A stretch of DNA of 64,000 bases, taken from assembly GCA_035539175.1 (NCBI GenBank), contig DATLIY010000008.1, positions 496,001 through 560,000 of the forward strand. Direction: 5' to 3'. The translations under genes were made by a program, and so were the position numbers. The notes below the pieces were generated by a model. It was not told the DNA's origin, did not search any database, and worked only from the letters and a program-made list of their open reading frames with translations. This DNA comes from Acidisarcina sp. Lineage in GTDB: Bacteria > Acidobacteriota > Terriglobia > Terriglobales > Acidobacteriaceae. This document shows positions 1 to 64,000 of this stretch, one piece after another. Position 1 is the stretch's first letter, and each line of letters starts with the position of its first letter.

Positions 1-2
1 GC

Positions 3-281
3 AACACCCTGGGAATCGCGCTCGCGGTCATGCTGCTGGCCTTTCTAATGATGATCAGCCGCCGCATGGCAGTGACGCAGGTGATCGGGTTTCTTGCCAT
101 GGAGAATGGTCTGTTCTTTGCGGCGACAAGCGCCACCTATGGCATGCCAATGGTCATCGAGTTGGGCATCGCGCTCGACGTTCTGGTTGGCGTATTTATT
201 CTCGGCATTTTCTTCTTCCAGATCAGAGAGCAATTCGAGAGCCTCGATCTCAGCAACCTGGAAGCACTCAGGGAGGATTGA
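3..281 (+). CDS. HyfE-like hydrogenase-4 membrane subunit, 3' end only
   Basis: The reading frame is open from the left edge, so the gene starts outside the window; 92 codons are present. The visible part is two or three hydrophobic segments followed by a short polar tail (ends LEALRED), as expected for the C-terminus of HyfE, a small NuoK-like antiporter-type subunit of hydrogenase-4 and related membrane complexes. It stops one base before the GTG of the HyfF-like gene, so the two are translationally coupled. The family call leans heavily on the neighbours HyfF, HyfG and HyfI; the fragment alone is too short for a firm assignment. Confidence 0.7.
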   Translation, partial: NTLGIALAVMLLAFLMMISRRMAVTQVIGFLAMENGLFFAATSATYGMPMVIELGIALDVLVGVFILGIFFFQIREQFESLDLSNLEALRED

Positions 282-282
282 A

Positions 283-1734
283 GTGGAATTGCTTCTGGTA
301 TTAGGTTTGCCGGTATTGGGCGCGCTCCTGCTGGCCTTCTTCGGAGCGCGACGCTTTGCCGCGGACCTCAACGCCGGCATCAGCTTTGCCACCATGCTCG
401 CCGCCGCGTTTCTTGTGTTGCGTGTGATTCGTTACGGCACCATGTTGGCTGGCCATGAGCAGTTCCTGGTCGATTCGTTCAATGTGTTCCTGGTGGCGCT
501 CACGGCCTTTGTAGGGTTTACCACTGCACTCTTCTCCCGGCCTTACATGCGCATCGAGGAGGAGCACGGACGCCTGACCCCACGGCGGCTGCGTCTCTAT
601 CACAGCATGTACCAGCTCTTTATGGCTGCCATGCTGCTCGCGCTGATCACCAACAACATGGGGCTGCTGTGGGTGGCGATGGAGGCTGCAACGCTATCGA
701 CGGTGCTGCTGGTTTCTCTCTACCGCACGCGCGCCAGCCTGGAAGCAGCGTGGAAGTACTTCATCCTGTGCGGCGTTGGAATTGCGCAGGCTTTATTTGG
801 CACCATGCTGTTGTACTTTGCCGCGGAGCAGACGCTGGGACGCGAAGGAATGACCGCTTTGCTCTGGACTCACCTGAATGCCGTGAAGGGACAACTTGAG
901 CCACGGGTGTTGGGACTCGCATTTGTCTTTCTTCTGGTCGGCTACGGTACAAAAGTCGGGCTGGCGCCGCTGCATAACTGGCTGCCGGATGCGCATGCCG
1001 AGGGACCGACGCCAGTCTCCGCCGTACTCTCCGGGCTGCTGCTGAATGTGGCGCTCTACGCAGTGATTCGCTGCAAGGTTCTGGTTGAAGGCTCCATCGG
1101 CTCCTGGCTTCCGAGTCACATGCTGATGGGCTTCGGACTGCTCTCCGCGGTGCTTGGCGCCTTTTTCCTGTGGAGACAGCAGGACATCAAGAGACTCTTC
1201 GGTTATTCGTCGATCGAGCACATGGGCATCATCACGTTTGCCTTCGGGCTAGGCGGCCCGGTTGCCAACTTTGCCGCGCTGCTGCACATGACGGTGCATT
1301 CGCTCACAAAGTCGTCGATCTTTTTTGCCGCAGGGCATGCTTCGCAAACGGCAGGCACGCAGCGCATGGATGGGATTCGCGGGCTGGTTGGCATCAGTCC
1401 CACCATCGGCTGGGGGCTGATGCTGGGCTCGCTCGCAATTCTCGGGATGCCACCGTTTGGGGTGTTTGCCAGCGAGTTCCTGATTCTGACAACTGCCATG
1501 CGCGAGCATCCCTGGTCGACTCCCTTTCTGCTGGTCGCGCTCGGCGTGGCCTTTGCCGGTATCTTCCGGCGAGTTCAGCCAATGGTATTTGGCGAGAGCG
1601 ACGCTCAGCCTTTACCGCATTCGCCGGCGCTGGTGCCGGTCTTTGCCCATCTCGCAATGGTGCTTGTCCTGGGGGTGTATATGCCTCCTGCGCTCGCAGC
1701 GTGGTTCCGCGCCGCCGCCAGGTTGATCGGATGA
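283..1734 (+). CDS. HyfF-like proton-translocating membrane subunit
   Basis: This 483-residue polytopic protein belongs to the NuoL/M/N (Mrp antiporter) family. Typical segments are visible: TKVGLAPLHNWLPDAHAEGP (the lysine/histidine helix of the antiporter family), TPVSAVLSGLLLNVALY, YSSIEHMG and ILGMPPFGVFASEF. Length and ending agree with HyfF of hydrogenase-4 rather than the longer NuoL, since the lateral helix is missing. It should form part of the membrane arm that pumps or exchanges protons or sodium. The start is GTG at 283, directly after the HyfE stop; an earlier ATG in frame would overlap HyfE by almost 190 bases. Its TGA overlaps the next ATG by one base. Confidence 0.88.
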   Translation: MELLLVLGLPVLGALLLAFFGARRFAADLNAGISFATMLAAAFLVLRVIRYGTMLAGHEQFLVDSFNVFLVALTAFVGFTTALFSRPYMRIEEEHGRLTPRRLRLYHSMYQLFMAAMLLALITNNMGLLWVAMEAATLSTVLLVSLYRTRASLEAAWKYFILCGVGIAQALFGTMLLYFAAEQTLGREGMTALLWTHLNAVKGQLEPRVLGLAFVFLLVGYGTKVGLAPLHNWLPDAHAEGPTPVSAVLSGLLLNVALYAVIRCKVLVEGSIGSWLPSHMLMGFGLLSAVLGAFFLWRQQDIKRLFGYSSIEHMGIITFAFGLGGPVANFAALLHMTVHSLTKSSIFFAAGHASQTAGTQRMDGIRGLVGISPTIGWGLMLGSLAILGMPPFGVFASEFLILTTAMREHPWSTPFLLVALGVAFAGIFRRVQPMVFGESDAQPLPHSPALVPVFAHLAMVLVLGVYMPPALAAWFRAAARLIG

Positions 1735-3287
1735 TGCATATGTGGCCAGAGTTCCTCAAAGATCGACGCATCCCGCTGGCGGCCAATCTCCCCGCGCGCC
1801 GCATCAGCGTAGACAACAGCCAGCAATGGCTGGACGCGGCACGCGTGCTGCGAGCCTCCGAGGCGCAACTGCTGACGATGTGGGGGGCGGACGATCGGGA
1901 CCGCGACGGCTGCTTTCGCATCTACTCCGCCTATCTGCTGCCGCATGATCTGCTGGTGGTGGAGCACGTCATCGAAGAGACTTCCACTCCGGCCTATCCC
2001 AGCCTGGCAACTCTGTTCCCCGCGGCAGAGCGGATGCAGCGCGGCATCCACGACCTGCTCGGCTTCGCAACCGATGACCCGGATACACGAAACTGGCTGC
2101 GTCACGGTGGCTGGCCGGAGTCCCTGTTCCCGCTGCGGCGCGACGTGGATGCCGAGCAGTATCCCGTCGTCTCCGAACCGTATCCCTTTGTGCTGGTCGA
2201 GGGAGATGGCGTGCATGAAATCGCTGTGGGACCAGTCCACGCCGGTACTATCGAACCTGGCCATTTCCGCTTCTCCGTCGTGGGGGAGAAGGTTCTGCGG
2301 CTTGAGGAACGTCTCGGCTACACCCACAAGGGAGTGGCAAAGCGCTTCGAAGGCCTCTCGCAAACGAGCGGCCATCAACTGGCGGCGCGTCTCTCCGGTG
2401 ATTCTGCAGTGGCCTTCTCGTGGGCCTATTGCGCGGCGCTGGAGTCGATCGCCGAGATCCGTTGCTCCGCCCGGGCACTCACACTGCGAGCCCTTGCACT
2501 GGAGCATGAGCGCATCGCAAATCATCTTGGAGACCTCGGGGCACTCGGCAACGACGCCGGCTTCGCCTTTGGGCTCACCCAGTTCTCCCGCCTGAAAGAG
2601 GATCTGCTGCGAACGAACGTCCGCGTCTTTGGAGCGCGCTATCTCTTCGATTTCGTAGTACCGGGCGGAGTGGCCGTTGATCTGCCCGAGGATGGATATG
2701 GATTGCTGGTGGATTTCTACTTCACCTTGCAACATGCGGTCGCGGAGTTGCGCACCATCTATGACGAGCACGACGGCCTGCAGGATCGCTTTCGCGAGAG
2801 CGGACGGTTAGAGCAAAGCGTGGCGCAAAAACTTGGCGCGACAGGACTGGTAGGCAGGGCCTCCGGGATTGCTCAGGATCTGCGCGTCGATCACCCCTTC
2901 GCGCCCTACGATCAACTGGAACCGAATCTGATTGTGCAGCCGAAAGGCGATGTCGCGGCGCGCGTCCAGGTGCGCTTCGATGAGGTCTTTGAATCGATCC
3001 GGCTATGCCATGCGCTGCTGCGGGAGGTGCCCTCCGGCCCCATCCAGCAGACCTTTGCCCCGGCAGCGGCGGGGCGTCTGGGCATCGGCCTGATCGAAGG
3101 ATGGCGGGGGCCGGTGATGATTGCTCTCGAAGCTGGAGCAGAGGGTACAATCCGCCGATGCCATGCTCATGATCCTTCGTGGCAGAACTGGCCCTTGCTC
3201 GAGTACGCAATCCTCGACAACATCGTCCCGGATTTCCCGCTGATCAACAAATCATTCAACTTGTCCTATAGCGGACAGGACGGGTGA
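1734..3287 (+). CDS. HyfG-like hydrogenase large-subunit homologue lacking NiFe ligands
   Basis: This 517-residue protein has an N-terminal NuoC/30-kDa-like part (about residues 1-150) and a NuoD/hydrogenase-large-subunit part (about 165-517), with segments such as EERLGYTHKGVAKRFEGLS and EHERIANHLGDLGALG. In true group 4 hydrogenases the first motif is RxCGxC; here the equivalent residues (about 219-225) read RLSGDSA. The C-terminus reads DFPLINKSFNLSYSG with no DPCxxC motif. All four NiFe-binding cysteines are therefore absent. This matches the energy-converting hydrogenase-related (Ehr) class, which is built like complex I or hydrogenase-4 but is not expected to make or use hydrogen at this subunit. 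Its substrate is unknown. The ATG overlaps the HyfF stop. Confidence 0.85.
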   Translation: MHMWPEFLKDRRIPLAANLPARRISVDNSQQWLDAARVLRASEAQLLTMWGADDRDRDGCFRIYSAYLLPHDLLVVEHVIEETSTPAYPSLATLFPAAERMQRGIHDLLGFATDDPDTRNWLRHGGWPESLFPLRRDVDAEQYPVVSEPYPFVLVEGDGVHEIAVGPVHAGTIEPGHFRFSVVGEKVLRLEERLGYTHKGVAKRFEGLSQTSGHQLAARLSGDSAVAFSWAYCAALESIAEIRCSARALTLRALALEHERIANHLGDLGALGNDAGFAFGLTQFSRLKEDLLRTNVRVFGARYLFDFVVPGGVAVDLPEDGYGLLVDFYFTLQHAVAELRTIYDEHDGLQDRFRESGRLEQSVAQKLGATGLVGRASGIAQDLRVDHPFAPYDQLEPNLIVQPKGDVAARVQVRFDEVFESIRLCHALLREVPSGPIQQTFAPAAAGRLGIGLIEGWRGPVMIALEAGAEGTIRRCHAHDPSWQNWPLLEYAILDNIVPDFPLINKSFNLSYSGQDG

Positions 3288-3294
3288 GGTAAGC

Positions 3295-3807
3295 ATGTTT
3301 GACGTCCTTCTACACATCCTCCGCACGGGCAGGCTAACCGAGCCTCTGCAGGAAAGCGCCGATGCGGCTCCCGTAGTCAGCAGCGTGCAAAAGGATCTCC
3401 TGGCCATTCTGGGGCGTGCCTTGTGCATCCGCCATGTGGACGCCGGATCCTGCAACGGCTGCGAGCTTGAGATTCAGGCGCTGACCAATCCCTACTACAA
3501 CCTGGAAGGCGAGGGGATCCACTTTGTCGCCAGCCCACGGCACGCCGATCTGCTGCTGGTCACCGGCCCCGTCTCCGTCAACATGGAAGAAGCACTGAGG
3601 CGCACATACGATGCCATGCCCGATCCCAAGCTGGTGATGGCTGTGGGCGATTGCGGCGCGTGCGGAGGCATCTTTGGCGCCAGCTATGCCAGCCGCGGAG
3701 GAGTCGCGAGCGTCCTGCCCGTGAACCATACCGTGAGCGGATGCCCGCCCAGCCCGTCTGCGATTCTCACCGGCATTCTGCATACGGTTCGCACCACGCT
3801 GGCGTAG
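3295..3807 (+). CDS. HyfI/NuoB-like iron-sulfur subunit
   Basis: This 170-residue protein belongs to the NuoB/hydrogenase small-subunit family. It keeps the four cysteines for one [4Fe-4S] cluster: CNGC (C53, C56), GDCG (C120) and GCPP (C150). It would pass electrons between the catalytic HyfG-like subunit and the membrane arm. The start ATG is preceded by GAGGTAA, which overlaps the end of the HyfG-like gene, so the four visible genes form one operon. No HycF/HyfH ferredoxin gene follows it, so any such gene must lie upstream of the window. Confidence 0.85.
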   Translation: MFDVLLHILRTGRLTEPLQESADAAPVVSSVQKDLLAILGRALCIRHVDAGSCNGCELEIQALTNPYYNLEGEGIHFVASPRHADLLLVTGPVSVNMEEALRRTYDAMPDPKLVMAVGDCGACGGIFGASYASRGGVASVLPVNHTVSGCPPSPSAILTGILHTVRTTLA

Positions 3808-3832
3808 AGCATGGGTTCCCCGCTCGCAAGTA

Positions 3833-4615
3833 CTAAGCCTCGCGTCGAGTCTCAAGCTGGCGAAGCGTATGCCCAAAACTGATGGCGTGATGCTGATCGA
3901 CGTATCTGCGGTTTCGCGCAAACTGTTCTTCGCTCTGCGACAGGATGCCGCCTTTGCCGGCAAACGCGATCTTGTTCTCTCCATCTTCGGGATCGACGAC
4001 GATCACCTGTTCCGCGAAACTGCGGGAGATCCGGGCGATCAATGTCTTGAAGGGGCAATCGCACAGGTTGACCACCAGGATGCCGTCCGGGGCCAGTGCG
4101 TTGTAGCAATCCTGGTAGAAGCGCTCGCTGCATAACTGGGCAGGCTGCCCGCCAATGTCGAAGCCGTCCACGATGAGCACGTCAAACTCATCCTTGTGTC
4201 GCGCCACAAAGTCCGCTCCGTCCTCGCAGAAGATGGTGAACCTGTGATCGTCGCGCGGGATGTAGAAGTGATCCCGAAGCGCGATGACCTCCGGGCTGAT
4301 CTCGGCAACGCTGATCCGCGTGTGGGGCAGATAACGATGGCAGTATTTCTGGAGGGAGCCTCCGCCCAGGCCAATCATGCCGATGTGCCGGGGCCGCTGC
4401 TTGAAGAGTAGAAACCCCATGATGCTGCGGGTGTAACCCAGCATTAGCTGGTGGGGAACATCCACGTGCATCTTACTTTGCACCGCTCCGATCTCGAACT
4501 GCAGCGTCAATGTGCCGTCGTACTCATGCACAAAGGGCCTTGCGGTGGGGGGCGACATTGAGGAGTCGTCGTACTCGACCGGGGTGGGTTCGGCAGAACT
4601 CAATTCCATGTCCAT
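3833..4615 (-). CDS. Spermidine synthase-like SAM-fold protein
   Basis: The 260-residue protein has a Rossmann fold of the spermidine/spermine synthase family: GLGGGSLQKYC for the first glycine loop, VAEISPEVIALRDHF for the second strand and acidic ligand, FDVLIVDGFD, and LCSERFYQDCYNALAPDGIL. The family motif GGGDG is altered (GLGGGSLQ), so true putrescine aminopropyl transfer is uncertain; many bacterial members have unknown substrates. The gene lies tail-to-tail with the HyfI-like gene (25 bases apart) and head-to-head with the uptake hydrogenase operon, so it splits two energy-metabolism operons. Confidence 0.75.
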   Translation of the reverse strand: MDMELSSAEPTPVEYDDSSMSPPTARPFVHEYDGTLTLQFEIGAVQSKMHVDVPHQLMLGYTRSIMGFLLFKQRPRHIGMIGLGGGSLQKYCHRYLPHTRISVAEISPEVIALRDHFYIPRDDHRFTIFCEDGADFVARHKDEFDVLIVDGFDIGGQPAQLCSERFYQDCYNALAPDGILVVNLCDCPFKTLIARISRSFAEQVIVVDPEDGENKIAFAGKGGILSQSEEQFARNRRYVDQHHAISFGHTLRQLETRREA

Positions 4616-4733
4616 AAATAGGTGTCTTCGGTAGATGTCCTAATAAATGCCTGCGTCTGCGCGGCATGCAACCACTTCGCGAGACAAGCTACTGACCAAA
4701 ACGGTTCTGCAGCACTTCCTCGTTTTACTTTTT

Positions 4734-4749
4734 TGTGATCGTTGTCACA
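4734..4749. promoter_or_regulatory. CRP/FNR-family operator, TGTGA-N6-TCACA
   Basis: The site is a perfect palindrome, TGTGA and TCACA separated by six bases, identical to the Escherichia coli CRP consensus core. It lies 80 bases before the hydrogenase small-subunit ATG and 119 bases before the divergent spermidine-synthase-like start, in the only space between the two genes. The regulator could be any Crp/Fnr-family protein with CRP-like recognition residues; none is encoded in the window. Confidence 0.6.
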
Positions 4750-4828
4750 TACAGGCATTTTCTTCGGGCACACACTTTCTTCCGTCGCTCCAAGTGTATC
4801 TCGGGGTTCTGATAAGGAAAGGCCTCCA

Positions 4829-5977
4829 ATGAGTTCTTCGGAAGAGTCGATTTATGATGCCCTGCTCCAACGCGGGGTTTCCCGCCGCCGTTTTATCGAA
4901 TTCTGCACGGCGATGACAGCAACGCTGGCCATTCCTTCCAGCTATGCGGCGGATATAGCCAAAGCGTTTACTGAGAAGAAGAAGCCCGTCTTAGTCTGGC
5001 TGGAGTTCCAGGACTGCGCAGGAAACACAGAGGCGATTCTGCGCTCTCCGCATCCCGTGGTGGCAGACATCGTGCTCGACGTGCTTTCGTGGGAGTATCA
5101 CGAGACGATCATGGCCGGAGCAGGAAAGGCCGCCGAAGAGGCGCTGGCTCGTGTGGTCCGCGAAGAAAAGGGCAAGTACATCGTCATGGTGGAGGGGGCG
5201 ATCCCGACCGCCGATGACGGTATCTACTGCACCATTGGCGGGCGAACGGCACTGAGCATTGTGCGCGAAGTGTGCGCCGGTGCAGCAGCCACGCTGGCGG
5301 TGGGAGCATGCGCCTGGGATGGCGGCATCGTAGCGGCGGCGCCCAATCCAACGGGAGCCGTGGGCCTGCAGGAGGCGGTGCCAGGCGTAAAGGTCGTCAA
5401 CCTTGGAGGATGCCCGCAGAATCCGGTAAACACCGTTGCGGTGCTGACCCATTACCTGACCTTTGGGGAGCTGCCCGCCCTGGACTCCTACAACCGGCCG
5501 CTCTTCGCCTATGGAAACATCATCCATGACCAGTGCGAGCGCCGGGCGCATTATGATGCGGGACGCTACGTGCAGATTTGGGGAGACGAAGGCCATCGCA
5601 AAGGATGGTGTCTCTACAAGATGGGCTGCAAAGGGCCCGAGGCCACCTATAACTGCCCCACGGTGCGCTATAACGATGCCACGAGCTGGCCGGTTAAGGC
5701 TGGTCATGGCTGCATCGCCTGTGCGTCGCACCGCTTCTGGGATACCCGCTCCCCCTTCTACGAGAGACTTCCCAGTGTGCCGGGATTCGGCGTCGATGTA
5801 CCCGTGGGCAAGATCGGCGCGGCCGTCATCGGTACGGTTGCCGCAGCCACTGCGGTACACGGTGCGATCACGGCGTACCGGCTGCATGGACCGGGTGCGG
5901 CAGCACACGAAGCACGCGAGGCAGACAGGAAAGCCAAAGAGACAGCGGAAGCGAACTCCGCAGACAAGGAAGACTGA
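4829..5977 (+). CDS. hyaA: [NiFe] uptake hydrogenase small subunit
   Basis: The protein has 382 residues. A Tat signal (SRRRFIEFC) lies near the N-terminus and a hydrophobic C-terminal anchor (GKIGAAVIGTVAAATAVHG) follows the catalytic domain, as in membrane-bound group 1 enzymes. Distal-cluster ligands (HDQC, WC, MGC), medial [3Fe-4S] ligands (NC, GHGC, IAC) and two proximal ligands (GACAWDGG, GGCP) are present. At the N-terminal proximal motif, normally CxxC, the sequence reads DCAGNTE, so the second cysteine is Asn. The start at 4829 follows the ribosome-binding site AAGGAAAGG; a start at 4742 would put unrelated residues before the Tat signal. It is the first gene of the hyaABCD-type operon. 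Confidence 0.9.
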   Translation: MSSSEESIYDALLQRGVSRRRFIEFCTAMTATLAIPSSYAADIAKAFTEKKKPVLVWLEFQDCAGNTEAILRSPHPVVADIVLDVLSWEYHETIMAGAGKAAEEALARVVREEKGKYIVMVEGAIPTADDGIYCTIGGRTALSIVREVCAGAAATLAVGACAWDGGIVAAAPNPTGAVGLQEAVPGVKVVNLGGCPQNPVNTVAVLTHYLTFGELPALDSYNRPLFAYGNIIHDQCERRAHYDAGRYVQIWGDEGHRKGWCLYKMGCKGPEATYNCPTVRYNDATSWPVKAGHGCIACASHRFWDTRSPFYERLPSVPGFGVDVPVGKIGAAVIGTVAAATAVHGAITAYRLHGPGAAAHEAREADRKAKETAEANSADKED

Positions 5978-5980
5978 TAT

Positions 5981-7690
5981 ATGGCACGTGTAGTGATTGA
6001 TCCAGTCACCCGAATCGAGGGACACCTGCGGATTGAGGCGGAAACCAACGGCCATGCGGTTACCGACGCATGGAGCTCCGGCACGATGTTTCGCGGCATT
6101 GAGCTGATCCTCCGCAATCGCGATCCGCGCGAGGCCTGGATCTGGGCCCAGCGAATCTGCGGCGTCTGCACCACGGTGCATGCTCTCGCTTCCGTCAGAG
6201 CCGTGGAAGACGCATTAGGCATAGAGGTTCCCGATAACGCCCGCATCATCCGCAACATCATCGCGGGCGCGCAAAACGTGCAGGATCATGTCGTGCACTT
6301 CTACCATCTGCACGCGCTGGACTGGGTGGACGTAACCCTTGCGTTGAAGGCAGATCCGGCGAAGACCTCGGTCATCGCGCAATCCATCTCGGAGTGGCCT
6401 AAGTCGAGCGCCGCCTACTTCAAAGGCGTGCAGGATCGCGTGAAGGCCCTGGTGGCGAGCAAGCAGTTAAGCCTCTTCAGCAGCGGATACTGGGGGCATC
6501 CGGCGTACACCCTGCCCCCGGAGGTCAATCTCCTGGCCGTCGCGCATTATCTTGAGGCGCTGGAATTTCAGCGGGAGTTCATCCGCATCCACGCCGTGCT
6601 GGGCGCCAAGAATCCGCATCTGCAGACCTACCTGGTCGGCGGCATGGCGGCGTCGATGGACAGCAACGAGCCCAATGCCACCATTAATCCCGAGCGCATC
6701 ACGCTGCTGGCAGAGCTGGCAAAGCTGGCGCAGACCTTTGTGCAGCAGGTTTACATCCCGGACGTGCTGGCAATTGCCGGCTACTATCGCGACTGGTTCA
6801 CCCGCGGCGAGGGGCTGGGCAACTTCATGGCCTATGGTTGCTACCCGATGGGCGGCATCCACGAAACCAGCAAATTCTTTATGCCGCGCGGCATCATTCT
6901 CGGGCGGGATCTCTCGACCGTACATCCGCTCGATCCGAAGAACGTGAGCGAGTACGTGTCGCACTCCTGGTATGAGTATGACGGCGGCAACGGCGTCGCC
7001 AAGCATCCGTCGGTCGGCCAGACGACTCCGAAGTACAGCGGGCCAAAGCCGCCATTCGAGCAGCTCGATACGGACCAGAAATATTCCTGGCTCAAGGCTC
7101 CGCGTTACGACGACAAGGCAATGGAGGTGGGTCCGCTGGCGCGCACACTGGTGGCCTATGCCTCCGGCAACGCAATTGTGAAGCAGCATGTTGACGCGGC
7201 TCTGGCGAAGTTGAACGCGCCTCCTTCCGCGCTCTTCTCCACCCTGGGCAGGATTGCGGCACGCGCCATCGAAGCGGAGATCATGGCGGATCAGTTGCCC
7301 CAGTGGATCGCAGAACTCGACGACCACATGGCCCACGGCGATGTGCAGATTCACTCCGGCGAGAAATGGGATCCGGAAAGCTGGCCAAAGCAGGCTCAGG
7401 GAGCGGGCTTCCATGAGGCACCCCGCGGCGCGCTGGGTCACTGGATCGAGATCGAGAACAAGGTCATCAAGAATTACCAGGCCGTGGTTCCCTCTACGTG
7501 GAATGCGGGGCCGCGGGATGCGCACGGGCAGAAGGGCGCCTACGAGGCTTCGCTCGCAGGAACGCCGCTGGCAGACCCGGCGCGTCCGGTCGAGATTCTG
7601 CGCACGATTCACTCCTTCGATCCGTGCCTGGCCTGTGCCGTGCATGTGGTCGATGCCAATGGGCGTGAATTCGAGTACGAAAAGCTCTGA
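5981..7690 (+). CDS. hyaB: [NiFe] uptake hydrogenase large subunit
   Basis: This 569-residue catalytic subunit oxidises H2 at the Ni-Fe centre. It has the N-terminal motif RICGVC (C60, C63) and the C-terminal motif DPCLACAVH (C549, C552, His555), with DPVTRIEGH at the N-terminus. The 14 residues after His555 are the extension expected to be cut off by the maturation protease once nickel is inserted. The gene starts three bases after the small-subunit stop. Length, Tat-dependent partner and b-type cytochrome place it in group 1 (respiratory uptake); I cannot fix the subgroup by eye. No hyp maturation genes occur in the window, so they must be encoded elsewhere. Confidence 0.95.
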   Translation: MARVVIDPVTRIEGHLRIEAETNGHAVTDAWSSGTMFRGIELILRNRDPREAWIWAQRICGVCTTVHALASVRAVEDALGIEVPDNARIIRNIIAGAQNVQDHVVHFYHLHALDWVDVTLALKADPAKTSVIAQSISEWPKSSAAYFKGVQDRVKALVASKQLSLFSSGYWGHPAYTLPPEVNLLAVAHYLEALEFQREFIRIHAVLGAKNPHLQTYLVGGMAASMDSNEPNATINPERITLLAELAKLAQTFVQQVYIPDVLAIAGYYRDWFTRGEGLGNFMAYGCYPMGGIHETSKFFMPRGIILGRDLSTVHPLDPKNVSEYVSHSWYEYDGGNGVAKHPSVGQTTPKYSGPKPPFEQLDTDQKYSWLKAPRYDDKAMEVGPLARTLVAYASGNAIVKQHVDAALAKLNAPPSALFSTLGRIAARAIEAEIMADQLPQWIAELDDHMAHGDVQIHSGEKWDPESWPKQAQGAGFHEAPRGALGHWIEIENKVIKNYQAVVPSTWNAGPRDAHGQKGAYEASLAGTPLADPARPVEILRTIHSFDPCLACAVHVVDANGREFEYEKL

Positions 7691-7707
7691 ACCGAGCGGA
7701 GGAAGTC

Positions 7708-8493
7708 ATGCAGCAGGCAGCAGTCCCGCTTAGCACTGGGAATCACAATTCCGACCATGAGGTCGTGCGTATCTACGTATGGGAGTTACCGGTGCGTCTG
7801 GCGCACTGGGGATTCGTCTGCTCCCTCATCGTTCTCGCCTGCACGGGCTACTACATGCACAACCCTTTCGTCGCCGTGCATTCCCGCACGGCGTGGGTGA
7901 TGGCAACCATTCGGTACGTCCATGTGCTCAGCGGCTGGGTGCTGCTGGCCTCGCTCCTTGTTCGCCTCTATTGGCTGTTCAAGGGAAACATCTGGGCCAA
8001 CTGGCGGGCCTTCATTCCGTTGACCGCACGCCAGCGGAAGAGTCTGCGCGGAGCCTTCCAGTACTACACGTTTCAGCGTGGCGAGCCCTTTCCCCAGATC
8101 GGACATAACACGCTGGCAGCGCTTACTTACCTCGTGGTTTTCGCAATCCTCGGCTGGGAGTGCCTGACGGGGGTCGTGCTCTACAGCGAAGTTCTGGGCA
8201 AGGGCATGCTGTACTCCCTGGTCGGTTGGATCCCTCGAATCATCGACATCCAGACCCTGCGCATGACGCACTACCTCTTCATGTTTCTTCTGATTGGTTT
8301 TGGAATCCATCACGTCTACAGCGCCATTCTGGTAGCACGCGAGGAGCGCAATGCGCTGATGGAGAGCATCTACACCGGCTATAAATTTGCCCCGGAGTCG
8401 CTGCTGGACGAAGAGATCGATGCCGCCTTATATGGCGGGGATTCGTCCGAAGCTGCGCATGCGGCCGTTGCCAACGCAGCGAAGGTACATTGA
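7708..8493 (+). CDS. hyaC: Hydrogenase b-type cytochrome subunit
   Basis: This 261-residue HyaC/HupC-family protein has four hydrophobic helices. Candidate haem histidines are seen in PVRLAHWGF, RYVHVLSGW, MTHYLF and IHHVYSA. It anchors the hydrogenase dimer to the membrane and passes electrons to the quinone pool. The ATG follows a strong GGAGGAA site 17 bases after hyaB. The last codons lie inside the first copy of a 17-bp tandem duplication that also carries the start region of the next gene. Confidence 0.92.
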   Translation: MQQAAVPLSTGNHNSDHEVVRIYVWELPVRLAHWGFVCSLIVLACTGYYMHNPFVAVHSRTAWVMATIRYVHVLSGWVLLASLLVRLYWLFKGNIWANWRAFIPLTARQRKSLRGAFQYYTFQRGEPFPQIGHNTLAALTYLVVFAILGWECLTGVVLYSEVLGKGMLYSLVGWIPRIIDIQTLRMTHYLFMFLLIGFGIHHVYSAILVAREERNALMESIYTGYKFAPESLLDEEIDAALYGGDSSEAAHAAVANAAKVH

Positions 8494-8511
8494 AAGCGAA
8501 GGTACATTGAA
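8478..8511 (+). repeat. 17-bp perfect tandem duplication at the cytochrome/protease junction
   Basis: The unit AGCGAAGGTACATTGAA occurs twice in a row (8478-8494 and 8495-8511). The first copy supplies the TGA stop of the cytochrome gene; the second supplies the GAAGG site and TTG start of the protease gene. Removing one copy would leave TTG and TGA overlapping as TTGA, a usual coupled junction, so the duplication turned an overlap into a 13-base gap. Confidence 0.9.
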
Positions 8512-9028
8512 TCCGATAAACTTGGCGTCGCAGAACGTAGTCGTCCTCGCGCTCGGCAACCTTATGCGCACCGACGATGCCGCCGGCATGCTCGCCTTAA
8601 CCCGCCTGGCTGGCGACGAGCGCCTGCCCGCTGGAGTTCGCCTGGTAGAAGGCGGAACACTGGGACTGGAGTTACTCTACCAGGTGGAGCACGCCTCGCT
8701 GCTGCTGGTGTTGGATGCTGTGGATGCAAAGGAGCCTCCGGGCACCCTGATGCTGTTCCGAGGAGAGGCGGTCGAGGCGCTGCCCTGCGGCCAAAGCATC
8801 CATCTACTGGGGATGGCTGATCTTTTGAGCGCTCTGCGCCTGACCGAACGGGCTCCAAGCGAGGTAGTTCTGATCGGGATTCAGCCGGAATCTACCGGCT
8901 GGGGTACCCAGTTGACGCCAACCGTGGAGGCTTCCCTGCCCCGCCTGATCGAGGCCGCCCTCGACCAGATCGCCGCCTGGCAATCGCGCACCGCCGACGC
9001 GCTCGCTTCGGCGGAAGCCTGTTCCTGA
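8507..9028 (+). CDS. hyaD: Hydrogenase maturation protease (HyaD/HupD family)
   Basis: This 173-residue nickel-dependent endopeptidase removes the C-terminal extension of the large subunit. It shows the family pattern ALGNLMRTDDAAG, the acidic metal ligand in VLDAVDA and the histidine in SIHLLGMADLL. The start TTG at 8507 is chosen because it is the only start with a ribosome-binding site (GCGAAGG) close to the first strand and because it sits in the second copy of the 17-bp duplication. A start further upstream would lie inside the cytochrome gene. Confidence 0.88.
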   Translation: MNPINLASQNVVVLALGNLMRTDDAAGMLALTRLAGDERLPAGVRLVEGGTLGLELLYQVEHASLLLVLDAVDAKEPPGTLMLFRGEAVEALPCGQSIHLLGMADLLSALRLTERAPSEVVLIGIQPESTGWGTQLTPTVEASLPRLIEAALDQIAAWQSRTADALASAEACS

Positions 9029-9050
9029 TCCAGCAAACCGGTTATCTCCG

Positions 9051-9080
9051 TTGCATAGTAAATAGCCTCGCCTCTATCCT
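9051..9080 (+). promoter_or_regulatory. Possible sigma-70-type promoter before the Wzz-like gene
   Basis: TTGCAT (9051-9056) and TATCCT (9075-9080) are 18 bases apart, in the 195-base gap between the hydrogenase operon and the chain-length gene. Both boxes are imperfect, and the match rests on spacing and position only. Confidence 0.3.
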
Positions 9081-9223
9081 GCAGGAGCGCTGGGTTAAAC
9101 TACGGGTGGGTCCTGGATCGGGTACTTGCACCATATTGAAATGGACCAGCACCTTTTCATCCCTATTGGGCCAAAAGAGGTTTGCTTTTCCGCTCAACGC
9201 ACTTAAGAATTGAAGAAACCACC

Positions 9224-10471
9224 ATGCAAACCGTCGACACTGAAATCCAGGCGCGACCAGACGCCCTGCCGCCCCGACCAAACGAAGAGGATGAGATTTC
9301 TCTTCTGGATCTGCTGATAGTCCTTGCACGGCGCAAGAGATTCATTCTCTTGCTGACATTGGGATTCGGTGTTGTTGCAGCGGTCATATCATTGCTCCTC
9401 CCCAGCCGCTATACCGCCACAACCGTCATTCTTCCTCCGCAAAGCTCCTCTGCCGGATCTGCTTTGCTATCGCAACTCGGCACCATGGGACCGATGGCAT
9501 CGCTCGCCGGCGGCAGTCTCGGGCTCAAGAACCCAAACGACATGTATGTCGCCATGCTGAAGAGCCGGACCGTGGAAGACGCCATGGTCGCCAGATTTGA
9601 TCTCACGGCTGAGTATCATGCCAAGCGGAAATCCGACGCGCGGAAGACGTTCGAGGAGCATTGCGACATCGAGAACAACGCCAAGGATGGACTGATTCAT
9701 ATCTCCGTCACCGACCGCGACCCTAAGCGTGCGGCAGAGATGACGAATGCGTATGTTGAAGAGTACAAGAAGTTCTCCGGCACGCTTGCCGTTACAGAAG
9801 CCTCCCAGCGCAGGCTTTTCTTTGAGCAACAGCTCGCAGAGGCAAAAGATAACCTTGCCAACGCCGAAGAAGCGCTGAAAAAGACCCAGCAGACCACTGG
9901 CATGATCCAAATGGACAGCCAGGCAAAAGCGCTGATTGAATCAGCGGCTTCCATACGAGCGCAGATTGCGGCCAAAGAGGTCGAAATCAAGGCCATGCGC
10001 TCCTACCTTTCGGATCAGAATCCCGATCTGGCGTTGGCCGAGCAACAGCTTGCAGGATGGCGAGCGCAGCTTAGCCGCTTGACGGGAAGCCAGGGAGGGA
10101 CAGGCGATGAACTTCTCCTGTCCAAAGGACAAGTGCCCGGTGCCGGTTTGGAGTACGTCCGCAAACTACGCGACGTAAAGTACTACGACACGATCTTCGA
10201 GCTGCTTGCAAAGCAATTCGAGATGGCCAAGCTCGACGAAGCAAGACAGGGAGCCTTGATCCAGGTAGTCGATCGCGCCATTCCTCCCGATCGCAGGTCC
10301 TTCCCCAAACGAGCACTTATCGTGTTGCTGGCAACTATAGGCGGCTTATTTGTAGCGATCTTTTGGGTCTTAGTCGCAGCAGCCCTGGAAAACGTTCGGA
10401 AGAATCCTGAAGACAAAGAACGTCTCGAACAATTGAGAACGATGTTATCCATCAAATCGACAACCCGGTAG
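9224..10471 (+). CDS. Wzz-type polysaccharide chain-length/export protein
   Basis: The 415-residue protein has two membrane helices: one near residues 38-62 (KRFILLLTLGFGVVAAVISL) and one near the C-terminus (ALIVLLATIGGLFVAIFWVL). Between them is a long periplasmic part with coiled-coil-like sequence (QQLAEAKDNLANAEEALKKT). This is the Wzz/GumC (PCP) layout without a C-terminal tyrosine kinase. The conserved RAIPPDRRSFPKR stretch before the second helix supports it. The ATG at 9224 is preferred over the earlier in-frame start because the upstream residues are not family-like. It lies tail-to-tail with the minus-strand glycosyltransferase cluster, whose product chain length it would control. 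Confidence 0.85.
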   Translation: MQTVDTEIQARPDALPPRPNEEDEISLLDLLIVLARRKRFILLLTLGFGVVAAVISLLLPSRYTATTVILPPQSSSAGSALLSQLGTMGPMASLAGGSLGLKNPNDMYVAMLKSRTVEDAMVARFDLTAEYHAKRKSDARKTFEEHCDIENNAKDGLIHISVTDRDPKRAAEMTNAYVEEYKKFSGTLAVTEASQRRLFFEQQLAEAKDNLANAEEALKKTQQTTGMIQMDSQAKALIESAASIRAQIAAKEVEIKAMRSYLSDQNPDLALAEQQLAGWRAQLSRLTGSQGGTGDELLLSKGQVPGAGLEYVRKLRDVKYYDTIFELLAKQFEMAKLDEARQGALIQVVDRAIPPDRRSFPKRALIVLLATIGGLFVAIFWVLVAAALENVRKNPEDKERLEQLRTMLSIKSTTR

Positions 10472-10657
10472 CGATCCCCGCCAATACAAGCCAGCAGTGA
10501 TTAGAAGGTGAGCCCTTCGTCAGACATTAAATAGAAGCCTCCCTATCGATGCAGAAGGTAGAAACTCGCCGTAACCATCTATAAGATCGATGATTTGCGT
10601 CATGAGAGTTCACTCGGTGGACACGCTGGTGGACATGTCTCTTTTCGCGATCTCTCG

Positions 10658-11791
10658 CTACGTCCCATCCTGCCTCTCCCACGTTTCTCGTTGGCCAAGT
10701 ACTTCCGAGTATATGGATAGAGTTCTAGCAGTCATCAGGTCAGCCGTGTATTCAGTTTCTACTCTAGCCCTTGCCGCCTCTCCGAATTGAAGTCTAAGAT
10801 CATCTCGCTCCAAGAGCAACTGCATGGCTTCAGATAAGGCAGTTACGTCTCCCGGAGGCACCGTGATTCCTGTTTTACCATGGACGGAAACTTCAGGTAC
10901 GCCTGAATCAATGTCTGTGTTGACCACTGGCAAGCCCGCAGCCATAGCCTCCATTTGGACAATGCCAAATGCTTCCGCTCTTGTCACAGATGGAAGTACA
11001 AAGACAGATGCCACCGCAAAATAAGGATCAAGATTATCAACACGACCTAGCATGGCGATCTTCTCCTTCACCCCCTCGGCCTCTACGAGGCTCGCCAACG
11101 CTTTGTGTTCTGGGCCAGTTCCAATAAGAAGAAGCCGCGCGTCGACATGCTTCATGGCTCGAATCAAAACGTCAAAGCCTTTGTATGGCACGAGCCTGCC
11201 GACAGCCAGAATTAGCCGGGGCCCAAATTGTCGGCTTAGCTCTTCACGCGTGGTGTGGCCAGTGATCGTAGGGTCCTCAATTTCGATACCAAGTGGAATA
11301 ACACGGCATTTTTCACGGAAGGGCGCAAGCTCTGAAGATGAGTCGAGATAACGCGTAGAGGTGACTATAATTCGGTCCGCTCGATGCATAAGGCGGTAAA
11401 CAAAAGGATCGCTGAACTCACGCAGAAACCGCCTGCCCATCGTGTCAGCATGGTGTGTAATTACCAGTTTCCCCGAGTGCCCGCTCATAAGAAAGGCCAA
11501 GGCTGCGCCGGGATTGGGCATATGAACATGCACAAGGTGGGCGGGGGTGCTACGAATGGCCGCCATCAAGCCCGGACAGATAGGCATCGATGCAATAGTT
11601 CCTATCCTCGCAACCCGGGTAACGGAAACTTCCTCAATGACGGAACGCTCATGCCGAGGTGCACTATTCGCAACAATGACGTTGACACTGGCTGCGCCGG
11701 TCTGGCGAACAGCTAAATCGCGCAGGTGCGTTTCCATACCACCCCGGTGTGGCGGATAGTACTTGCCGACATGTAGGATTCTATGAATCAT
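10658..11791 (-). CDS. Family 4 glycosyltransferase
   Basis: The 377-residue GT-B enzyme starts RILHVGKYYPPHRGGMETH, the donor/acceptor loop of the GT4 family. It continues with LILAVGRLVPYKGFDVLI and ends with the nucleotide-sugar motif EAFGIVQMEAMAAGLPVV, where the two glutamates are conserved. It would add one sugar to the lipid-linked repeat unit at the cytoplasmic face of the membrane. The start at 11791 overlaps the end of the upstream GT2 gene by 11 bases, which indicates coupling. Donor and acceptor sugars cannot be read from the sequence. Confidence 0.88.
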   Translation of the reverse strand: MIHRILHVGKYYPPHRGGMETHLRDLAVRQTGAASVNVIVANSAPRHERSVIEEVSVTRVARIGTIASMPICPGLMAAIRSTPAHLVHVHMPNPGAALAFLMSGHSGKLVITHHADTMGRRFLREFSDPFVYRLMHRADRIIVTSTRYLDSSSELAPFREKCRVIPLGIEIEDPTITGHTTREELSRQFGPRLILAVGRLVPYKGFDVLIRAMKHVDARLLLIGTGPEHKALASLVEAEGVKEKIAMLGRVDNLDPYFAVASVFVLPSVTRAEAFGIVQMEAMAAGLPVVNTDIDSGVPEVSVHGKTGITVPPGDVTALSEAMQLLLERDDLRLQFGEAARARVETEYTADLMTARTLSIYSEVLGQRETWERQDGT

Positions 11792-12602
11792 ACTTATTGG
11801 TCTGCTCCCCCATCCCAAGAGAGTTGGCAATCCGACACATGCATCGTCGTGCTCCATCAACCAAGAGTGAAGCCATTAAGTGTAAACGTACCTTGATCTG
11901 CCTTCTTCGAGGCAATGTGTAACTGGCGTTCGATGAATGCCGTCTGTATTGAAACAACTTAGAATCCAAATAAAGAATTTCATGCCCTGAGATTGTAGTT
12001 CTTAAGCCAATCCAAAGATCGTGCAGCACATCGAAGCCATGTGGGAATGGGAATATTTCTGGAAATATCTCTCTTCGAAAAGCCATTCCACAACCCTGAT
12101 ATCGAAAGTGAACTAGATTTCCGATTAGGCTCGTTGTGAATTTCGACCGCGTTGAGTAATAGGAGTCCGCCACACACTGGCCAGCTTCGTCGATGATAGA
12201 CGAGTCAGTCTGAATCACCATGATTTCCGGATTATTTGCAAATACTTGAAATATGGTTGCTACTTTCTCCGGTTTCCATACGTCATCTTGATCGCTCAAC
12301 AAAAGAATATCGCCGGAAGAATTTAGAATCGCCTTTTCAAAACTGACCAAGACACCGCAGTTGTCATCATTGAGAAATAGACGAATGCGAGGATCCCTAA
12401 ATTCACCAATCAGCGTTCGAGTTTGATCACTAGAATCGTCGTCTACTATTACTACCTCGTCGGTGTCCGTCAATTGGGCAAGAATTGATCTCAATTGCTC
12501 TTCGATGTATCGCTCCCCATTGTAGGTCGCCATACAAACCGAGATTCTCGGTCGAGATCCCATTGCACCCGTATCCCGCGAAACAATAAAACAATTCGAC
12601 AT
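11781..12602 (-). CDS. Family 2 glycosyltransferase
   Basis: This is a GT-A fold glycosyltransferase with RISVCMATYNGERYIEEQL at the N-terminus, VVIVDDDSSDQT, and the metal-binding region DILLLSDQDDVW. It resembles rhamnosyltransferase-like enzymes of O-antigen clusters. The N-terminus is not certain. ATG 12602 has AAGG four bases upstream and is used here; 12623 and 12563 are alternatives, and the longer open frame back to 12794 overlaps the polymerase gene and is unlikely. It overlaps the next glycosyltransferase by 11 bases. Confidence 0.85.
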   Translation of the reverse strand: MSNCFIVSRDTGAMGSRPRISVCMATYNGERYIEEQLRSILAQLTDTDEVVIVDDDSSDQTRTLIGEFRDPRIRLFLNDDNCGVLVSFEKAILNSSGDILLLSDQDDVWKPEKVATIFQVFANNPEIMVIQTDSSIIDEAGQCVADSYYSTRSKFTTSLIGNLVHFRYQGCGMAFRREIFPEIFPFPHGFDVLHDLWIGLRTTISGHEILYLDSKLFQYRRHSSNASYTLPRRRQIKVRLHLMASLLVDGARRCMCRIANSLGMGEQTNKYDS

Positions 12603-12627
12603 AGCCTTATACATATATTTCATCTTG

Positions 12628-13692
12628 TTAATAGCCAGACTGACTAAACAGCCAACTGCGATATGGAATCCACGAACTCGCCGCATACGGAGAAACCGTA
12701 AACCACAGGAAAAAACACCCGTAGGTAGCCGCAACCAGAATCCCCATGGCGACCTGGCGGGCTGCAGGGCTGGAAAAGTGGATTGCACGTCCACACGCGG
12801 CTAGATATACAAAGAATAGATAAAGGCAAACACGATCGGCTAACGTGGAAGCCACCACCGCAACTGGAACCAAGAAAACTGCTAATGCTGACGCACTTGA
12901 CAGCATGTTGAACATTCCCGGGTCGCTTTTCCATCGCTTCCGCTGAACCATGAACGTCACCACTCCTATCAGCACAATTGCAAGCCGCAACCAGACCCCG
13001 TTTGAGTGCAGATCCTCTGTATTCTGGATATAGAGAGATAGGTACGATGTCAGCAATATCTTTACCAGCAAAAACGCGCCGAGGAGAGCGACTGGAAGCA
13101 CTAGCAGAGCACGGCGCCCGTTCTTCATTGCTATAAGGAGGAAAAGAAACACTGCGGAGTAGTGAAAGCAAATTGCGAGTCCCATGCACGCATAACATTT
13201 CTTATGCTCACCGCGAACCCAATATCCTAAAGCCGCAAAGCCTATTCCAATCGCAACCGCCTGTCGCGTGTACCCCATCCCTACAGCATAGAGAAGGTAT
13301 GGGGTTGCAAGAAACAGCAGCAGGCAGGCGTCTACACGTATGAGGTAGGCGAACCGTATAAGCCCGAGCACCATAAGAAAGGCACACACAAGGTTAACGA
13401 GATGTATATCTCCACCAACGCAATGCGCTAAGTAGTTTAACAGCGCATAGCATGGCTCAATTGTTGTGGTAGTGAATACATCTCGTAATTGTACGCGGCT
13501 ATATATCTCAAATATGTTGTCATATGCTGGCCAGTCCGCTCCTACATGATCACGGAGGCCCATAAATCCTGTCAGTAGCAAAGCAGCGAAAGATGCAAGA
13601 GCAATGCGAAGCGCGTATTGCCTACTAGGCAAAAAGAGAGAGAAAAGCCCAAGAAGGCAAATAATCGATAGCATCATCCCGTAAATCAACAT
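12628..13692 (-). CDS. Wzy-type polysaccharide polymerase (EpsG family)
   Basis: This 354-residue protein has about ten membrane helices and the EpsG/Wzy signatures GADWPAYDNIFEIY, EPCYALLNYLAH, GYTRQAVAIGIGF and CFHYSAVFLFLL. It would join repeat units in the periplasm after Wzx has flipped them. Wzy proteins diverge quickly, so the call rests on these short motifs plus location among glycosyltransferases, Wzx and Wzz. The local base composition is more AT-rich than the housekeeping genes, which fits a horizontally exchanged serotype-type locus. Confidence 0.82.
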   Translation of the reverse strand: MLIYGMMLSIICLLGLFSLFLPSRQYALRIALASFAALLLTGFMGLRDHVGADWPAYDNIFEIYSRVQLRDVFTTTTIEPCYALLNYLAHCVGGDIHLVNLVCAFLMVLGLIRFAYLIRVDACLLLFLATPYLLYAVGMGYTRQAVAIGIGFAALGYWVRGEHKKCYACMGLAICFHYSAVFLFLLIAMKNGRRALLVLPVALLGAFLLVKILLTSYLSLYIQNTEDLHSNGVWLRLAIVLIGVVTFMVQRKRWKSDPGMFNMLSSASALAVFLVPVAVVASTLADRVCLYLFFVYLAACGRAIHFSSPAARQVAMGILVAATYGCFFLWFTVSPYAASSWIPYRSWLFSQSGY

Positions 13693-13751
13693 GTTTTCAA
13701 CCTATGCTCAGATAAATCACATTTCGCTGGCCCTGTCGCATTCCTCACTTA

Positions 13752-14750
13752 CTAACCGGACGGTCCTATTTTGCATCGCCAATCCTCGGTGCGGGCCTGT
13801 CTCGACATCAAAAGACGTCTCTTGAGAGAGTCCCACGTAAGCGATCTGAATTGGGCATTCTCGCATCTGACGATTTGCTTCAACATGCGGCAACCGATCC
13901 TCAGAGTGAGGAGGAAACCCTCGGTTCGCGTCTTATACAGATCATAGAATGCCGACTCAGCACCAAGAAAATTGGCATATCTGTCCTTCTTCATTCGATT
14001 ATTCTTGTCCAGCAGGGATAGTTGATGATCTATTACAAGATTGCTGTCCACGTAGATCCGTTGGCCTAGGTGGTGGATGGAATGGCAAACCCAGTAGTCC
14101 AAGTAGTCCAGCCAAAAAAGAGGATTAAAGCCCCCTATGGCTCGGAGGGTCGTAACTCGCCAGCTCGTTGCTGAGTTAATAGCTGCAGTTTCCCTCTCGG
14201 AAAGACCTTCAAAGCGCTTTGGGAATTCCCAGGCGAATCCCAAGAAGTTAGCGTGAGGGGAAATGATCATCCCCTGATCCACTACGCAGGGAACTATAGC
14301 CGCGACTCGATTATCAGGAGAAAGACGTTGAACAAGCTGGAACAATCTGCCGACATACTCTCTTGTTAGTTCCGTATCCTGATCCAAAGTGAGAAGCCAT
14401 TCGAAGCCCTCTTCCTCGGCCATTTGCAATGCATAGTTGTAAGCTCCAGCAAGGCCGATGTTGGCATTGGACACATGATAGGCGTAATCATTCGAATTCA
14501 TCTCTAGGGAATGACCGCCAGGAGTATTGTCGTAAATCAGGATCTTAAACTTGCCCATACTCTGCGACAAAAGTATCGATTTTTGCAGGGTTCGCAGAGT
14601 AGCTGACTCGCGAGGCGACATGCCATAAAGAACGACTACAGCTAAAATGGAGCCTTTGGCTGGAGTATCGTCGCGGCGGCGTTCCGGGGTGTTCTCAACT
14701 TCAAGGTTCTCCAAGATGATATCCTGCGTTTTCAGAATTCTTCGGCACAT
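13752..14750 (-). CDS. Family 2 glycosyltransferase (rhamnosyltransferase-like)
   Basis: The 332-residue GT-A enzyme has AVVVLYGMSPRESATLRTL, ILIYDNTPGG, NANIGLAGAYNYAL and the catalytic/metal loop LLTLDQDTEL, followed by FWLDYLDYWVC, a pattern typical of rhamnosyl- or galactofuranosyl-transferases related to RfbN and GlfT. Since UDP-galactopyranose mutase is encoded in the same cluster, this is one candidate for a galactofuranosyltransferase, but that is inference. It is separated from the upstream GT4 gene by an acyltransferase scrap. Confidence 0.83.
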   Translation of the reverse strand: MCRRILKTQDIILENLEVENTPERRRDDTPAKGSILAVVVLYGMSPRESATLRTLQKSILLSQSMGKFKILIYDNTPGGHSLEMNSNDYAYHVSNANIGLAGAYNYALQMAEEEGFEWLLTLDQDTELTREYVGRLFQLVQRLSPDNRVAAIVPCVVDQGMIISPHANFLGFAWEFPKRFEGLSERETAAINSATSWRVTTLRAIGGFNPLFWLDYLDYWVCHSIHHLGQRIYVDSNLVIDHQLSLLDKNNRMKKDRYANFLGAESAFYDLYKTRTEGFLLTLRIGCRMLKQIVRCENAQFRSLTWDSLKRRLLMSRQARTEDWRCKIGPSG

Positions 14751-14765
14751 GACGACAGGAACAGA

Positions 14766-14888
14766 TCAGAGCCTTCTCCATTCCTTATCTGCTGAATCGA
14801 ATTTCTTGAGTGCAACGACAAAATTGGCGCCGATTACGCTTCCCTCTCCGAGAGTACCCCCCGGCACGACGACGACCCCAAAGACCGG
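14766..14888 (-). pseudogene. Remnant of a hexapeptide-repeat sugar acyltransferase
   Basis: Between two glycosyltransferase genes the minus strand encodes, after a TAG, a 40-residue stretch that contains VVVPGGTLGEGSVIGANFVV and ends at 14766. This is the usual left-handed beta-helix end of WcaF/CysE-type acetyltransferases, whose common form is close to VVLPGVTIGEGAVIGANSVV. Nothing else of such a gene remains. It is best read as the tail of a lost acyltransferase, left behind by deletion or cluster rearrangement. Confidence 0.5.
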
Positions 14889-14922
14889 CTAACCCTGCAA
14901 TCATACGAAGGCGGGGTCACTT

Positions 14923-16116
14923 TCAATTAGCCTCTAAAAGAATCGATTCGAATCTATCAACAGAACGATCCCATGTGAATTGCTTGCTGATACTATTACC
15001 TTCCGATGCAAGGCGATATCGATATTCAGGCTCTCGAATAAGCTTGAGTATGCCCGCAGCAATAGATTCTACGGAACGCGGCTGAACGACTTCCGCTGTG
15101 CGTCCGGGGATCGCATACTCCTCCGTCCCAGGCTGGGTGGTAATGACAGCCAGCCCACATGCCATTGCCTCGATGGGAAATAGTGGAAAGCTTTCATACC
15201 AGGATGCACTCAATAAAATGTCGGCATCGCGATAGGCTTCGCTGAGAATCTTAGGCGCTAAAAAGCCCAAGGCTTTGTAAGGTGCTATAGCGTTGTCAGG
15301 CGGAAGCAGCGCTGATCCATATACTCTCCACTCAATGTCAACATCTGGCGTTTTGGATCGAGCGATCGCTACTGCTTCCGCCATCTCACGAAAGCCCTTC
15401 CAGACGGCATCTCTCCCCCCATAGCTAATCAAAACAACCTTTTTTGATTCGGAAGAGCGACGTGGTGCGCCATAAAATGTTTGGTGATCAATCGCATTAG
15501 GACACAATTGAACCTGATCAAGACCAGCTTCCAGGCAAAGCTCTGCTTTCAGCCATGTCGAGTTCGCGATCATTTTGAAACCAAGGTGATAGCTTTGCTC
15601 GGCAACAGCGAGCGCATACGCGTGTTTATTAAACTCTCGTGCAAAATATGTCTCAAAGTGTTGCCCAAAATAGAATTTACGCCCAGAGAGAAGTGCAGCA
15701 GGTCGAATCGTATTAAAGCTTGTCGCAACAGTGATGTCGGCCAAAGGAGCAATGGTGGGCAAGTATGCTTCAGCCAATCCAGACTGTACCTCTTCGGGGA
15801 AAACCGGCGGGGCCATAAGCATAAACTTCTCGACAGCCTGCCGCAGGTACACCTTCCATCCCTCTCTACGTAGTAAAGCCTCAACTAGGCACCATGACGA
15901 GGCTAGTGCACCGGAAATTCTTTCACGTCTAGCCGCGGTAACAAATGTTCCGTACTTCCACGGAAACCACTGAGGAATGTCCGACGGCAGGATCGGGACA
16001 ATCGAGACCTGATGACCCCGCTCCATAAGACCGTGAGCGTATTCAAAAATACACCAGATTCCGCCAGAGTACTTATGCGACGAAATCGATGGAACAATGA
16101 AGTTGATTTTTGCCAA
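14923..16116 (-). CDS. Family 4 glycosyltransferase
   Basis: The 397-residue GT-B protein begins KINFIVPSISSHKYSGGI and carries the C-terminal donor-binding segment ASWYESFPLFPIEAMACGLA with both glutamates. It probably adds a sugar during repeat-unit assembly; it resembles rhamnan or mannan-type glycosyltransferases, but the donor is unknown. The start is a TTG at 16116 with GGGG four bases upstream; no ATG in frame gives a complete first strand. It lies 33 bases after the UDP-galactopyranose mutase gene in the same direction. Confidence 0.85.
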   Translation of the reverse strand: MAKINFIVPSISSHKYSGGIWCIFEYAHGLMERGHQVSIVPILPSDIPQWFPWKYGTFVTAARRERISGALASSWCLVEALLRREGWKVYLRQAVEKFMLMAPPVFPEEVQSGLAEAYLPTIAPLADITVATSFNTIRPAALLSGRKFYFGQHFETYFAREFNKHAYALAVAEQSYHLGFKMIANSTWLKAELCLEAGLDQVQLCPNAIDHQTFYGAPRRSSESKKVVLISYGGRDAVWKGFREMAEAVAIARSKTPDVDIEWRVYGSALLPPDNAIAPYKALGFLAPKILSEAYRDADILLSASWYESFPLFPIEAMACGLAVITTQPGTEEYAIPGRTAEVVQPRSVESIAAGILKLIREPEYRYRLASEGNSISKQFTWDRSVDRFESILLEAN

Positions 16117-16149
16117 GATACCCCAATCATCCGTGGTCCGCGGAGGCGG

Positions 16150-17253
16150 CTATTTGTTAGTAGCAGAAAACAACTGATCGCTTATCTTCAAGGCGGCGGC
16201 CACGACCTGATCCATATTGTAGTATCGGTACTGGGCTAGTCGTCCGACAAAAAATACGTCCCGTTCTCTCCTGCTTAGCGTGCTGTACTTCTGGAACACT
16301 TCTTGGTTTTCCGGCCGTGGAACCGGGTAATAGGGTTCGCCCTCGTCTTCAGGGTACTCGCGAACAATCGAAGTACCTCTGAGTTTCTGGCCGGTCAGGT
16401 GCTTGAATTCGGTGATGCGTGTGAATTTCTGGTCATTTGGGTAATTAACCGTTCCAACCAACTGAAACTGATCTACCCCGGACAGGTGCTCATGGTCGAA
16501 TCGCAGCGAGCGGTAGGGCAGCCTGCCTAGTTGATACTCGAAGTATTCATCGATTGGGCCGGAGTAAAAGAGCAGATTCCAAGACGACTGTTTGCGGAAC
16601 TCGCGGAAATCTGTACCGAGCTGAACGCGAATATTGCGATGATCGAGCATGCGCGCAAACAGCTTGGTATATCCTTCCGCGGGCATCTTCTGGAATGAGT
16701 CAGTGAAATAGCGATCATCGGTGTTGGTACGAACAGGAATACGTGCGGCAACGCTGGCGCTCAATTCGGAGAGGTCCAGCCCCCACTGTTTGCGTGTATA
16801 TCCGCGGAAAAACTTATCACAAAGGTCGCGACCTACACTGGATAGAACCACGTCTTCACTGGTACGGATGGGATCACGCGGCTCTCGTACGCGATCGAAG
16901 AACGCTGCGACACCCGCTTCGTCCAAACAAAGCCTGTAGAGGCTATTCACAGTGGTTTGGTTAATAGGAATGGGGTAAAACTCGTCACCTACCTTGGCCA
17001 GAACGCGATGTTCATACGATAGCCAATCAGTAAATCTGGAAAGGTATTCGGAAACCACAGCAGCGTTTGTGTGAAATATGTGCGGCCCATAACGATGCAC
17101 TAAAACACCGTGGCGATCCAGTTCGTCGAAGGCATTGCCGCCGATGTGCTCACGTTTGTCGATAACCAGCACCGTTCTACCTGCTGAGGCGCAGCGCTCG
17201 GCAATCACACTGCCGGCGAATCCGGCACCTACTACAAGAACATCAACCTTCAT
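16150..17253 (-). CDS. glf: UDP-galactopyranose mutase
   Basis: This 367-residue flavoenzyme converts UDP-galactopyranose to UDP-galactofuranose. Evidence is the FAD-binding start DVLVVGAGFAGSVIAERCA, the signature HIGGNAFDE, YGPHIFHT, FFRGYTRKQWG and the C-terminal FVGRLAQYRYYNMDQVV. It implies that galactofuranose is part of the surface polysaccharide made by this cluster. The ATG at 17253 overlaps the Wzx stop by four bases; the upstream in-frame ATG lies inside wzx and is rejected. Confidence 0.95.
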   Translation of the reverse strand: MKVDVLVVGAGFAGSVIAERCASAGRTVLVIDKREHIGGNAFDELDRHGVLVHRYGPHIFHTNAAVVSEYLSRFTDWLSYEHRVLAKVGDEFYPIPINQTTVNSLYRLCLDEAGVAAFFDRVREPRDPIRTSEDVVLSSVGRDLCDKFFRGYTRKQWGLDLSELSASVAARIPVRTNTDDRYFTDSFQKMPAEGYTKLFARMLDHRNIRVQLGTDFREFRKQSSWNLLFYSGPIDEYFEYQLGRLPYRSLRFDHEHLSGVDQFQLVGTVNYPNDQKFTRITEFKHLTGQKLRGTSIVREYPEDEGEPYYPVPRPENQEVFQKYSTLSRRERDVFFVGRLAQYRYYNMDQVVAAALKISDQLFSATNK

Positions 17254-18617
17254 ATGGATAGTTTTTCTCCAACGTAAATCCGAATGTCGTGACAACGCAG
17301 GACGAGAAACATCGCGGTTGTGACGAAAATCTCCGTTAGAAGCACAGAGGCACCCGCTCCACGCGCTCCAAATAGATAAATGAGAGGGCCTGCAAGAGAA
17401 ACGTTAAACAACCCCGCGACAATTAATATTTGGCTGAATTGCTTATCAAGGCCGAACGGAATCATCGTCTGAACACCCAGCACGTTGCTTATGGCTAGGA
17501 GGAAAGGCAGGAGCGAGATCCAGCGAATGATCGGGACACTTCCGGTTGCTGCTTGCCCGAAACAGATCAATGCAACAGACCGGGCGAAGAAAAGGAGGAT
17601 GAACGAGCCGAAAAGTGTGATGGTTCCCGTCCACAATAGTATGCGGGAGGTGAAGCGTGCCACTAGATCACGAGAGCGAATTGCCAACGCGTTCACATGT
17701 GGAAACACTGCCTGGCTGATCGGGGCAATGAGACCTAGTGCTGCACGGATCAACTTTTCGGCAGTGCTGAAGTAACCTGCCTGGAGATTCCCGGCGAGGA
17801 GTCCCACTAAGAACACGTTCGTATTCGTGTAAAGGCTCACAGCGGCCTGCGAGATGAACAGATGCCATCCCTCCACCAATGCCAGCCGCAGGTCACCTAA
17901 GGTCGGCCGAACAAAGCGCAGTGGAAATCCCTGGAAGGCAATCCATAGCCCAACCATGCCGCCAACCACTGGCGCAATCGATTGGATTGCGAGAGCCAGG
18001 AGAGCGTCAGAGGGACGATGCACAAAGGCAAATAATGCAATCGCCCCTAATAGCTTAGATACTCCGACAATAGCTGAGATGTACCTCATCTTTTCCATTC
18101 CCTGGTAGAACCAGGTTGGGAATAAAACATTTCCGACCACGGCGGCATAAGCGACAAAGAAAAATGCGCTATCGTGATGGAACCGCGGTACCGAGGTGAT
18201 TACTGCCAACAGGATCAGCGCTCCAACTAGCGCAAGAAATAGTTTGATCACCATTACCGAGCAAAAAATGAGCGAAACACGCGCATGGTTATCGCTCTGA
18301 TTAGCGATGGAGCGGGTTGCTGAGAAGTTGAATCCGTAATCGGTCAGAACCGAGAAGTACTGTGCAAAAGACTGGGCAAAAGCCATCAGGCCATACATAT
18401 CCATTCCCAGGACGCGGACTAAATAGGGTAGTACCGCCAATGGAATGATATAGTTGAGCCCCTGTAGAACATATAGCGATAGAATGCTCTCCGTCAGGCT
18501 ACGGCGTGCGTCAGAGTCGTGTGGCTCCATCATGGGAAGTTGACGAGCATTTTTTGTGTCACAAACTGACACGGAAGCAGGATCTTTCTCGCACGATTCG
18601 CTCACGATATCCTTCAT
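17250..18617 (-). CDS. Wzx-type oligosaccharide flippase
   Basis: The 455-residue polytopic MOP-family protein has a polar N-terminus followed by about twelve helices, with LNYIIPLAVLPYLVRVLGMD and YGLMAFAQSFAQYFSVLTDY near the start, the usual beginning of Wzx/RfbX proteins. It would flip the lipid-linked repeat unit to the periplasm for the Wzy polymerase. A start at 18617 with AAGAG upstream is used; the MM at residues 29-30 is an alternative. It is the first gene of the tight wzx-glf-glycosyltransferase group. Confidence 0.88.
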   Translation of the reverse strand: MKDIVSESCEKDPASVSVCDTKNARQLPMMEPHDSDARRSLTESILSLYVLQGLNYIIPLAVLPYLVRVLGMDMYGLMAFAQSFAQYFSVLTDYGFNFSATRSIANQSDNHARVSLIFCSVMVIKLFLALVGALILLAVITSVPRFHHDSAFFFVAYAAVVGNVLFPTWFYQGMEKMRYISAIVGVSKLLGAIALFAFVHRPSDALLALAIQSIAPVVGGMVGLWIAFQGFPLRFVRPTLGDLRLALVEGWHLFISQAAVSLYTNTNVFLVGLLAGNLQAGYFSTAEKLIRAALGLIAPISQAVFPHVNALAIRSRDLVARFTSRILLWTGTITLFGSFILLFFARSVALICFGQAATGSVPIIRWISLLPFLLAISNVLGVQTMIPFGLDKQFSQILIVAGLFNVSLAGPLIYLFGARGAGASVLLTEIFVTTAMFLVLRCHDIRIYVGEKLSI

Positions 18618-18935
18618 CTCTTAACAAAGAGGACTTTGCTGAGAATTTATAGTCTTACTCCAACTTATGGATCATCCGCGAGATGCTGAAATCCGGATGG
18701 GAGCAAGGCCATGAAAATGCCCCAATCGCGAAAAACAGCATGAACCACGCAGGACCAGGACCGAAAGATACATGCGCCATCCCAGCTATGCGTCAGGCCG
18801 AGCCGTAGGCTAGTTAAATAGGCCACTTCTGGCCGTGGAAATCGTATGATCGCCGCCGTCGAAGATCTATTTTAAGCTAACTCTGCGATTCAAGTGTGAA
18901 TGGCATGCTGCCTAATACGACGATTTCGAACGGCG
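18618..18935. other. Intergenic stretch before wzx
   Basis: No coding frame with family-like sequence is visible. It separates the three-gene upstream block (small protein, methyltransferase, sulfatase-like) from wzx on the same strand, so it probably holds a promoter for wzx. I cannot identify convincing -35 and -10 boxes. Confidence 0.4.
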
Positions 18936-20528
18936 TCACCTCTGCTGCTGGACCCAGGTCTGAAGGCCATCAGACGTGCGAAGCCGATTTTCGATGATGC
19001 CATCGAGTAGCGCGCGCGTATGAATCGCCGCGAACGGGCTAACGATTCGGACTGCCTCCCGCTTATAGGGCATCTTGATGATGTATGCCGGACGGTCGTC
19101 AAACTTACCACCATGGCTGGCTTTCTGCTCTTCAGGAGTCCATTGCAGCGACGAAGACCAGATGAGCTTGGTCCGCCAGGAATGGTCTCCCATCACAATG
19201 ACAGCGGACGAGTCCCACTGTCCATGCTGCTCCAAAAGTTTGCGAACATGGTCAAGGTATTGATCCGCAAGGGCGAGGTTGTCAATGTAGGAAGAATGGG
19301 TGGTGGTGAAAGACCCACTCTTGCGGTCATAGATACCGCCTGGGTGAGGGATCGGCATGTGCAGGAAGGCGAAGTCCAAAGAGGGATCAGCGAGAAGAGT
19401 ATCACCAGCGGCTAGAAGGTCGCGATAATCGGAGATGTGCATCTCTGCTGCGCTGGTTTCAGCGGCTGAGGGACCAGGTCGAAACCGCAGATGCATTAAT
19501 ACAGAAGAAAGGACTTGTCGAAGGGGACTCACAACATTTGCTGGGATAGATTTCTCCGAGGAAATGCTTCCGGGGTATAGGAAGCGAGATGCCCAGGAGC
19601 ACCGATCCAGTACCTGCGAGAGAATGCGGCAATAGGGGTTATACCAGCCGACGACAGCAGTGCTGTAGCCACGATTCAACGCATCCTGAAAGACGGTCTG
19701 GTGGGGATCGAAGGCCTGCCACGCTCCTGATAGCGGGTTGTGCAGGGATTGCAGTTGGCCATCGGCTGAAACGTTGAGTCGATCGACGGGCAAGCCCGTC
19801 ATAAGCGAGGGAACTACCTCTTCGGTAAATATGCCGGCAGGAATTGTATGAGTAAAGATCGTGGATTGCATTGCGAGCCGATCAAATGCCGGAAGTTGCA
19901 GGCGTGGAAAGCGCTGCTCATAGACCTGCTGGTAGGAGAGTTCATCGAACAGTATCCAAACGATGCGCGTTCGTGATGCGGCGCTTCCTGACACGATTTG
20001 CCGTTGGTGTAATTGGGGAGACGAATCCAAATTCCGCGCCTGCCAACCGAACCAAAGTAGCTGAATCAGTACTAGGACTCCAATCGGAGCCGAGGAGCTC
20101 AGTAGAGTTGCCGCGAGACGCTGGACCGAGTTGAAGACGAGATAGAAGCTAGACCGCCGTCCGAGACAAAAAACAGTAGTAGAGAAGACGCACGGCACAA
20201 GCAAGACAGGGAGGCTAATCGATCGTGGCATCATCCACCCCATTAGAGATGCTGTGTTCTTCATTAGCACCCAGGGGAGAAATAAAATGAGGCCCGACCA
20301 TATCGGAATGCGAAAAGAGGTGCACTTTTCAGCGAGCAGTAGGAGTCCAGCCAGCACAATCCATAAAAGACCAACTTCAAGCCCGACAGCGAAAAACAGC
20401 GAGCGTGCTGATCCGCTCAGATGGTAAACCGTATAATGTGTGGGAGAAACGAGTGGACCAGTGAGGAAGAGCGTACAAAGAGTGGCTGTGCCAAACGCCA
20501 CGATGGCTGGATGAGTGAACTTCTTCAC
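18936..20528 (-). CDS. Membrane sulfatase/alkaline phosphatase-superfamily protein
   Basis: The 530-residue protein has an N-terminal membrane domain with about five or six helices (residues 1-190) and a C-terminal extracytoplasmic sulfatase-fold domain. It shows IVWILFDELS as the first metal-binding strand, then TIPAGIFTEEVVPSLMTGLP around the expected nucleophile, then FAFLHMPIPHPGG and VIVMGDHSW as the metal ligands. Related proteins add or remove phospho- or sulfo-groups on lipids and glycans. The start is a GTG two bases after the methyltransferase stop, with AAGAAGG six bases upstream; the longer open frame would lie inside the methyltransferase gene. Confidence 0.78.
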   Translation of the reverse strand: MKKFTHPAIVAFGTATLCTLFLTGPLVSPTHYTVYHLSGSARSLFFAVGLEVGLLWIVLAGLLLLAEKCTSFRIPIWSGLILFLPWVLMKNTASLMGWMMPRSISLPVLLVPCVFSTTVFCLGRRSSFYLVFNSVQRLAATLLSSSAPIGVLVLIQLLWFGWQARNLDSSPQLHQRQIVSGSAASRTRIVWILFDELSYQQVYEQRFPRLQLPAFDRLAMQSTIFTHTIPAGIFTEEVVPSLMTGLPVDRLNVSADGQLQSLHNPLSGAWQAFDPHQTVFQDALNRGYSTAVVGWYNPYCRILSQVLDRCSWASRFLYPGSISSEKSIPANVVSPLRQVLSSVLMHLRFRPGPSAAETSAAEMHISDYRDLLAAGDTLLADPSLDFAFLHMPIPHPGGIYDRKSGSFTTTHSSYIDNLALADQYLDHVRKLLEQHGQWDSSAVIVMGDHSWRTKLIWSSSLQWTPEEQKASHGGKFDDRPAYIIKMPYKREAVRIVSPFAAIHTRALLDGIIENRLRTSDGLQTWVQQQR

Positions 20529-20530
20529 GA

Positions 20531-21925
20531 CTACCTTCTTTGGAAATGTATGAGGATGCGGTTGTTTGCCAGCTTGGTCTCTGCAACCACGGTGAAGTAC
20601 TTTGCAAAAGCGGCGCGGAAGGTAGCTTCTGTAATGTGCGCATAGAGAGCGCCACGACCACGAAGAAGTTCTTGAAACTTTGCATCGCTCGGCGGCACCC
20701 ACTCGACGATGAGGTCGCGCGTGGTAATGTTGCTGCAAAGGGCGGCGATTTGCTCCAGCGGCACCTGACTTCGCAGAAGAAGATGATGCAGCACGGCCAG
20801 CATCATCACCATGTTGAAGTGCCCATCACAACGATCGAGGAATGACGCGCTTTCGCGGTTTTCCCATCCCGCAGCGGGCGTAGGATGCGAAAGGTCAACA
20901 CAGAGTGGGAGGATGTTTTTCCCGCTACTGCCCAGGTTCGTGCAAAGTTGATCTACCGTTTGGAGATCGGTGTCGATGGCCACAACTTCTGCGCCTGCAT
21001 CCGCAGCGAGCGCAGAATAGATGCCGGTGTTCGAGCCGACATCCAGAACTCGCTCGGGTTTGCTCGCGGCCAAAGTGCGAACGACAAAATCCCGCTTCCC
21101 CGCGTGATCCTCCGCGCTGTAATGGGTTGCAGTCTGGGCATAGTCCGACCAGGTAGACGCGTGACAGGAAGGAGTGACCTTCCGCATACCGCTCAGCAAC
21201 CGGTCGAGAGTCTTGAGAATGACCTGCTTCGCAATGTCCGCATCTTTCATGGAAGGGGCGGCAAGGTTGGCAGTCCCGATGCTTGTCCGTCCTGCTAGGA
21301 GCATCGGCAGCGTGACGGCCGATAGGGCGGGTTGGCGCAACCGCATGTGCCAGGGGAGGGCGGAATATATTTCTTCCGGCTCATAACCGTCCCGGCGTAA
21401 AAGAGTCGCATTGAGGGGCCAGCCAAGCCTTTGGTACGCCAGCATGGGTAGCAGGAAGGTCCGGACAAATTGCCCGTAAGCGAGCCAGATTGGCTGATGC
21501 GGTTCTGCGCGGCGGATGGAAAGCACGTCGACAAACACCGGTTGCATGCCCCGGAAAAGGATGTTGAGAGGCGTTGCATCCTGAAGAATCCAGCCTTCCC
21601 TTATCAGGTCACCGCAGAGACTAAGCGTCAGTTCCGCAGCGGCTAGCCACAGCTTAGGTGGCCACTCCCACGGATAAGTGCGGAAAGAGATGAGGGGGTG
21701 ACGAAGCATCATTCCCTGGACACCAGGCGAAGAGGCGACGATGTCGCTGGCTACAAGCTTTCCCTGCGCGACAAGAGCGGTGGCCAGCGGCGTCCGCAGG
21801 AAGGCGATCATCTCCGTGCCATGAGGAGCATAGATGCTGCGGTATGCTCCATCGTGCCTTATCTCCACGCTACCCGCGGGGTCACGAAAGGTGTGGAATC
21901 GAGGCGAAGTATTCAACTCCGCCAT
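20531..21925 (-). CDS. Class I SAM-dependent methyltransferase, two-domain
   Basis: This is a 464-residue protein. The C-terminal part has the SAM motif VLDVGSNTGIYSALAADAGA and AIDTD. The N-terminal part (about residues 1-230) has GWILQDATPLNILFRG and PVFVDVLS, a segment reminiscent of kinase-like catalytic loops found in NoeA-like methyltransferases of polysaccharide clusters. It may modify the glycan, but the target is unknown. It sits between a small membrane protein (1 base) and the sulfatase-like gene (2 bases), a clear three-gene operon. Confidence 0.8.
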   Translation of the reverse strand: MAELNTSPRFHTFRDPAGSVEIRHDGAYRSIYAPHGTEMIAFLRTPLATALVAQGKLVASDIVASSPGVQGMMLRHPLISFRTYPWEWPPKLWLAAAELTLSLCGDLIREGWILQDATPLNILFRGMQPVFVDVLSIRRAEPHQPIWLAYGQFVRTFLLPMLAYQRLGWPLNATLLRRDGYEPEEIYSALPWHMRLRQPALSAVTLPMLLAGRTSIGTANLAAPSMKDADIAKQVILKTLDRLLSGMRKVTPSCHASTWSDYAQTATHYSAEDHAGKRDFVVRTLAASKPERVLDVGSNTGIYSALAADAGAEVVAIDTDLQTVDQLCTNLGSSGKNILPLCVDLSHPTPAAGWENRESASFLDRCDGHFNMVMMLAVLHHLLLRSQVPLEQIAALCSNITTRDLIVEWVPPSDAKFQELLRGRGALYAHITEATFRAAFAKYFTVVAETKLANNRILIHFQRR

Positions 21926-21926
21926 A

Positions 21927-22157
21927 TCAGTGAAACTCTTTCGGAGGAGCCGTCTCGCCGTGTTCTGATTTTGTAAAAAGCGCCTTTAAGCGCCGACGAA
22001 AATAAAATGCCGCACCTGTGACCAGGGCACTAACACTCTGGAACATGAGGAGACTCGAACCCGGGTCCACATAGGCATATGCTCGTTTTTCACAACTAAG
22101 GCTAAGGCAAAGGAATAAGGCAAATGTCACAAGTGCATATCGCAGTTTCAAAATCAT
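21927..22157 (-). CDS. Small membrane protein with AYVDPGSS motif
   Basis: This 76-residue protein has an N-terminal signal-like helix (LRYALVTFALFLCLSLSC), the motif AYVDPGSSLLMFQ at the end of the signal region, a second helix, and a basic-polar tail. Short proteins of the form YxDPGxGS are common beside bacterial polysaccharide genes; their role is not known to me. The ATG at 22157 is preceded by GAGGAA at eight bases. A TTG at 22169 would add four residues. It opens the methyltransferase/sulfatase operon. Confidence 0.65.
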   Translation of the reverse strand: MILKLRYALVTFALFLCLSLSCEKRAYAYVDPGSSLLMFQSVSALVTGAAFYFRRRLKALFTKSEHGETAPPKEFH

Positions 22158-22169
22158 CAAATTCCTCAA

Positions 22170-22812
22170 AGCAAAAAGAGGTGCGCTTTTTGGCTAAGTG
22201 TTTGATTGGTTAGACCGGAAACCTGCTCAAAAAGTTGCGGTGGGCTCCTTTTGGAGCTGCCAATCAAACCCGTTGACCAATCAAATCCGTTGACCAATCA
22301 AATCCGTTGACCAATCAAGATCGTTGACCAATCAAGATCGTAGATCCGAAATAGATCTGACCGTTCGACTGCATCGGCGACGCGGGAGTTCGTTGTCCCG
22401 GATGTACTCAGATTTCCGATATGGGAATTCGGAACGCGCCTCAGCGCCTGAACAGTCAGCCCACAGAGCGCCTTATATGGATGGCAACAAAGCCCGGCGC
22501 GGGATCGATACCGATCGGCGTATTCGTGCAGCAGCCGGGAGGGATCAGTAAGGCTCGAATCGCTTCCGCTTGCTCATGATCGGGGCAATTGCGGTTGGCT
22601 ACGCCGGCGAGGAACAAGACATTGCCTGAGCACATGGCGGAGATGCAATCGACGATTGACATTCGGCTGAGATCGGCGCCTGCCTGGTCAACTGGTCATC
22701 CTCCCCCAAAGATTCCGATTCTTGAGCTTCTTCCTGTCGGGCCCATTCTTCGGAAACGAATTCCATCCCGGATTCACTATCTGGACCTGAAGGTAACGAG
22801 AGAGAGGACTTC
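22170..22812. other. Divergent intergenic region with a repeat array
   Basis: It separates the polysaccharide operon from the copper-radical oxidase. It holds the 17-mer array (22260-22344), one inverted copy of its core (22201-22210) and a short hairpin GCTCC-TTTT-GGAGC (22244-22257). Two short open frames on the minus strand (ending at 22456 and 22599) lack ribosome-binding sites and family resemblance and are not called. The ribosome-binding site of the oxidase (AGAGAGG) is at 22801-22807. Confidence 0.6.
22260..22344 (+). repeat. Five tandem 17-bp repeats, CCAATCAAAnCCGTTGA type
   Basis: Units start at 22260, 22277, 22294, 22311 and 22328. The second and third are identical; the first differs at one base, and the fourth and fifth have AAGATCG in the middle. 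The decamer TTTGATTGGT at 22201-22210 is the exact reverse complement of the ACCAATCAAA made at the unit junctions, so the array could pair with it or bind the same factor in both directions. Confidence 0.9.
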
Positions 22813-25800
22813 ATGCCCCATACATGGCAGCCGCCCTTCGATCCACAGGCCTCCGAGAGCGATGACAACAAGAAGGCTCTTGCAGTCCACATTGCTCTTT
22901 TGCCAAGAGGTTCAATGGGCTCTCTGGTTTACTTTTCGGGTAATCGCTGGGACACGGGAAATCATCGCGCGGGGAATGTGGATCACGCCGTGTTGTTCGA
23001 TTACGGCAGTCGATCCGTGATACGGCCGGGATCTCCGCAGGGGGCGGGTGGTCTCGATCCAAACAATTATTACGATCTGTTCTGCAGCGGCCACGCTCTG
23101 CTCGCCGATGGACGCCTGATGGTGGCGGGTGGAACCAGCGCAATGGCCGTGGACTCGACAAATCCGCACAATGGCCACTGGGGCGGACTGCGCGAGGCGT
23201 TTGTCTTCGACCCTGCGGCTTCCCCACCGTGGCAGCGCATCGCGGACATGAACACATGTCCCGTCGCGGGTTTTGAAGGACAAGGGGGCGGCCGCTGGTA
23301 TCCAAGTCTGATTACACTCCCGGACGGGTCGGTTCTCGCATTGTGCGGCCATCCGCGAATCTTTAATAGCAGCTTCGACGAGGCCGACCCAGCAACCTAT
23401 CCATCGACGGAAGACGATCCGCGCCACGACAACAACTCACCGGACCGATACCGGCCTTGCATCAACAACTGGGAACAGCTTAACCCCGCGGGGCTGGGTG
23501 AGGGTTTTCAGCATGACTTCGCCGTCTTCTATCCGCGCGCACACGTGCTGCCTTCAGGACTGCTGCTAATCGTTCAGCCTCTATACAACAATGTCGACTC
23601 AATCGATCCGACATTGACCTGGGCGCTCAAATCCATTGTCTACGATCCTGATGGTCAAACCGTTATCGCTGGATTCCCCGGTCCGCAGGTAATCGAGGGC
23701 GACTATCTCAATCCAGGATATGCGGCACAGCCGACTACGTCGGTTCTGTTACCACTGATGCCCGAGCAAGACTACAAGGCGACGGCTCTTGTGTGTGGCG
23801 GAGTAAAAGCGGCCACGGCAACGGTCGTAGCAGGCAGCGAAGGCTCCTCCGCCTGGACAGCGACTTCGGCGCGGCAGGCGTTTTACTCGCAGGCCGGTAC
23901 GATGGTTATTCCTCCGCGTGCCCATTCGGTTGCGACGTTGTTGCCCACCGGCGAGGTTTTCGTTTCCGGCGGCATCAATCAATGGGCCGCGAATCCTCCC
24001 GCAGGACAGAGCTTCGATCAAGCCTTCGCCGTCCTCGTGCCCGAAATTTATAACGCAGCTACCGATTCGTGGACCGCTTTGACCGATGCGCCCGCCACGG
24101 TGCCCCGCGGCTACCATTCAGTAGCTTTGTTGATGCCGGACGGCCGCGTGCTGACCACCGGGTCGGAGAAGAACAATATCTTCGGAGCTCCCAGTTCGGA
24201 GTTTCGTATGGAGATTTTCGAGCCCGACTACATCGCTTCTCCGAACCGGATGACGATCACTCACAATCCTCCCAGCGTCAGTTATGGGGATACTTTTCAG
24301 GTTCATTACCAGCTAAGCCCCGGAACCACCTTTCCGACTGTTGCACGAGTGGCCGTAATCCGGTACGGCTCGGTCACGCATGCCTTCAACTACGACCAGC
24401 GCTACGTGGGCCTCGAATTCCAGGTCGTCGGCGCTGGCCTTTTGCAGGTGGTTGCTCCGCCCAATGCCGCGGTTGCGCCTCCGGGCTACTACATGCTCTG
24501 GCTGCTCGACAGCGGCGGTCGCCCTTGTGTGCAAGCGGGCGTATTGCGGATCGGCTCCCAGCGCATGTACGCGGAGATGGACAAGTCCGTCATCTCAATC
24601 TACGACGTCCAGGCAAACCAAATACCAATCTTCAACACAACGACTTATACGCGCGCTTTCTACGCGGTCTTCGACGGGTTCATCGCAAATGAAATCGACG
24701 CGCTTTCGGTGAGCGCGACGTTCTCGCAGGCCGGCATATCCGCGGTCCTCTCATCCTCCTGGCCTGTTCCCAACCCCGCGCTTGAGAATCCGGACGCGCC
24801 GCAACTCATTCAGCGCACGATCTATGCCTTTGATCTCATGTTCGAAGGCACCGACGCCTTCAATGGAATGTCGGGCGCCGACTCCATCCGATCCGTGGAT
24901 GTCCATATCGCGGCGGGCGATTATCAGTGCTCTTCAAAGCTTGAATTGGTGATGGAACCGAGCCCGTTCATGCTCGACGGAGATCCCTCCTGGTTGAGCG
25001 AAGATATACGGGTCTTCCAGGTGACGCCGCAAAGTTCGTCATCCTATTTCCCGGGGTCTTCATGGACCAACCCCACCGACTACATCGCGCAGATGCTGAC
25101 TTGGCTGAATGAGGATATATCTCGCGGTGAAAACCTCTTCTCGATTCTCACGACAGATGAGCAACTGAGCGCGCTGAGCCTGCTGCCCACCACGGACGGG
25201 ACACCGACCGGAACGCCAATCTACAACTTCGCGCTCGCTCGCGTGCGGCTGGATAGCAAGACGCAACAGGCGAGGTTTGTCCGGGTTCTCTTCCGGCTAT
25301 TTCGAACGCAGCGGCCGTCCCTCAACTACAACACGGCAACAATCTATCGACGCGCCGTCAGCCCGATTATGGAATCTGGCAGCGAAGTGACCGAGGATGC
25401 GATTCCCCTGCTCGGCGTGGAGACTCCGGATATCATCTCCATCCCATTCTTCGCCAACCCGCGAAACTCAGCCACCCAGGACATGGCGCAACAGGCGGAT
25501 GCACCGAATCTGCTGACCTTGCCCGCTGGCGGTGGGGAACAGGTGCGCTTCTTCGGCTGCTGGCTCGACATCAATCAGCCGACCCAGAAGCGATTTCCGC
25601 GCTATCCAGGCTCGGCGACTACCTTCGGCGGCGTTCCAGCCGGCGATCTTCTCAGTATTCAAGAGCTAATCACGGGGTTCCATCAATGCCTGGTTGCAGA
25701 GGTTCATTACAAACTCGACCCGGCTTCCCCGGATCTTCCGCTTCCAGGCGACTCGCCTTCGAGCACAGACAAGCTCTCGCAACGCAACCTCGCCTTCACT

Positions 25801-26691
25801 ACATCCTCCAATCCAGGCGTTACCGCGACGCGGACTATTCAACACTCCTTTGAGTTGAAAATCAGCGCTGGCGCAACTGGGCTCGGGGTGAGTTCAACTG
25901 GGGGCAGGAGATTTTCCCGCAATCGACTACCCGGCATCGATGCCCTTGTTCTTTGGTGGAACACTATCCCGCGCGATGCGGTTGCGGACGTATATCTTCC
26001 GAATATTTCGGTAGCTGAGATTCTGGCATTGATACCCTCGACCTACGCACAAACTTTGATTGCGCTAGACGACCACACTCTGCGCTGCATCGGCCTCGGT
26101 GATTGTTCAGTAATTCCTCTGCCGGAGTCTGTTCGCGGCCGGACCGTTCCCGGTCTGCTCACAGTCCGTCTGCCACTCGGGGTGAAGCACGGTCACGTTT
26201 ACCAGCTCATCGGTCAGCAATTTGCCGGGACGCAGCAGATCTCGGGTGCTTTCGAAATACGTGTTCTAGTCGACAAGGATAAGTCCAAACTACTCGTCGA
26301 AGATAAGGACAGCCTGGCTATCCTAATGCACTCGCTTGCCCTCACACCGACAAGCGACCGCTGGTTTCCAATCCTCACGCGAATGGTCGCTGAGCTCTCC
26401 GATCGCGTAAAGGCTTTGGGAGGGAATCCCAGCACAGTCTTGCCTTCTCCCTGGGGAGCGGGACCGCATCGCCCCATCGTGATACATGGTCCCAAAGAAA
26501 GGGGCTGCAAACCACCGAGATACCCAAAACATCCGGAACCCGCGGACGAACCATGTCAGGAACCCTGCCATGAGACGTGCAACGAAGATTCCGTCCGCGT
26601 CAGCGGAGAGATCGTCCTGCCGGTAGGAACCGAAGTGGACATGCACATCGACGCAAAAATCTCTGTGCGCGCACGCAAGTCACCGAGCTAG
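22813..26691 (+). CDS. Giant copper-radical oxidase (glyoxal/galactose oxidase-like)
   Basis: The 1292-residue protein carries, in residues about 20-570, a kelch-type propeller with all active-site residues of the copper-radical oxidases: Cys91 (FCSGH) for the thioether link to Tyr163 (GRWYPS), Tyr434-His435 (PRGYHS) and His523 (VTHAFNYDQRY). These enzymes oxidise aldehydes or primary alcohols and release H2O2. A galactose-oxidase-like Ig domain follows (about 480-580). Residues 580-1292 are unrecognised and end in a Pro/Cys-rich stretch (DEPCQEPCHETCNED) and an acidic beta-rich tail. No signal peptide is visible after the ATG chosen by AGAGAGG, which is odd for a family that is usually secreted. 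Confidence 0.85.
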   Translation: MPHTWQPPFDPQASESDDNKKALAVHIALLPRGSMGSLVYFSGNRWDTGNHRAGNVDHAVLFDYGSRSVIRPGSPQGAGGLDPNNYYDLFCSGHALLADGRLMVAGGTSAMAVDSTNPHNGHWGGLREAFVFDPAASPPWQRIADMNTCPVAGFEGQGGGRWYPSLITLPDGSVLALCGHPRIFNSSFDEADPATYPSTEDDPRHDNNSPDRYRPCINNWEQLNPAGLGEGFQHDFAVFYPRAHVLPSGLLLIVQPLYNNVDSIDPTLTWALKSIVYDPDGQTVIAGFPGPQVIEGDYLNPGYAAQPTTSVLLPLMPEQDYKATALVCGGVKAATATVVAGSEGSSAWTATSARQAFYSQAGTMVIPPRAHSVATLLPTGEVFVSGGINQWAANPPAGQSFDQAFAVLVPEIYNAATDSWTALTDAPATVPRGYHSVALLMPDGRVLTTGSEKNNIFGAPSSEFRMEIFEPDYIASPNRMTITHNPPSVSYGDTFQVHYQLSPGTTFPTVARVAVIRYGSVTHAFNYDQRYVGLEFQVVGAGLLQVVAPPNAAVAPPGYYMLWLLDSGGRPCVQAGVLRIGSQRMYAEMDKSVISIYDVQANQIPIFNTTTYTRAFYAVFDGFIANEIDALSVSATFSQAGISAVLSSSWPVPNPALENPDAPQLIQRTIYAFDLMFEGTDAFNGMSGADSIRSVDVHIAAGDYQCSSKLELVMEPSPFMLDGDPSWLSEDIRVFQVTPQSSSSYFPGSSWTNPTDYIAQMLTWLNEDISRGENLFSILTTDEQLSALSLLPTTDGTPTGTPIYNFALARVRLDSKTQQARFVRVLFRLFRTQRPSLNYNTATIYRRAVSPIMESGSEVTEDAIPLLGVETPDIISIPFFANPRNSATQDMAQQADAPNLLTLPAGGGEQVRFFGCWLDINQPTQKRFPRYPGSATTFGGVPAGDLLSIQELITGFHQCLVAEVHYKLDPASPDLPLPGDSPSSTDKLSQRNLAFTTSSNPGVTATRTIQHSFELKISAGATGLGVSSTGGRRFSRNRLPGIDALVLWWNTIPRDAVADVYLPNISVAEILALIPSTYAQTLIALDDHTLRCIGLGDCSVIPLPESVRGRTVPGLLTVRLPLGVKHGHVYQLIGQQFAGTQQISGAFEIRVLVDKDKSKLLVEDKDSLAILMHSLALTPTSDRWFPILTRMVAELSDRVKALGGNPSTVLPSPWGAGPHRPIVIHGPKERGCKPPRYPKHPEPADEPCQEPCHETCNEDSVRVSGEIVLPVGTEVDMHIDAKISVRARKSPS

Positions 26692-26977
26692 GATTTATCC
26701 GCCCCGTGATCAGGAAACTTCAACGCCAGCATTCGTGCTGTGACTGTATCAACCAGACTTGGCTCGAAGACTGTCCGCAAAGCCATGATCACTTCGACTC
26801 CGTGCTCTGTAACAGTCTTCAGCCCCACAGCATTCCGGAGCACAACGCCCATAGGTTACGTTCGTTTCCTTGACAATCCAAAATCGCCGCACATACTCTT
26901 TTCGCGCGCATGGAATCGTTTCCATTGCGTCTGCTATTCGCATTGCAGATCCCAATCCCCCCTGCAAAGGAAGAGCT

Positions 26978-28981
26978 ATGGCCGTTACCCGTCGAGAATT
27001 TATGGTCCTGAGTGGCGCTGCCCTCGGGGCAAGCGCTGTGCATGGCACAGCTTTTTCACAGACTGCCACCGAGTCGAACGGGGGCCTCTACTGGCCCACC
27101 GGCCAGGCTCTGCCCACGTTTCCTGCGGCGATCTCCCTGGACGCTGCCGATCTGTCCTCGTTGTCCGGCGATGAGCAGGGCCTGCTGGCCACCTTCCAGG
27201 GCGTGGTGAATCGCACGCAGCCTCGCCTGTACTTCTACTGGGGAAGCGACCCCACGAACCTGGAGTGGCTGAATACGATTCAGTTGCCCCATACAATCAC
27301 GACGGATCCCTGGTCTCTGTTCACGAAGTACCGCTCCGAGATCAAAGGAGCAGTACTCTACGACACCAACGTTCCAGACACGGTGAACCTGGCGACCACC
27401 ATGGCGGGCATGAAAGGCGGAGTGATTGCGACCGCAGATCTGGCGGCGATCCATAACCTGCCGATCATCGAAGACCTGCAGGGACGCTTTACCAGCAAGC
27501 TCCACGTGTATCAGTGGGCGCTGGCTAATGTATGGCCGAAGGTGACGAACCGACTGTTGACGGCAATCGGCCCGACGAATCAGCAGGCGGTTCCGAACGT
27601 GAATTGGACGACCCTGCTGAAGGTTTCGCAACCCGTCACAGACGCCTCGAATAGGGGAACATACACCGCCGATCTTTCAGGGCAGCTCGGAGGGGAGAGC
27701 GTCTATGTCCGCTACCAGGATGCTTATCCCGGCGATGGATGGGGGCCCTCGGTTTCGCAGGTAACGATCACCGCAGACGGATCCGTGATTGCGTCCTTCC
27801 AGCCAGGTACGGATGCGGAGAAGCCGTTCTTGTTCGACCCGGACAGTTCCCAATTGGCGTCAGGATGGCGGTTTGCCGACGGAAACAACTACTTCATCTA
27901 CAAGTTCACTCCACCCGCCGGAACCACGCAGCTGACCCTTTCGACGGTGATGTGGAACGAGTACCTTGTGACCGCGACGAACACGGCGCCCACCATTCAG
28001 GTTGCAAACCCAAACTTCCGCGATTACATTGCGGCAACCAATGCGCCGGTTTTCTGGCTGGATCCCGAAGTGACGGAAGAAGCCGCATTGTTCACGCAGA
28101 TTCTCCAGACCGTGCAGCCTGATACTCCGTATCTTGGCTGGTTCCCGCACGGCCATGAGATGACGGGCGTGACGCTCTGCGGCCAGAACTCGACCGTCGT
28201 GGTTGCGGCGGATTTCTTCTACAACGCAAGCGCCTTCAGTGGCGTACGGGCGACGATCGCGGACAGCCAGCCAGTGGTGGAAAAGCCGAAGCTGGAGAAC
28301 AAGATTTATCTATCGTTGACCATGGTGGAAGGCGACAACATCCAGTACAATCAGCACCGCATGCGCCAGATGTGGGACGATCCGGGGCGCGGCGCGGTGC
28401 CGCTTGGGTGGAGTATCAGCGTCCTGCTGCTGGACATTGCGCCGGCCATGTTGAGCTACTTCCAGCAGACGCAAACCATCAACGATTTGCTGGTGGCGGG
28501 GCCATCCGGCGCGGGTTATACGTACCCAGCAGTCTGGCCCTCGACAACTCTGCCGGGATTCGTACAGCGCAGCGGATCCTACATGGCCAAAACGGGGATG
28601 CAGGTGCTGTTTGCCTACAACCGCAACGGCAGCACCGATCTGGCTTTGAGCAGCGGGCTGGTGGATCTGTACAACAAGTATGTTCCCGGCCTTCAGGGGA
28701 TCATGTACAACTACGAATCCACGAGTGTTCCAAGCATGGTCGATGGCGTTCCGGTCGCAACTTTGTTAGGCGTGAACGATACGAACAGCGGTACTTCCGC
28801 GCTGTCGTCCATAGCCGCAGGTTGGGACGGCACAAGCCCGTTGTTCGTGGCTGCAGGCCTTGAGTCGTGGAACATGACTCCCACGGACGCCAAGAACCTT
28901 GTGAATTCGCTGGGGTCAGAGTTCGAAGTGGTTCGCCCTGACGTGTTTTTCCAGTTGATCAAGCAGGCAATGAAGGGCTAG
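26978..28981 (+). CDS. Tat-exported GxGYxYP-family protein
   Basis: The 667-residue protein begins with a twin-arginine-type signal (VTRREFMVLSGAALGAS). Its C-terminal half contains GPSGAGYTYP, the name motif of the GxGYxYP putative glycoside hydrolase family, with MVEGDNIQYNQHRMRQMW upstream of it. Between the two halves (about residues 210-355) lies a beta-rich insertion that looks like a carbohydrate-binding domain (GGESVYVRYQDAYPGDGWGP). The start at 26978 follows AAAGGAAGAG; earlier in-frame starts have no signal. It probably acts on extracellular glycans, but no substrate is known. Confidence 0.8.
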   Translation: MAVTRREFMVLSGAALGASAVHGTAFSQTATESNGGLYWPTGQALPTFPAAISLDAADLSSLSGDEQGLLATFQGVVNRTQPRLYFYWGSDPTNLEWLNTIQLPHTITTDPWSLFTKYRSEIKGAVLYDTNVPDTVNLATTMAGMKGGVIATADLAAIHNLPIIEDLQGRFTSKLHVYQWALANVWPKVTNRLLTAIGPTNQQAVPNVNWTTLLKVSQPVTDASNRGTYTADLSGQLGGESVYVRYQDAYPGDGWGPSVSQVTITADGSVIASFQPGTDAEKPFLFDPDSSQLASGWRFADGNNYFIYKFTPPAGTTQLTLSTVMWNEYLVTATNTAPTIQVANPNFRDYIAATNAPVFWLDPEVTEEAALFTQILQTVQPDTPYLGWFPHGHEMTGVTLCGQNSTVVVAADFFYNASAFSGVRATIADSQPVVEKPKLENKIYLSLTMVEGDNIQYNQHRMRQMWDDPGRGAVPLGWSISVLLLDIAPAMLSYFQQTQTINDLLVAGPSGAGYTYPAVWPSTTLPGFVQRSGSYMAKTGMQVLFAYNRNGSTDLALSSGLVDLYNKYVPGLQGIMYNYESTSVPSMVDGVPVATLLGVNDTNSGTSALSSIAAGWDGTSPLFVAAGLESWNMTPTDAKNLVNSLGSEFEVVRPDVFFQLIKQAMKG

Positions 28982-29136
28982 TCGCGCATGGGATTTTCGG
29001 ACCCTGTGCGGGTGCCCTCGTGAACACCAGGCAAGCCTTTGCGAAACAGCAAAGGTTTGCCTGAATCCATAAGCTGTAGACGGACTTCTGCGCGACAGAT
29101 CAGTGCGTACCCGAGTTCCCCGCACTCCATCGGCGT

Positions 29137-29625
29137 CTACTTCGCCAACAATCCTTGGTTGTGCTCGAAGCTGATCGTGCGCGTCACTTTCCATACACCA
29201 TCCTTGTTCTGCCACAGCGTCACAAACTTGGCATCCCCCACACCATCCTCTGGGCGTCCGGGGTGGTGGAAGCGATGTATCCCGATCTCCACCGCTCCAT
29301 ATCCCTTCAGCGGGTAGACCTCCAGTGTGTCCAGCAGCAGCGCCCGCTCCACCTTTCCGCAGACGTTCTGCTTAATGGCCGCGAGAAACGGCGCTTTCCC
29401 CACGGATAGCCCTGTCTGGTCGTGATAGAACTCCAGGTCGTCAGATACCATCGCACCTAGCGTCGTCAGATCGCAGTGGTTATAGGCATCGAAGAGCTTT
29501 GTATCCAGGGACTGTATCGTCTTGAACAGAGGGCCGGATTGTCCACTGGATTGAGCGCGGACCGGAAGGGTGAAAAGAGATACAAGAACAGGCAAAGATA
29601 GGAGCAGAAATCTTCTCAAGTTCAT
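29137..29625 (-). CDS. Exported NTF2-like (DUF4440-type) protein
   Basis: This is a 162-residue protein with a signal peptide (LRRFLLLSLPVLVSLFTLPVRAQS) and one NTF2-like cone: SLDTKLFDAYNHCDLTTLGAM, FYHDQTGLSVGKAPFLAAIK and WKVTRTISFEHN. Such small exported domains bind small ligands or act as accessory proteins; the function here is unknown. The start at 29625 has GGAGGGA seven bases upstream. It lies tail-to-tail with the GxGYxYP gene. Confidence 0.75.
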   Translation of the reverse strand: MNLRRFLLLSLPVLVSLFTLPVRAQSSGQSGPLFKTIQSLDTKLFDAYNHCDLTTLGAMVSDDLEFYHDQTGLSVGKAPFLAAIKQNVCGKVERALLLDTLEVYPLKGYGAVEIGIHRFHHPGRPEDGVGDAKFVTLWQNKDGVWKVTRTISFEHNQGLLAK

Positions 29626-30219
29626 AGCGGTTCCCTCCCGAGAATAAGACTGCCTGTTTATACGTATCGTGGACCCGAGCGGTTCAGGCAATGAGGGTGT
29701 CCGCGTGCATTTACTTGCTTTCGAATCTCGGCGCTGGGCGGCAGCTACAGTTGATGACAGACCGCTGGATCCTGTAGATGTGTCCAAGCCCTGGGAAGGA
29801 GATGTGCGTCGCGGTGACTGACTTCAAAACTCCATACATACAGATATTCACTATCTCAAGCACTCGTCACTGCCGCAGGAGACGAGGCTTGAGCACAAAC
29901 CCACTGGAAGGGATCACATCCACTGCCGATAGTTTTACTGTACGAAACAAACTTAAGATCTGACGCGACACCTAGGGTGCGTGTTTAGGAACAGCGTAGT
30001 TCAAGAAGATTCGCGTTTCTCGTCCGAAATTGCTTCAGTCAAACAAGCAGGCGCTACCAGCGGAGCAAATGTAAAAATGAAACGCTTGGCTTCGAGGGTA
30101 TTGAGTGGACGTTCATGTTGACACGCCTTTGTACAGCAAATTAGAAGGCTCGTGAACAAAACCACACCGTGCTAACGCCTTCTAGCCATTAACAAAAGCA
30201 GAAGGCTTAGGAGAGCCCT
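29626..30219. other. Divergent intergenic region
   Basis: I see no gene here. A TTGACA at 30118-30123 could be a -35 box for the large secreted protein, but the expected -10 position reads TTAGAA. An 8-bp inverted repeat (TAGAAGGC at 30142-30149, GCCTTCTA at 30177-30184) lies just before the ribosome-binding site region. Confidence 0.4.
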
Positions 30220-33200
30220 ATGCTTGCGAAACGAGGTTGGATAACATTCTTCGCCATCGCCTGGATGTTCGTTCTGCTGATAAGCGCGACGATCAGCCAT
30301 GCTCAAGTCAGCTACACGACGTCGTGGGTAGCCAACACGTATTCGACTACCCCCACGTACGTGGGGAACGCCATGCGGTCAATGTGGGTCGCCCCGGAAG
30401 GCGTCGTCTATACCGCATCCATGTGGGACGAGAGCCAGGGAAGTATCAATATTTACCAGAACGGCCAAAAAACAGGCTCCATAGGCGCTCATGGGGAAAC
30501 CCAGGGCGGTGCGATCAGTGGCGATGCCACCGACATCTTCGCCGCGCTGCAATTCAACACCAGTCTTGGCGGCAGCGGCTATATAGGCCGATACAATCGG
30601 AGCACCAAGACGCGGGATCTGACGTGGTCCGCGAGTTCAGACACGACCGAGCGGCGCGCGGACGTGATCACGGGGATCGCTGACACCGGCACGCTCGTAT
30701 ATGTCAGCGACCATCCCGACAACCTGGTGCGGTGCTACACGACCGCTGGGGTATGGCAATCGGATTGGAGCCTCACGGATCCCGGCGCGATCGCCGTCGA
30801 CGGATCAGGAAACATATGGGTCGCCCAGATGAATGAGGGCACGATCCAGGAATTCGCCCCATCGGGAAACATGCTGAACACCATCAATATGGGCTCCAGC
30901 GCGCGGCCTTCGGCGTTGTACTACGACAGCGCCAATAGCCAGTTGATGGTCGGCGACCAGGGGCCGAACATGAACATTCAAATCTACGGAAATCTGTCGA
31001 CCGCTCCATCCCTGGTGGGCACGTTCGGCGTGCAGGGCGGATATCTGGACACGACTACGGGAGTCAAGGGGCAAACGGGGGACAAACGATTCACGCGCGT
31101 AGTCGGTATCGGGAAGGACAGCTCCGGAAACCTGTATGTCCTCAACAATCCTTGGGGAGGAACCTGGGACCTGGGACGAAACGGGAAGACCGATATCCAC
31201 GCTTACAACAGTTCCGGCGTGCTGCAGTACACGCTGCAGGGGCTGAACTTCGAAGGCAACGGCGCTTTCGACCCCGGCACAGATGGCGCGTATTTGTATA
31301 GCGGCCAGGACGTTTTCACCGGCTCGGGCGGGAGCGGATACGTGGGTAACAGCGTCGATTCGCTTGACTATCCGACGGATCCGCGCGTGGACGTGACCAA
31401 CAACAGCCGCGGATTCGATTTTGGCATCATGACGAGCGTGAACGGCCATCGAATCCTTGCCTCTACCGGCCAGAATCCAGACCTTTTCATATTCTCCTAC
31501 TTCCCCACCAACCAGTATGCGTCGATTCCCTTCGGCACCCTCCCGGGCCAGACCAGTCCGCCGGGCTATACCAACTACTTCAACACGACAGCCCGGGTCC
31601 GGAATGGATTTTCCCTCGACACGAACGGAGATATCTGGGTGGGGTTGGACAAGACCAACGCGATCACCCATTACCCGCTGACTGGTTTTGACGCCAATGG
31701 CGTGCCGATCTATGGAACGCCGACAACCACGCCGACGCCGTCAACCATCGCGCCCCTGGGCGGCATCGAGTACATCCCGTCCACCGACACGATGATCTTG
31801 ATGAACGCGCTGTCCACTGATTGGACCTCGCTGGGCGGCCGCGTCGAGGTGTACCACGGCTGGAAGGCGGGCAACACCACCAATCCCAACCCGGTCATCA
31901 CCCTGAAGACCTCACAGAACCCCAAGGGACGGGCGGCAGCGGGTAATTATCTGTTCATCTCGTATGTCCATACCGTGCCCGATATCGACGCCTATAACCT
32001 TACGACCGGCGCCGATGACCTGACGATGACCAGCGCCGATCCCAACGTGGCTGTGGGCAACGATGTGGATTCGATGTACGGCATCCGCGCTTATCAAAAA
32101 AATAATGGCCAGTATCTGGTCAGCAAGGACAACTACAACAACAACTCAATCATCGTCCACACGATGACCGTCGGCAACCCGACGCCGGACTTCAGCATAT
32201 CGGCCACGCCGAGTTCGCAGACGGTCACACAGGGAAACGGCACCACCTACACCACGTCGATCAGTGCACTGAACGGCTTCACCGCCACGGTGAACCTGAG
32301 CGTCAGCGGGTTGCCTACCGGTGCGACGGCAAGCTTCAATCCGACGTCGGTCGCCGGTTCGGGGAACTCGACGCTGACGGTTTCAACAGCAACGACAACT
32401 CCAGCAGGTACCTACACACTGACGATCACTGGTACCAGCGGCAGCCTGTCGCACTCGACGACGGTGACGTTAGTCGTCCAGGGGCCGCCGGACTTCAGCA
32501 TATCGGCGAGTCCGAGTTCGCAGACGGTGACGCAGGGAAATGGCACCACCTACACGGCGTCGATCAGCGCGCTGAACGGCTTCGCCGCCACGGTGAACCT
32601 GAGCGTGAGTGGGCTGCCTACCGGGGCCACGGCAAGCTTCAACCCGACGTCGGTCGCCGGCTCGGGAAACTCGACGCTGACGGTCTCAACAGCGACGACA
32701 ACTCCAGCAGGTACCTACACTCTGACGATCACCGGCACCAGTGGCAGCCTGTCGCACTCGACGACGGTGACGTTAGTCGTCCAGGGGCCGCCGGACTTCA
32801 GCATATCGGCGAGTCCGAGTTCGCAGACGGTGACACAGGGCAATGGCACCACCTACACCACGTCGATCAGTGCACTGAACGGCTTCACCGCCACGGTGAA
32901 CCTGAGCGTCAGCGGATTGCCTACCGGGGCGACGGCAAGCTTCAACCCGACGTCGGTCGCCGGCTCGGGGAACTCGACGCTGACGATCTCGACAGCGACG
33001 ACAACTCCAGCAGGGACCTACACTCTGACGATCACCGGCACCAGCGGAACCCTGTCGCACTCGACGACAGTCACTCTGGTTGTCAACGCAGCCACAGGTA
33101 GTCTGCCGGCGGGTTGGACGGATCAAGACATTGGAAGCGTGGGCATCGCCGGCAGCGCTACCTACAGCAATGGCACGTTCACGGTGAACGGTTCCGGGAC

Positions 33201-33654
33201 CAGCATTAGCGGCACGGCAGATCAGTTCAACTATGCATACCAGGCCGCAGGCACGAGCTACACAATCACGGCCAGGGTTGTCAGCATGACCAACACCAAC
33301 AGCGGAGCGCAGGCGGGCGTGATGATCCGCGAGACGCTCGCCACCGGTTCAACGATGGCGAACATCAACGTCACACCGTCGAACGGCGTCACCTGGGTCT
33401 ATCGCACGGCCACCAACGGCGGCACGAGCGGAAGCAGAACCGCCGGCCTCGTAGCACCCTATTGGGTTCGCGTCGTGCGCAACGGCAGCACCTTCACCGG
33501 TTATTTTTCACCGGACGGGGTGAACTGGACCCAACAGGGCACAGTGAGCATATCGATGGCGAGCAACGTGTATATCGGATTGGTGGTCAGCAGTCGGACC
33601 AACTCCCAGTTATGCACGGCGACCTTCGATAACGTGTCCGTCACCACGCCTTAG
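30220..33654 (+). CDS. Large secreted beta-propeller protein with three Ig-like repeats
   Basis: The 1144-residue protein has a signal peptide (ITFFAIAWMFVLLISATISHA), then an NHL/SMP-30-like propeller region to about residue 650 (for example PGAIAVDGSGNIWVAQMNEG and GIGKDSSGNLYVLNNPWGG). Three almost identical 101-residue Ig-like domains follow (about 656-958), each of the PDFSISASPSSQTVTQGNG type. A C-terminal concanavalin-like domain comes last (about 975-1144: GWTDQDIGSVGIAGSATYSN, ending with SRTNSQLCTATFDNVSV). It is likely a cell-surface or matrix protein. The ATG follows GGAGAGCC. A hairpin lies just after the stop. Confidence 0.8.
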   Translation: MLAKRGWITFFAIAWMFVLLISATISHAQVSYTTSWVANTYSTTPTYVGNAMRSMWVAPEGVVYTASMWDESQGSINIYQNGQKTGSIGAHGETQGGAISGDATDIFAALQFNTSLGGSGYIGRYNRSTKTRDLTWSASSDTTERRADVITGIADTGTLVYVSDHPDNLVRCYTTAGVWQSDWSLTDPGAIAVDGSGNIWVAQMNEGTIQEFAPSGNMLNTINMGSSARPSALYYDSANSQLMVGDQGPNMNIQIYGNLSTAPSLVGTFGVQGGYLDTTTGVKGQTGDKRFTRVVGIGKDSSGNLYVLNNPWGGTWDLGRNGKTDIHAYNSSGVLQYTLQGLNFEGNGAFDPGTDGAYLYSGQDVFTGSGGSGYVGNSVDSLDYPTDPRVDVTNNSRGFDFGIMTSVNGHRILASTGQNPDLFIFSYFPTNQYASIPFGTLPGQTSPPGYTNYFNTTARVRNGFSLDTNGDIWVGLDKTNAITHYPLTGFDANGVPIYGTPTTTPTPSTIAPLGGIEYIPSTDTMILMNALSTDWTSLGGRVEVYHGWKAGNTTNPNPVITLKTSQNPKGRAAAGNYLFISYVHTVPDIDAYNLTTGADDLTMTSADPNVAVGNDVDSMYGIRAYQKNNGQYLVSKDNYNNNSIIVHTMTVGNPTPDFSISATPSSQTVTQGNGTTYTTSISALNGFTATVNLSVSGLPTGATASFNPTSVAGSGNSTLTVSTATTTPAGTYTLTITGTSGSLSHSTTVTLVVQGPPDFSISASPSSQTVTQGNGTTYTASISALNGFAATVNLSVSGLPTGATASFNPTSVAGSGNSTLTVSTATTTPAGTYTLTITGTSGSLSHSTTVTLVVQGPPDFSISASPSSQTVTQGNGTTYTTSISALNGFTATVNLSVSGLPTGATASFNPTSVAGSGNSTLTISTATTTPAGTYTLTITGTSGTLSHSTTVTLVVNAATGSLPAGWTDQDIGSVGIAGSATYSNGTFTVNGSGTSISGTADQFNYAYQAAGTSYTITARVVSMTNTNSGAQAGVMIRETLATGSTMANINVTPSNGVTWVYRTATNGGTSGSRTAGLVAPYWVRVVRNGSTFTGYFSPDGVNWTQQGTVSISMASNVYIGLVVSSRTNSQLCTATFDNVSVTTP
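32185..33093 (+). repeat. Three direct 303-bp repeats encoding Ig-like domains
   Basis: Copies start at 32185, 32488 and 32791, each exactly 101 codons. They differ by scattered, mostly silent changes. The near-identity at DNA level points to recent duplication or ongoing conversion and predicts copy-number variation between strains. Confidence 0.92.
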
Positions 33655-33675
33655 CTCGGCGAAAGCAGGGCAGAA

Positions 33676-33715
33676 CCGCCTGAAATCTCGCTCGTCCTGG
33701 GCGAGATTTCGGCGG
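33676..33715 (+). terminator. Stem-loop after the Ig-repeat protein
   Basis: CCGCC-T-GAAATCTCGC, an 8-9 base loop, then GCGAGATTTC-GGCGG gives a 10-bp perfect inner stem extended by five GC pairs. It starts 21 bases after the stop codon. No T-run follows, so it may stabilise the mRNA end or aid a factor-dependent stop. Confidence 0.6.
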
Positions 33716-34161
33716 TGAGGTTGAAGTCCTGTTAATCACACCGCGGAAAAATGTAGGACAAATTGACGAAAAGGTTTCGGCCTTGTTCCGGAAGACAACT
33801 CCATTCCGGCAGGGATTGCGCGCGTAAGAGAAACTCCGAATACTCTCGTGCAGGGATGTTGTTGACACCGCCTTCAACCTGAAGACTCCTCGAGTGATAT
33901 CCAAATATGCGCTTCAGAATCAGAGCGCACGTTCGGCTCAGACGCATGGCGGCCAGGTGAACGATGTAGTGGTGGCATAGCGTGGCCGTGGGCCAAGTGG
34001 ATTACTCTGACGCACCTGAGCGTCTCCGCAAATGGCTCGCCTTCTGGTTCTTGGCACGATTGCGCCGATATTCATTCCCTGACCGGCAAAATGCGCGGTG
34101 TTTTACCAACGATTTATCGACCGCGTACACCATTACTCGTGTTTCTTGACGTCTATATAGT
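33716..34161. other. Intergenic stretch, nothing recognised
   Basis: Short minus-strand frames exist but none has a ribosome-binding site or family-like sequence. The promoter of the radical SAM gene should lie at the right end. Confidence 0.4.
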
Positions 34162-35337
34162 GTGAGTGACCTGATGATGTCCGCAGAGGGGTTGCGACAG
34201 ATCCGATCGATGGGGCGCCGCTTTCGCCAGGCGAAAATGATCGCGCGTTCCCTCAAGTCGCGCCATCACCCTATCCTTGCGCACATTATTCCTGTCCGCC
34301 GCTGCAATCTTTCCTGCGCCTACTGCAGTGAGTACGATAAAGTCTCCAGCCTGGTGCCCACAGCGGAGATGCTGCATCGCATTGATCTTCTCGCCGCGCT
34401 TGGAACAGAGATCATTACATTCAGCGGCGGTGAGCCGTTACTCCACCCCGATCTTGACGAACTGATCCGGCGTATCCGCAGTCATCACCGCATTGCGACG
34501 CTTATCACGAACGGATATCTTCTGACTCCGGAGCGCATTCGACGGCTGAATCGGGCTGGCCTGGAGCACCTCCAGATCAGCGTCGACAACGTGCAACCCG
34601 ATCAGGTCTCGAAAAAGAGCCTGAAGGTGCTGGACAAGAAGCTTGAATGGCTTGCCCGGTACGCGCATTTCGACATCAACATCAATTCAGTCATCGGAGC
34701 CGGCGTCGGCCACCCGGAAGACGCGCTCACCATCACGCGGCGCGCGCTCGAACTTGGATTCGATACCTCTGTCGGAGCGATTCACGATCACGACGGACAA
34801 TTGCGTCCCCTGCCGGACGCGGATCGCGCCGTCTACGAGCAGATTCAACGCGAGCGCAAGCCCGGGTTCTGGGCTTTTGCCTACGACAATCTCTTCCAGA
34901 AGAATCTCGTGGCCGGCCAACCGAATCAGTGGCAATGCGGCGCAGGGAGCCGGTATCTGTATATCTGCGAGAACGGGCTCGTTCACTACTGTTCGCAACA
35001 GCGTGGCTATCCGGCCATTCCTCTCGAAAAGTACTCCGCTGCAGATCTCGAGCGCGAATACTCCACTATCAAGCCCTGTGCATCATTTTGCACCGTAAGC
35101 TGCGTCCACCGCGTTGCCATGATCGATCAACTGCGCAACACTCCTCGCGAAGCACTGGCCAGGTTCTTCCCACCGACCGCTCCAGAGGAATCCGTGCAGC
35201 TTCCATTCGGCGTCAAATTCCTCTCTTCCCTCTTTCTGCCACCCGTCGAGGGCGAAACTCAGAGCAGAGGCACGAAAGTGATCGCGGGCGCAGTGAAGAG
35301 GCTGCTCGGAATCAATTCGGCACGCCAAACGAGATAA
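34162..35337 (+). CDS. Radical SAM protein with C-terminal cysteine cluster
   Basis: The 391-residue protein has the radical SAM motif CNLSCAYC (C48, C52, C55), the SAM-contact motif FSGGEPLLHPDL, and LITNGYLLTPERI with QISVDNV. The C-terminal part has further cysteines (QWQCGAG, YICENGLVHYC and PCASFCTVSC), a SPASM-like arrangement for an auxiliary cluster. The layout resembles peptide- or lipid-modifying radical SAM enzymes such as the HpnH and SPASM groups, but the substrate is not evident. The start may be GTG 34162 or ATG 34174. It overlaps the PAP2 gene tail-to-tail by 79 bases. Confidence 0.82.
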   Translation: MSDLMMSAEGLRQIRSMGRRFRQAKMIARSLKSRHHPILAHIIPVRRCNLSCAYCSEYDKVSSLVPTAEMLHRIDLLAALGTEIITFSGGEPLLHPDLDELIRRIRSHHRIATLITNGYLLTPERIRRLNRAGLEHLQISVDNVQPDQVSKKSLKVLDKKLEWLARYAHFDININSVIGAGVGHPEDALTITRRALELGFDTSVGAIHDHDGQLRPLPDADRAVYEQIQRERKPGFWAFAYDNLFQKNLVAGQPNQWQCGAGSRYLYICENGLVHYCSQQRGYPAIPLEKYSAADLEREYSTIKPCASFCTVSCVHRVAMIDQLRNTPREALARFFPPTAPEESVQLPFGVKFLSSLFLPPVEGETQSRGTKVIAGAVKRLLGINSARQTR

Positions 35338-36119
35338 ACCGCTGCGCTTACGGCCGCTCCCAGCACCACGTCGATTGCGTAATGATACCCGCCTGCAACA
35401 GCCGCCACAGCGATCCAGAAGCTGATGGCGAGAAAAATGAGTCCTGCCATCGGGAAGTAATGCCAAACCGCCAGCGACGCCCCCAGCGCTGAAGCCACAT
35501 GTGCGCTGGGGAACGAGATCGCCTGAATACTTCCCAACTTTAGAATCCACAGATTCAACCTGCGGCTCTTGGTTCTGGCTGTCTGGCTCCCCTCAACCAG
35601 GCTGCGCGGCGGCAAGGCCGGGAAGAACGGCGTGATCGCATAACAGATGTAAGTCGGGACAAGAACCAGGAACCAATACACATCTGCGTACCGCCTCAAA
35701 CCGGCAAGATAAAGCGCACCCAGGCCAAGCGGCACAATGGGATAGCAGAGAAAATAGGCCCACTCCATGGACAGACGCGCCGCCCTGCCGAATTTCCACC
35801 GCGTCCAGGAGAACAGCTTGAGAAACCACCGGTCCGAGGCAGCTAGCCACGCTTCAATCTTCTTATTCGACCCGGTGAAGAACTGTCCCGTCTGCCAATA
35901 GGGAATCAGCGTGATGACTACTGGCAGCCAGTCGCGCAGAATCGCAGCCGGGGCCGGGGCCAGAAAGAACGTGGAAGCGCGTGACAAACCGACGCCGCCC
36001 AGCGCGCAAAGTGCAAGCAAACTGATCGTCCATCGCCGCTGCCGCGAAAGCGGAACCAGCCACGCTGAAATCGCAATTGCGCAGGCAAAGCCTCCCTGAA
36101 TCCATTCGGACGTTCGCAT
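35259..36119 (-). CDS. PAP2-superfamily membrane phosphatase
   Basis: The 286-residue polytopic protein carries the PAP2 motifs SFPSAHVAS (second motif) and GGYHYAIDVVLGAAV (third motif with the catalytic histidine). It has about six helices, with two N-terminal helices before the catalytic core. It could dephosphorylate undecaprenyl pyrophosphate or another lipid phosphate, or act in inositol-phosphoceramide-type lipid synthesis. Its last 79 bases overlap the convergent radical SAM gene, so the transcripts would be complementary there. Confidence 0.82.
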   Translation of the reverse strand: MRTSEWIQGGFACAIAISAWLVPLSRQRRWTISLLALCALGGVGLSRASTFFLAPAPAAILRDWLPVVITLIPYWQTGQFFTGSNKKIEAWLAASDRWFLKLFSWTRWKFGRAARLSMEWAYFLCYPIVPLGLGALYLAGLRRYADVYWFLVLVPTYICYAITPFFPALPPRSLVEGSQTARTKSRRLNLWILKLGSIQAISFPSAHVASALGASLAVWHYFPMAGLIFLAISFWIAVAAVAGGYHYAIDVVLGAAVSAAVYLVWRAELIPSSLFTAPAITFVPLL

Positions 36120-36475
36120 CGATTCCCCGTCGTCGCAAGGCCGCGGATTTCCGCAGTGCTCCGTTCAGATTGCGGAAGCACCTTAAGGGCTAAGTAAATG
36201 CGGAGTTGGCAACGGAAGAAATGCTCCGGAGCGAACCCTCTGAATCAACAGATATTACTCTCCCCGCCGCAAATCTGACCCGCTGATTGGAAAACTCTTC
36301 AAGGCCGGTCGGCCAGATAAATCCCCGTAAACGTCGAAGGGTACAAGATTGAGATTGGATCATGCTATTCGCCACGCCGATTGGAGGCCGCCTCCATAAC
36401 AAAATCTCGGCACGATTGCCCTATATGTATGGCTTGGCGCTCAATGCAGAAATAGTGCAGCCAGCAGAGCATGTG
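36120..36475. other. Non-coding stretch upstream of PAP2 and gene remnants
   Basis: No intact gene is visible. It probably holds the PAP2 promoter on the minus strand. It borders a decayed FG-GAP gene, whose open frame trails to 36365 without family resemblance. Confidence 0.35.
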
Positions 36476-36655
36476 GGGAGCAATGCCGGAGACATAGCTC
36501 TGATCATCGAAGATGCCGTCCCCTTTGTTGATGCAGAGGAAGTTGGGCACGGAATAGTTGCCGACGACGATGTCGGGTTTGCCGTCGTTGTTCACGTCGA
36601 CGAAGATGGCGGTGAATCCGTAGTAATTGTCCTTGTCTTCAACGCCGGCATATGC
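36476..36655 (-). pseudogene. FG-GAP/CRTAC1-type repeat protein remnant
   Basis: The frame reads GFTAIFVDVNNDGKPDIVVG and then SVPNFLCINKGDGIFDD, a typical FG-GAP/VCBS calcium-binding repeat of CRTAC1-like secreted proteins that are abundant in Acidobacteriota. An upstream TGA at 36656-36658 and loss of similarity after GIAP leave only about 60 residues. There is no start codon or signal, so this is a dead fragment. Confidence 0.65.
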
Positions 36656-36812
36656 TCACCTGGGGCTTCACGCAGAGGCCCAGCAGGAAGGGCAGCAGAC
36701 CAGGACTCTCGTGACCGCACAACGCGAGGAAGCTCTGCGGAAACAGCGCGAGCGGGCCGGAAGCTTCCAAAAGGAGACGGCAGCGACACCTTCTCCGACA
36801 CCTTCTCCTTAA
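36648..36812 (+). pseudogene. Possible C-terminal remnant of a TPR-type protein
   Basis: A plus-strand frame encodes a helix-forming, Gln/Glu/Arg-rich stretch (LHAEAQQEGQQTRTLVTAQ, then EEALRKQRER) and ends with a TPSPTPSP tail. It looks like the end of a tetratricopeptide protein, a frequent neighbour of CRTAC1 genes. It abuts the FG-GAP remnant on the other strand and has no proper start. The call rests on composition and context only. Confidence 0.3.
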
Positions 36813-36849
36813 AAGAAGGATCTGCGGATCTGTTGCCACGCGGCAGCTT

Positions 36850-38916
36850 GTGACGGCAATCGAGGTGCGGCCTATAATCGTCAGTCAGTTCAAGATCGTC
36901 GATAGCTGTCAGGCCAGCCAGCGGAGGCGCTATCGACCGAGGTGGACGTTGAACGAACCGCAATCGTCCTCAGGGAAACCTAACCACGAGAATGACAAGA
37001 AGCGCACGGAGCACAGCCAGCGCCAGTTTCAATTCGGCGTGGGCTACCTGATTACGAGCCTGATTGCCCTGTGGCTGTTTCCACTGCTCTTCGTAAGCAC
37101 CCAGAGCAAGGAAATTCCTTACAGCGAATTCAAGACGAAGCTGGCAAATTCCCAGATCGTGAACGTGACCATCGGCGAGAGGGAGCTTGTTGGTGAGGCG
37201 AAAAATCCCAAGCCCAACGCATCGCCTGCAGTAATTCCTTTCACCGCCGTTCCCGCACCTGCTGGCGATCCCCAGCTGATTCAGGAATTGCAGGCCGCCA
37301 ATGCAACTTATCAGTTCAAACGCCCGGCGAATCCGCTGGGTGGCATCTTGCTGGGATATTTGCTGCCGCTCCTGCTGCTAGGCGGCTTCTGGTACATGGC
37401 CTATAAGCGAGCGGCTGCGGCCGGACGAGGAGGGTTGGGTGGGGTCTTTGGAGTCGGCAAGAGCAAAGCGATCGAGGTCAAGCCCGAGGATGTCACGGTC
37501 ACGTACAAAGATGTGGGCGGGGCGGATGAGGCTATTGCCGAACTTCAGGAGATCATTCAGTTCCTGAAGACGCCGGAGCAGTTCACTCAACTCGGCGGTC
37601 ACATCCCCAAGGGGGTGTTGCTGGTCGGGCCACCGGGCACGGGCAAGACACTGCTGGCCAAGGCCACCGCCGGGGAGGCGCAAGTCGCTTTTTTTGAGAC
37701 GAGCGGCTCCGAATTTGTTGAAATGTTTGTGGGTGTGGGAGCAGCACGCGTGCGAGACCTTTTCGAGCAGGCGCGCAAGGCCGCTCCTGCGATCGTTTTC
37801 ATTGACGAGATTGATGCCATCGGCCAAAGCAGGGGAGGCGTGGCGCGCCTGGGCAGCGATGACGAGCGCGAGCAAACACTCAACCAGTTGCTGGCCGAGA
37901 TTGACGGGTTCAAGACCGATGCTAGTGCCCCAGTAATCATCATGGCTGCGACGAACCGCCCAGAGGTTCTCGATCCGGCGCTCCTGCGCGCGGGTCGCTT
38001 TGACCGACAGATCGCCATCGGTAACCCGGACCTTATTGGCCGATTACAGATTCTGCGAATTCATAGCAAGAACGTGAAGCTGGATCCAGGTTTTGAACTG
38101 GAGCAAGCTGCTCGGATGACGGCTGGTTTCAGTGGCGCGGATTTGGCGAATGCCATAAATGAAGCGGCTTTACTAGCTGCACGGCGCAAGGCTTCTGCGG
38201 TCACATTAAACGATTTTGAGGCTGCTATCGAACGGGTGATTGCGGGCTCGGAGAAGAAGAGCCGGGTAATGAATGAGCAAGAACGAACCACAGTCGCATA
38301 CCACGAGTCTGGCCACGCGTTGGTCGCTGAGTTGGTTCCACATGGCGAGCCGGTCAGCAAAATCAGCATCGTTCCTCACAGTCGAGGTGCCTTGGGCTAC
38401 ACCATGCAAATGCCAACTGAAGATCGTTATTTGCTCACAATCGATGAGTTGAAGGACAGGATCGCCGTTATGTTGGGTGGACGTGCAGCGGAAATGGTTG
38501 AATTCCGGACTATCAGTACCGGTGCCAGCGATGACATTATGCGTGCGACTGAATTGGCTCGCCGCATGGTGACAGAGTTTGGTATGAGCGAAAAACTCGG
38601 CTCCGTGCGCTATGCGGGTCAGCAGCTCCAATATCTTGGAAAATCGGTTGAGGACAATAGCCAGATTAGTCCAGAAACCCGCCTAACCATCGACGGAGAG
38701 GTCCAGCGTCTGGTAACTGAACAATTGGTTCGTGCCCAGGAACTATTGAAGAGTCACGACGCCGCTCTAAGGACGGTGGCCCAGCAACTGCTGAAGCAGG
38801 AGACGGTGAGCGGAAGCGTCGTGAAAGATGCGTTGGCGAAAACATCTCTGACTTCGGCGAGCGGCACAACCCCTGCCACCCTTCCCTCCGGAAAAGCCAG
38901 CCCTCAGTTCCTATGA
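36850..38916 (+). CDS. ftsH: FtsH-type ATP-dependent zinc metalloprotease
   Basis: This is a 688-residue membrane AAA+ protease. Two helices (about 66-83 and 163-184) flank a periplasmic domain. Walker A GPPGTGKT (260-267), Walker B IVFIDEID (315-322), the second region of homology [20 protein letters not shown] and the zinc motif HESGH (485-489) are all present. The start is unclear: GTG 36850 gives an unusual basic N-terminus, TTG 36949 a more normal one. The gene stands alone beside gene remnants, and its second half uses more AT-ending codons than the dnaA or dnaN region, so it may be an acquired extra copy rather than the housekeeping ftsH. Confidence 0.88.
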
Positions 38917-39133
38917 GAAGGCGCTGAGAAGACACGAGGCCTTCTTCCGAAAGCACGGAGACCAGATTCCTCCCTGCCCTCACTGCCTGACCCGCTGGAG
39001 CTGACGTCCTGCCGCACAGCGGCTTTTCTGGAATCTTCGCTTCAGAAACCGGACGAGGCTGGACAGCGTTTCATTGATACATACGGGGTTACGACGAGAA
39101 CCTGGATTCTGCTGGATGCCGTTGGAAGAGCCG

Positions 39134-40531
39134 TTACTTTCCGATGCAGAAGGTGGAGAAGATCAGGTTCAGGATGTCGTCGGGGGTGGTTTCGCCGGTC
39201 AGGGTGTCTAGCTGGCGAAGGGCCTGGTAGAGATCCATCAGCAGCATCTCGTGTGGTGTGCGATGGGAAACGGCACTCGCCGCAGCGGACACTGCCTGCA
39301 GTGTGGCTGTGACGGCCTGATGCTGGCGCAGATTCGTCAACAATCCACTCTGCGGTTCGCCACTCGCTCCAGCCTTGGCCAGAACCTGCTGGCGCAACTC
39401 GTCGATGCCTTCGCCCGTCAACGCTGAGGTGTGCACCACGGTGAGCGAGGAGAGATCTGCGGGAAGGTCACTCTCGTTTCCCAGATCCGATTTGTTCCAG
39501 GCGACCAGCGCCGGGCGATGCACTATGGCTGCGAGTAACTCCGTCTCTTCGGCATTTCGCGGTTGTGTTGCATCGAGCACAAGCAGCACGATGTCCGCAT
39601 CCGACAAGGCCTCGCGCGTCTTCTGAATTCCCATGGACTCGACTTCATCACTCGCCTCGCGCAGGCCAGCGGTATCGACGAGCTCTACCGGGATGCCGCC
39701 GATGGAGACGCGCTCTGTAACCAGATCGCGCGTGGTTCCGGGGATCGCGGTAACGATGGCGCGCTCGCGTTCCGCAATGCGATTGAAGAGAGACGATTTT
39801 CCCGCGTTTGGACGGCCTACGATTGCCAGCGTTAATCCTGAGTGGACGATGCGCCCCTGCGTAAAGGTCGCGGCGATAGCGGCAAGCGGTTGCTCGACCT
39901 GGGCGATTCTCCGGAGGATCTCGTCATCGCTGATGACATCGACATCGTCTTCGGCGAAGTCGATCCCTGCTTCCAACGTTGCGATCGTTTCTACCAGCTG
40001 GTGCTTGATGGGATGGATGCGGCGGGAGAGGGCTCCGCCCAATTGCTGGGCTGCCACGCGAGCCTGATAGAGCGTCTGTGCATCGATTAGATCCCGTACG
40101 GCTTCGGCCTGGGTCAGGTCGATGCGGCCACTGAGAAAGGCGCGCTGTGTAAACTCACCCGGCTCCGCCAGGCGCGCGCCATGCAGGATCGATTGGCGAA
40201 CCAGCATGTCGAGCACGACGGGCGAACCATGGGCCGCAATCTCTACCAGCTCTTCGCCGGTGTAGCTGTGCGGAGCAGCAAACCAGGTCACAAGCGCCTC
40301 ATCGATGCGCTCCTCGTCGCTGGGCCTATCCGGGTCCAGCACCTCGGCAAAACGAACCTGGGCGTGGGCGAGCGGATGGCGCGAACGCACCAGCCGACAG
40401 GCGATAGGCGCTGCCTCCGGCCCGGAGAGCCGCACGATGCCGATGCCTCCGCGACCGGGTGGCGTGGAGATGGCGACTATCGTGTCGTTCTGCAAGGGCT
40501 GCGAGGCGGTGGCTGGATCGTTTCGCTGCAT
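39134..40531 (-). CDS. mnmE: tRNA modification GTPase MnmE
   Basis: The 465-residue protein has the N-terminal folate-binding domain (DTIVAISTPPGRGGIGIVRL), a G domain with GRPNAGKSSLFN, DTAGLR and NKSD, and the obligatory C-terminus FCIGK. With MnmG it makes the wobble-uridine modification in tRNA. The position after jag at the end of the rpmH-rnpA-yidD-yidC-jag series is the ancestral bacterial order. Confidence 0.97.
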   Translation of the reverse strand: MQRNDPATASQPLQNDTIVAISTPPGRGGIGIVRLSGPEAAPIACRLVRSRHPLAHAQVRFAEVLDPDRPSDEERIDEALVTWFAAPHSYTGEELVEIAAHGSPVVLDMLVRQSILHGARLAEPGEFTQRAFLSGRIDLTQAEAVRDLIDAQTLYQARVAAQQLGGALSRRIHPIKHQLVETIATLEAGIDFAEDDVDVISDDEILRRIAQVEQPLAAIAATFTQGRIVHSGLTLAIVGRPNAGKSSLFNRIAERERAIVTAIPGTTRDLVTERVSIGGIPVELVDTAGLREASDEVESMGIQKTREALSDADIVLLVLDATQPRNAEETELLAAIVHRPALVAWNKSDLGNESDLPADLSSLTVVHTSALTGEGIDELRQQVLAKAGASGEPQSGLLTNLRQHQAVTATLQAVSAAASAVSHRTPHEMLLMDLYQALRQLDTLTGETTPDDILNLIFSTFCIGK

Positions 40532-40645
40532 GGCGTCTTTTCGTGAAACATTGCGGGACGAATACCGCCGGGCAAAGACTCTGGAAGCGCAGCCTCCACG
40601 CTTCCTCCTGGAAGACGTGTGCAGGGCTGCGCTGCGAGCGATGGC

Positions 40646-41209
40646 CTACCGGCTACGGCTGGCGTCGCGGCTTGCCCGTGAGGTAGTCCGGGGGGCAGGT
40701 TCGTCATGCTGCCAGCCGCGCGGATACAGGACGACGAAGCGCCGTGCTCCTTCGCCACTGCTGGCTGTTTCCAGGTCTTCATAGCTGCGCAGGGCAAGGT
40801 GCAGCATGCGCCGCTCACGAGAGCTCATGGGCGAAAAGCTGTAGGGCTGGCCTCCGCGACGAACCTTTTCGGCAGCCGTCTCGGCGGCAAGACGCAGCTC
40901 CCGGGCGCGGATCGCCTTGAAGTTGGCGGCGTCAAAGGAGACCTTATCGTGCTCTTCCGGCTCCAGGCGAATGATCTTGGCGGCGATGTGCTCGAGCGAA
41001 CGCAGCAGTTCGCCACCGCGCTCGGTCAGGAGCGGGACATCGGGACCTGCCAGTTCCACGTATATCTCGCGATTCTCCAGGCCATCCGGGTCCGCGGCTC
41101 CGCTGCCAGCGGTGATTCTGTACTTCAGGCGCAGGCCGCCGGTTGTCGTCAGGGTCTTAAGGAAGTCTGCAATCTTGTGTGCTGCGGCTGTGTAATCGTC
41201 AATCGGCAT
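40646..41209 (-). CDS. jag: Jag/KhpB-like RNA-binding protein
   Basis: This is a 187-residue protein. The C-terminal half has an R3H-type segment (YSFSPMSSRERRMLHLALR) and the centre a KH-like region (ERGGELLRSLEHIAAKII). The N-terminal Jag_N domain is missing, so it is shorter than in Firmicutes. It would bind RNA together with KhpA. The start at 41209 is chosen by conserved sequence; no clear ribosome-binding site precedes it, and 41230 is an alternative. Gene order yidC-jag-mnmE supports the name. Confidence 0.85.
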   Translation of the reverse strand: MPIDDYTAAAHKIADFLKTLTTTGGLRLKYRITAGSGAADPDGLENREIYVELAGPDVPLLTERGGELLRSLEHIAAKIIRLEPEEHDKVSFDAANFKAIRARELRLAAETAAEKVRRGGQPYSFSPMSSRERRMLHLALRSYEDLETASSGEGARRFVVLYPRGWQHDEPAPRTTSRASRDASRSR

Positions 41210-41313
41210 CGCTAGACAGTATCGCACCATGGGGTGCAATTCGTCAGCGGGAGATGCAATTCGTCGGCGCTCCTTGTGCTCGCGGTCGCGGCATCGACCT
41301 GCGGAAAACAGAA

Positions 41314-41345
41314 GGGGCGCCAGGGAGGAATCCCTCTGGCGCCCC
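41314..41345. terminator. Stem-loop between yidC and jag
   Basis: GGGGCGCCAG pairs with CTGGCGCCCC around a 12-base loop. On the plus strand it is followed by AAACTTAACTTTTTT; on the minus strand by TTCTGTTTTCC. It can end or attenuate transcription leaving yidC before jag. Confidence 0.65.
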
Positions 41346-41395
41346 AAACTTAACTTTTTTATAGGTACTCAGTTTTTATCTTTTTAATTGACGCT

Positions 41396-43162
41396 TCATT
41401 TTCGAGCGGCGGCTTTTCCGAGGCGCTTGGCGTTTCGGCGCGCGGCGATCTCCCTCATCTCGCGGCCCAGCTTGGTGCGGTTCATGATCGTCTGCTGAAT
41501 GACGCTGATGATATTGCCGAAGGACCAGTAGAGAGCCAGCCCGGAGGCCAGATTCCAGGTCATGAAGCCGAAGAAGACCGGCATCGTGAAGGCCATCATC
41601 TTCTGCTGTGCCGGATCCACGCCGGGCGATGGCGTCAGAAACTGCACCAGAAACATGGTGACGATGAAGAAGACGGGGAGGATGTGCAGCGGATCCGGTG
41701 CGGCGAGATCGTGCAGCCACATCCAGTCCGCATGACGCAGCTCGATCACATTCGAGAGCATCTTATAGAAGCCGAAGAGCAGAGGCATCTGGATCAGCAT
41801 CGGCAGACAGCCTCCGAACATGTTGACCTTCTCCCGCTTCTGCAGCTCGAAGATCTCCTTGTTCATGTCCTGGCGGCGAGGATCGTTCATCTTGTAGTTC
41901 TTGTAGCGATTCTTGATGGCATCCATCTCCGGCTGAATGCGTTGCATCTTCAGCGCGGAGTGCATCATCTGCACGCGTGTCGGCAGCATCGCCAGATTGA
42001 TGAACAGGGTGAGGACGAGGATCGCCCATCCCCAGTTGTGGACGATGTGCTGATAGATCCAGCGGAGCGCCAGGAAGAACGGTTTTGCGATGACCTTCAA
42101 CCAACCGAAGTTGATAATCGGCTCCAGGTCCGGGCCGGTAAAGGAGCCATCCGGCGAGGTTGCGCGCACAGAGGCGAGCACCTCGATGACCTTTGGCCCG
42201 GCAAAGAGACGCACGCGGGTATGCCCGCTGCTGTCTCCCACGGCCGCGCCCAATACGGAAGCCTGATCGGTCACATTCGGCTCCTTGCGGTTGCGCGGAA
42301 TGGCGATCTTGTTGTGCAGCGTGACGACAGTGGTGCGCGCCGGAGCTTCAGGCAGGAAGATGGCAGCGAAGTAGAGATCGCTGATGCCTGCATAGTCGTA
42401 GGGACTCGCAAGCGTCGCTCCGCCTATAACCTTCTTCGGGGATTCATAGTTAGACTTCCCGTTCAGGCTGGTATCGAACTGCGAGTTCGTGTTGTAACTC
42501 TGCAGCGTCTCCTGGTCGCCCAATCCCGAAGGCCACGCGAGCATTGCGTTGACAGGCACACCATTGTTGGTCACAAGGACATCGGCGCTGACCACATAGC
42601 TGGAGTCGAAGCTGAATGTCTTCGTGACCTTCAGGTTGCCCGCGGCATAGGTGAAGGTGAGCTTGGCAGGCGCGGTCAGGGTGCCGGTCGCGGAGGGCTC
42701 ATAGAGCACCTGCGAAAGCTGCCGCGTGAGCGCCGAATCATAGGTGTAGAGCGACAGCGGATACCCGTGCTGCGACGCGGCCTCATTGTTCACCAGGTCC
42801 AACGGCTTGCCGGCTTCGTTCGTGTACTTCTTCAGAATCCACGAGGTGACCTGCGCGCCGCGGTTCGAGAAGCGAATACGGTACAGGTCGTTCTCCAGGA
42901 TCGTTTCGCTCTCGCTCGCTGCCTGGATGCTGGATGTTACCGCTTCTCCAGGTGCGCTGGAGGGCACGATGGCCGTGGCCGGCGGCGCAGCGGGATTCGC
43001 ACCCTGTAGTTGCTGCTGCTGCTGGGGTGGCGGCTCCGGCCCCTTCTTCTGCTTGAGGTACTGCAGCCCAAGGAAGATCAGGAGAAAGATCGTGGAAAAC
43101 GCGAGAATGGTGCGCGAATCCTGCCCACCGCCCTGCTGATTCGGGTTCTTAATTTCTGCCAA
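41396..43162 (-). CDS. yidC: Membrane protein insertase YidC
   Basis: The protein has 588 residues. The N-terminal helix (TILAFSTIFLLIFLGLQYL) is followed by a Gln-rich linker and the large periplasmic beta domain of the Gram-negative type. The conserved five-helix 60KD_IMP core runs from about residue 370 (FFLALRWIYQHIVHNWGWAI, then RVQMMHSALKMQRIQPEMDA). The tail is basic (RNAKRLGKAAARK). It inserts proteins into the inner membrane, alone or with Sec. The start is TTG 43162 with GGAAAAG upstream. Confidence 0.96.
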   Translation of the reverse strand: MAEIKNPNQQGGGQDSRTILAFSTIFLLIFLGLQYLKQKKGPEPPPQQQQQLQGANPAAPPATAIVPSSAPGEAVTSSIQAASESETILENDLYRIRFSNRGAQVTSWILKKYTNEAGKPLDLVNNEAASQHGYPLSLYTYDSALTRQLSQVLYEPSATGTLTAPAKLTFTYAAGNLKVTKTFSFDSSYVVSADVLVTNNGVPVNAMLAWPSGLGDQETLQSYNTNSQFDTSLNGKSNYESPKKVIGGATLASPYDYAGISDLYFAAIFLPEAPARTTVVTLHNKIAIPRNRKEPNVTDQASVLGAAVGDSSGHTRVRLFAGPKVIEVLASVRATSPDGSFTGPDLEPIINFGWLKVIAKPFFLALRWIYQHIVHNWGWAILVLTLFINLAMLPTRVQMMHSALKMQRIQPEMDAIKNRYKNYKMNDPRRQDMNKEIFELQKREKVNMFGGCLPMLIQMPLLFGFYKMLSNVIELRHADWMWLHDLAAPDPLHILPVFFIVTMFLVQFLTPSPGVDPAQQKMMAFTMPVFFGFMTWNLASGLALYWSFGNIISVIQQTIMNRTKLGREMREIAARRNAKRLGKAAARK

Positions 43163-43282
43163 GTGAACTTTTCCTAAGTATCAACGGTCAAAACTTTGTC
43201 GATGCGTGCCGGGCGGATGCTTCGCCAGGCCAATCGTGTACACCGTGCCGACGACCGGAATGGCCGCCTATTCCACGCTCTC

Positions 43283-43591
43283 CTATGGTAACTGGCGCGG
43301 CCCAACTCTGCAGGAGTCTGTCGCATCCTCTACCGGCAAATGGTCCGGCGGAGGCCAGGTTCCGGGGACGGGATCGAATCCACCGCGGAAGAGCGGGTTG
43401 CAGCGCAGGACTCGCAGAACGGCCATCCCGCTGCCAACCAGCCAACCGTGCTTGCCCACGGCCAGCACCGCGTATTCCGAACAAGTGGGCTGAAAGCGGC
43501 AGGCCCCGGAGGTCCCCGTTACCGAGTGCAGCAGAGGCGAGAGCGTCCTCTTATACAGCGCATGTGCGGCAGAGGCCACGCGGACAGTCAT
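43283..43591 (-). CDS. yidD: Membrane protein insertion efficiency factor YidD
   Basis: This 102-residue protein has the typical LYKRTLSPLLHSV, CRFQPTCSEYA and GWLVGSGMAVLRVLRCNP and GGFDPVP motifs. It helps YidC-dependent insertion. The ATG overlaps the rnpA stop (ATGA), the usual arrangement. Confidence 0.95.
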   Translation of the reverse strand: MTVRVASAAHALYKRTLSPLLHSVTGTSGACRFQPTCSEYAVLAVGKHGWLVGSGMAVLRVLRCNPLFRGGFDPVPGTWPPPDHLPVEDATDSCRVGPRQLP

Positions 43592-44055
43592 GGACCGGGC
43601 CTCCTTTGCGGCTCCTTCGCGGGCAGCGTCGCCAGGGCCTGCTGAATAGTCGTAAAGATCCGCTCCACCTCGCGGTCAAGGCGCTCAAATTCGATGGTCA
43701 GCACGGACTTGCGGGGATGGAGGATCACGTCTACCCCCGCCGGCAGCAGAGCTACGTGGCGCCGTACCGCCTCGCGCATGCGCCGCTTGATGCGGTTTCG
43801 CTCCACCGCATTGCCGAGCACCTTGCCGGCGGTCAGCCCCACTCGTGGGCCCTTCGGAGTCGTCAATGGCTGAGCAGGCAAGGATTGGGTACGCGGGGTG
43901 AAGAAGTACGCCATGGTCGGCGCGAAATGCTTGCGGCTGGACTTGTAGACGCGCTGATAATCGGCGTGCTTCTGCAACCGGGCGCCGCGCATGGTGAGCG
44001 GTGCCGCGGCGGTCGAATCAGGCGGTGTTCGGGGACGCTGCAGATGCGTCGTCAT
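43588..44055 (-). CDS. rnpA: Ribonuclease P protein component
   Basis: The 155-residue RnpA has the RNA-binding signature GNAVERNRIKRRMREAVR and the N-terminal LQKHADYQRVYKSSRKHF. It is the protein partner of the RNase P ribozyme in tRNA 5' maturation. The N-terminus is longer than usual; 44055 and 44094 are alternatives, and the core could begin at MRGARLQKHADY. Normally rpmH lies immediately upstream; here a decayed cupin gene of about 400 bases lies between. Confidence 0.92.
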   Translation of the reverse strand: MTTHLQRPRTPPDSTAAAPLTMRGARLQKHADYQRVYKSSRKHFAPTMAYFFTPRTQSLPAQPLTTPKGPRVGLTAGKVLGNAVERNRIKRRMREAVRRHVALLPAGVDVILHPRKSVLTIEFERLDREVERIFTTIQQALATLPAKEPQRRPGP

Positions 44056-44154
44056 GGTCGTATCCGGATCGTCGTAACCGGGAGATCGTCCCACCCGCCA
44101 GAGGCTGAAGACCCCGAGGCCTCACCGCATCCCGGCTCGTCACAGATGGGTCAA

Positions 44155-44545
44155 TTACTCCTGGCCCAATTGCTCGGAGATGCTTCGTGCCAGAGAGGTA
44201 TTCGTCGTGCCGGCGTGAGCTGTGGTCTTCCGCTCCACCAGCAGGATGTCTCTTCCTCGGCCGAGGTGCTGTGCCGCATGCCATGAGGAACCACGAACAG
44301 CTAGCCGGGGCCTAATGGTATCGTGCCGCCATCGGCAGGTTCGCGATGGATCGAGAGCTTGCCGCTGAACACCAGAACGCTGAGCACCAGGAAAAGCTCA
44401 TCCTCGTGCTCATGCTTATGCCAGGGAAAGTCGCCTTCGCCTTGCCAATCTTTACAAATCGGTCGTTTACGCTGCCGATGACCCTGGGTGACCAGAACTC
44501 TTGGAGGAGATTTCGCGCCTCGGCGAGGTGGACTGCTTCTGTCAC
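44155..44545 (-). pseudogene. Cupin-domain protein, frameshifted and nonsense-mutated
   Basis: A GTG start at 44545 opens a frame reading TEAVHLAEARNLLQEFWSPR. After KIGKAK a lost base shifts the cupin core to the next frame: DFPWHKHEHEDELFLVL, with the metal-binding HxHxxxxE. A TAG then interrupts GPG-LFVVPHGMRHSTSAEEE, and a second shift restores ILLVERKTTAHAG and a stop at 44155. Three independent lesions show a dead gene. Intact relatives are short mannose-6-phosphate-isomerase-like cupins of about 115-120 residues. Confidence 0.85.
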
Positions 44546-44578
44546 AAACGGCTGCTCGAAGTCGTGAGAAAAACGGAA

Positions 44579-44734
44579 CTAGTCGCGGAAACCGGCGCTG
44601 ACGGCAACGCGGACACGGCCACGTGCACGGCGGCGGGAGAGAACGGCTGCGCCGCTCTTGGTCTTCATGCGAGCCCGGAATCCGTGCACCTTTACACGAC
44701 GGCGACGGTTGGGTTGAAATGTGCGCTTAGGCAT
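44579..44734 (-). CDS. rpmH: 50S ribosomal protein L34
   Basis: The 51-residue basic protein begins [20 protein letters not shown], includes [18 protein letters not shown] and ends SAGFRD, a complete L34. It is divergent from dnaA, the classic origin-region arrangement. A well-spaced promoter lies 54 bases upstream. Confidence 0.97.
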
Positions 44735-44787
44735 CGAACTGCGCTCCTGAATCTAGTGTGAGATTTCTGCCAATAGGGCAAGTCCTG

Positions 44788-44816
44788 AGTATAACCGATT
44801 GAGGAAAAAGCCGCAA
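44788..44816 (-). promoter_or_regulatory. rpmH promoter
   Basis: On the minus strand TTGCGG (44816-44811) and TATACT (44793-44788) are separated by 17 bases. They lie 54 bases before the rpmH start. Five of six -10 positions fit the consensus. Confidence 0.6.
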
Positions 44817-45276
44817 AGACCGCATGAAATGCAGGCTGCGACACACTATGGGGAACACACTATGGAACGAGAGGCTAGCACAGGAGGCTAGCATAGGGAG
44901 TAAGGCAGTGGTGACCGGGGACTGTGACCGCAGTGCTACCGGGGGTGATGCTTGAGGCATGGCTCAGCGCGCTCTAGCAGGAAACTTCACATAGGGTGGT
45001 GCAACTCCAGTCCAAAACTTCGATTTCGCAAGAAAGAGTAGCTCTCTGGTCATGCAATTGTGCTAGTATCGGCAGCGTTTAAGAGTAATTTTCTGCACGT
45101 CCAGCTGCCTTGAACTTTTGACGCATCTCGCTTTGCGCAGGGGTTTTCGTGACCCGCGCAATCCCCGCTATTGGAGAGATCGCAGCGCGCCTGAGAATAT
45201 GCCAGCGCGCTGAGCAGTCTTTTCTTACTTGCGGCGATAGCATCAAGTCACGCGGATGTAGCGCGTAAGGAAACAT
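44817..45276. other. rpmH-dnaA divergent intergenic region
   Basis: I find no perfect or one-mismatch TTATCCACA box. ACACACTATGG occurs twice (44851-44861 and 44865-44875), separated by GAA or a similar short spacer. The dnaA ribosome-binding site TAAGGA is at 45266-45271. A clear dnaA promoter is not evident; TAGTAT at 45064-45069 is a weak -10 candidate. Confidence 0.45.
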
Positions 45277-46689
45277 ATGTCTTTTGCACCAACGGCCACG
45301 ACCACCCTGAATCCATGGGTCAGAATCCTCGGAGCTCTCGAGAAGAAAGTGAACCGCCAGTCCTTCGACACCTGGCTGAAACCGACGCGCTTCAGTCATG
45401 CAGTTGCAAAGATGCTGTACGTGCGGATCCCCACGCCCGAGTTTCAGCACATTGGCGATCGCTATGCGGACCTGATTCAGGAGGCAATGGAAGCTCTCGA
45501 GCTGGATTTTGAGGATGTAACCTTCGTCACGGCCGAAGAGGATCCCACAGCGCCGCGGGTGCGGGAAGATGGAGGATTTGCGCCAGTGCCGTCGCATGCC
45601 ACCAATGCCCCCCGTCAGGACAATTCCCGCGCGACCGCGCCGCACCAGGCAAAGTTTGACTGGAGCTCGGCCGCCCAGCTCAATCCCCGCTATACCTTCG
45701 AAAACTTCGTCATCGGCAACGGAAACCAGTTTGCCCGCGCTGCCGCGGAGGCGGTGGCAGAGCGCCCATCGAAGGCCTATAACCCGCTCTTTCTTTACGG
45801 CGGAGTGGGCATGGGCAAGACGCACCTGATGCAGGCCATTGGCCACGAGATGAAGGCCCGCCAGCCGCAAGCCTCCATCTGCTATGTCTCCAGCGAGAAG
45901 TTCACCAACGAGATGATCAACTCGTTGCGCTACGACAAGATGACGAGCTTCCGCGACAAGTATCGCTCGGTGGATTTACTGCTGATCGACGATATTCAGT
46001 TCCTCGCGCAGAAGGAACGCACGCAGGAGGAGTTTTTCCACACCTTCAACGCGCTGCACGACAGCATGAAGCAGATTGTCATCGCCTCTGACCGGCCACC
46101 CAAGGAGCTGCCCGAGATTGAAGACCGGCTGCGAAGCCGCTTTGAGTGGGGATTGATCGCCGACATTCAGCCGCCAGACCTGGAGACCAAGGTCGCCATC
46201 CTGCAAAAGAAGGCTGAGTCGGAGCATGTCGTTTTACCGACGGATGTCGCCCTCTTCATCGCATCGAATGTACGCACCAACGTCCGTGAGCTGGAGGGTG
46301 CGCTGGTGCGGCTCTTTGCATGGTGCAGCCTGAACGGTATGGAGATCACGCTGCCAACCACGCAGCAATGCCTGAAGCAGTTCATCGATACCCAGGTGCG
46401 CAAGATCACCATCGAGGCCATCCAGCGGGCCGTAGCGGAACACTTTGGCAAGCGCGTGGCGGAGCTCAAGCAGAAGAACAATTCCCGCGAGGTCGTTGTA
46501 CCCAGGCAGATCGCCATGTACCTCGCCAAGCAGATGACCGAGGCATCCCTGCCCGAGATTGGGCGCCAGTTTGGCGGCAAGCATCACACGACGGTGATGC
46601 ATTCGATCGCCAAGATTGACGAGCAACGCCGCACTGACAAGGGCATGAACGCCATGGTCAACGACCTGATGGAGAAGCTGAATACCTAA
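45277..46689 (+). CDS. dnaA: Chromosomal replication initiator DnaA
   Basis: The 470-residue DnaA has N-terminal domain I (about 10-85), a variable linker, the AAA+ domain with YGGVGMGKTHLMQAIGHEM (Walker A about 175-182) and LLLIDDIQFLAQKERTQEEF (Walker B), and the DNA-binding domain IV with GRQFGGKHHTTVMHSI near the end. It opens the origin by binding DnaA boxes as the ATP form. The gene is not followed by dnaN; an esterase gene is placed between them. Confidence 0.98.
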   Translation: MSFAPTATTTLNPWVRILGALEKKVNRQSFDTWLKPTRFSHAVAKMLYVRIPTPEFQHIGDRYADLIQEAMEALELDFEDVTFVTAEEDPTAPRVREDGGFAPVPSHATNAPRQDNSRATAPHQAKFDWSSAAQLNPRYTFENFVIGNGNQFARAAAEAVAERPSKAYNPLFLYGGVGMGKTHLMQAIGHEMKARQPQASICYVSSEKFTNEMINSLRYDKMTSFRDKYRSVDLLLIDDIQFLAQKERTQEEFFHTFNALHDSMKQIVIASDRPPKELPEIEDRLRSRFEWGLIADIQPPDLETKVAILQKKAESEHVVLPTDVALFIASNVRTNVRELEGALVRLFAWCSLNGMEITLPTTQQCLKQFIDTQVRKITIEAIQRAVAEHFGKRVAELKQKNNSREVVVPRQIAMYLAKQMTEASLPEIGRQFGGKHHTTVMHSIAKIDEQRRTDKGMNAMVNDLMEKLNT

Positions 46690-46820
46690 GGCAGCGGATC
46701 AGCAAATCAGTGAAAAAGCCGGTCAGCAGGCCGGCGGACCGCTCAAGGTTGCTGTTCAAGGCTGCTGAAGCAGGGCGAGCGGGGAGGTAGGGGCTGTCGG
46801 GCGTAGCTATATTCTTGCGA

Positions 46821-46852
46821 ACTTGCTAACCCGCTGACTTGCTGACCCGCTG
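46821..46852 (+). repeat. Two tandem 16-bp units before the esterase gene
   Basis: ACTTGCTAACCCGCTG and ACTTGCTGACCCGCTG follow each other with one mismatch, ending 12 bases before the esterase start, in the place of the expected ribosome-binding and promoter region. Confidence 0.8.
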
Positions 46853-46864
46853 TATCCTTCCGGT

Positions 46865-47980
46865 ATGCGGTACTGGGCACCTTTCAAGCACACTCTCCTT
46901 TTTGCGGTTGCTTTGTTTCTCGCCACGCCAGCACTCGCGCATCCGCGCGATACCGGCTTCCTCAACCGCCGGATTGTCTTTCGCGGAACCACCTACAAAT
47001 TCCAGGTCTATGTGCCGGAACAGTGGTCCAGCTCGCAGCGCTGGCCCGTCATTCTGTTTCTGCACGGGCGCGGGGAGCGTGGCTCCGATGGATTGGATCA
47101 GACGCAGGTAGGTCTTCCGGCAGCGATCCGGGCCCATCCAGAGCGCTGGCCCTTCGTCGTGGTCATGCCGCAGGTGCCTTTCAACCATCACTGGTGGACC
47201 GATCCGGACATGATGGAGATGGCGATGGCCGCGCTCCGTGCGGAGTCCGGGGAATTCAACGGAGATCCGCAGCGCACCTACCTGACGGGCCTTTCCATGG
47301 GCGGCTATGGCACATGGGAGCTGGCAAAGACCTACCGCGGGGTCTTTGCGGCGATCGTACCCATCTCTGGTGGTGTCTACTGGTCGTATGCACCGCCGCA
47401 ACGCTGGCGCGATACTTCCCTGCCAGCGGAATATGCCTCCCGTATCGGCCGCACGCCTGTCTGGATGTTTCATGGCACCGAGGACACGGTCGTCTCCCCG
47501 AAGCAGTCGGTCCTGCTCTATGAGGCGCTGAAGGCCTCCGGCGGCTGCGTGCGCCTGTGGGAGTATGTGGGCGTCAAGCACAGCGCCTGGGATAAGGGCT
47601 ATGCCGAGCCGGAGCTGCCTCGCTGGCTGCTCGCGCACCGTCTCGCGGATATTGCCCACACCGAACCGCTGGCGGAGCGTCTGCTGATTCCCTCTCAGCC
47701 CACTCCGGCGCGTATCAATCCTGCGATCTACGACGCCTATGTTGGGGAGTACCGTGACGAAAATGTGGTGATGGTGACCATATTCCGGCAGGGAGACTCT
47801 CTCTTCCAGAAAAACGGGCACGGTGAAGTGACCGAGTTGCAGCCGGAAAGCCCGACGACTTTCTTCTACCCCTGGGGCGGATCGACACGCCTCTGCTTCG
47901 AAAAAGATGCAACGGGGCAAATTCGAGGGCTGCTGTACCGGGACGATCGCCACGAAGAACACTGGACCCGGGCGCGCTGA
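46865..47980 (+). CDS. Secreted alpha/beta-hydrolase esterase
   Basis: The 371-residue protein has a signal peptide (HTLLFAVALFLATPALA), a prolyl-oligopeptidase/esterase-type fold with FLHGRGERGSDGLDQTQVG for the oxyanion region, the nucleophile elbow GLSMGGYGTW, the acid in HGTEDTVV and the histidine in VGVKHSAW. About 80 residues after the fold (PAIYDAYVGEYRDENVVMVT) resemble DUF3471-type beta domains. It probably cleaves esters of extracellular substrates. Its presence between dnaA and dnaN is unusual. Confidence 0.82.
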   Translation: MRYWAPFKHTLLFAVALFLATPALAHPRDTGFLNRRIVFRGTTYKFQVYVPEQWSSSQRWPVILFLHGRGERGSDGLDQTQVGLPAAIRAHPERWPFVVVMPQVPFNHHWWTDPDMMEMAMAALRAESGEFNGDPQRTYLTGLSMGGYGTWELAKTYRGVFAAIVPISGGVYWSYAPPQRWRDTSLPAEYASRIGRTPVWMFHGTEDTVVSPKQSVLLYEALKASGGCVRLWEYVGVKHSAWDKGYAEPELPRWLLAHRLADIAHTEPLAERLLIPSQPTPARINPAIYDAYVGEYRDENVVMVTIFRQGDSLFQKNGHGEVTELQPESPTTFFYPWGGSTRLCFEKDATGQIRGLLYRDDRHEEHWTRAR

Positions 47981-48508
47981 GGAAGACTAGGAAATCGCGT
48001 TCCATGTGCAAAGCGTAGGAGATTCAAAGCCGCTCCAGATGCGCCCTGGGACGCAATTTCCACTTCCGGTCCCTGGTTTCCTTGCACAATGCGGAAATCG
48101 GATTGTGCAAGCTGCGGGGAACTGGGGAGGGGTGGCGGGAATTTCACACGGTCTTCCTGCTTTTGCTATTTTTGCGGACGAGTTTTCTAAAAAAGGGTCC
48201 CTTCGCAAACCCGCGTCCAAAGGCATTTGGGGCAACCTTTCCACTTTTCCGCGCCGAACTGTTACTGCTACTGGAAAGAAACTATATAAATCTCTTTTTT
48301 GTCTTAGCCGTAGCAGCCGTTGTTTTTGCGTTTTTCCGGCGCTTCCCCGTCCCGTCCTTCTTTCCACTTCGGCATACCGTTTTTCCAGAAAGAAACATCG
48401 AGCCATGCAAGGGCTTTTGTCACTAGAATGGTTTCGGCTGCACTCTGCGTTTCAGGATCGTAACGAAAGTGTTGTAGAGTGGGGCCAATCTGGTTGGATG
48501 GGGGGCGG
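47981..48508. other. Candidate origin region between esterase and dnaN
   Basis: A non-coding stretch of over 500 bases. It contains three copies of TTTCCACTT (48057-48065, 48238-48246, 48361-48369), an AT-rich block (48276-48300) and a perfect 10-bp inverted repeat (48081-48111). TTTCCACTT shares the TCCAC core with DnaA boxes but is not a standard box, so the origin call is inference from position, repeats and AT-richness. Confidence 0.4.
48081..48111. repeat. Perfect 10-bp inverted repeat, CTTGCACAAT
   Basis: CTTGCACAAT and ATTGTGCAAG flank an 11-base loop. There is no T-run, so it is more likely an operator or structural element than an intrinsic terminator; it begins 100 bases after the esterase stop. 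Confidence 0.8.
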
Positions 48509-49687
48509 ATGAGCATGCCGGGCGTGGGAACTGAGCAGGAACGACCGCTGGCGCAAAGCGCGGCAATGGAAATCAGCGTTAGCCGGCAGGACCTCCTGCG
48601 CGAGCTGACAGCTACGCAGAGTGTGGTGGAGCGTAAGACCACCATCCCGATCCTGTCGAACTTTTTGCTGGAAGCGGACGAGGATCATCTCGCTATCACC
48701 GCAACGGATCTGGATCAAAGCATCAAGACCTCATGTGCGGCCAAGGTGAAGAAGGCCGGTTCGTGCACCATTCCTGCGCGCAAGCTGTACGACTACATCA
48801 AGCTGCTACCCGACGGGGATATCAGCATCAAGCTGATGGAAAACCACTGGGTACAGATTCGTAGCGGCCGTTCGAATACGAAGATGGTCGGTATGGCGCG
48901 CGCTAATTTTCCGCAAGTGCCGGTATTCCCGGAGGCAGGCATTACGCGCATCCCCGCTTCGTCATTGAAGGGGATGATCAACAAGACGATCTTCGCTATC
49001 TCGAATGAGGAATCCCGCTATACGCTCAATGGCGCATTGCTGATCCTGAAGGCCGAGAGCATGGCGATGGTAGCAACCGATGGACACCGGCTCTCCTACG
49101 TGGAAAAGAGCGGCGAGACGCTGAGCAATGTGAGCGGGGAGCGGAAGACCCTGATTCCGCGTAAGGCTCTGGCTGAGTTGCAATCTCTGCTGGGATCGGG
49201 AGACAGCGAGTTTGTGGACTTTGCCGACGATGAGCACACGCTCTTCTTCCGCATCGGGCATCGCGTGCTCACGACTCGCAAGCTGAGCGGGCAATTCCCC
49301 AACTACGAGGCTGTGATGCCACGCGATAACAACAAATTTGTCGTGGTGCGCAGCCAGGACCTGAGTGGTTCCATTCAGCGTGTTGCGCAGTTTGCCGACG
49401 AGCGCTCGGGAGCCATCAAGTTGCGGATGGAACAGAACGAGCTGAGGATCTCCTCTTCCTCCACCGATTCCGGCGAATCGGAAGACACCATCGAGACTCC
49501 CTACAACTTCGATCCCATCGTGGTCGGATTCAACTCCTCCTACATGATTGATTTTCTGAAGGCGGTTGGATCTGAAGGAGAGGTACGGCTGGAGTTCAAA
49601 GACGCACAATCGGCAGGGCAGATGCGTCCGGAAGATCCCGGTGAGGATTACAAGTACCGCTACATCATCATGCCGATGAGGATTTGA
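48509..49687 (+). CDS. dnaN: DNA polymerase III beta sliding clamp
   Basis: This 392-residue clamp has the three-domain pattern: EISVSRQDLLRELTATQSVV at the start of domain 1, LKGMINKTIFAISNEESRY in domain 2, and the C-terminal YRYIIMPMRI. It tethers polymerase III to DNA. ATG 48509 has a strong GGGGGG site; ATG 48566 would match the usual first residues of the family (MEISVSRQ) and may be the true start. Confidence 0.96.
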   Translation: MSMPGVGTEQERPLAQSAAMEISVSRQDLLRELTATQSVVERKTTIPILSNFLLEADEDHLAITATDLDQSIKTSCAAKVKKAGSCTIPARKLYDYIKLLPDGDISIKLMENHWVQIRSGRSNTKMVGMARANFPQVPVFPEAGITRIPASSLKGMINKTIFAISNEESRYTLNGALLILKAESMAMVATDGHRLSYVEKSGETLSNVSGERKTLIPRKALAELQSLLGSGDSEFVDFADDEHTLFFRIGHRVLTTRKLSGQFPNYEAVMPRDNNKFVVVRSQDLSGSIQRVAQFADERSGAIKLRMEQNELRISSSSTDSGESEDTIETPYNFDPIVVGFNSSYMIDFLKAVGSEGEVRLEFKDAQSAGQMRPEDPGEDYKYRYIIMPMRI

Positions 49688-49730
49688 AGCACGGTCAGCC
49701 AAGAACAACAACAAGAGGGAATGATGGAAA

Positions 49731-49774
49731 AAACAACCCATAAATTGGCCCGTTGGCCAGCTTATGGGTTGTTT
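49731..49774. terminator. Strong bidirectional terminator after dnaN
   Basis: AAACAACCCATAA pairs with TTATGGGTTGTTT (13 bp), and the loop holds an inner TGGCC/GGCCA stem. A-run upstream and T-run downstream make it an intrinsic terminator usable from either side. Confidence 0.85.
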
Positions 49775-49862
49775 GCATGCAGTCGAATGGCCTGACCGCT
49801 GTAAGCCTGAGCTATCGACGAGGTGAGGCGGAGAGAAACAGGCTGAGAGAAAGAGTGCTCTA

Positions 49863-50393
49863 TTGAACGAAGATCAAGGCAGCGCCGTTCGGATCGTTCG
49901 CTTGATGGAAGCCAATGAGGATGCGTTACGGCTGCTGCAGGAGTATTACGAAGCAATCAACGTTGTCCAGCGGGACACTCCTGCGGCGATCCAGAAGATT
50001 ATCGATGACCCCTCCTCTGGCGTTTGGCTCGGCTATCTAAGAGACGAAGGAGCCGGAAAGGAATCGGCGGGAAATGAAGCAGGCGACAAAGCTGTCGGAT
50101 GCGTCGTGCTTCGAAAGCTCGTTTCCATTCCGTTCGCCGCAGAGTGTAAGCGTCTCTATGTCCGGCCGGAGGCCCGCGGACATGGTATTGCCCGGGTGCT
50201 GCTGGATGCACTGGAGGATTTCGCCCGGAGCCAGGGCCTGCGATGGATCTACCTGGACAGTTATGACGATCTGAAAGCCGCACTCGATCTCTATCGGAAA
50301 CGCGGGTATCGTCCGTGCGAACGTTATAACGATAATCCGCAAGCGACCGTATTTCTTCGCAAAGAAATCTCAGAGCTCGCCAAAGAAAACTAA
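49863..50393 (+). CDS. GNAT-family N-acetyltransferase
   Basis: The 176-residue protein shows the acetyl-CoA-binding motif LYVRPEARGHGIARVLLDAL followed by IYLDSYDDLKAALDLYRKRG. It transfers an acetyl group to an unknown amine. The start is uncertain: TTG 49863 (GAGAAAGAG upstream) or ATG 49905. Confidence 0.82.
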   Translation: MNEDQGSAVRIVRLMEANEDALRLLQEYYEAINVVQRDTPAAIQKIIDDPSSGVWLGYLRDEGAGKESAGNEAGDKAVGCVVLRKLVSIPFAAECKRLYVRPEARGHGIARVLLDALEDFARSQGLRWIYLDSYDDLKAALDLYRKRGYRPCERYNDNPQATVFLRKEISELAKEN

Positions 50394-50450
50394 GATGCGC
50401 TCCGACGGCTGAAGACCGGGCTATGTTCTGAACCTGTTCTCTGGGAGCAG

Positions 50451-50672
50451 CTATTGATCCTTGCGGTATAGAAGCTCGCGGATCGCTCGCCGCCTGGCAT
50501 CGTTCACTTCGCTCTGAGCCTTGCGTTCGTCAGCGCTTACATGTTGCTCACCGTCGGAGTCCGCGGATTCGGATGTGCTGCACGGCGGACACTGGTTCGC
50601 GAAGCCGGGTTTACCTGGTCTCAGCTCAAACTCTTCACCGCAAATAGCGCAAATCTTGATGGGGAAAGGCAT
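50451..50672 (-). CDS. Small zinc-ribbon protein
   Basis: The 73-residue protein has two cysteine pairs, CAIC and CPPC, separated by 17 residues, then an acidic linker and a basic helix (ADERKAQSEVNDARRRAIREL). It is probably a single zinc-ribbon protein of unknown role. ATG 50672 begins just before the first strand; a GTG at 50693 is possible. Confidence 0.55.
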   Translation of the reverse strand: MPFPIKICAICGEEFELRPGKPGFANQCPPCSTSESADSDGEQHVSADERKAQSEVNDARRRAIRELLYRKDQ

Positions 50673-50788
50673 ATCACGACCATGATAAAACACCGGAACG
50701 CATCGGTTCGTCGAAGACAGGGGGCAGGCGAGGGCCTGGGTTTGGCGTAGCGGTTCCTTCCCGCGCCATAGTATTCGGAGAAAAGGCC

Positions 50789-51430
50789 TTAGCCGACGTG
50801 CTGTTGTTCTGCGGCCTGCACCAGCCCGGCAGCTTCGATGGTTGCTCCCACCATGGCATCGAAGCCCATGCAGGAGTTCATCATGAGCTGGTAGATGTGG
50901 CGGTCGGTCCAGTCGCGGTCGTAAAAACGCCGGATATAGGCGGCGCGGCGCTTATCGGTGGCGAGGATCTCCTGCTCGGAAATCTTTGCCTGCTCGGGAA
51001 AGTTCTTTTCAAACCAGCGCATTCGGCGCGCCATGGATGCATAGACGAAGACGTGGAAGACGCCGGGAACGCCGCTGAGCACGCAGGATGCTCCCCGGCC
51101 CACAACTACGCAGTTTCCCTTCTCCGTAGCCTCCAGGAGTGCATTCTTGACGAAGCCGACCATGCGTTCGCTGTCGAAGACCTCGGCATCAGGGATGCCT
51201 GGCAGACGCTCCAGGCTGCCATGCCAGAAGGCTTTGCCGACGCGGTAGTACCAGGGGTCGAGGCGCTCGTCGTATTGCTCCGCAAGCGAACTGGTAATGC
51301 CTGCCTTATGAGCGATTTCTTCGATCAGACAGTGGTCGATCAGCTTCCAGTTCAACTTGCGCGCCAGATGCATGGCATACTCAGCACCCTGGCTGCCGTA
51401 CTCCCGTTCCACTGTAATGATCCGGATCAT
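50789..51430 (-). CDS. Cytidylate kinase-like family protein
   Basis: This 213-residue P-loop protein is of the cytidylate-kinase-like type, with IRIITVEREYGSQGAEYA as the start (the P-loop is degenerate), HCLIEEIAHKAGI, GRGASCVLSGVPGVFHVFV and KRRAAYIRRFYDRDWTDRHI. This group is found in Acidobacteriota, Deltaproteobacteria and relatives and has no firm role; it is not the housekeeping Cmk. ATG 51430 has AAGGAA upstream. Confidence 0.8.
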   Translation of the reverse strand: MIRIITVEREYGSQGAEYAMHLARKLNWKLIDHCLIEEIAHKAGITSSLAEQYDERLDPWYYRVGKAFWHGSLERLPGIPDAEVFDSERMVGFVKNALLEATEKGNCVVVGRGASCVLSGVPGVFHVFVYASMARRMRWFEKNFPEQAKISEQEILATDKRRAAYIRRFYDRDWTDRHIYQLMMNSCMGFDAMVGATIEAAGLVQAAEQQHVG

Positions 51431-51554
51431 TTCCTTGCCTCGCAGCGCGATGGATCTGCGCTGTTTCTTACGATGACGCAAATGCCGGTTCTATTTCCAG
51501 AACTATTTTAGGAATTGGTGCCAGGCACATAGAACAGTCAGCATTATCAAGCAC

Positions 51555-54032
51555 CTACTGCTTCAATTCGGCAAGGGTCACCCCTGCTCCGCCCTCGTTG
51601 TGCGGCGGTTCGGCGATGGAAGCTACCTGCGGATGCTGTTGCAGGTAGGCGCGCAGCGTGCGGCGCAGCACTCCCATGCCGACGCCATGAACCACGCGAA
51701 TTCGCGGCAGTCCGGCCAGGAAGGCGCGGTCGAGGAAGTTCCGCAGCTCGTCTGTGGCCTCGTCCGCGGTGCGGCCGATCAGGTTGATTTCCGCACGCAT
51801 GTTCTCATCGGGTTCGCTGACGGAGACGGAGACACCACGGCTTCGAGCGGCCTGTAACGGGCTGCTCGAAGTGCCACCGGCCTGCTGGGGAGTGGAAACC
51901 ACCTCGGCAATGTCGTCACGGGCAATCCGCATCTTCATCGCGCCAATGGAGACCTCGAAGGTGCTCTCATCGATTTGCCGCTTTACCAGCGCGGTCTTGC
52001 CCATGGAGCGAAGCTTTACCATATCGCCGACGGCGACGTGGCGCACGACGTGCGGCTGTGCGTTGGCATCTCCCCGGTCGGCTCCGGTGTTGTGCGCAAC
52101 CACGGTGGCGTTGAACTGTTCGCTGAACTCGCGACGCAGACGCGCGATGCGCCGCTCGGCTTCTTTGGAGAGCTTCTGCTGCGCCGCGCGATCCTCGATG
52201 ACGCGAACGGTCTCCCGCGCCTGGTATTCGAAGTCCTTGAGGAGGGAGGTGAGCTTCAACTCCATCTCCCGCGTCTTGGCGCGCGCTTCCTTGGCTCCTT
52301 CGGCCTCCAGCCGTGCCTTCTCCCGCGCCACCTCCTGCTCGCGCTGCCTGAGGTGTGCGCGTTCCTGGGTAACGGCTTCGAGCTGGCGGTGGAGCTGCTC
52401 CAGAAAGTGGGCAATATCCTCGGTCTGCGATCCCAGCCTGGCGCGCGCCCCGCTAACGATGGCGTGGTTCAGGCCCAGGCGCTCCGCGGTGTTGATGCCC
52501 GCCGAAGTTCCCGGAACGCCGAGCCTCAACTGGTAATTCGGCACCAGCGTTCGTTCGTCTACGCCAACCGCCGCGTTGAGGACGCCGCTGACATTCGCGG
52601 CATAGACCTTGAGCGAGGTGTGATGGGTAGAGATGAGGCACCAGGCGCGGGCGTTAAGGAAGTATTCCGCGATGGCGACCGCCAGTGCTGCACCCTCTTC
52701 CGGGTCGGTGGCCGATCCGAGCTCGTCTAGCAGAACGAGCGAATCGGTGCCGGCGAGATGCGAGATCCGGTCGATGTTGAGGATGTGCGCGGAAAAGGTG
52801 GAGAGGTTCTGCTCGATCGACTGGGAATCGCCGATATCCGCCAGCAGGCTGCGAAAGACGGGCAGCACCGCATAGTCGGCAGGAATGGGGACTCCCGCCT
52901 GCGCCATCAGCGCCAGGAGCCCTGTCGTCTTGAGGGAGACGGTCTTGCCGCCGGTGTTCGGCCCACTGATGATGAGTTGCCGCGCATCGCCGGTAAGCGC
53001 AATGGACAGGGGCACCACTCTTCCACCGGATGCGCGCAGGCGCTTCTCCAGCAGCGGATGGCGTGCATTGGTGAGGTCCAGCGCGGGGTTATCCGCATCG
53101 GCAAAGTGTGGACGCACGCATTGGAAGTCGTGCGCGAAGCGCGACCGGATGACGAGCGACTCTACCTCGGCGAGCACGGCGGCTCCGGGACCGATGGTGG
53201 CCGCATATCCGGCTACCTGTCGCGTCATGGCGAGAAAGATGCGGTGAATCTCCGCCTGTTCCTCTTCCAGCAGGCGCACCAGTTCGTTGTTCTGCTCAAT
53301 GGTCTCCAGCGGCTCCACGTAGACGGTCTGTCCGCTGGAGCTGGCGCCGTGCACGACGCCGGAGACGCGCCGCTTCCACTCCGCTTTGACGGGGATGACA
53401 AAACGGTCGCCGCGGATGGTGATCAGATCGTCCTGTGTGCTGCCGCCTTCGGAGAGCCTGCGCAGGGTGGCGCGCAATCCTTCTTCAATCAGGCGCTGCT
53501 GCCGCTCCTGCTCGCGGCGGATCCGTCGCAGGTCGCTCGAGGCATTGTCCGCTAAGGAACCGTCGGGCAGGATCTTTTCCCGCAGCGAATCGAGCAGCGG
53601 CTTCAGGTCGGAGACAAGCAGCGGTGCGCTAAGGGCCAGGAGCTGGGGCAGGCGATCCGCCACGCGCGCAGGCGGAGTCTTCATCAGGCCCTGCCAGGAG
53701 CCGATGTCATCCATCAGGTTGATCAGCGCGCGCAGCTCTTCCGGCTCCAGCGCCGCGCCGGGAATGCGCGCCTTGTCCAGCAAGGTTGTCGGATCGAAGA
53801 GCGAGGAAAGAGGAACCGAGGCTCCCTGCTCCAGCAGCAGGCGCATCTCGTCTACCAGTCCATGCTGGCGCTCCAGCCACACGCGATCGCTGGAGGGGAC
53901 AAGGTCGAGAATCCACTTGCGGCCCAGTGCGGAGTGCGAATAGCCCGCCAGGAGTTCGAGCAGGCGCGGCCATTCGAGGACCGCGCCGCCGGTCTCCTCG
54001 ACTGGCGACGGAATGGGGTTCAGGAGTGCCAC
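51555..54032 (-). CDS. mutS2: MutS2-family ATPase/nuclease
   Basis: The 825-residue protein has a MutS-like core with Walker A ISGPNTGGKTVSLKTTGL (about 355-372) and LVLLDELGSATDPEEGAALA, a long coiled coil (about 530-640), and a C-terminal Smr domain with HGVGMGVLRRTLRAYL. MutS2 acts on branched DNA and, in some bacteria, on collided ribosomes. The mismatch-binding domain of MutS1 is absent, as expected. Confidence 0.96.
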   Translation of the reverse strand: MALLNPIPSPVEETGGAVLEWPRLLELLAGYSHSALGRKWILDLVPSSDRVWLERQHGLVDEMRLLLEQGASVPLSSLFDPTTLLDKARIPGAALEPEELRALINLMDDIGSWQGLMKTPPARVADRLPQLLALSAPLLVSDLKPLLDSLREKILPDGSLADNASSDLRRIRREQERQQRLIEEGLRATLRRLSEGGSTQDDLITIRGDRFVIPVKAEWKRRVSGVVHGASSSGQTVYVEPLETIEQNNELVRLLEEEQAEIHRIFLAMTRQVAGYAATIGPGAAVLAEVESLVIRSRFAHDFQCVRPHFADADNPALDLTNARHPLLEKRLRASGGRVVPLSIALTGDARQLIISGPNTGGKTVSLKTTGLLALMAQAGVPIPADYAVLPVFRSLLADIGDSQSIEQNLSTFSAHILNIDRISHLAGTDSLVLLDELGSATDPEEGAALAVAIAEYFLNARAWCLISTHHTSLKVYAANVSGVLNAAVGVDERTLVPNYQLRLGVPGTSAGINTAERLGLNHAIVSGARARLGSQTEDIAHFLEQLHRQLEAVTQERAHLRQREQEVAREKARLEAEGAKEARAKTREMELKLTSLLKDFEYQARETVRVIEDRAAQQKLSKEAERRIARLRREFSEQFNATVVAHNTGADRGDANAQPHVVRHVAVGDMVKLRSMGKTALVKRQIDESTFEVSIGAMKMRIARDDIAEVVSTPQQAGGTSSSPLQAARSRGVSVSVSEPDENMRAEINLIGRTADEATDELRNFLDRAFLAGLPRIRVVHGVGMGVLRRTLRAYLQQHPQVASIAEPPHNEGGAGVTLAELKQ

Positions 54033-54129
54033 TCGTCTATGGTAATGCCGGGAACCCGGGTGCTGCCGCTTGCGTACCTCAAACAGAGCGGCTTAGGCTT
54101 GTCAGCCATCGTCGTCAGGGAGGGATTCC

Positions 54130-54663
54130 ATGTACTGCAGCACATGCGGTCAACAACTCCAGGAGGGCCAGCAGGTATGCCCGAAGTGCGGTCGGCCGGT
54201 CACGATGCCACCGGCTGCCACGCAGGCAGGACCGCCGCCAGCCGGCTTATTCCCCTCGCGAGTGGAGCGGCACGTGCAGACGCTCGCCATCCTGTGGCTG
54301 GTCTATGCGGGCTGGCTGCTGGTTACCTGGGCCTTCGCAGCCACGTTCTTTGCCGGAATGCTTGGCATGCACCGCCCCTGGGGTCCAGTTGGCCCGATGG
54401 GTCCCTTCGGGCCCGGCTTTCCATTCATGCATATGCCCTGGATGCTGCCCTTTATCACGTTTATGCTGGTCGGCCGATCCATCCTGGGGATTCTGACGGG
54501 GATCGCGCTCATTCGCCATGAGCGTTGGGGGAGAACCCTGGCCCTGGTGGCTGGATTCCTCGCCTTGATCAAGCCGTTAAGTGGCACGGCGCTGGGAATC
54601 TATACGCTCTGGGTGCTTCTGCCGTCGGAGTCGGCGCGCGAGTACGAGGAACTGGTGGGGTAG
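54130..54663 (+). CDS. Zinc-ribbon membrane protein
   Basis: The 177-residue protein starts with MYCSTCGQQLQEGQQVCPKC (two CxxC pairs for a zinc ribbon), followed by a Pro/Ala linker and four hydrophobic segments with a Gly/Pro/Met-rich loop (GPVGPMGPFGPGFP). Function unknown. The ATG follows AGGGAGGG. Its upstream region also serves the divergent mutS2. Confidence 0.7.
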   Translation: MYCSTCGQQLQEGQQVCPKCGRPVTMPPAATQAGPPPAGLFPSRVERHVQTLAILWLVYAGWLLVTWAFAATFFAGMLGMHRPWGPVGPMGPFGPGFPFMHMPWMLPFITFMLVGRSILGILTGIALIRHERWGRTLALVAGFLALIKPLSGTALGIYTLWVLLPSESAREYEELVG

Positions 54664-54761
54664 GGAATTTCGCTACCGGGTGGGATCGGCTTCCTCGGGA
54701 TTGCCGGCTGAAGAAGATGTGCCTGCTCCTCAGTTCAGCGCGCCCGAGTAGAATCTAAGCT

Positions 54762-55751
54762 ATGGACTATCCCATTACACGACTCAGGCGCCTGCGCCGA
54801 ACCGAGGCCATGCGCGCGTTGGTGCGCGAAACTCACCTGCATCCCGGAGCGCTGATCGCCCCGATTTTCCTGTGTCCCGGCGAGGGGATTCGCCGCGAGA
54901 TCGGCTCCATGCCCGGCGTCTTCAACCTCTCGGTCGACGAAGCGGTCAAGGATGCGGAAGCAGCCGCGGCGCTCGGCGTTGGAGGACTGCTGCTCTTTGG
55001 CCTGCCAGAGCGAAAAGACGAAGAGGCGACCGGCGCGTGGTCCGAGGATGGCATCGTGCAACGCGGACTGAGGGCCATGAAGCAGCTTCGCTCCTTGAAA
55101 GATCTCGTCCTGATCGCCGATGTATGCCTGTGCGAATACACCTCGCATGGCCACTGCGGGATTGTGAAGAAGACGGGCGACGAGTATGAGATTGAGAACG
55201 ACTCCAGCCTGGAACTGCTGTCGCGCACCGCAACCTCGCTGGCCAAGGCAGGCGCTGACATCGTTGCGCCATCGGACATGATGGATGGCCGGGTGGCCGC
55301 CATTCGCGACGGCCTGGATGACGCCGGACTGGAACAGACGCCGATCCTTTCCTATGCTTCGAAGTTTGCCTCGGGCTTCTATGGGCCATTTCGCGAGGCC
55401 GCGGACTCGGCTCCCCAGTTTGGCGATCGCCGCAGCTACCAGATGGACGGGGCAAACCTGCGCGAGGCGATGCGGGAGATCGATCTGGATATTGGGGAGG
55501 GAGCGGACATGATCCTGATGAAGCCCGCGATGCCCTATCTGGACGTGATCCGCGCAGCCCGCGAGAACTTCGATCTTCCGCTGGGCGCCTACCAGGTCTC
55601 GGGCGAGTATGCCATGCTTCAGGCCGCATTCCAGCGCGGATGGCTGGAGCCGGAGAGGACGATGTTGGAGTCGTTGTTATCCATTCGCCGGGCCGGTGCG
55701 GACTTCATCATCACCTACTTTGCGCAGGAGGCGGCCAGGGCGTTGGCTTAG
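54762..55751 (+). CDS. hemB: Delta-aminolevulinic acid dehydratase
   Basis: This 329-residue porphobilinogen synthase acts in haem synthesis. The catalytic zinc triad [11 protein letters not shown] (C122, C124, C132) is intact, and the Schiff-base lysines lie in [14 protein letters not shown] and [12 protein letters not shown]. The start has no strong ribosome-binding site, but the N-terminus [13 protein letters not shown] is family-like. A decayed Uma2 gene follows on the other strand. Confidence 0.97.
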
Positions 55752-55990
55752 GAGCCGCTACCCGGTCCAGTTCCGCAAATAAATCGGCCAGCACCACGGG
55801 GATCGGCGTCTCCGGCATAGAGAGTTCGCCGTTCCGTGCCGCTCAAAACCGGCAGAGGTGCCCTGATAGGCGATACGCAGAGCTGGGTCCACGATCCAGA
55901 TATGCGTATCGCTTCCATCTCCAGCGCGGCGAGTATTGCGTGTGGTCCTTCAGAGGTTGTTGCATCCTTCCGGGCCAGATCGTAATCAGA
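55752..55990 (-). pseudogene. Uma2-family endonuclease remnant, frameshifted
   Basis: On the minus strand one frame reads THIWIVDPALRIAYQGTSAGF (55820-55910) and, after a shift near 55818, another reads PETPIPVVLADLFAELDRVA to 55750. Together they match the C-terminal end of Uma2-type (DUF820) nucleases, usually WIIDP followed by a P-T-P-I strand and ADLFAELD. Upstream a third frame has RMQQPLKDHTQY. No intact start remains. Confidence 0.55.
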
Positions 55991-56054
55991 TAATTCGGTA
56001 CACTGGGGTTGTATTGGCGGAGTTCCCTTCCGACCCACCACGCATCACCACCGA

Positions 56055-57503
56055 ATGGAGCATCCCTTGGCAGAAACAATTTATGACGTGGCAATTATCG
56101 GCGGAGGTCCGGCCGGATATACGGCGGCCATCCGTGCCGGTCAATATGGACTGAAAGTAGCCTTGATTGAAAAGGAGAGCAAGCTCGGGGGCACCTGTCT
56201 CCACTGGGGCTGCATTCCCACCAAGGCTCTACTCTTCAACGCCGAGATATGGGACCACCTGAAGCATGCCAAGGAGTACGGCATCGAGGGCGTGGGAGAG
56301 GTGAAGGTGAACTGGCCCGAGGTGCTCAAGCGCAAGAACGGCATCGTCACCAAGCATGCCAAGGGTCTTGATTTCCTGATGCGCAAGAACAAGGTGACCG
56401 TGATCTCCGGCTATGGCCGTTTGACGGGCCCAGTCAAGGACGGGGTCCATACGGTTGAGGTTACCGCCGGAACACCTGGCGACCCCGCGGCGAAGCAGAG
56501 TCAGGTGAAGGCCAGAAACATCATCCTGGCAACCGGCTCTGACGCGAAGCTGCTTCCCGGCTTGCAGGCCGACAATCGCATCCTGACGAATATGGAGATC
56601 CTTAACCTGGATGAGGTTCCCAAGTCGCTGATCGTGATTGGAGCCGGGGCGGTCGGGGTGGAGTTTGCCTCCATCTTTCGCAGCTATGGCACCGAAGTGA
56701 CGATTATCGAATATCTGCCGCGTCTCGTTCCCGTCGAAGACGAAGACATCAGCAAGGAACTGGCGCGCCTCTATCGCAAGCGCGGTATCGACATCAATGT
56801 CGGCGCGAAGGTGGAGAAGGTGGAGAAGACCAAGGATGGCGTCAAGGTGACCTTTACCAGTGCCGATGGAAAGCCCGTGGTGAAGGAAGCGGAGAAGGTG
56901 CTGGTGGCCGTTGGCCGCGCACCCCGCACGGAAAACCTCAACCTGGAGAAGACGAAGATCAAGACAGACCGTGGCTTCATTCCGACAAATGAATGGATGG
57001 AGACTGCGGAGCCGGGCGTCTACGCAGTTGGAGACATCGTGGCTGGCCTTCCGCAGTTGGCTCATGTGGGATCGATGGCCGGTATGGTCGTCGCCGCACA
57101 CCTGGCAGGCAAATACGCGCGTCCGGTGAATCGGAACCGAATTCCAGGCTGTACGTATACCGAGCCGCAGGTCGCTAGCGTTGGTCTGACGGAAGCCGCA
57201 GCCAAAGAGAAGGGTTACGACGTGAAGGTGGGCAAGTTCCCGTTTTCCGCCAACTCGAAGGCTTCCATCATTGACTCGCACGATGGCTTCATCAAGATCG
57301 TCTCCGATGGCAAGCATGGCGAGATTCTCGGCGTGCACATCATCGGTCCTTCGGCGACGGAGTTGATTGCGGAAGCGGTGACGGCGATTGAGCTCGAAGC
57401 CACGATTGAGGAAATGATGTTTACCATTCACGCCCACCCGACGCTGGCGGAAGCCTTCCTCGATGCCTATGGCAGCGTCGAAGGAATGGCGATCAACGCG
57501 TAA
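56055..57503 (+). CDS. lpdA: Dihydrolipoyl dehydrogenase (E3)
   Basis: The 482-residue flavoenzyme has an FAD motif IIGGGPAGYTAAIRAGQ, redox-active GGTCLHWGC (C48, C53), an NAD motif VIGAGAVGVEFASIF and the C-terminal HAHPTLAEAFLDA. It reoxidises the lipoyl group of the E2 subunit. ATG 56055 or TTG 56067 may be the start. A strong hairpin separates it from lipB, and with lipB and E2 it forms a lipoate-dependent gene set. Confidence 0.96.
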   Translation: MEHPLAETIYDVAIIGGGPAGYTAAIRAGQYGLKVALIEKESKLGGTCLHWGCIPTKALLFNAEIWDHLKHAKEYGIEGVGEVKVNWPEVLKRKNGIVTKHAKGLDFLMRKNKVTVISGYGRLTGPVKDGVHTVEVTAGTPGDPAAKQSQVKARNIILATGSDAKLLPGLQADNRILTNMEILNLDEVPKSLIVIGAGAVGVEFASIFRSYGTEVTIIEYLPRLVPVEDEDISKELARLYRKRGIDINVGAKVEKVEKTKDGVKVTFTSADGKPVVKEAEKVLVAVGRAPRTENLNLEKTKIKTDRGFIPTNEWMETAEPGVYAVGDIVAGLPQLAHVGSMAGMVVAAHLAGKYARPVNRNRIPGCTYTEPQVASVGLTEAAAKEKGYDVKVGKFPFSANSKASIIDSHDGFIKIVSDGKHGEILGVHIIGPSATELIAEAVTAIELEATIEEMMFTIHAHPTLAEAFLDAYGSVEGMAINA

Positions 57504-57510
57504 GACTTCG

Positions 57511-57538
57511 AAGAGCCTGTCGCGTGACAGGCTCTTCA
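57511..57538 (+). terminator. Stem-loop between lpdA and lipB
   Basis: GAAGAGCCTGTC and GACAGGCTCTTC form a 12-bp perfect stem with a GCGT loop. No T-run follows, so it may be an attenuator or processing site that sets the ratio of E3 to LipB. Confidence 0.65.
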
Positions 57539-57560
57539 CGGTTACGCAGCAAAGGTTCGG

Positions 57561-58394
57561 ATGTTCAGTTATCTGTATCTCGGCCGCACGGACTACGCTC
57601 GCGGACTCGCCCTGCAGCAGCAGCTTGTCGAATTACGTCACCAGCAGCGAATCGGCAACACGCTCCTGTTCCTCGAGCATCCGCCAGTGTTGACACTTGG
57701 CCGCAATTCCCACCGGTCGAACATCCTTGCATCCGACGAACTATTGGAGCGCCGCGGAGTGGAGGTTCACGAGATCAATCGTGGCGGCGACGTCACGTAT
57801 CACGGCCCGGGACAACTCGTCGGCTACCCGATTGTGGATCTTAGAAGCTTCACGCCGCGGTTAGGAGCGATCGAGTTTGTGCGCCTTATGGAAGAAGCTC
57901 TCATCCGCTTCTGCGCGGAATATGCCGTTTCCACCGGCCGCATCGCGGGGCGCACCGGCGTCTGGACCACGCCAAATTGTGCTGCAGAAGAAAAGAAGAT
58001 CGCTGCAATCGGCGTTCACATCTCGCGCGGCATCACCTCTCATGGGTTTGCTCTCAACCTCACGACCGATCTCCGCGACTTTGGCCTGATCGTCCCCTGC
58101 GGCATTGCGGATAAAGACGTTACCAGTCTGGAGAATGAGACCTGCCAACGCGTTCCAAGCCTCGAACAGGCGGCAAATGAAGTGGCCCGCCAGTTCGGGT
58201 GGGTATTCAAGGATCAGGTGCTCGCGGTTGAGTCGCTCGACGATCTCCTCGCAGGCAGCAGCGCGCAGGGTGCATCTGAACATTTAACGGAAACGCCTGT
58301 GAAGGAAATACAGCGAGTTCCGGACGACACTCCCCTTCGCGTGCCCCAGGAACTGCGGAGGCTGCACGGCGAAGAGGATTCGTTTCTTGCATAA
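57561..58394 (+). CDS. lipB: Octanoyl-ACP:protein N-octanoyltransferase LipB
   Basis: This 277-residue enzyme moves octanoyl groups from ACP to the lipoyl lysine. It has the signatures LTLGRNSHRSNI, RGGDVTYHGPGQLVGYP, the catalytic lysine K146 (EKKIAAIG) and cysteine C180 (VPCGIADKDVTSL). The last 60 residues are an extra low-complexity tail compared with E. coli LipB. Clustering with lpdA and E2 links lipoylation to its target. Confidence 0.95.
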   Translation: MFSYLYLGRTDYARGLALQQQLVELRHQQRIGNTLLFLEHPPVLTLGRNSHRSNILASDELLERRGVEVHEINRGGDVTYHGPGQLVGYPIVDLRSFTPRLGAIEFVRLMEEALIRFCAEYAVSTGRIAGRTGVWTTPNCAAEEKKIAAIGVHISRGITSHGFALNLTTDLRDFGLIVPCGIADKDVTSLENETCQRVPSLEQAANEVARQFGWVFKDQVLAVESLDDLLAGSSAQGASEHLTETPVKEIQRVPDDTPLRVPQELRRLHGEEDSFLA

Positions 58395-58500
58395 GCTATA
58401 GGTTGAGCGTGGCGTTTATAATCCACCTTGCGACGGCTGAATCCGCTCATACGGGGTATCCAGCAGACTTGTTTTGTAAAGCAATTGGGAAAGGGAATCG

Positions 58501-60186
58501 ATGCCGACTGACGTGATCATGCCCCAGATGGGGGAGTCTATTTTTGAGGGGACCATTACGAAATGGCTCAAGAAGGTAGGCGATACGGTACAGCGAGACG
58601 AGCCATTGTTTGAGATATCGACGGATAAGGTAGACGCCGAGATCCCGTCGCCCGCCGCCGGAGTGCTCACCGAGATCAAGGTGCCCGAGGGCACGACCGT
58701 TCAGATCAACACCGTCGTCGCCACCCTTGGCGAATCAGGAAGCGCAGTGGCTTCTGCACCTGCGGCTCCCGCCCCTGCTCCGGCTCAGGCAGAGGCCCCC
58801 AAGGCCGCGCCCGCACCGGCGGCTCCCGCAACAGCCAGCCCAGCGGCGCCTGCCCCCGCAGCAGCCTCTGGTGTGGCGACTGACGTGGTCATGCCCCAGA
58901 TGGGGGAGTCTATTTTTGAGGGGACCATTACGAAATGGCTCAAGAAGGTAGGCGATACAGTACAGCGGGACGAGCCATTGTTTGAGATATCGACGGATAA
59001 GGTCGACGCCGAGATCCCGTCGCCCGCCGCCGGAGTGCTCACCGAGATCAAGGTGCCCGAGGGTACGACCGTTCAGATCAACACCGTCGTCGCTGTGCTC
59101 GGTGGCGCGGCCACAGGACAGCCCGCAGCGGCACCTTCGGTTTCTGCTCCGCCAACGGCCCAGGCGCCCGTTTCCCAACCGCAAGCGGCTGCCGCAGTGG
59201 AACCCGCTGCAGCGGCGTTAGGGGAACCCGTTCGCTCCTCGCCGCTCGTGCGCCGCATTGCGAAGGAAAACAATCTGGACCTGCATCAGGTAAAGGGCTC
59301 CGGCTCAGCGGGTCGTGTCACGAAAGAGGATGTACTCGGCTTTCTTGAGCAGCGTGGAACGAAACCCGCTCCCGCCGCCCCTGTACCGGCGGCTTCCGTT
59401 CTGGCTCCGGCTTCAGCACCAGCCGCCGCCGCTGCTGCTGCCCCGTCGCCTGCCGCACCGGTTCCTTCCGCTGCTCCCGTCGCAGGAGACCTGGTGCCAC
59501 TCAGCCGTATGCGCTCCATCATTGCGCAGCGCATGGTTGAGTCCAAGCGCACGAGCCCCCACGTCCATACCTGCTTCAAGATCGACCTCACGCGCATCGT
59601 GCGCCTTCGTGAGAAGGAGAAGTCGAAGTATGAGCAGCGCAACGGCGTCAAGCTGACTTACATGCCATTCATCACGCGCGCCGTCATCGCCACCCTGCGC
59701 AAGATGCCCATCGTCAACGCTTCGATGGAGGGCGAAGCCATCCGCTATCACCAGAACGTGAACGTCGGCATCGCCGTTGCGCTGGATTGGGGCCTCATCG
59801 TTCCCGTCATCAAGCAGGCGGAGGAGAAGAGTTTCCTCGGCATTGCCCGCGCGATCGCGGATCTCGCGAGTCGCGCACGCAACAAGAAGCTCAAGCCGGA
59901 TGAAGTCGGCTCCGGTACCTTCACCATCACCAATCCCGGCATCTTCGGCGAACAATTTGGCACGCCGATCATCAATCAGCCCGAGAGCGCCATCCTCGAC
60001 GTCGGAGGTCTCTTCAAAGAACCAACCGTTGTTACAGATGAGAACGGTTCGGACTCCATCGCCATCCGCAGCATCGTTCGCCTGACGCTGGGCTTTGATC
60101 ACCGTATCGTCGACGGAGCGGATGCAGGGAAGTTTATGTCTGAGGTAAAGAAGTATCTCGAGAATTGGAACGAGGATATCGGCTAG
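58501..60186 (+). CDS. 2-oxoacid dehydrogenase E2 with two lipoyl domains
   Basis: The 561-residue dihydrolipoyl acyltransferase has two lipoyl domains (about 1-77 and 125-201) with lipoyl lysines K43 and K167 in STDKVDAEI, Ala/Pro-rich linkers, the peripheral subunit-binding domain (about 245-283, SSPLVRRIAKENNLDLHQV) and the catalytic domain with LGFDHRIVDGADAGKF. It may serve pyruvate, 2-oxoglutarate or branched-chain acids; the sequence alone does not decide. E1 is not in the window. A perfect TATAAT is at 58417-58422. The two lipoyl domains are nearly identical in DNA. Confidence 0.93.
   Translation: MPTDVIMPQMGESIFEGTITKWLKKVGDTVQRDEPLFEISTDKVDAEIPSPAAGVLTEIKVPEGTTVQINTVVATLGESGSAVASAPAAPAPAPAQAEAPKAAPAPAAPATASPAAPAPAAASGVATDVVMPQMGESIFEGTITKWLKKVGDTVQRDEPLFEISTDKVDAEIPSPAAGVLTEIKVPEGTTVQINTVVAVLGGAATGQPAAAPSVSAPPTAQAPVSQPQAAAAVEPAAAALGEPVRSSPLVRRIAKENNLDLHQVKGSGSAGRVTKEDVLGFLEQRGTKPAPAAPVPAASVLAPASAPAAAAAAAPSPAAPVPSAAPVAGDLVPLSRMRSIIAQRMVESKRTSPHVHTCFKIDLTRIVRLREKEKSKYEQRNGVKLTYMPFITRAVIATLRKMPIVNASMEGEAIRYHQNVNVGIAVALDWGLIVPVIKQAEEKSFLGIARAIADLASRARNKKLKPDEVGSGTFTITNPGIFGEQFGTPIINQPESAILDVGGLFKEPTVVTDENGSDSIAIRSIVRLTLGFDHRIVDGADAGKFMSEVKKYLENWNEDIG
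58507..59101 (+). repeat. Near-identical duplicated lipoyl-domain DNA
   Basis: 58507-58729 and 58879-59101 (offset 372) differ at only a handful of bases over 223, including synonymous sites. This implies a recent duplication or gene conversion, since lipoyl domains from separate origin differ far more. Confidence 0.85.
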
Positions 60187-60203
60187 GTTAATTCGTAAAC
60201 AGT

Positions 60204-60238
60204 AAAAGGGGGCAGACCAGCCTGGCCTGCCCCCTTTT
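60204..60238. terminator. Bidirectional terminator between E2 and purK
   Basis: AAAAGGGGGCAG pairs with CTGCCCCCTTTT (12 bp) around an 11-base loop between convergent genes; A/T ends work in both directions. Confidence 0.85.
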
Positions 60239-60258
60239 GCTTGTCTTATCTCTAATTG

Positions 60259-61407
60259 TCACAGCAACTGTTGCGCTTCTAAAACCCGCTTGACCGCCTC
60301 TTCCGGAGTGGCTCCTACTGCAGAGAGATGCCCCATCTTCCGCCCTTTCCGCGGCTGAGACTTTTCATAAAGGTGCAGCCCCACGCCGGGAACCTCCAAT
60401 GCCTGATCGAATCTTGGTTCATGATCCAGCCACAAATCACCCAGAAGATTTGCAATTGCTGCCGGCCGCAGGATACTCGTGTCGCCCAGCGGAAGATCGC
60501 ATATGGCGCGCACCGCTTGCTCAAACTGGCTGGTTACGCAGGCTCTCTCGCTGGCGTGGTAGCTGTTATGTGGACGAGGGGCAAGTTCATTGATCAACAG
60601 CGCGCCATCCCGCGTCAGAAACATCTCCACCGCCAGCAGTCCTTCCAGCATCAGCTGGCACCCTAGATCGCGAGCCATCTCCTGTGCCTTTGACTCCAAC
60701 TCCGGTGGAATCGAGGAAGGTAGAACACTCCACACCAAAATCTGGTTCTCATGATGGTTCGACGCAGAAGGGAAACTGACAATCTGTCCGCGCGGAGATC
60801 TCGCGACCATCACCGAGATCTCCTGGTCCAGATCCACCGCTTTCTCGGCAACACAGGGCGCCTTCCCCAGGAGGGCCCAGGTCTCGCGGCCCACTTCTTC
60901 GCTGGAGGCCGACGTAGGCTCGAATCCAACCTTTACCTGGCTGCGCCCGTCGTAGCCCCCTCGCGCACTCTTCACAAAACAGCGGCCACCCAACTCGGAA
61001 ATCGCCCTGACCAGTTCTTCCTCTGTGCGTGCTGCGCGAAATTCTCCTACCGGAAAGCCCTGATCCTTCAACCAGGTCTTTTGCAGGATCCGGTCCTGAA
61101 CCATCCGCATCAACCCTGGTCCTGGCCGCACCGGCGCGTACTTCTGCGCCGCCTGCAACGATGCAATCGCAATCTGCTCGATCTCCAGCGTGACTACATC
61201 GCATCCTCGCGCCAGGTTGGCCGCCGTGCGCGCATCGTCCCATGCCCCTTCGAAGCAGGCATCCACTACAAAACGAGCCGGACAGGAAGGATCAGGATCC
61301 ATCACCTGCACCCGGTAGCCGAGAGTACGCGCAGCCATGGCGGTCATGCGTCCCAGTTGCCCGCCGCCAAGAATTCCAATTGTCGAACCTGGAAGAATTG
61401 CACTCAC
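60259..61407 (-). CDS. purK: 5-(carboxyamino)imidazole ribonucleotide synthase
   Basis: The 382-residue ATP-grasp enzyme converts AIR and bicarbonate to N5-CAIR in purine synthesis. It shows IGILGGGQLGRMTAMAARTLG, FVKSARGGYDGRSQ, EKAVDLDQEISVMVAR and NELAPRPHNSYH. The start is GTG 61407, which overlaps the purE stop as GTGA; the longer frame to 61455 lies inside purE. Confidence 0.96.
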   Translation of the reverse strand: MSAILPGSTIGILGGGQLGRMTAMAARTLGYRVQVMDPDPSCPARFVVDACFEGAWDDARTAANLARGCDVVTLEIEQIAIASLQAAQKYAPVRPGPGLMRMVQDRILQKTWLKDQGFPVGEFRAARTEEELVRAISELGGRCFVKSARGGYDGRSQVKVGFEPTSASSEEVGRETWALLGKAPCVAEKAVDLDQEISVMVARSPRGQIVSFPSASNHHENQILVWSVLPSSIPPELESKAQEMARDLGCQLMLEGLLAVEMFLTRDGALLINELAPRPHNSYHASERACVTSQFEQAVRAICDLPLGDTSILRPAAIANLLGDLWLDHEPRFDQALEVPGVGLHLYEKSQPRKGRKMGHLSAVGATPEEAVKRVLEAQQLL

Positions 61408-61895
61408 TCGGGCAGCTCCATAGTCATCACTTCCTGCCGATTCCGTTCGCGCCATGCACGTAGCTTGTTTCTCAACTCGGGATCCGTCACCGCCAGTATC
61501 TCCGCCGCAAACAAGGCAGCATTCGCCGCGCCCGGCTTGCCAATCGCCAGCGTTCCTACCGGAACACCCTTCGGCATCTGGACAATCGATAGCAGCGAGT
61601 CGATGCCATTCAGCATCGTCGCGGGTACTGGGACCCCCAGCACGGGAACCAGCGTCTTCGCCGCCAGCATCCCTGGCAGATGCGCAGCGCCACCGGCACC
61701 GGCGATGATCACGCGAAGTCCGCGGGTCTCAGCCTGCTCTGCATAGGTAAATAGCCAATCTGGCGTGCGGTGTGCCGATACCACCCGCACTTCACAAGGA
61801 ATGAGAAACTCTTTCAGCAGGTCTACGGCGGCTTTGAGCACCTCGTAGTCGCTCTTGCTGCCCATTACTACACCGACCACCGGCGCTTGTTCCAT
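61404..61895 (-). CDS. purE: N5-carboxyaminoimidazole ribonucleotide mutase
   Basis: The 163-residue PurE has GVVMGSKSDYEVLKAAVDLL, VVSAHRTPDWLFTYAEQA, IIAGAGGAAHLPGMLAA and TPVLGVPV-like VPVLGVPVPA. It uses the product of PurK. It is first of the purEK pair with a 4-base overlap. TATAAT ends seven bases before the ATG, so the message may have almost no leader. Confidence 0.96.
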   Translation of the reverse strand: MEQAPVVGVVMGSKSDYEVLKAAVDLLKEFLIPCEVRVVSAHRTPDWLFTYAEQAETRGLRVIIAGAGGAAHLPGMLAAKTLVPVLGVPVPATMLNGIDSLLSIVQMPKGVPVGTLAIGKPGAANAALFAAEILAVTDPELRNKLRAWRERNRQEVMTMELPE

Positions 61896-61949
61896 GATGC
61901 TGATTATACTTCGCCGGCTTTTCTGTTCTTACCGCAAAAATGGAAGGCT

Positions 61950-61977
61950 GGGGCGCGCCAACCGGCCGGCGCGCCCC
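61950..61977 (-). terminator. Terminator of the phage-like gene group
   Basis: GGGGCGCGCC pairs with GGCGCGCCCC around eight bases. Read on the minus strand it follows the stop at 61996 and is followed by CAGCCTTCCATTTTT, a T-run, before purE. Confidence 0.75.
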
Positions 61978-61995
61978 GCCATTCAGTCCGCCTGC

Positions 61996-62253
61996 TTAGA
62001 GCTTGCTCCAGGCGCTGGAGTTCAGGCAATCCACAATGCCGTCGATTACCTTGCCCAGACCACCCTGGAACTGCGCCGGATCAAGCACATGCTTATTGGC
62101 AATAGCATCGGTCAGATTGATGGCGGATCCCACCATCGACAAGGCCGCCGCCTTCTTCTGATCCCCGTTGCCATTCCCAACAAAACTCTCCACACCCTGA
62201 ATCATCCCAGGCAGAACTGCCAGACCACGCAGAAACATATTCAAAAAATTCAT
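61996..62253 (-). CDS. Small protein of the phage-like cluster
   Basis: This is an 85-residue protein with a hydrophobic N-terminus (FLNMFLRGLAVLPGMIQGVE) and the rest Gly/Ala/Asp rich. It is not recognised. ATG 62253 has a strong AAGGAG site. It is the last of three minus-strand genes that end in a common terminator; by position after a tail-like gene it may be phage-derived. Confidence 0.55.
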   Translation of the reverse strand: MNFLNMFLRGLAVLPGMIQGVESFVGNGNGDQKKAAALSMVGSAINLTDAIANKHVLDPAQFQGGLGKVIDGIVDCLNSSAWSKL

Positions 62254-62378
62254 TCTTGCTCCTTCTTCTTTCGGTTCACAATTCAATTCAAAAAACTTCT
62301 CATCCCGACCATCGAGCTATCCCCAACTCCAGCTTCGAGCCCCCAAAGCGAACAAGCTCCCCATCGATCCTTGTCGCT

Positions 62379-62618
62379 TCAGAGAAAGCTGAAGCTGATG
62401 GAATGGCGTCGCATTACCTCGCTTGCTAAATGCAACAAAGTGACAAGCGCTCCCATCGCTGCCGCAAAGCCCTTGGCTCTTTGCCACTGCAACTCATGCC
62501 GTTCTACGCGCCCCTCCAGAACACCTAGCCGGCCAGTCTGGCCATCCCCTAGCAATGTGGCCATCTGATTCTTCAATACGCACAGGTCCGCCAGCACCTG
62601 CGCCTCAAACTCGTTCAT
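62379..62618 (-). CDS. Small coiled-coil/membrane protein of the phage-like cluster
   Basis: The 79-residue protein starts with a helix (NEFEAQVLADLCVLKNQMAT), then a probable coiled coil (LGVLEGRVERHELQWQRAKG) and a C-terminal membrane helix (FAAAMGALVTLLHLASEV). This design is like the XhlA/holin-associated proteins of phage lysis modules. No sequence match can be claimed. Confidence 0.5.
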   Translation of the reverse strand: MNEFEAQVLADLCVLKNQMATLLGDGQTGRLGVLEGRVERHELQWQRAKGFAAAMGALVTLLHLASEVMRRHSISFSFL

Positions 62619-62697
62619 CTCTCTATCCCTGCTGACCAACGGAGACGATCGTCTCCCGGTCTCAACTCTCTCGAACGTTCGGGCTTATCGCCCTCTC

Positions 62698-64000
62698 TTA
62701 CATTGGTAAGTTCAGAAACACCGCGCTGGAAAAGCGCGAATACACAGGTGGGGTTGATCCGTCGTACATGCGAATGTAGTACTGTTCAGCCGCTGCCCAG
62801 CGTGGAATGTTGAAGTGCTGAACCGGGCTGCGCAGGACCAGATCACTGTCCGTACCCGGACCGAAAGCCCAGTCGCGCCGCCGCACCTCGAACCCTCCCC
62901 CTGTCGGAGGAGCCATGCCTGCATCCACCGCGATTGTCCCCCCACTCACCTGGGCGCTCAGATTCGGAAGATTGCTCAGCACCGGAATGTCAGGACTCTG
63001 TGGAATCCACGCATCCGCTGGAACTGCGGAGGAAACCGCCAGCGAAAGCTCTCGTGCCCAGTCATTCGCAACATCAATGGTGTACTGCAGTAATTCCGGC
63101 GCACTCGGCGTCAGATCCAATTTGACCTCGCGAACTACGACGTCAGATTGAAAAGCACCGGATGCAAAGTTGATAGCGAGTAGATCTCCCGGCCACACAT
63201 CAGCCTGTGTCGTGTCTCCGTCAAGCACAGCCATTGTGTACTTACCTTCAAGAGCAGCCGACCGGCTACAGGAAGTATTTAGCAATGCCAGTGCGCCGTT
63301 CTCGCAGTCTGCGGAGCTCCTCGCCTTGGGCCGCGTCAGCGTGCCTGTCAGACGAGAAGTTCCAGGGATCGCCCCCCTGCTCTCCGCCGTCACACTCGCT
63401 GGTTGAGAGAGCCTGGCGATGGCACGCCGTCGTGTTCTGTAACAAACGCTGATACTTGATCCCGCTGGCGGAACAGAACCGGCAAAGAATCGCAGCGTTC
63501 CCGCCGAATCCAGTTTGCAATCGCCATCGGTGCTCTTCGTGCCGACTCGCTTGCTTGCCCACCCTCCGCCTTGCGGCTCGACCTGGACCCATACAGGAAT
63601 GCGTTCCCATACCCGCATGCTCCGCAAACTCCCCGTCAAGCTAGTGCTGCTCGCGAGCACCAGGCTGCATACCGCCGGAGCCTGGCTAATCGATCCGTCA
63701 TATAGAATCGTCGCTACTCCAGGAATCCCATTCACGGTCTCCTGCACTTCCATCAACACGCTTGCAGCCGCAGGAATCAAGTTCCCGCCAAACTGCTCCA
63801 GCCCCGCATCCCCCAGAGAGTAGAAGCTCTCCAACACACGTTGAGCCTCTACGCTGTAAACACGTAACCGTAGCGTGTACAAATTGCCCGTGCTGATCGG
63901 CAAAGCAGCACCTGCCTCGGTGCCACCGACTACTGGTACAAGGCATGTGCTCCCGGAAACCTGCTTCACGCGAAAACCCGCAAAGCAATTTGCCTCCGTG
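62698..64000 (-). CDS. Phage tail-like protein, 5' part outside the window
   Basis: The frame is open to the right edge, so at least 433 residues are visible and the start is missing. The sequence is beta-rich (YTLRLRVYSVEAQRVLESFY, LLQYTIDVANDWARELSLAV, PVQHFNIPRWAAAEQYYIRM), with repeated GGG turns and a C-terminal part that resembles a fibronectin-like or tip domain. Similar proteins occur at tail tips of phages, gene transfer agents and tailocins. The family is inferred from layout and small downstream genes. Confidence 0.5.
   Translation of the reverse strand, partial: TEANCFAGFRVKQVSGSTCLVPVVGGTEAGAALPISTGNLYTLRLRVYSVEAQRVLESFYSLGDAGLEQFGGNLIPAAASVLMEVQETVNGIPGVATILYDGSISQAPAVCSLVLASSTSLTGSLRSMRVWERIPVWVQVEPQGGGWASKRVGTKSTDGDCKLDSAGTLRFFAGSVPPAGSSISVCYRTRRRAIARLSQPASVTAESRGAIPGTSRLTGTLTRPKARSSADCENGALALLNTSCSRSAALEGKYTMAVLDGDTTQADVWPGDLLAINFASGAFQSDVVVREVKLDLTPSAPELLQYTIDVANDWARELSLAVSSAVPADAWIPQSPDIPVLSNLPNLSAQVSGGTIAVDAGMAPPTGGGFEVRRRDWAFGPGTDSDLVLRSPVQHFNIPRWAAAEQYYIRMYDGSTPPVYSRFSSAVFLNLPM

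Follow-up and report, generated by a model that had tools for sequence, protein, structure and literature searches.

A six-gene Ehr operon without NiFe ligands in Acidisarcina, conserved in a mostly pseudomonadotal lineage and probably independent of the group 1 hydrogenase beside it

The window analysed here is the whole stretch of 64,000 nucleotides from Acidisarcina sp. contig DATLIY010000008.1 (G000:C8:496001-560000), taken from a genome of 3.9 Mb with a completeness of 99.96%. Positions 3-3807 of the window form the 3' end of a six-gene operon, ehrABCDLS, which begins upstream of the window on locus L004 with ehrA, ehrB and the first part of ehrC (Table 1). Read from L004 into the window, the order is an ArsR/SmtB-type gene, a 60-aa frame, ehrA, ehrB, ehrC, ehrD, ehrL and ehrS, and beyond ehrS follow a spermidine-synthase-like gene and the genes of a group 1 hydrogenase. 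The preliminary description placed an intact HyfE in the window; a HyfE-like subunit (EhrC) is indeed encoded there, but just the end of its gene falls inside. EhrC has no hit in Pfam, and its placement is by alignment alone. The gap of about 1 kb with one divergent gene given between operon and hydrogenase is correct in length (1,021 bp from the ehrS stop to the hyaA start) and in gene number, but that gene is convergent with ehrS and divergent from hyaA.

Table 1. Genes and motifs of the Ehr operon and the adjoining hydrogenase genes. Positions are those of the window unless a locus is named.
Feature	Position	Strand	Remarks
ArsR/SmtB-type gene	L004 7756-8091		111 aa; NCBIfam match over cut-off
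60-aa frame	L004 8150-8332		Between ArsR-type gene and ehrA
ehrA	Upstream of window, L004		HyfB-like
ehrB	Upstream of window, L004		HyfC/NuoH-like
ehrC, 3' part	3-281	+	HyfE-like; last 92 codons; whole gene G000:C8:495616-496281
ehrD	283-1734	+	HyfF-like antiporter subunit, 483 aa; NCBIfam hydrogenase 4 subunit F, over cut-off
ehrL	1734-3287	+	HyfG/HycE-like large subunit, 517 aa, without C-terminal extension
RLSGDSA	2388-2408	+	In EhrL; stands for RxCGxC(G) of the NiFe site
NLSYSG	3258-3275	+	In EhrL; stands for DPCxxC
ehrS	3295-3807	+	HyfI/NuoB-like small subunit, 170 aa; four cluster Cys; without ferredoxin domain
Spermidine-synthase-like gene	3833-4615	-	GLGGGS loop; PF01564; recurrent Ehr neighbour
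CRP-type palindrome TGTGATCGTTGTCACA	4734-4749	n/a	Between spermidine-synthase-like gene and hyaA
hyaA	4829-5977	+	Group 1 hydrogenase small subunit; Tat motif; CAGN at proximal-cluster CxxC
hyaB	5981-7690	+	Group 1 hydrogenase large subunit; RICGVC and DPCLAC present
hyaC	7708-8493	+	Hydrogenase b-type cytochrome
hyaD-like frame	8387-9028	+	Taken, by reading, to be a maturation peptidase; true start inside frame, near 8490

Alignment with E. coli HycE and HyfG demonstrated that the four NiFe-cysteine positions of EhrL are occupied by Ser, Ser, Ser and Gly. Residues 219-225 read RLSGDSA where HycE has RVCGICG, and the protein ends in NKSFNLSYSGQDG where HycE has IGSLDPCYSCTDR plus a tail. Both replacements, RLSGDSA for RxCGxC and a C-terminal NLSYSG without DPCxxC, had been noticed beforehand and are confirmed by the alignment with HycE. 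None of the four ligand positions holds a Cys, and there is no CxxC pair anywhere in the protein. EhrL is thus without the RxCGxC and DPCxxC motifs of the group 4 [NiFe] hydrogenases (Hyf/Hyc), and it is also missing their C-terminal extension for the maturation peptidase. It aligns full-length with HycE, beyond what chance would give (E=3.8e-57), and its predicted model (mean pLDDT 87.6) fits HycE best (TM-score 0.92, Z 47.3, rmsd 2.1, 508 residues), followed by complex I subunits of the NuoD fold (Z 43-44 over about 355 residues). Ser-Ser-Ser-Gly recurs at the four ligand positions in 76 of 116 Ehr rows; none of the 116 has more than one Cys there, and six have exactly one, at the first position. 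The first replacement motif (SGD-S) retains G in 114 and D in 113 of these rows, and the second (NKSFNLSYSG) retains N in 112, K in 112, S in 114 and Y in 112.

EhrS keeps the four [4Fe-4S] ligands of the proximal cluster, as CNGC (C-x2-C), GDC and GCPP. Aligned with NuoL, EhrA (HyfB) and EhrD (HyfF) both have the Glu and Lys that are conserved among antiporter-like subunits and that we take to form two half-channels. The earlier observation that HyfF and the cluster ligands of HyfI are intact therefore holds, with the Glu and Lys of EhrD and the four Cys of EhrS in place. EhrB carries the loop TTHLEL where HyfC and NuoH have EAEQEL.

An Ehr complex is marked by a HycE/HyfG-like large subunit without NiFe-binding cysteines, a HyfI/NuoB-like small subunit with [4Fe-4S] ligands, and antiporter-like, NuoH-like and HyfE-like membrane subunits in one operon, all of which are found here. 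The alignments support the preliminary assignment to an Ehr-type complex, with the NiFe ligands gone and the pump arm and small-subunit cluster kept. This assignment is made on the subunit set and motifs, and the named Ehr complexes of Geobacter and Mycobacterium were matched by description. Counterparts of E. coli HyfB, C, E, F, G and I are present, but the complex lacks the NiFe cysteines and C-terminal extension of Hyf/Hyc and counterparts of HyfH, HyfA and HyfD, the last judged absent from gene order. With the core of complex I (NuoB, CD, H, L/M/N) it shares the fold of EhrL and EhrS and the membrane subunits; unlike complex I, it is without the NADH module and NuoI, and the quinone Tyr/His positions are not conserved. 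In the M. tuberculosis EHR set the small-subunit gene presumably comes first, unlike in the window. That set (Rv0081-Rv0087) is alike, by description, in that Ehr-type subunits come after an ArsR-type gene, and the available text of PMC6728331 and PMC6177252 describes it as something other than a hydrogenase. The available text on G. sulfurreducens describes an Ehr set (GSU0739-45) with HyfE-like and NuoL-like subunits and with large and small subunits without a NiFe site, of unknown role and more abundant with formate (PMC7894505, PMC13194489); the likeness to the window, again by description, lies in the subunits without the NiFe site. The function of Ehr complexes is presented as an open bioenergetics question in the accessible parts of PMC6349859, PMC10284858 and PMC6728331. 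Ehr complexes are thus known as a kind, and the window encodes a further, conserved one.

Relatives were surveyed in 299 genomes of the class Terriglobia, the genome of the window included, and at 120 Ehr loci besides the window (40 from the class and 80 named loci, the best 80 of at least 578 matches). Among the matches listed, eight class genomes (this one included) encode EhrL at 64-100% identity and 30 encode a second lineage at about 38-43%, the division into two lineages being a grouping by the identity of those matches. Six of the 40 class loci (L070-L075) fall outside both lineages; L072-L074, half of these six, keep all four Cys and are true group 4 hydrogenases. In a 122-row tree made by a quick method from the Ehr loci found here together with HycE, HyfG and NuoCD, the EhrL of the window falls in a 12-row set (support 100) that comprises the eight of the class sample, two Acidobacteriota (L109 and L110, both Acidobacteriaceae) and two Pseudomonadota (L111 and L112). 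This set is nested in an 86-row set (support 100) of mostly Pseudomonadota and some Nitrospirota, and the second lineage of the class lies apart from it. The simplest reading of the tree is that the Ehr operon of the window was probably acquired by lateral transfer from Pseudomonadota.

The lineages differ in EhrS. In the second Terriglobia lineage (27 loci), EhrS has an N-terminal extension, about 145-161 residues long and containing CxxCxxC, in 21 of 24 readable cases, whereas the N-terminal ferredoxin stretch is absent from all 84 readable cases of the window lineage (87 loci), in which a median of 51 residues precedes the first cluster Cys. No CxxCxxCxxxC frame was found in L004 7700-16001 or in window positions 1-9100, and a motif count, its hits not inspected singly, placed at least one frame of this kind inside or close to the operon at 12 of the 87 window-lineage loci. 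By its motifs, then, the complex of the window has one evident cluster, and the ferredoxin domain appears to have been lost lineage-wide. With one evident cluster and no ferredoxin-type frame, an outside electron donor would be needed, if the complex is redox-driven at all.

We favour, with moderate confidence, the reading that the locus encodes a six-subunit Ehr complex that evolved within the complex I superfamily, on its hydrogenase-4/formate-hydrogenlyase side, and that is under selection and independent of the neighbouring hydrogenase. In the proposed mechanism, a soluble cytoplasmic donor would reduce the single EhrS cluster directly, a small molecule in the emptied EhrL cavity would be reduced or oxidised there, and the EhrL reaction would drive transport of H+ or Na+ via EhrA, EhrB and EhrD. 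The fold common to EhrL and NuoD, the N2-like cluster ligands and the NuoH-like subunit would suit a complex I-like pump in which the EhrL cavity binds quinone and the complex acts as a donor:quinone oxidoreductase. We consider this unlikely, because in alignment with E. coli NuoCD the position of the quinone Tyr is Gly in EhrL and that of the second His is Ile, so the conserved Tyr and His of a NuoD-type quinone site, which we take to bind the quinone head group, are missing; the EhrB loop also departs from HyfC and NuoH, and the genome already has two NuoD-like matches. A different quinone site in EhrL is possible, a point against the favoured reading, and the available text of PMC6349859 proposes an FDH-Ehr quinone scheme for other lineages.

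The gene that lies between ehrS and hyaA recurs next to Ehr operons elsewhere. Of the 80 named loci, the best 80 of at least 578 matches, 13 carry a homologue no farther than about 1.6 kb from Ehr (L117, L118, L120, L122, L131, L139, L150, L151, L152, L154, L162, L164 and L166), and the other 67 are without one nearby. About 0.13 such loci are expected by chance among 80, a figure derived from 52 matches in 30 whole genomes that were chosen for long contigs and hold 11 of the 13 loci; the 13 are not independent, Gallionellaceae and Burkholderiaceae weighing heavily. The gene is found upstream and downstream of Ehr and on either strand relative to it. At L162 it sits between two Ehr operons. 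Besides the window, one of the 40 class loci has such a neighbour (L040, a short frame). The gene is present in nine of the 299 class genomes: it adjoins Ehr in two, shares a contig with Ehr in a third (G246), at a distance of about 9 kb from the operon end, and in the other six accompanies no Ehr of either lineage among the matches listed. The idea that the Ehr-linked proteins form one co-evolving clade was rejected, as a 40-row tree has nine label changes with linked and unlinked proteins mixed. Close relatives that are not linked to Ehr occur in different surroundings; in two cases the adjacent gene is a malic enzyme/phosphotransacetylase fusion. As metG is a frequent neighbour of Ehr in Betaproteobacteria (10 of the best 80 of at least 578 matches), some of the linkage in that group may reflect a position passed down by descent. 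To account for the Paraburkholderia context, the low-oxygen lxa locus of Burkholderia was considered and dropped, since neither "hydrogenase" nor "spermidine" occurs in the available text of PMC9104464.

The product of this gene resembles spermidine synthases of the PRK04457 family in its PF01564 match, which is over the cut-off, and in its predicted fold (mean pLDDT 87.7); the model also matches the methyltransferase METTL13 (5wcj; TM-score 0.74 by target, rmsd 3.3). It differs from them in the loop GLGGGS, invariant in 19 of 19 sequences in place of GGGDG, and in scoring below the NCBIfam aminopropyltransferase cut-offs (210 versus 304 bits, PRK04457 family). AdoMet decarboxylase (PF02675), by a profile that matches 8 of 14 control genomes, was not found in its own genome, nor was another PF01564 protein. 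Neither the GGGDG loop nor a source of decarboxylated AdoMet, both expected of a spermidine synthase, is thus in evidence, and on these grounds of sequence and model the protein is more likely a methyltransferase than a spermidine synthase. The lineage's Ehr might then partner a neighbouring AdoMet-dependent methyltransferase that makes or modifies the molecule in the EhrL cavity, or modifies the complex itself. We hold this partnership to be decidedly unlikely; if true, it would offer the first concrete handle on the Ehr substrate. A narrow literature search found no paper joining spermidine synthase with Ehr or hydrogenase-4.

Gene families near the operon were compared with those farther away at 71 of the 80 named loci (the best 80 of at least 578 matches), nine near-duplicates having been dropped. 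The near set comprised 181 genes of 130-899 aa, at most two places from the operon, and the far set 181 genes drawn at least four places away; p-values treat genes as independent. SulP transporters (PF00916) made up 8 of 181 near and 0 of 181 far genes (Fisher p 0.007), and spermidine-synthase-like genes 9 of 181 near and 2 of 181 far (p 0.06), both far ones coming from L117. Pfam run on all 181 near genes gave seven SulP and nine Spermine_synth, and neither is among the 25 families listed for 110 of the 181 far genes. The SulP excess, under that treatment of genes as independent, would suit a complex that is not redox-driven, or one that helps to take up a solute, such as an inorganic anion, together with SulP partners. 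Such a role is very unlikely for the Ehr complex described here, as SulP is near just 7 of 71 loci and absent from the window, and the cluster ligands of EhrS are kept. Both recurrent neighbours, the spermidine-synthase-like gene and SulP, are open to testing by deletion.

The hydrogenase beside the operon had been called functional-looking. HyaB bears this out with RICGVC and DPCLAC present, but HyaA has CAGN where the CxxC of the proximal cluster is expected. The accessory gene hypD lies on another contig (C13), among genes that we take, by reading, to be those of a bidirectional hydrogenase. The preliminary description suggested that Ehr and the uptake hydrogenase work as one unit, with electrons or quinol from H2 feeding Ehr. 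Apart from the short distance in this genome, the genome survey gives that proposal one point in its favour: among the matches listed, HyaB occurs in 10 of 30 second-lineage Ehr genomes and in 52 of 299 class genomes overall (p 0.02), a weak enrichment. In the window lineage, HyaB occurs in 2 of 8 Ehr genomes, this one included, which is the background level (Fisher p 0.42, among the matches listed). No HyaA-, HyaB- or HyaC-like frame was detected in the DNA fetched for the 120 other Ehr loci (40 class loci and the best 80 of at least 578 named matches), of which 58 have at least 3 kb of flank on both sides, and among the matches listed Ehr and HyaB share a contig in none of 11 other genomes with both. 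The promoter regions also differ, with an ArsR-type gene before ehr and a CRP-type palindrome before hya. This palindrome is perfect, and one likewise precedes 8 of 27 class hyaA genes; in 1.97 Mb of Ehr loci it occurs once (L130, near the operon start), and it was not found in L004. Together with the lack of the quinone Tyr and His in EhrL, these results make coupling of the two highly improbable: adjacency does not recur, co-occurrence in the window lineage is at background, and apart from the second-lineage enrichment the association across genomes is largely random. Since the pairing with a true hydrogenase is confined to this genome among those compared, the adjacency looks accidental. 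We conclude that this genome most likely carries the hydrogenase beside Ehr by coincidence, and that a single adjacency of this sort is unsafe ground for building physiology.

EhrL of the relatives is under purifying selection, with dN/dS of 0.07-0.22 in all 12 pairs. Values are 0.018-0.139 for EhrD and 0.048-0.19 in 11 of 12 pairs for EhrS, the outlier of 0.54 coming from an over-long reading frame; frames were taken mechanically, so that upstream overlap enters some of the pairs. A decaying hydrogenase without function, to which the loss of the NiFe ligands and a reading of the Geobacter Ehr as nonfunctional and drifting (in the available text of PMC13194489) would point, is barely credible against these ratios, a near-invariant replacement motif across several phyla and an operon that is whole in most loci. 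What the window adds to the known Ehr complexes is a mostly pseudomonadotal lineage, an EhrS without a ferredoxin domain, purifying selection on the EhrL of relatives and a spermidine-synthase-like neighbour. The Ehr question is thereby narrowed to a widespread lineage without a built-in ferredoxin domain, in which the active-site replacement is near-invariant and purifying selection acts.

The ArsR-type gene ahead of the operon is also recurrent within the class. A homologue lies within 1.5 kb of the operon at six of seven fetched window-lineage class loci, the operon of the seventh (L037) reaching the contig end, and at 17 of 27 second-lineage loci; none was found near the operon at the six other class loci or in five control stretches. 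An ArsR-type gene is labelled in just 2 of the 80 named loci (the best 80 of at least 578 matches). In M. tuberculosis the ArsR-type Rv0081 heads the EHR set Rv0081-Rv0087, which is hypoxia-linked in the available text of PMC6728331 and PMC6177252. By analogy with Rv0081, the ArsR-type protein may repress the operon until a low-oxygen or redox/metal signal is received. Useful leads from this locus are the ArsR link, the two neighbours that recur and a ferredoxin domain that appears to be lost across the lineage. FNR-type control was rejected, as the window has a single one-mismatch box, distant from the operon, against 1.6 expected. Sigma-54 control by the GAF/sigma-54 activator gene at L004 4587-6152 was likewise set aside, as no -24/-12 site was found upstream of the operon; two-mismatch sites number one in L004, within a gene, against 3.8 expected, and seven in the window against 11.9 expected. 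Activators of the GAF/sigma-54 type occur in 9 of the 40 Terriglobia loci.

Among the 17 readable HyaA small subunits, obtained from 30 loci, cysteine is replaced by asparagine at the proximal-cluster CxxC in 11, and CxxC is kept in the remaining six. It is possible that a cluster ligand has been altered in one lineage of acidobacterial group 1 hydrogenases. HyaA of the window reads QDCAGN at the expected CxxC position, and loci L076-L096 are also concerned. A CRP-type palindrome (TGTGA-N6-TCACA) is present 5' of hyaA in 8/27 loci.

Features at hyaA, with positions in the window and other loci.
Feature	Window position	Other loci
CRP-type palindrome before hyaA	4734-4749	hyaA upstream regions of L081, L084, L087, L088, L089, L102, L105
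hyaA	4829-5977 (+)	

SulP transporter genes lie no more than two genes from Ehr in L124, L127, L156, L168, L170, L171 and L187, in most cases upstream and on the same strand. In two Burkholderiaceae loci (L117 and L118), three spermidine-synthase-like frames each were found within about 4 kb on either side of a single Ehr operon. Within the second Ehr lineage, L057, L058, L068 and L069 carry a tandem pair of EhrA-like genes. A single 27-kb contig (G246 C32; L057, L211) holds Ehr together with genes for a sigma-54 activator, a spermidine-synthase-like protein, an isocitrate/isopropylmalate dehydrogenase family member and a malic enzyme/phosphotransacetylase fusion. Locus L075 (genome G223) encodes a divergent large subunit adjoining a divergent small subunit, in which the last cluster cysteine is gone and PGDPPPP stands in place of GCPP.
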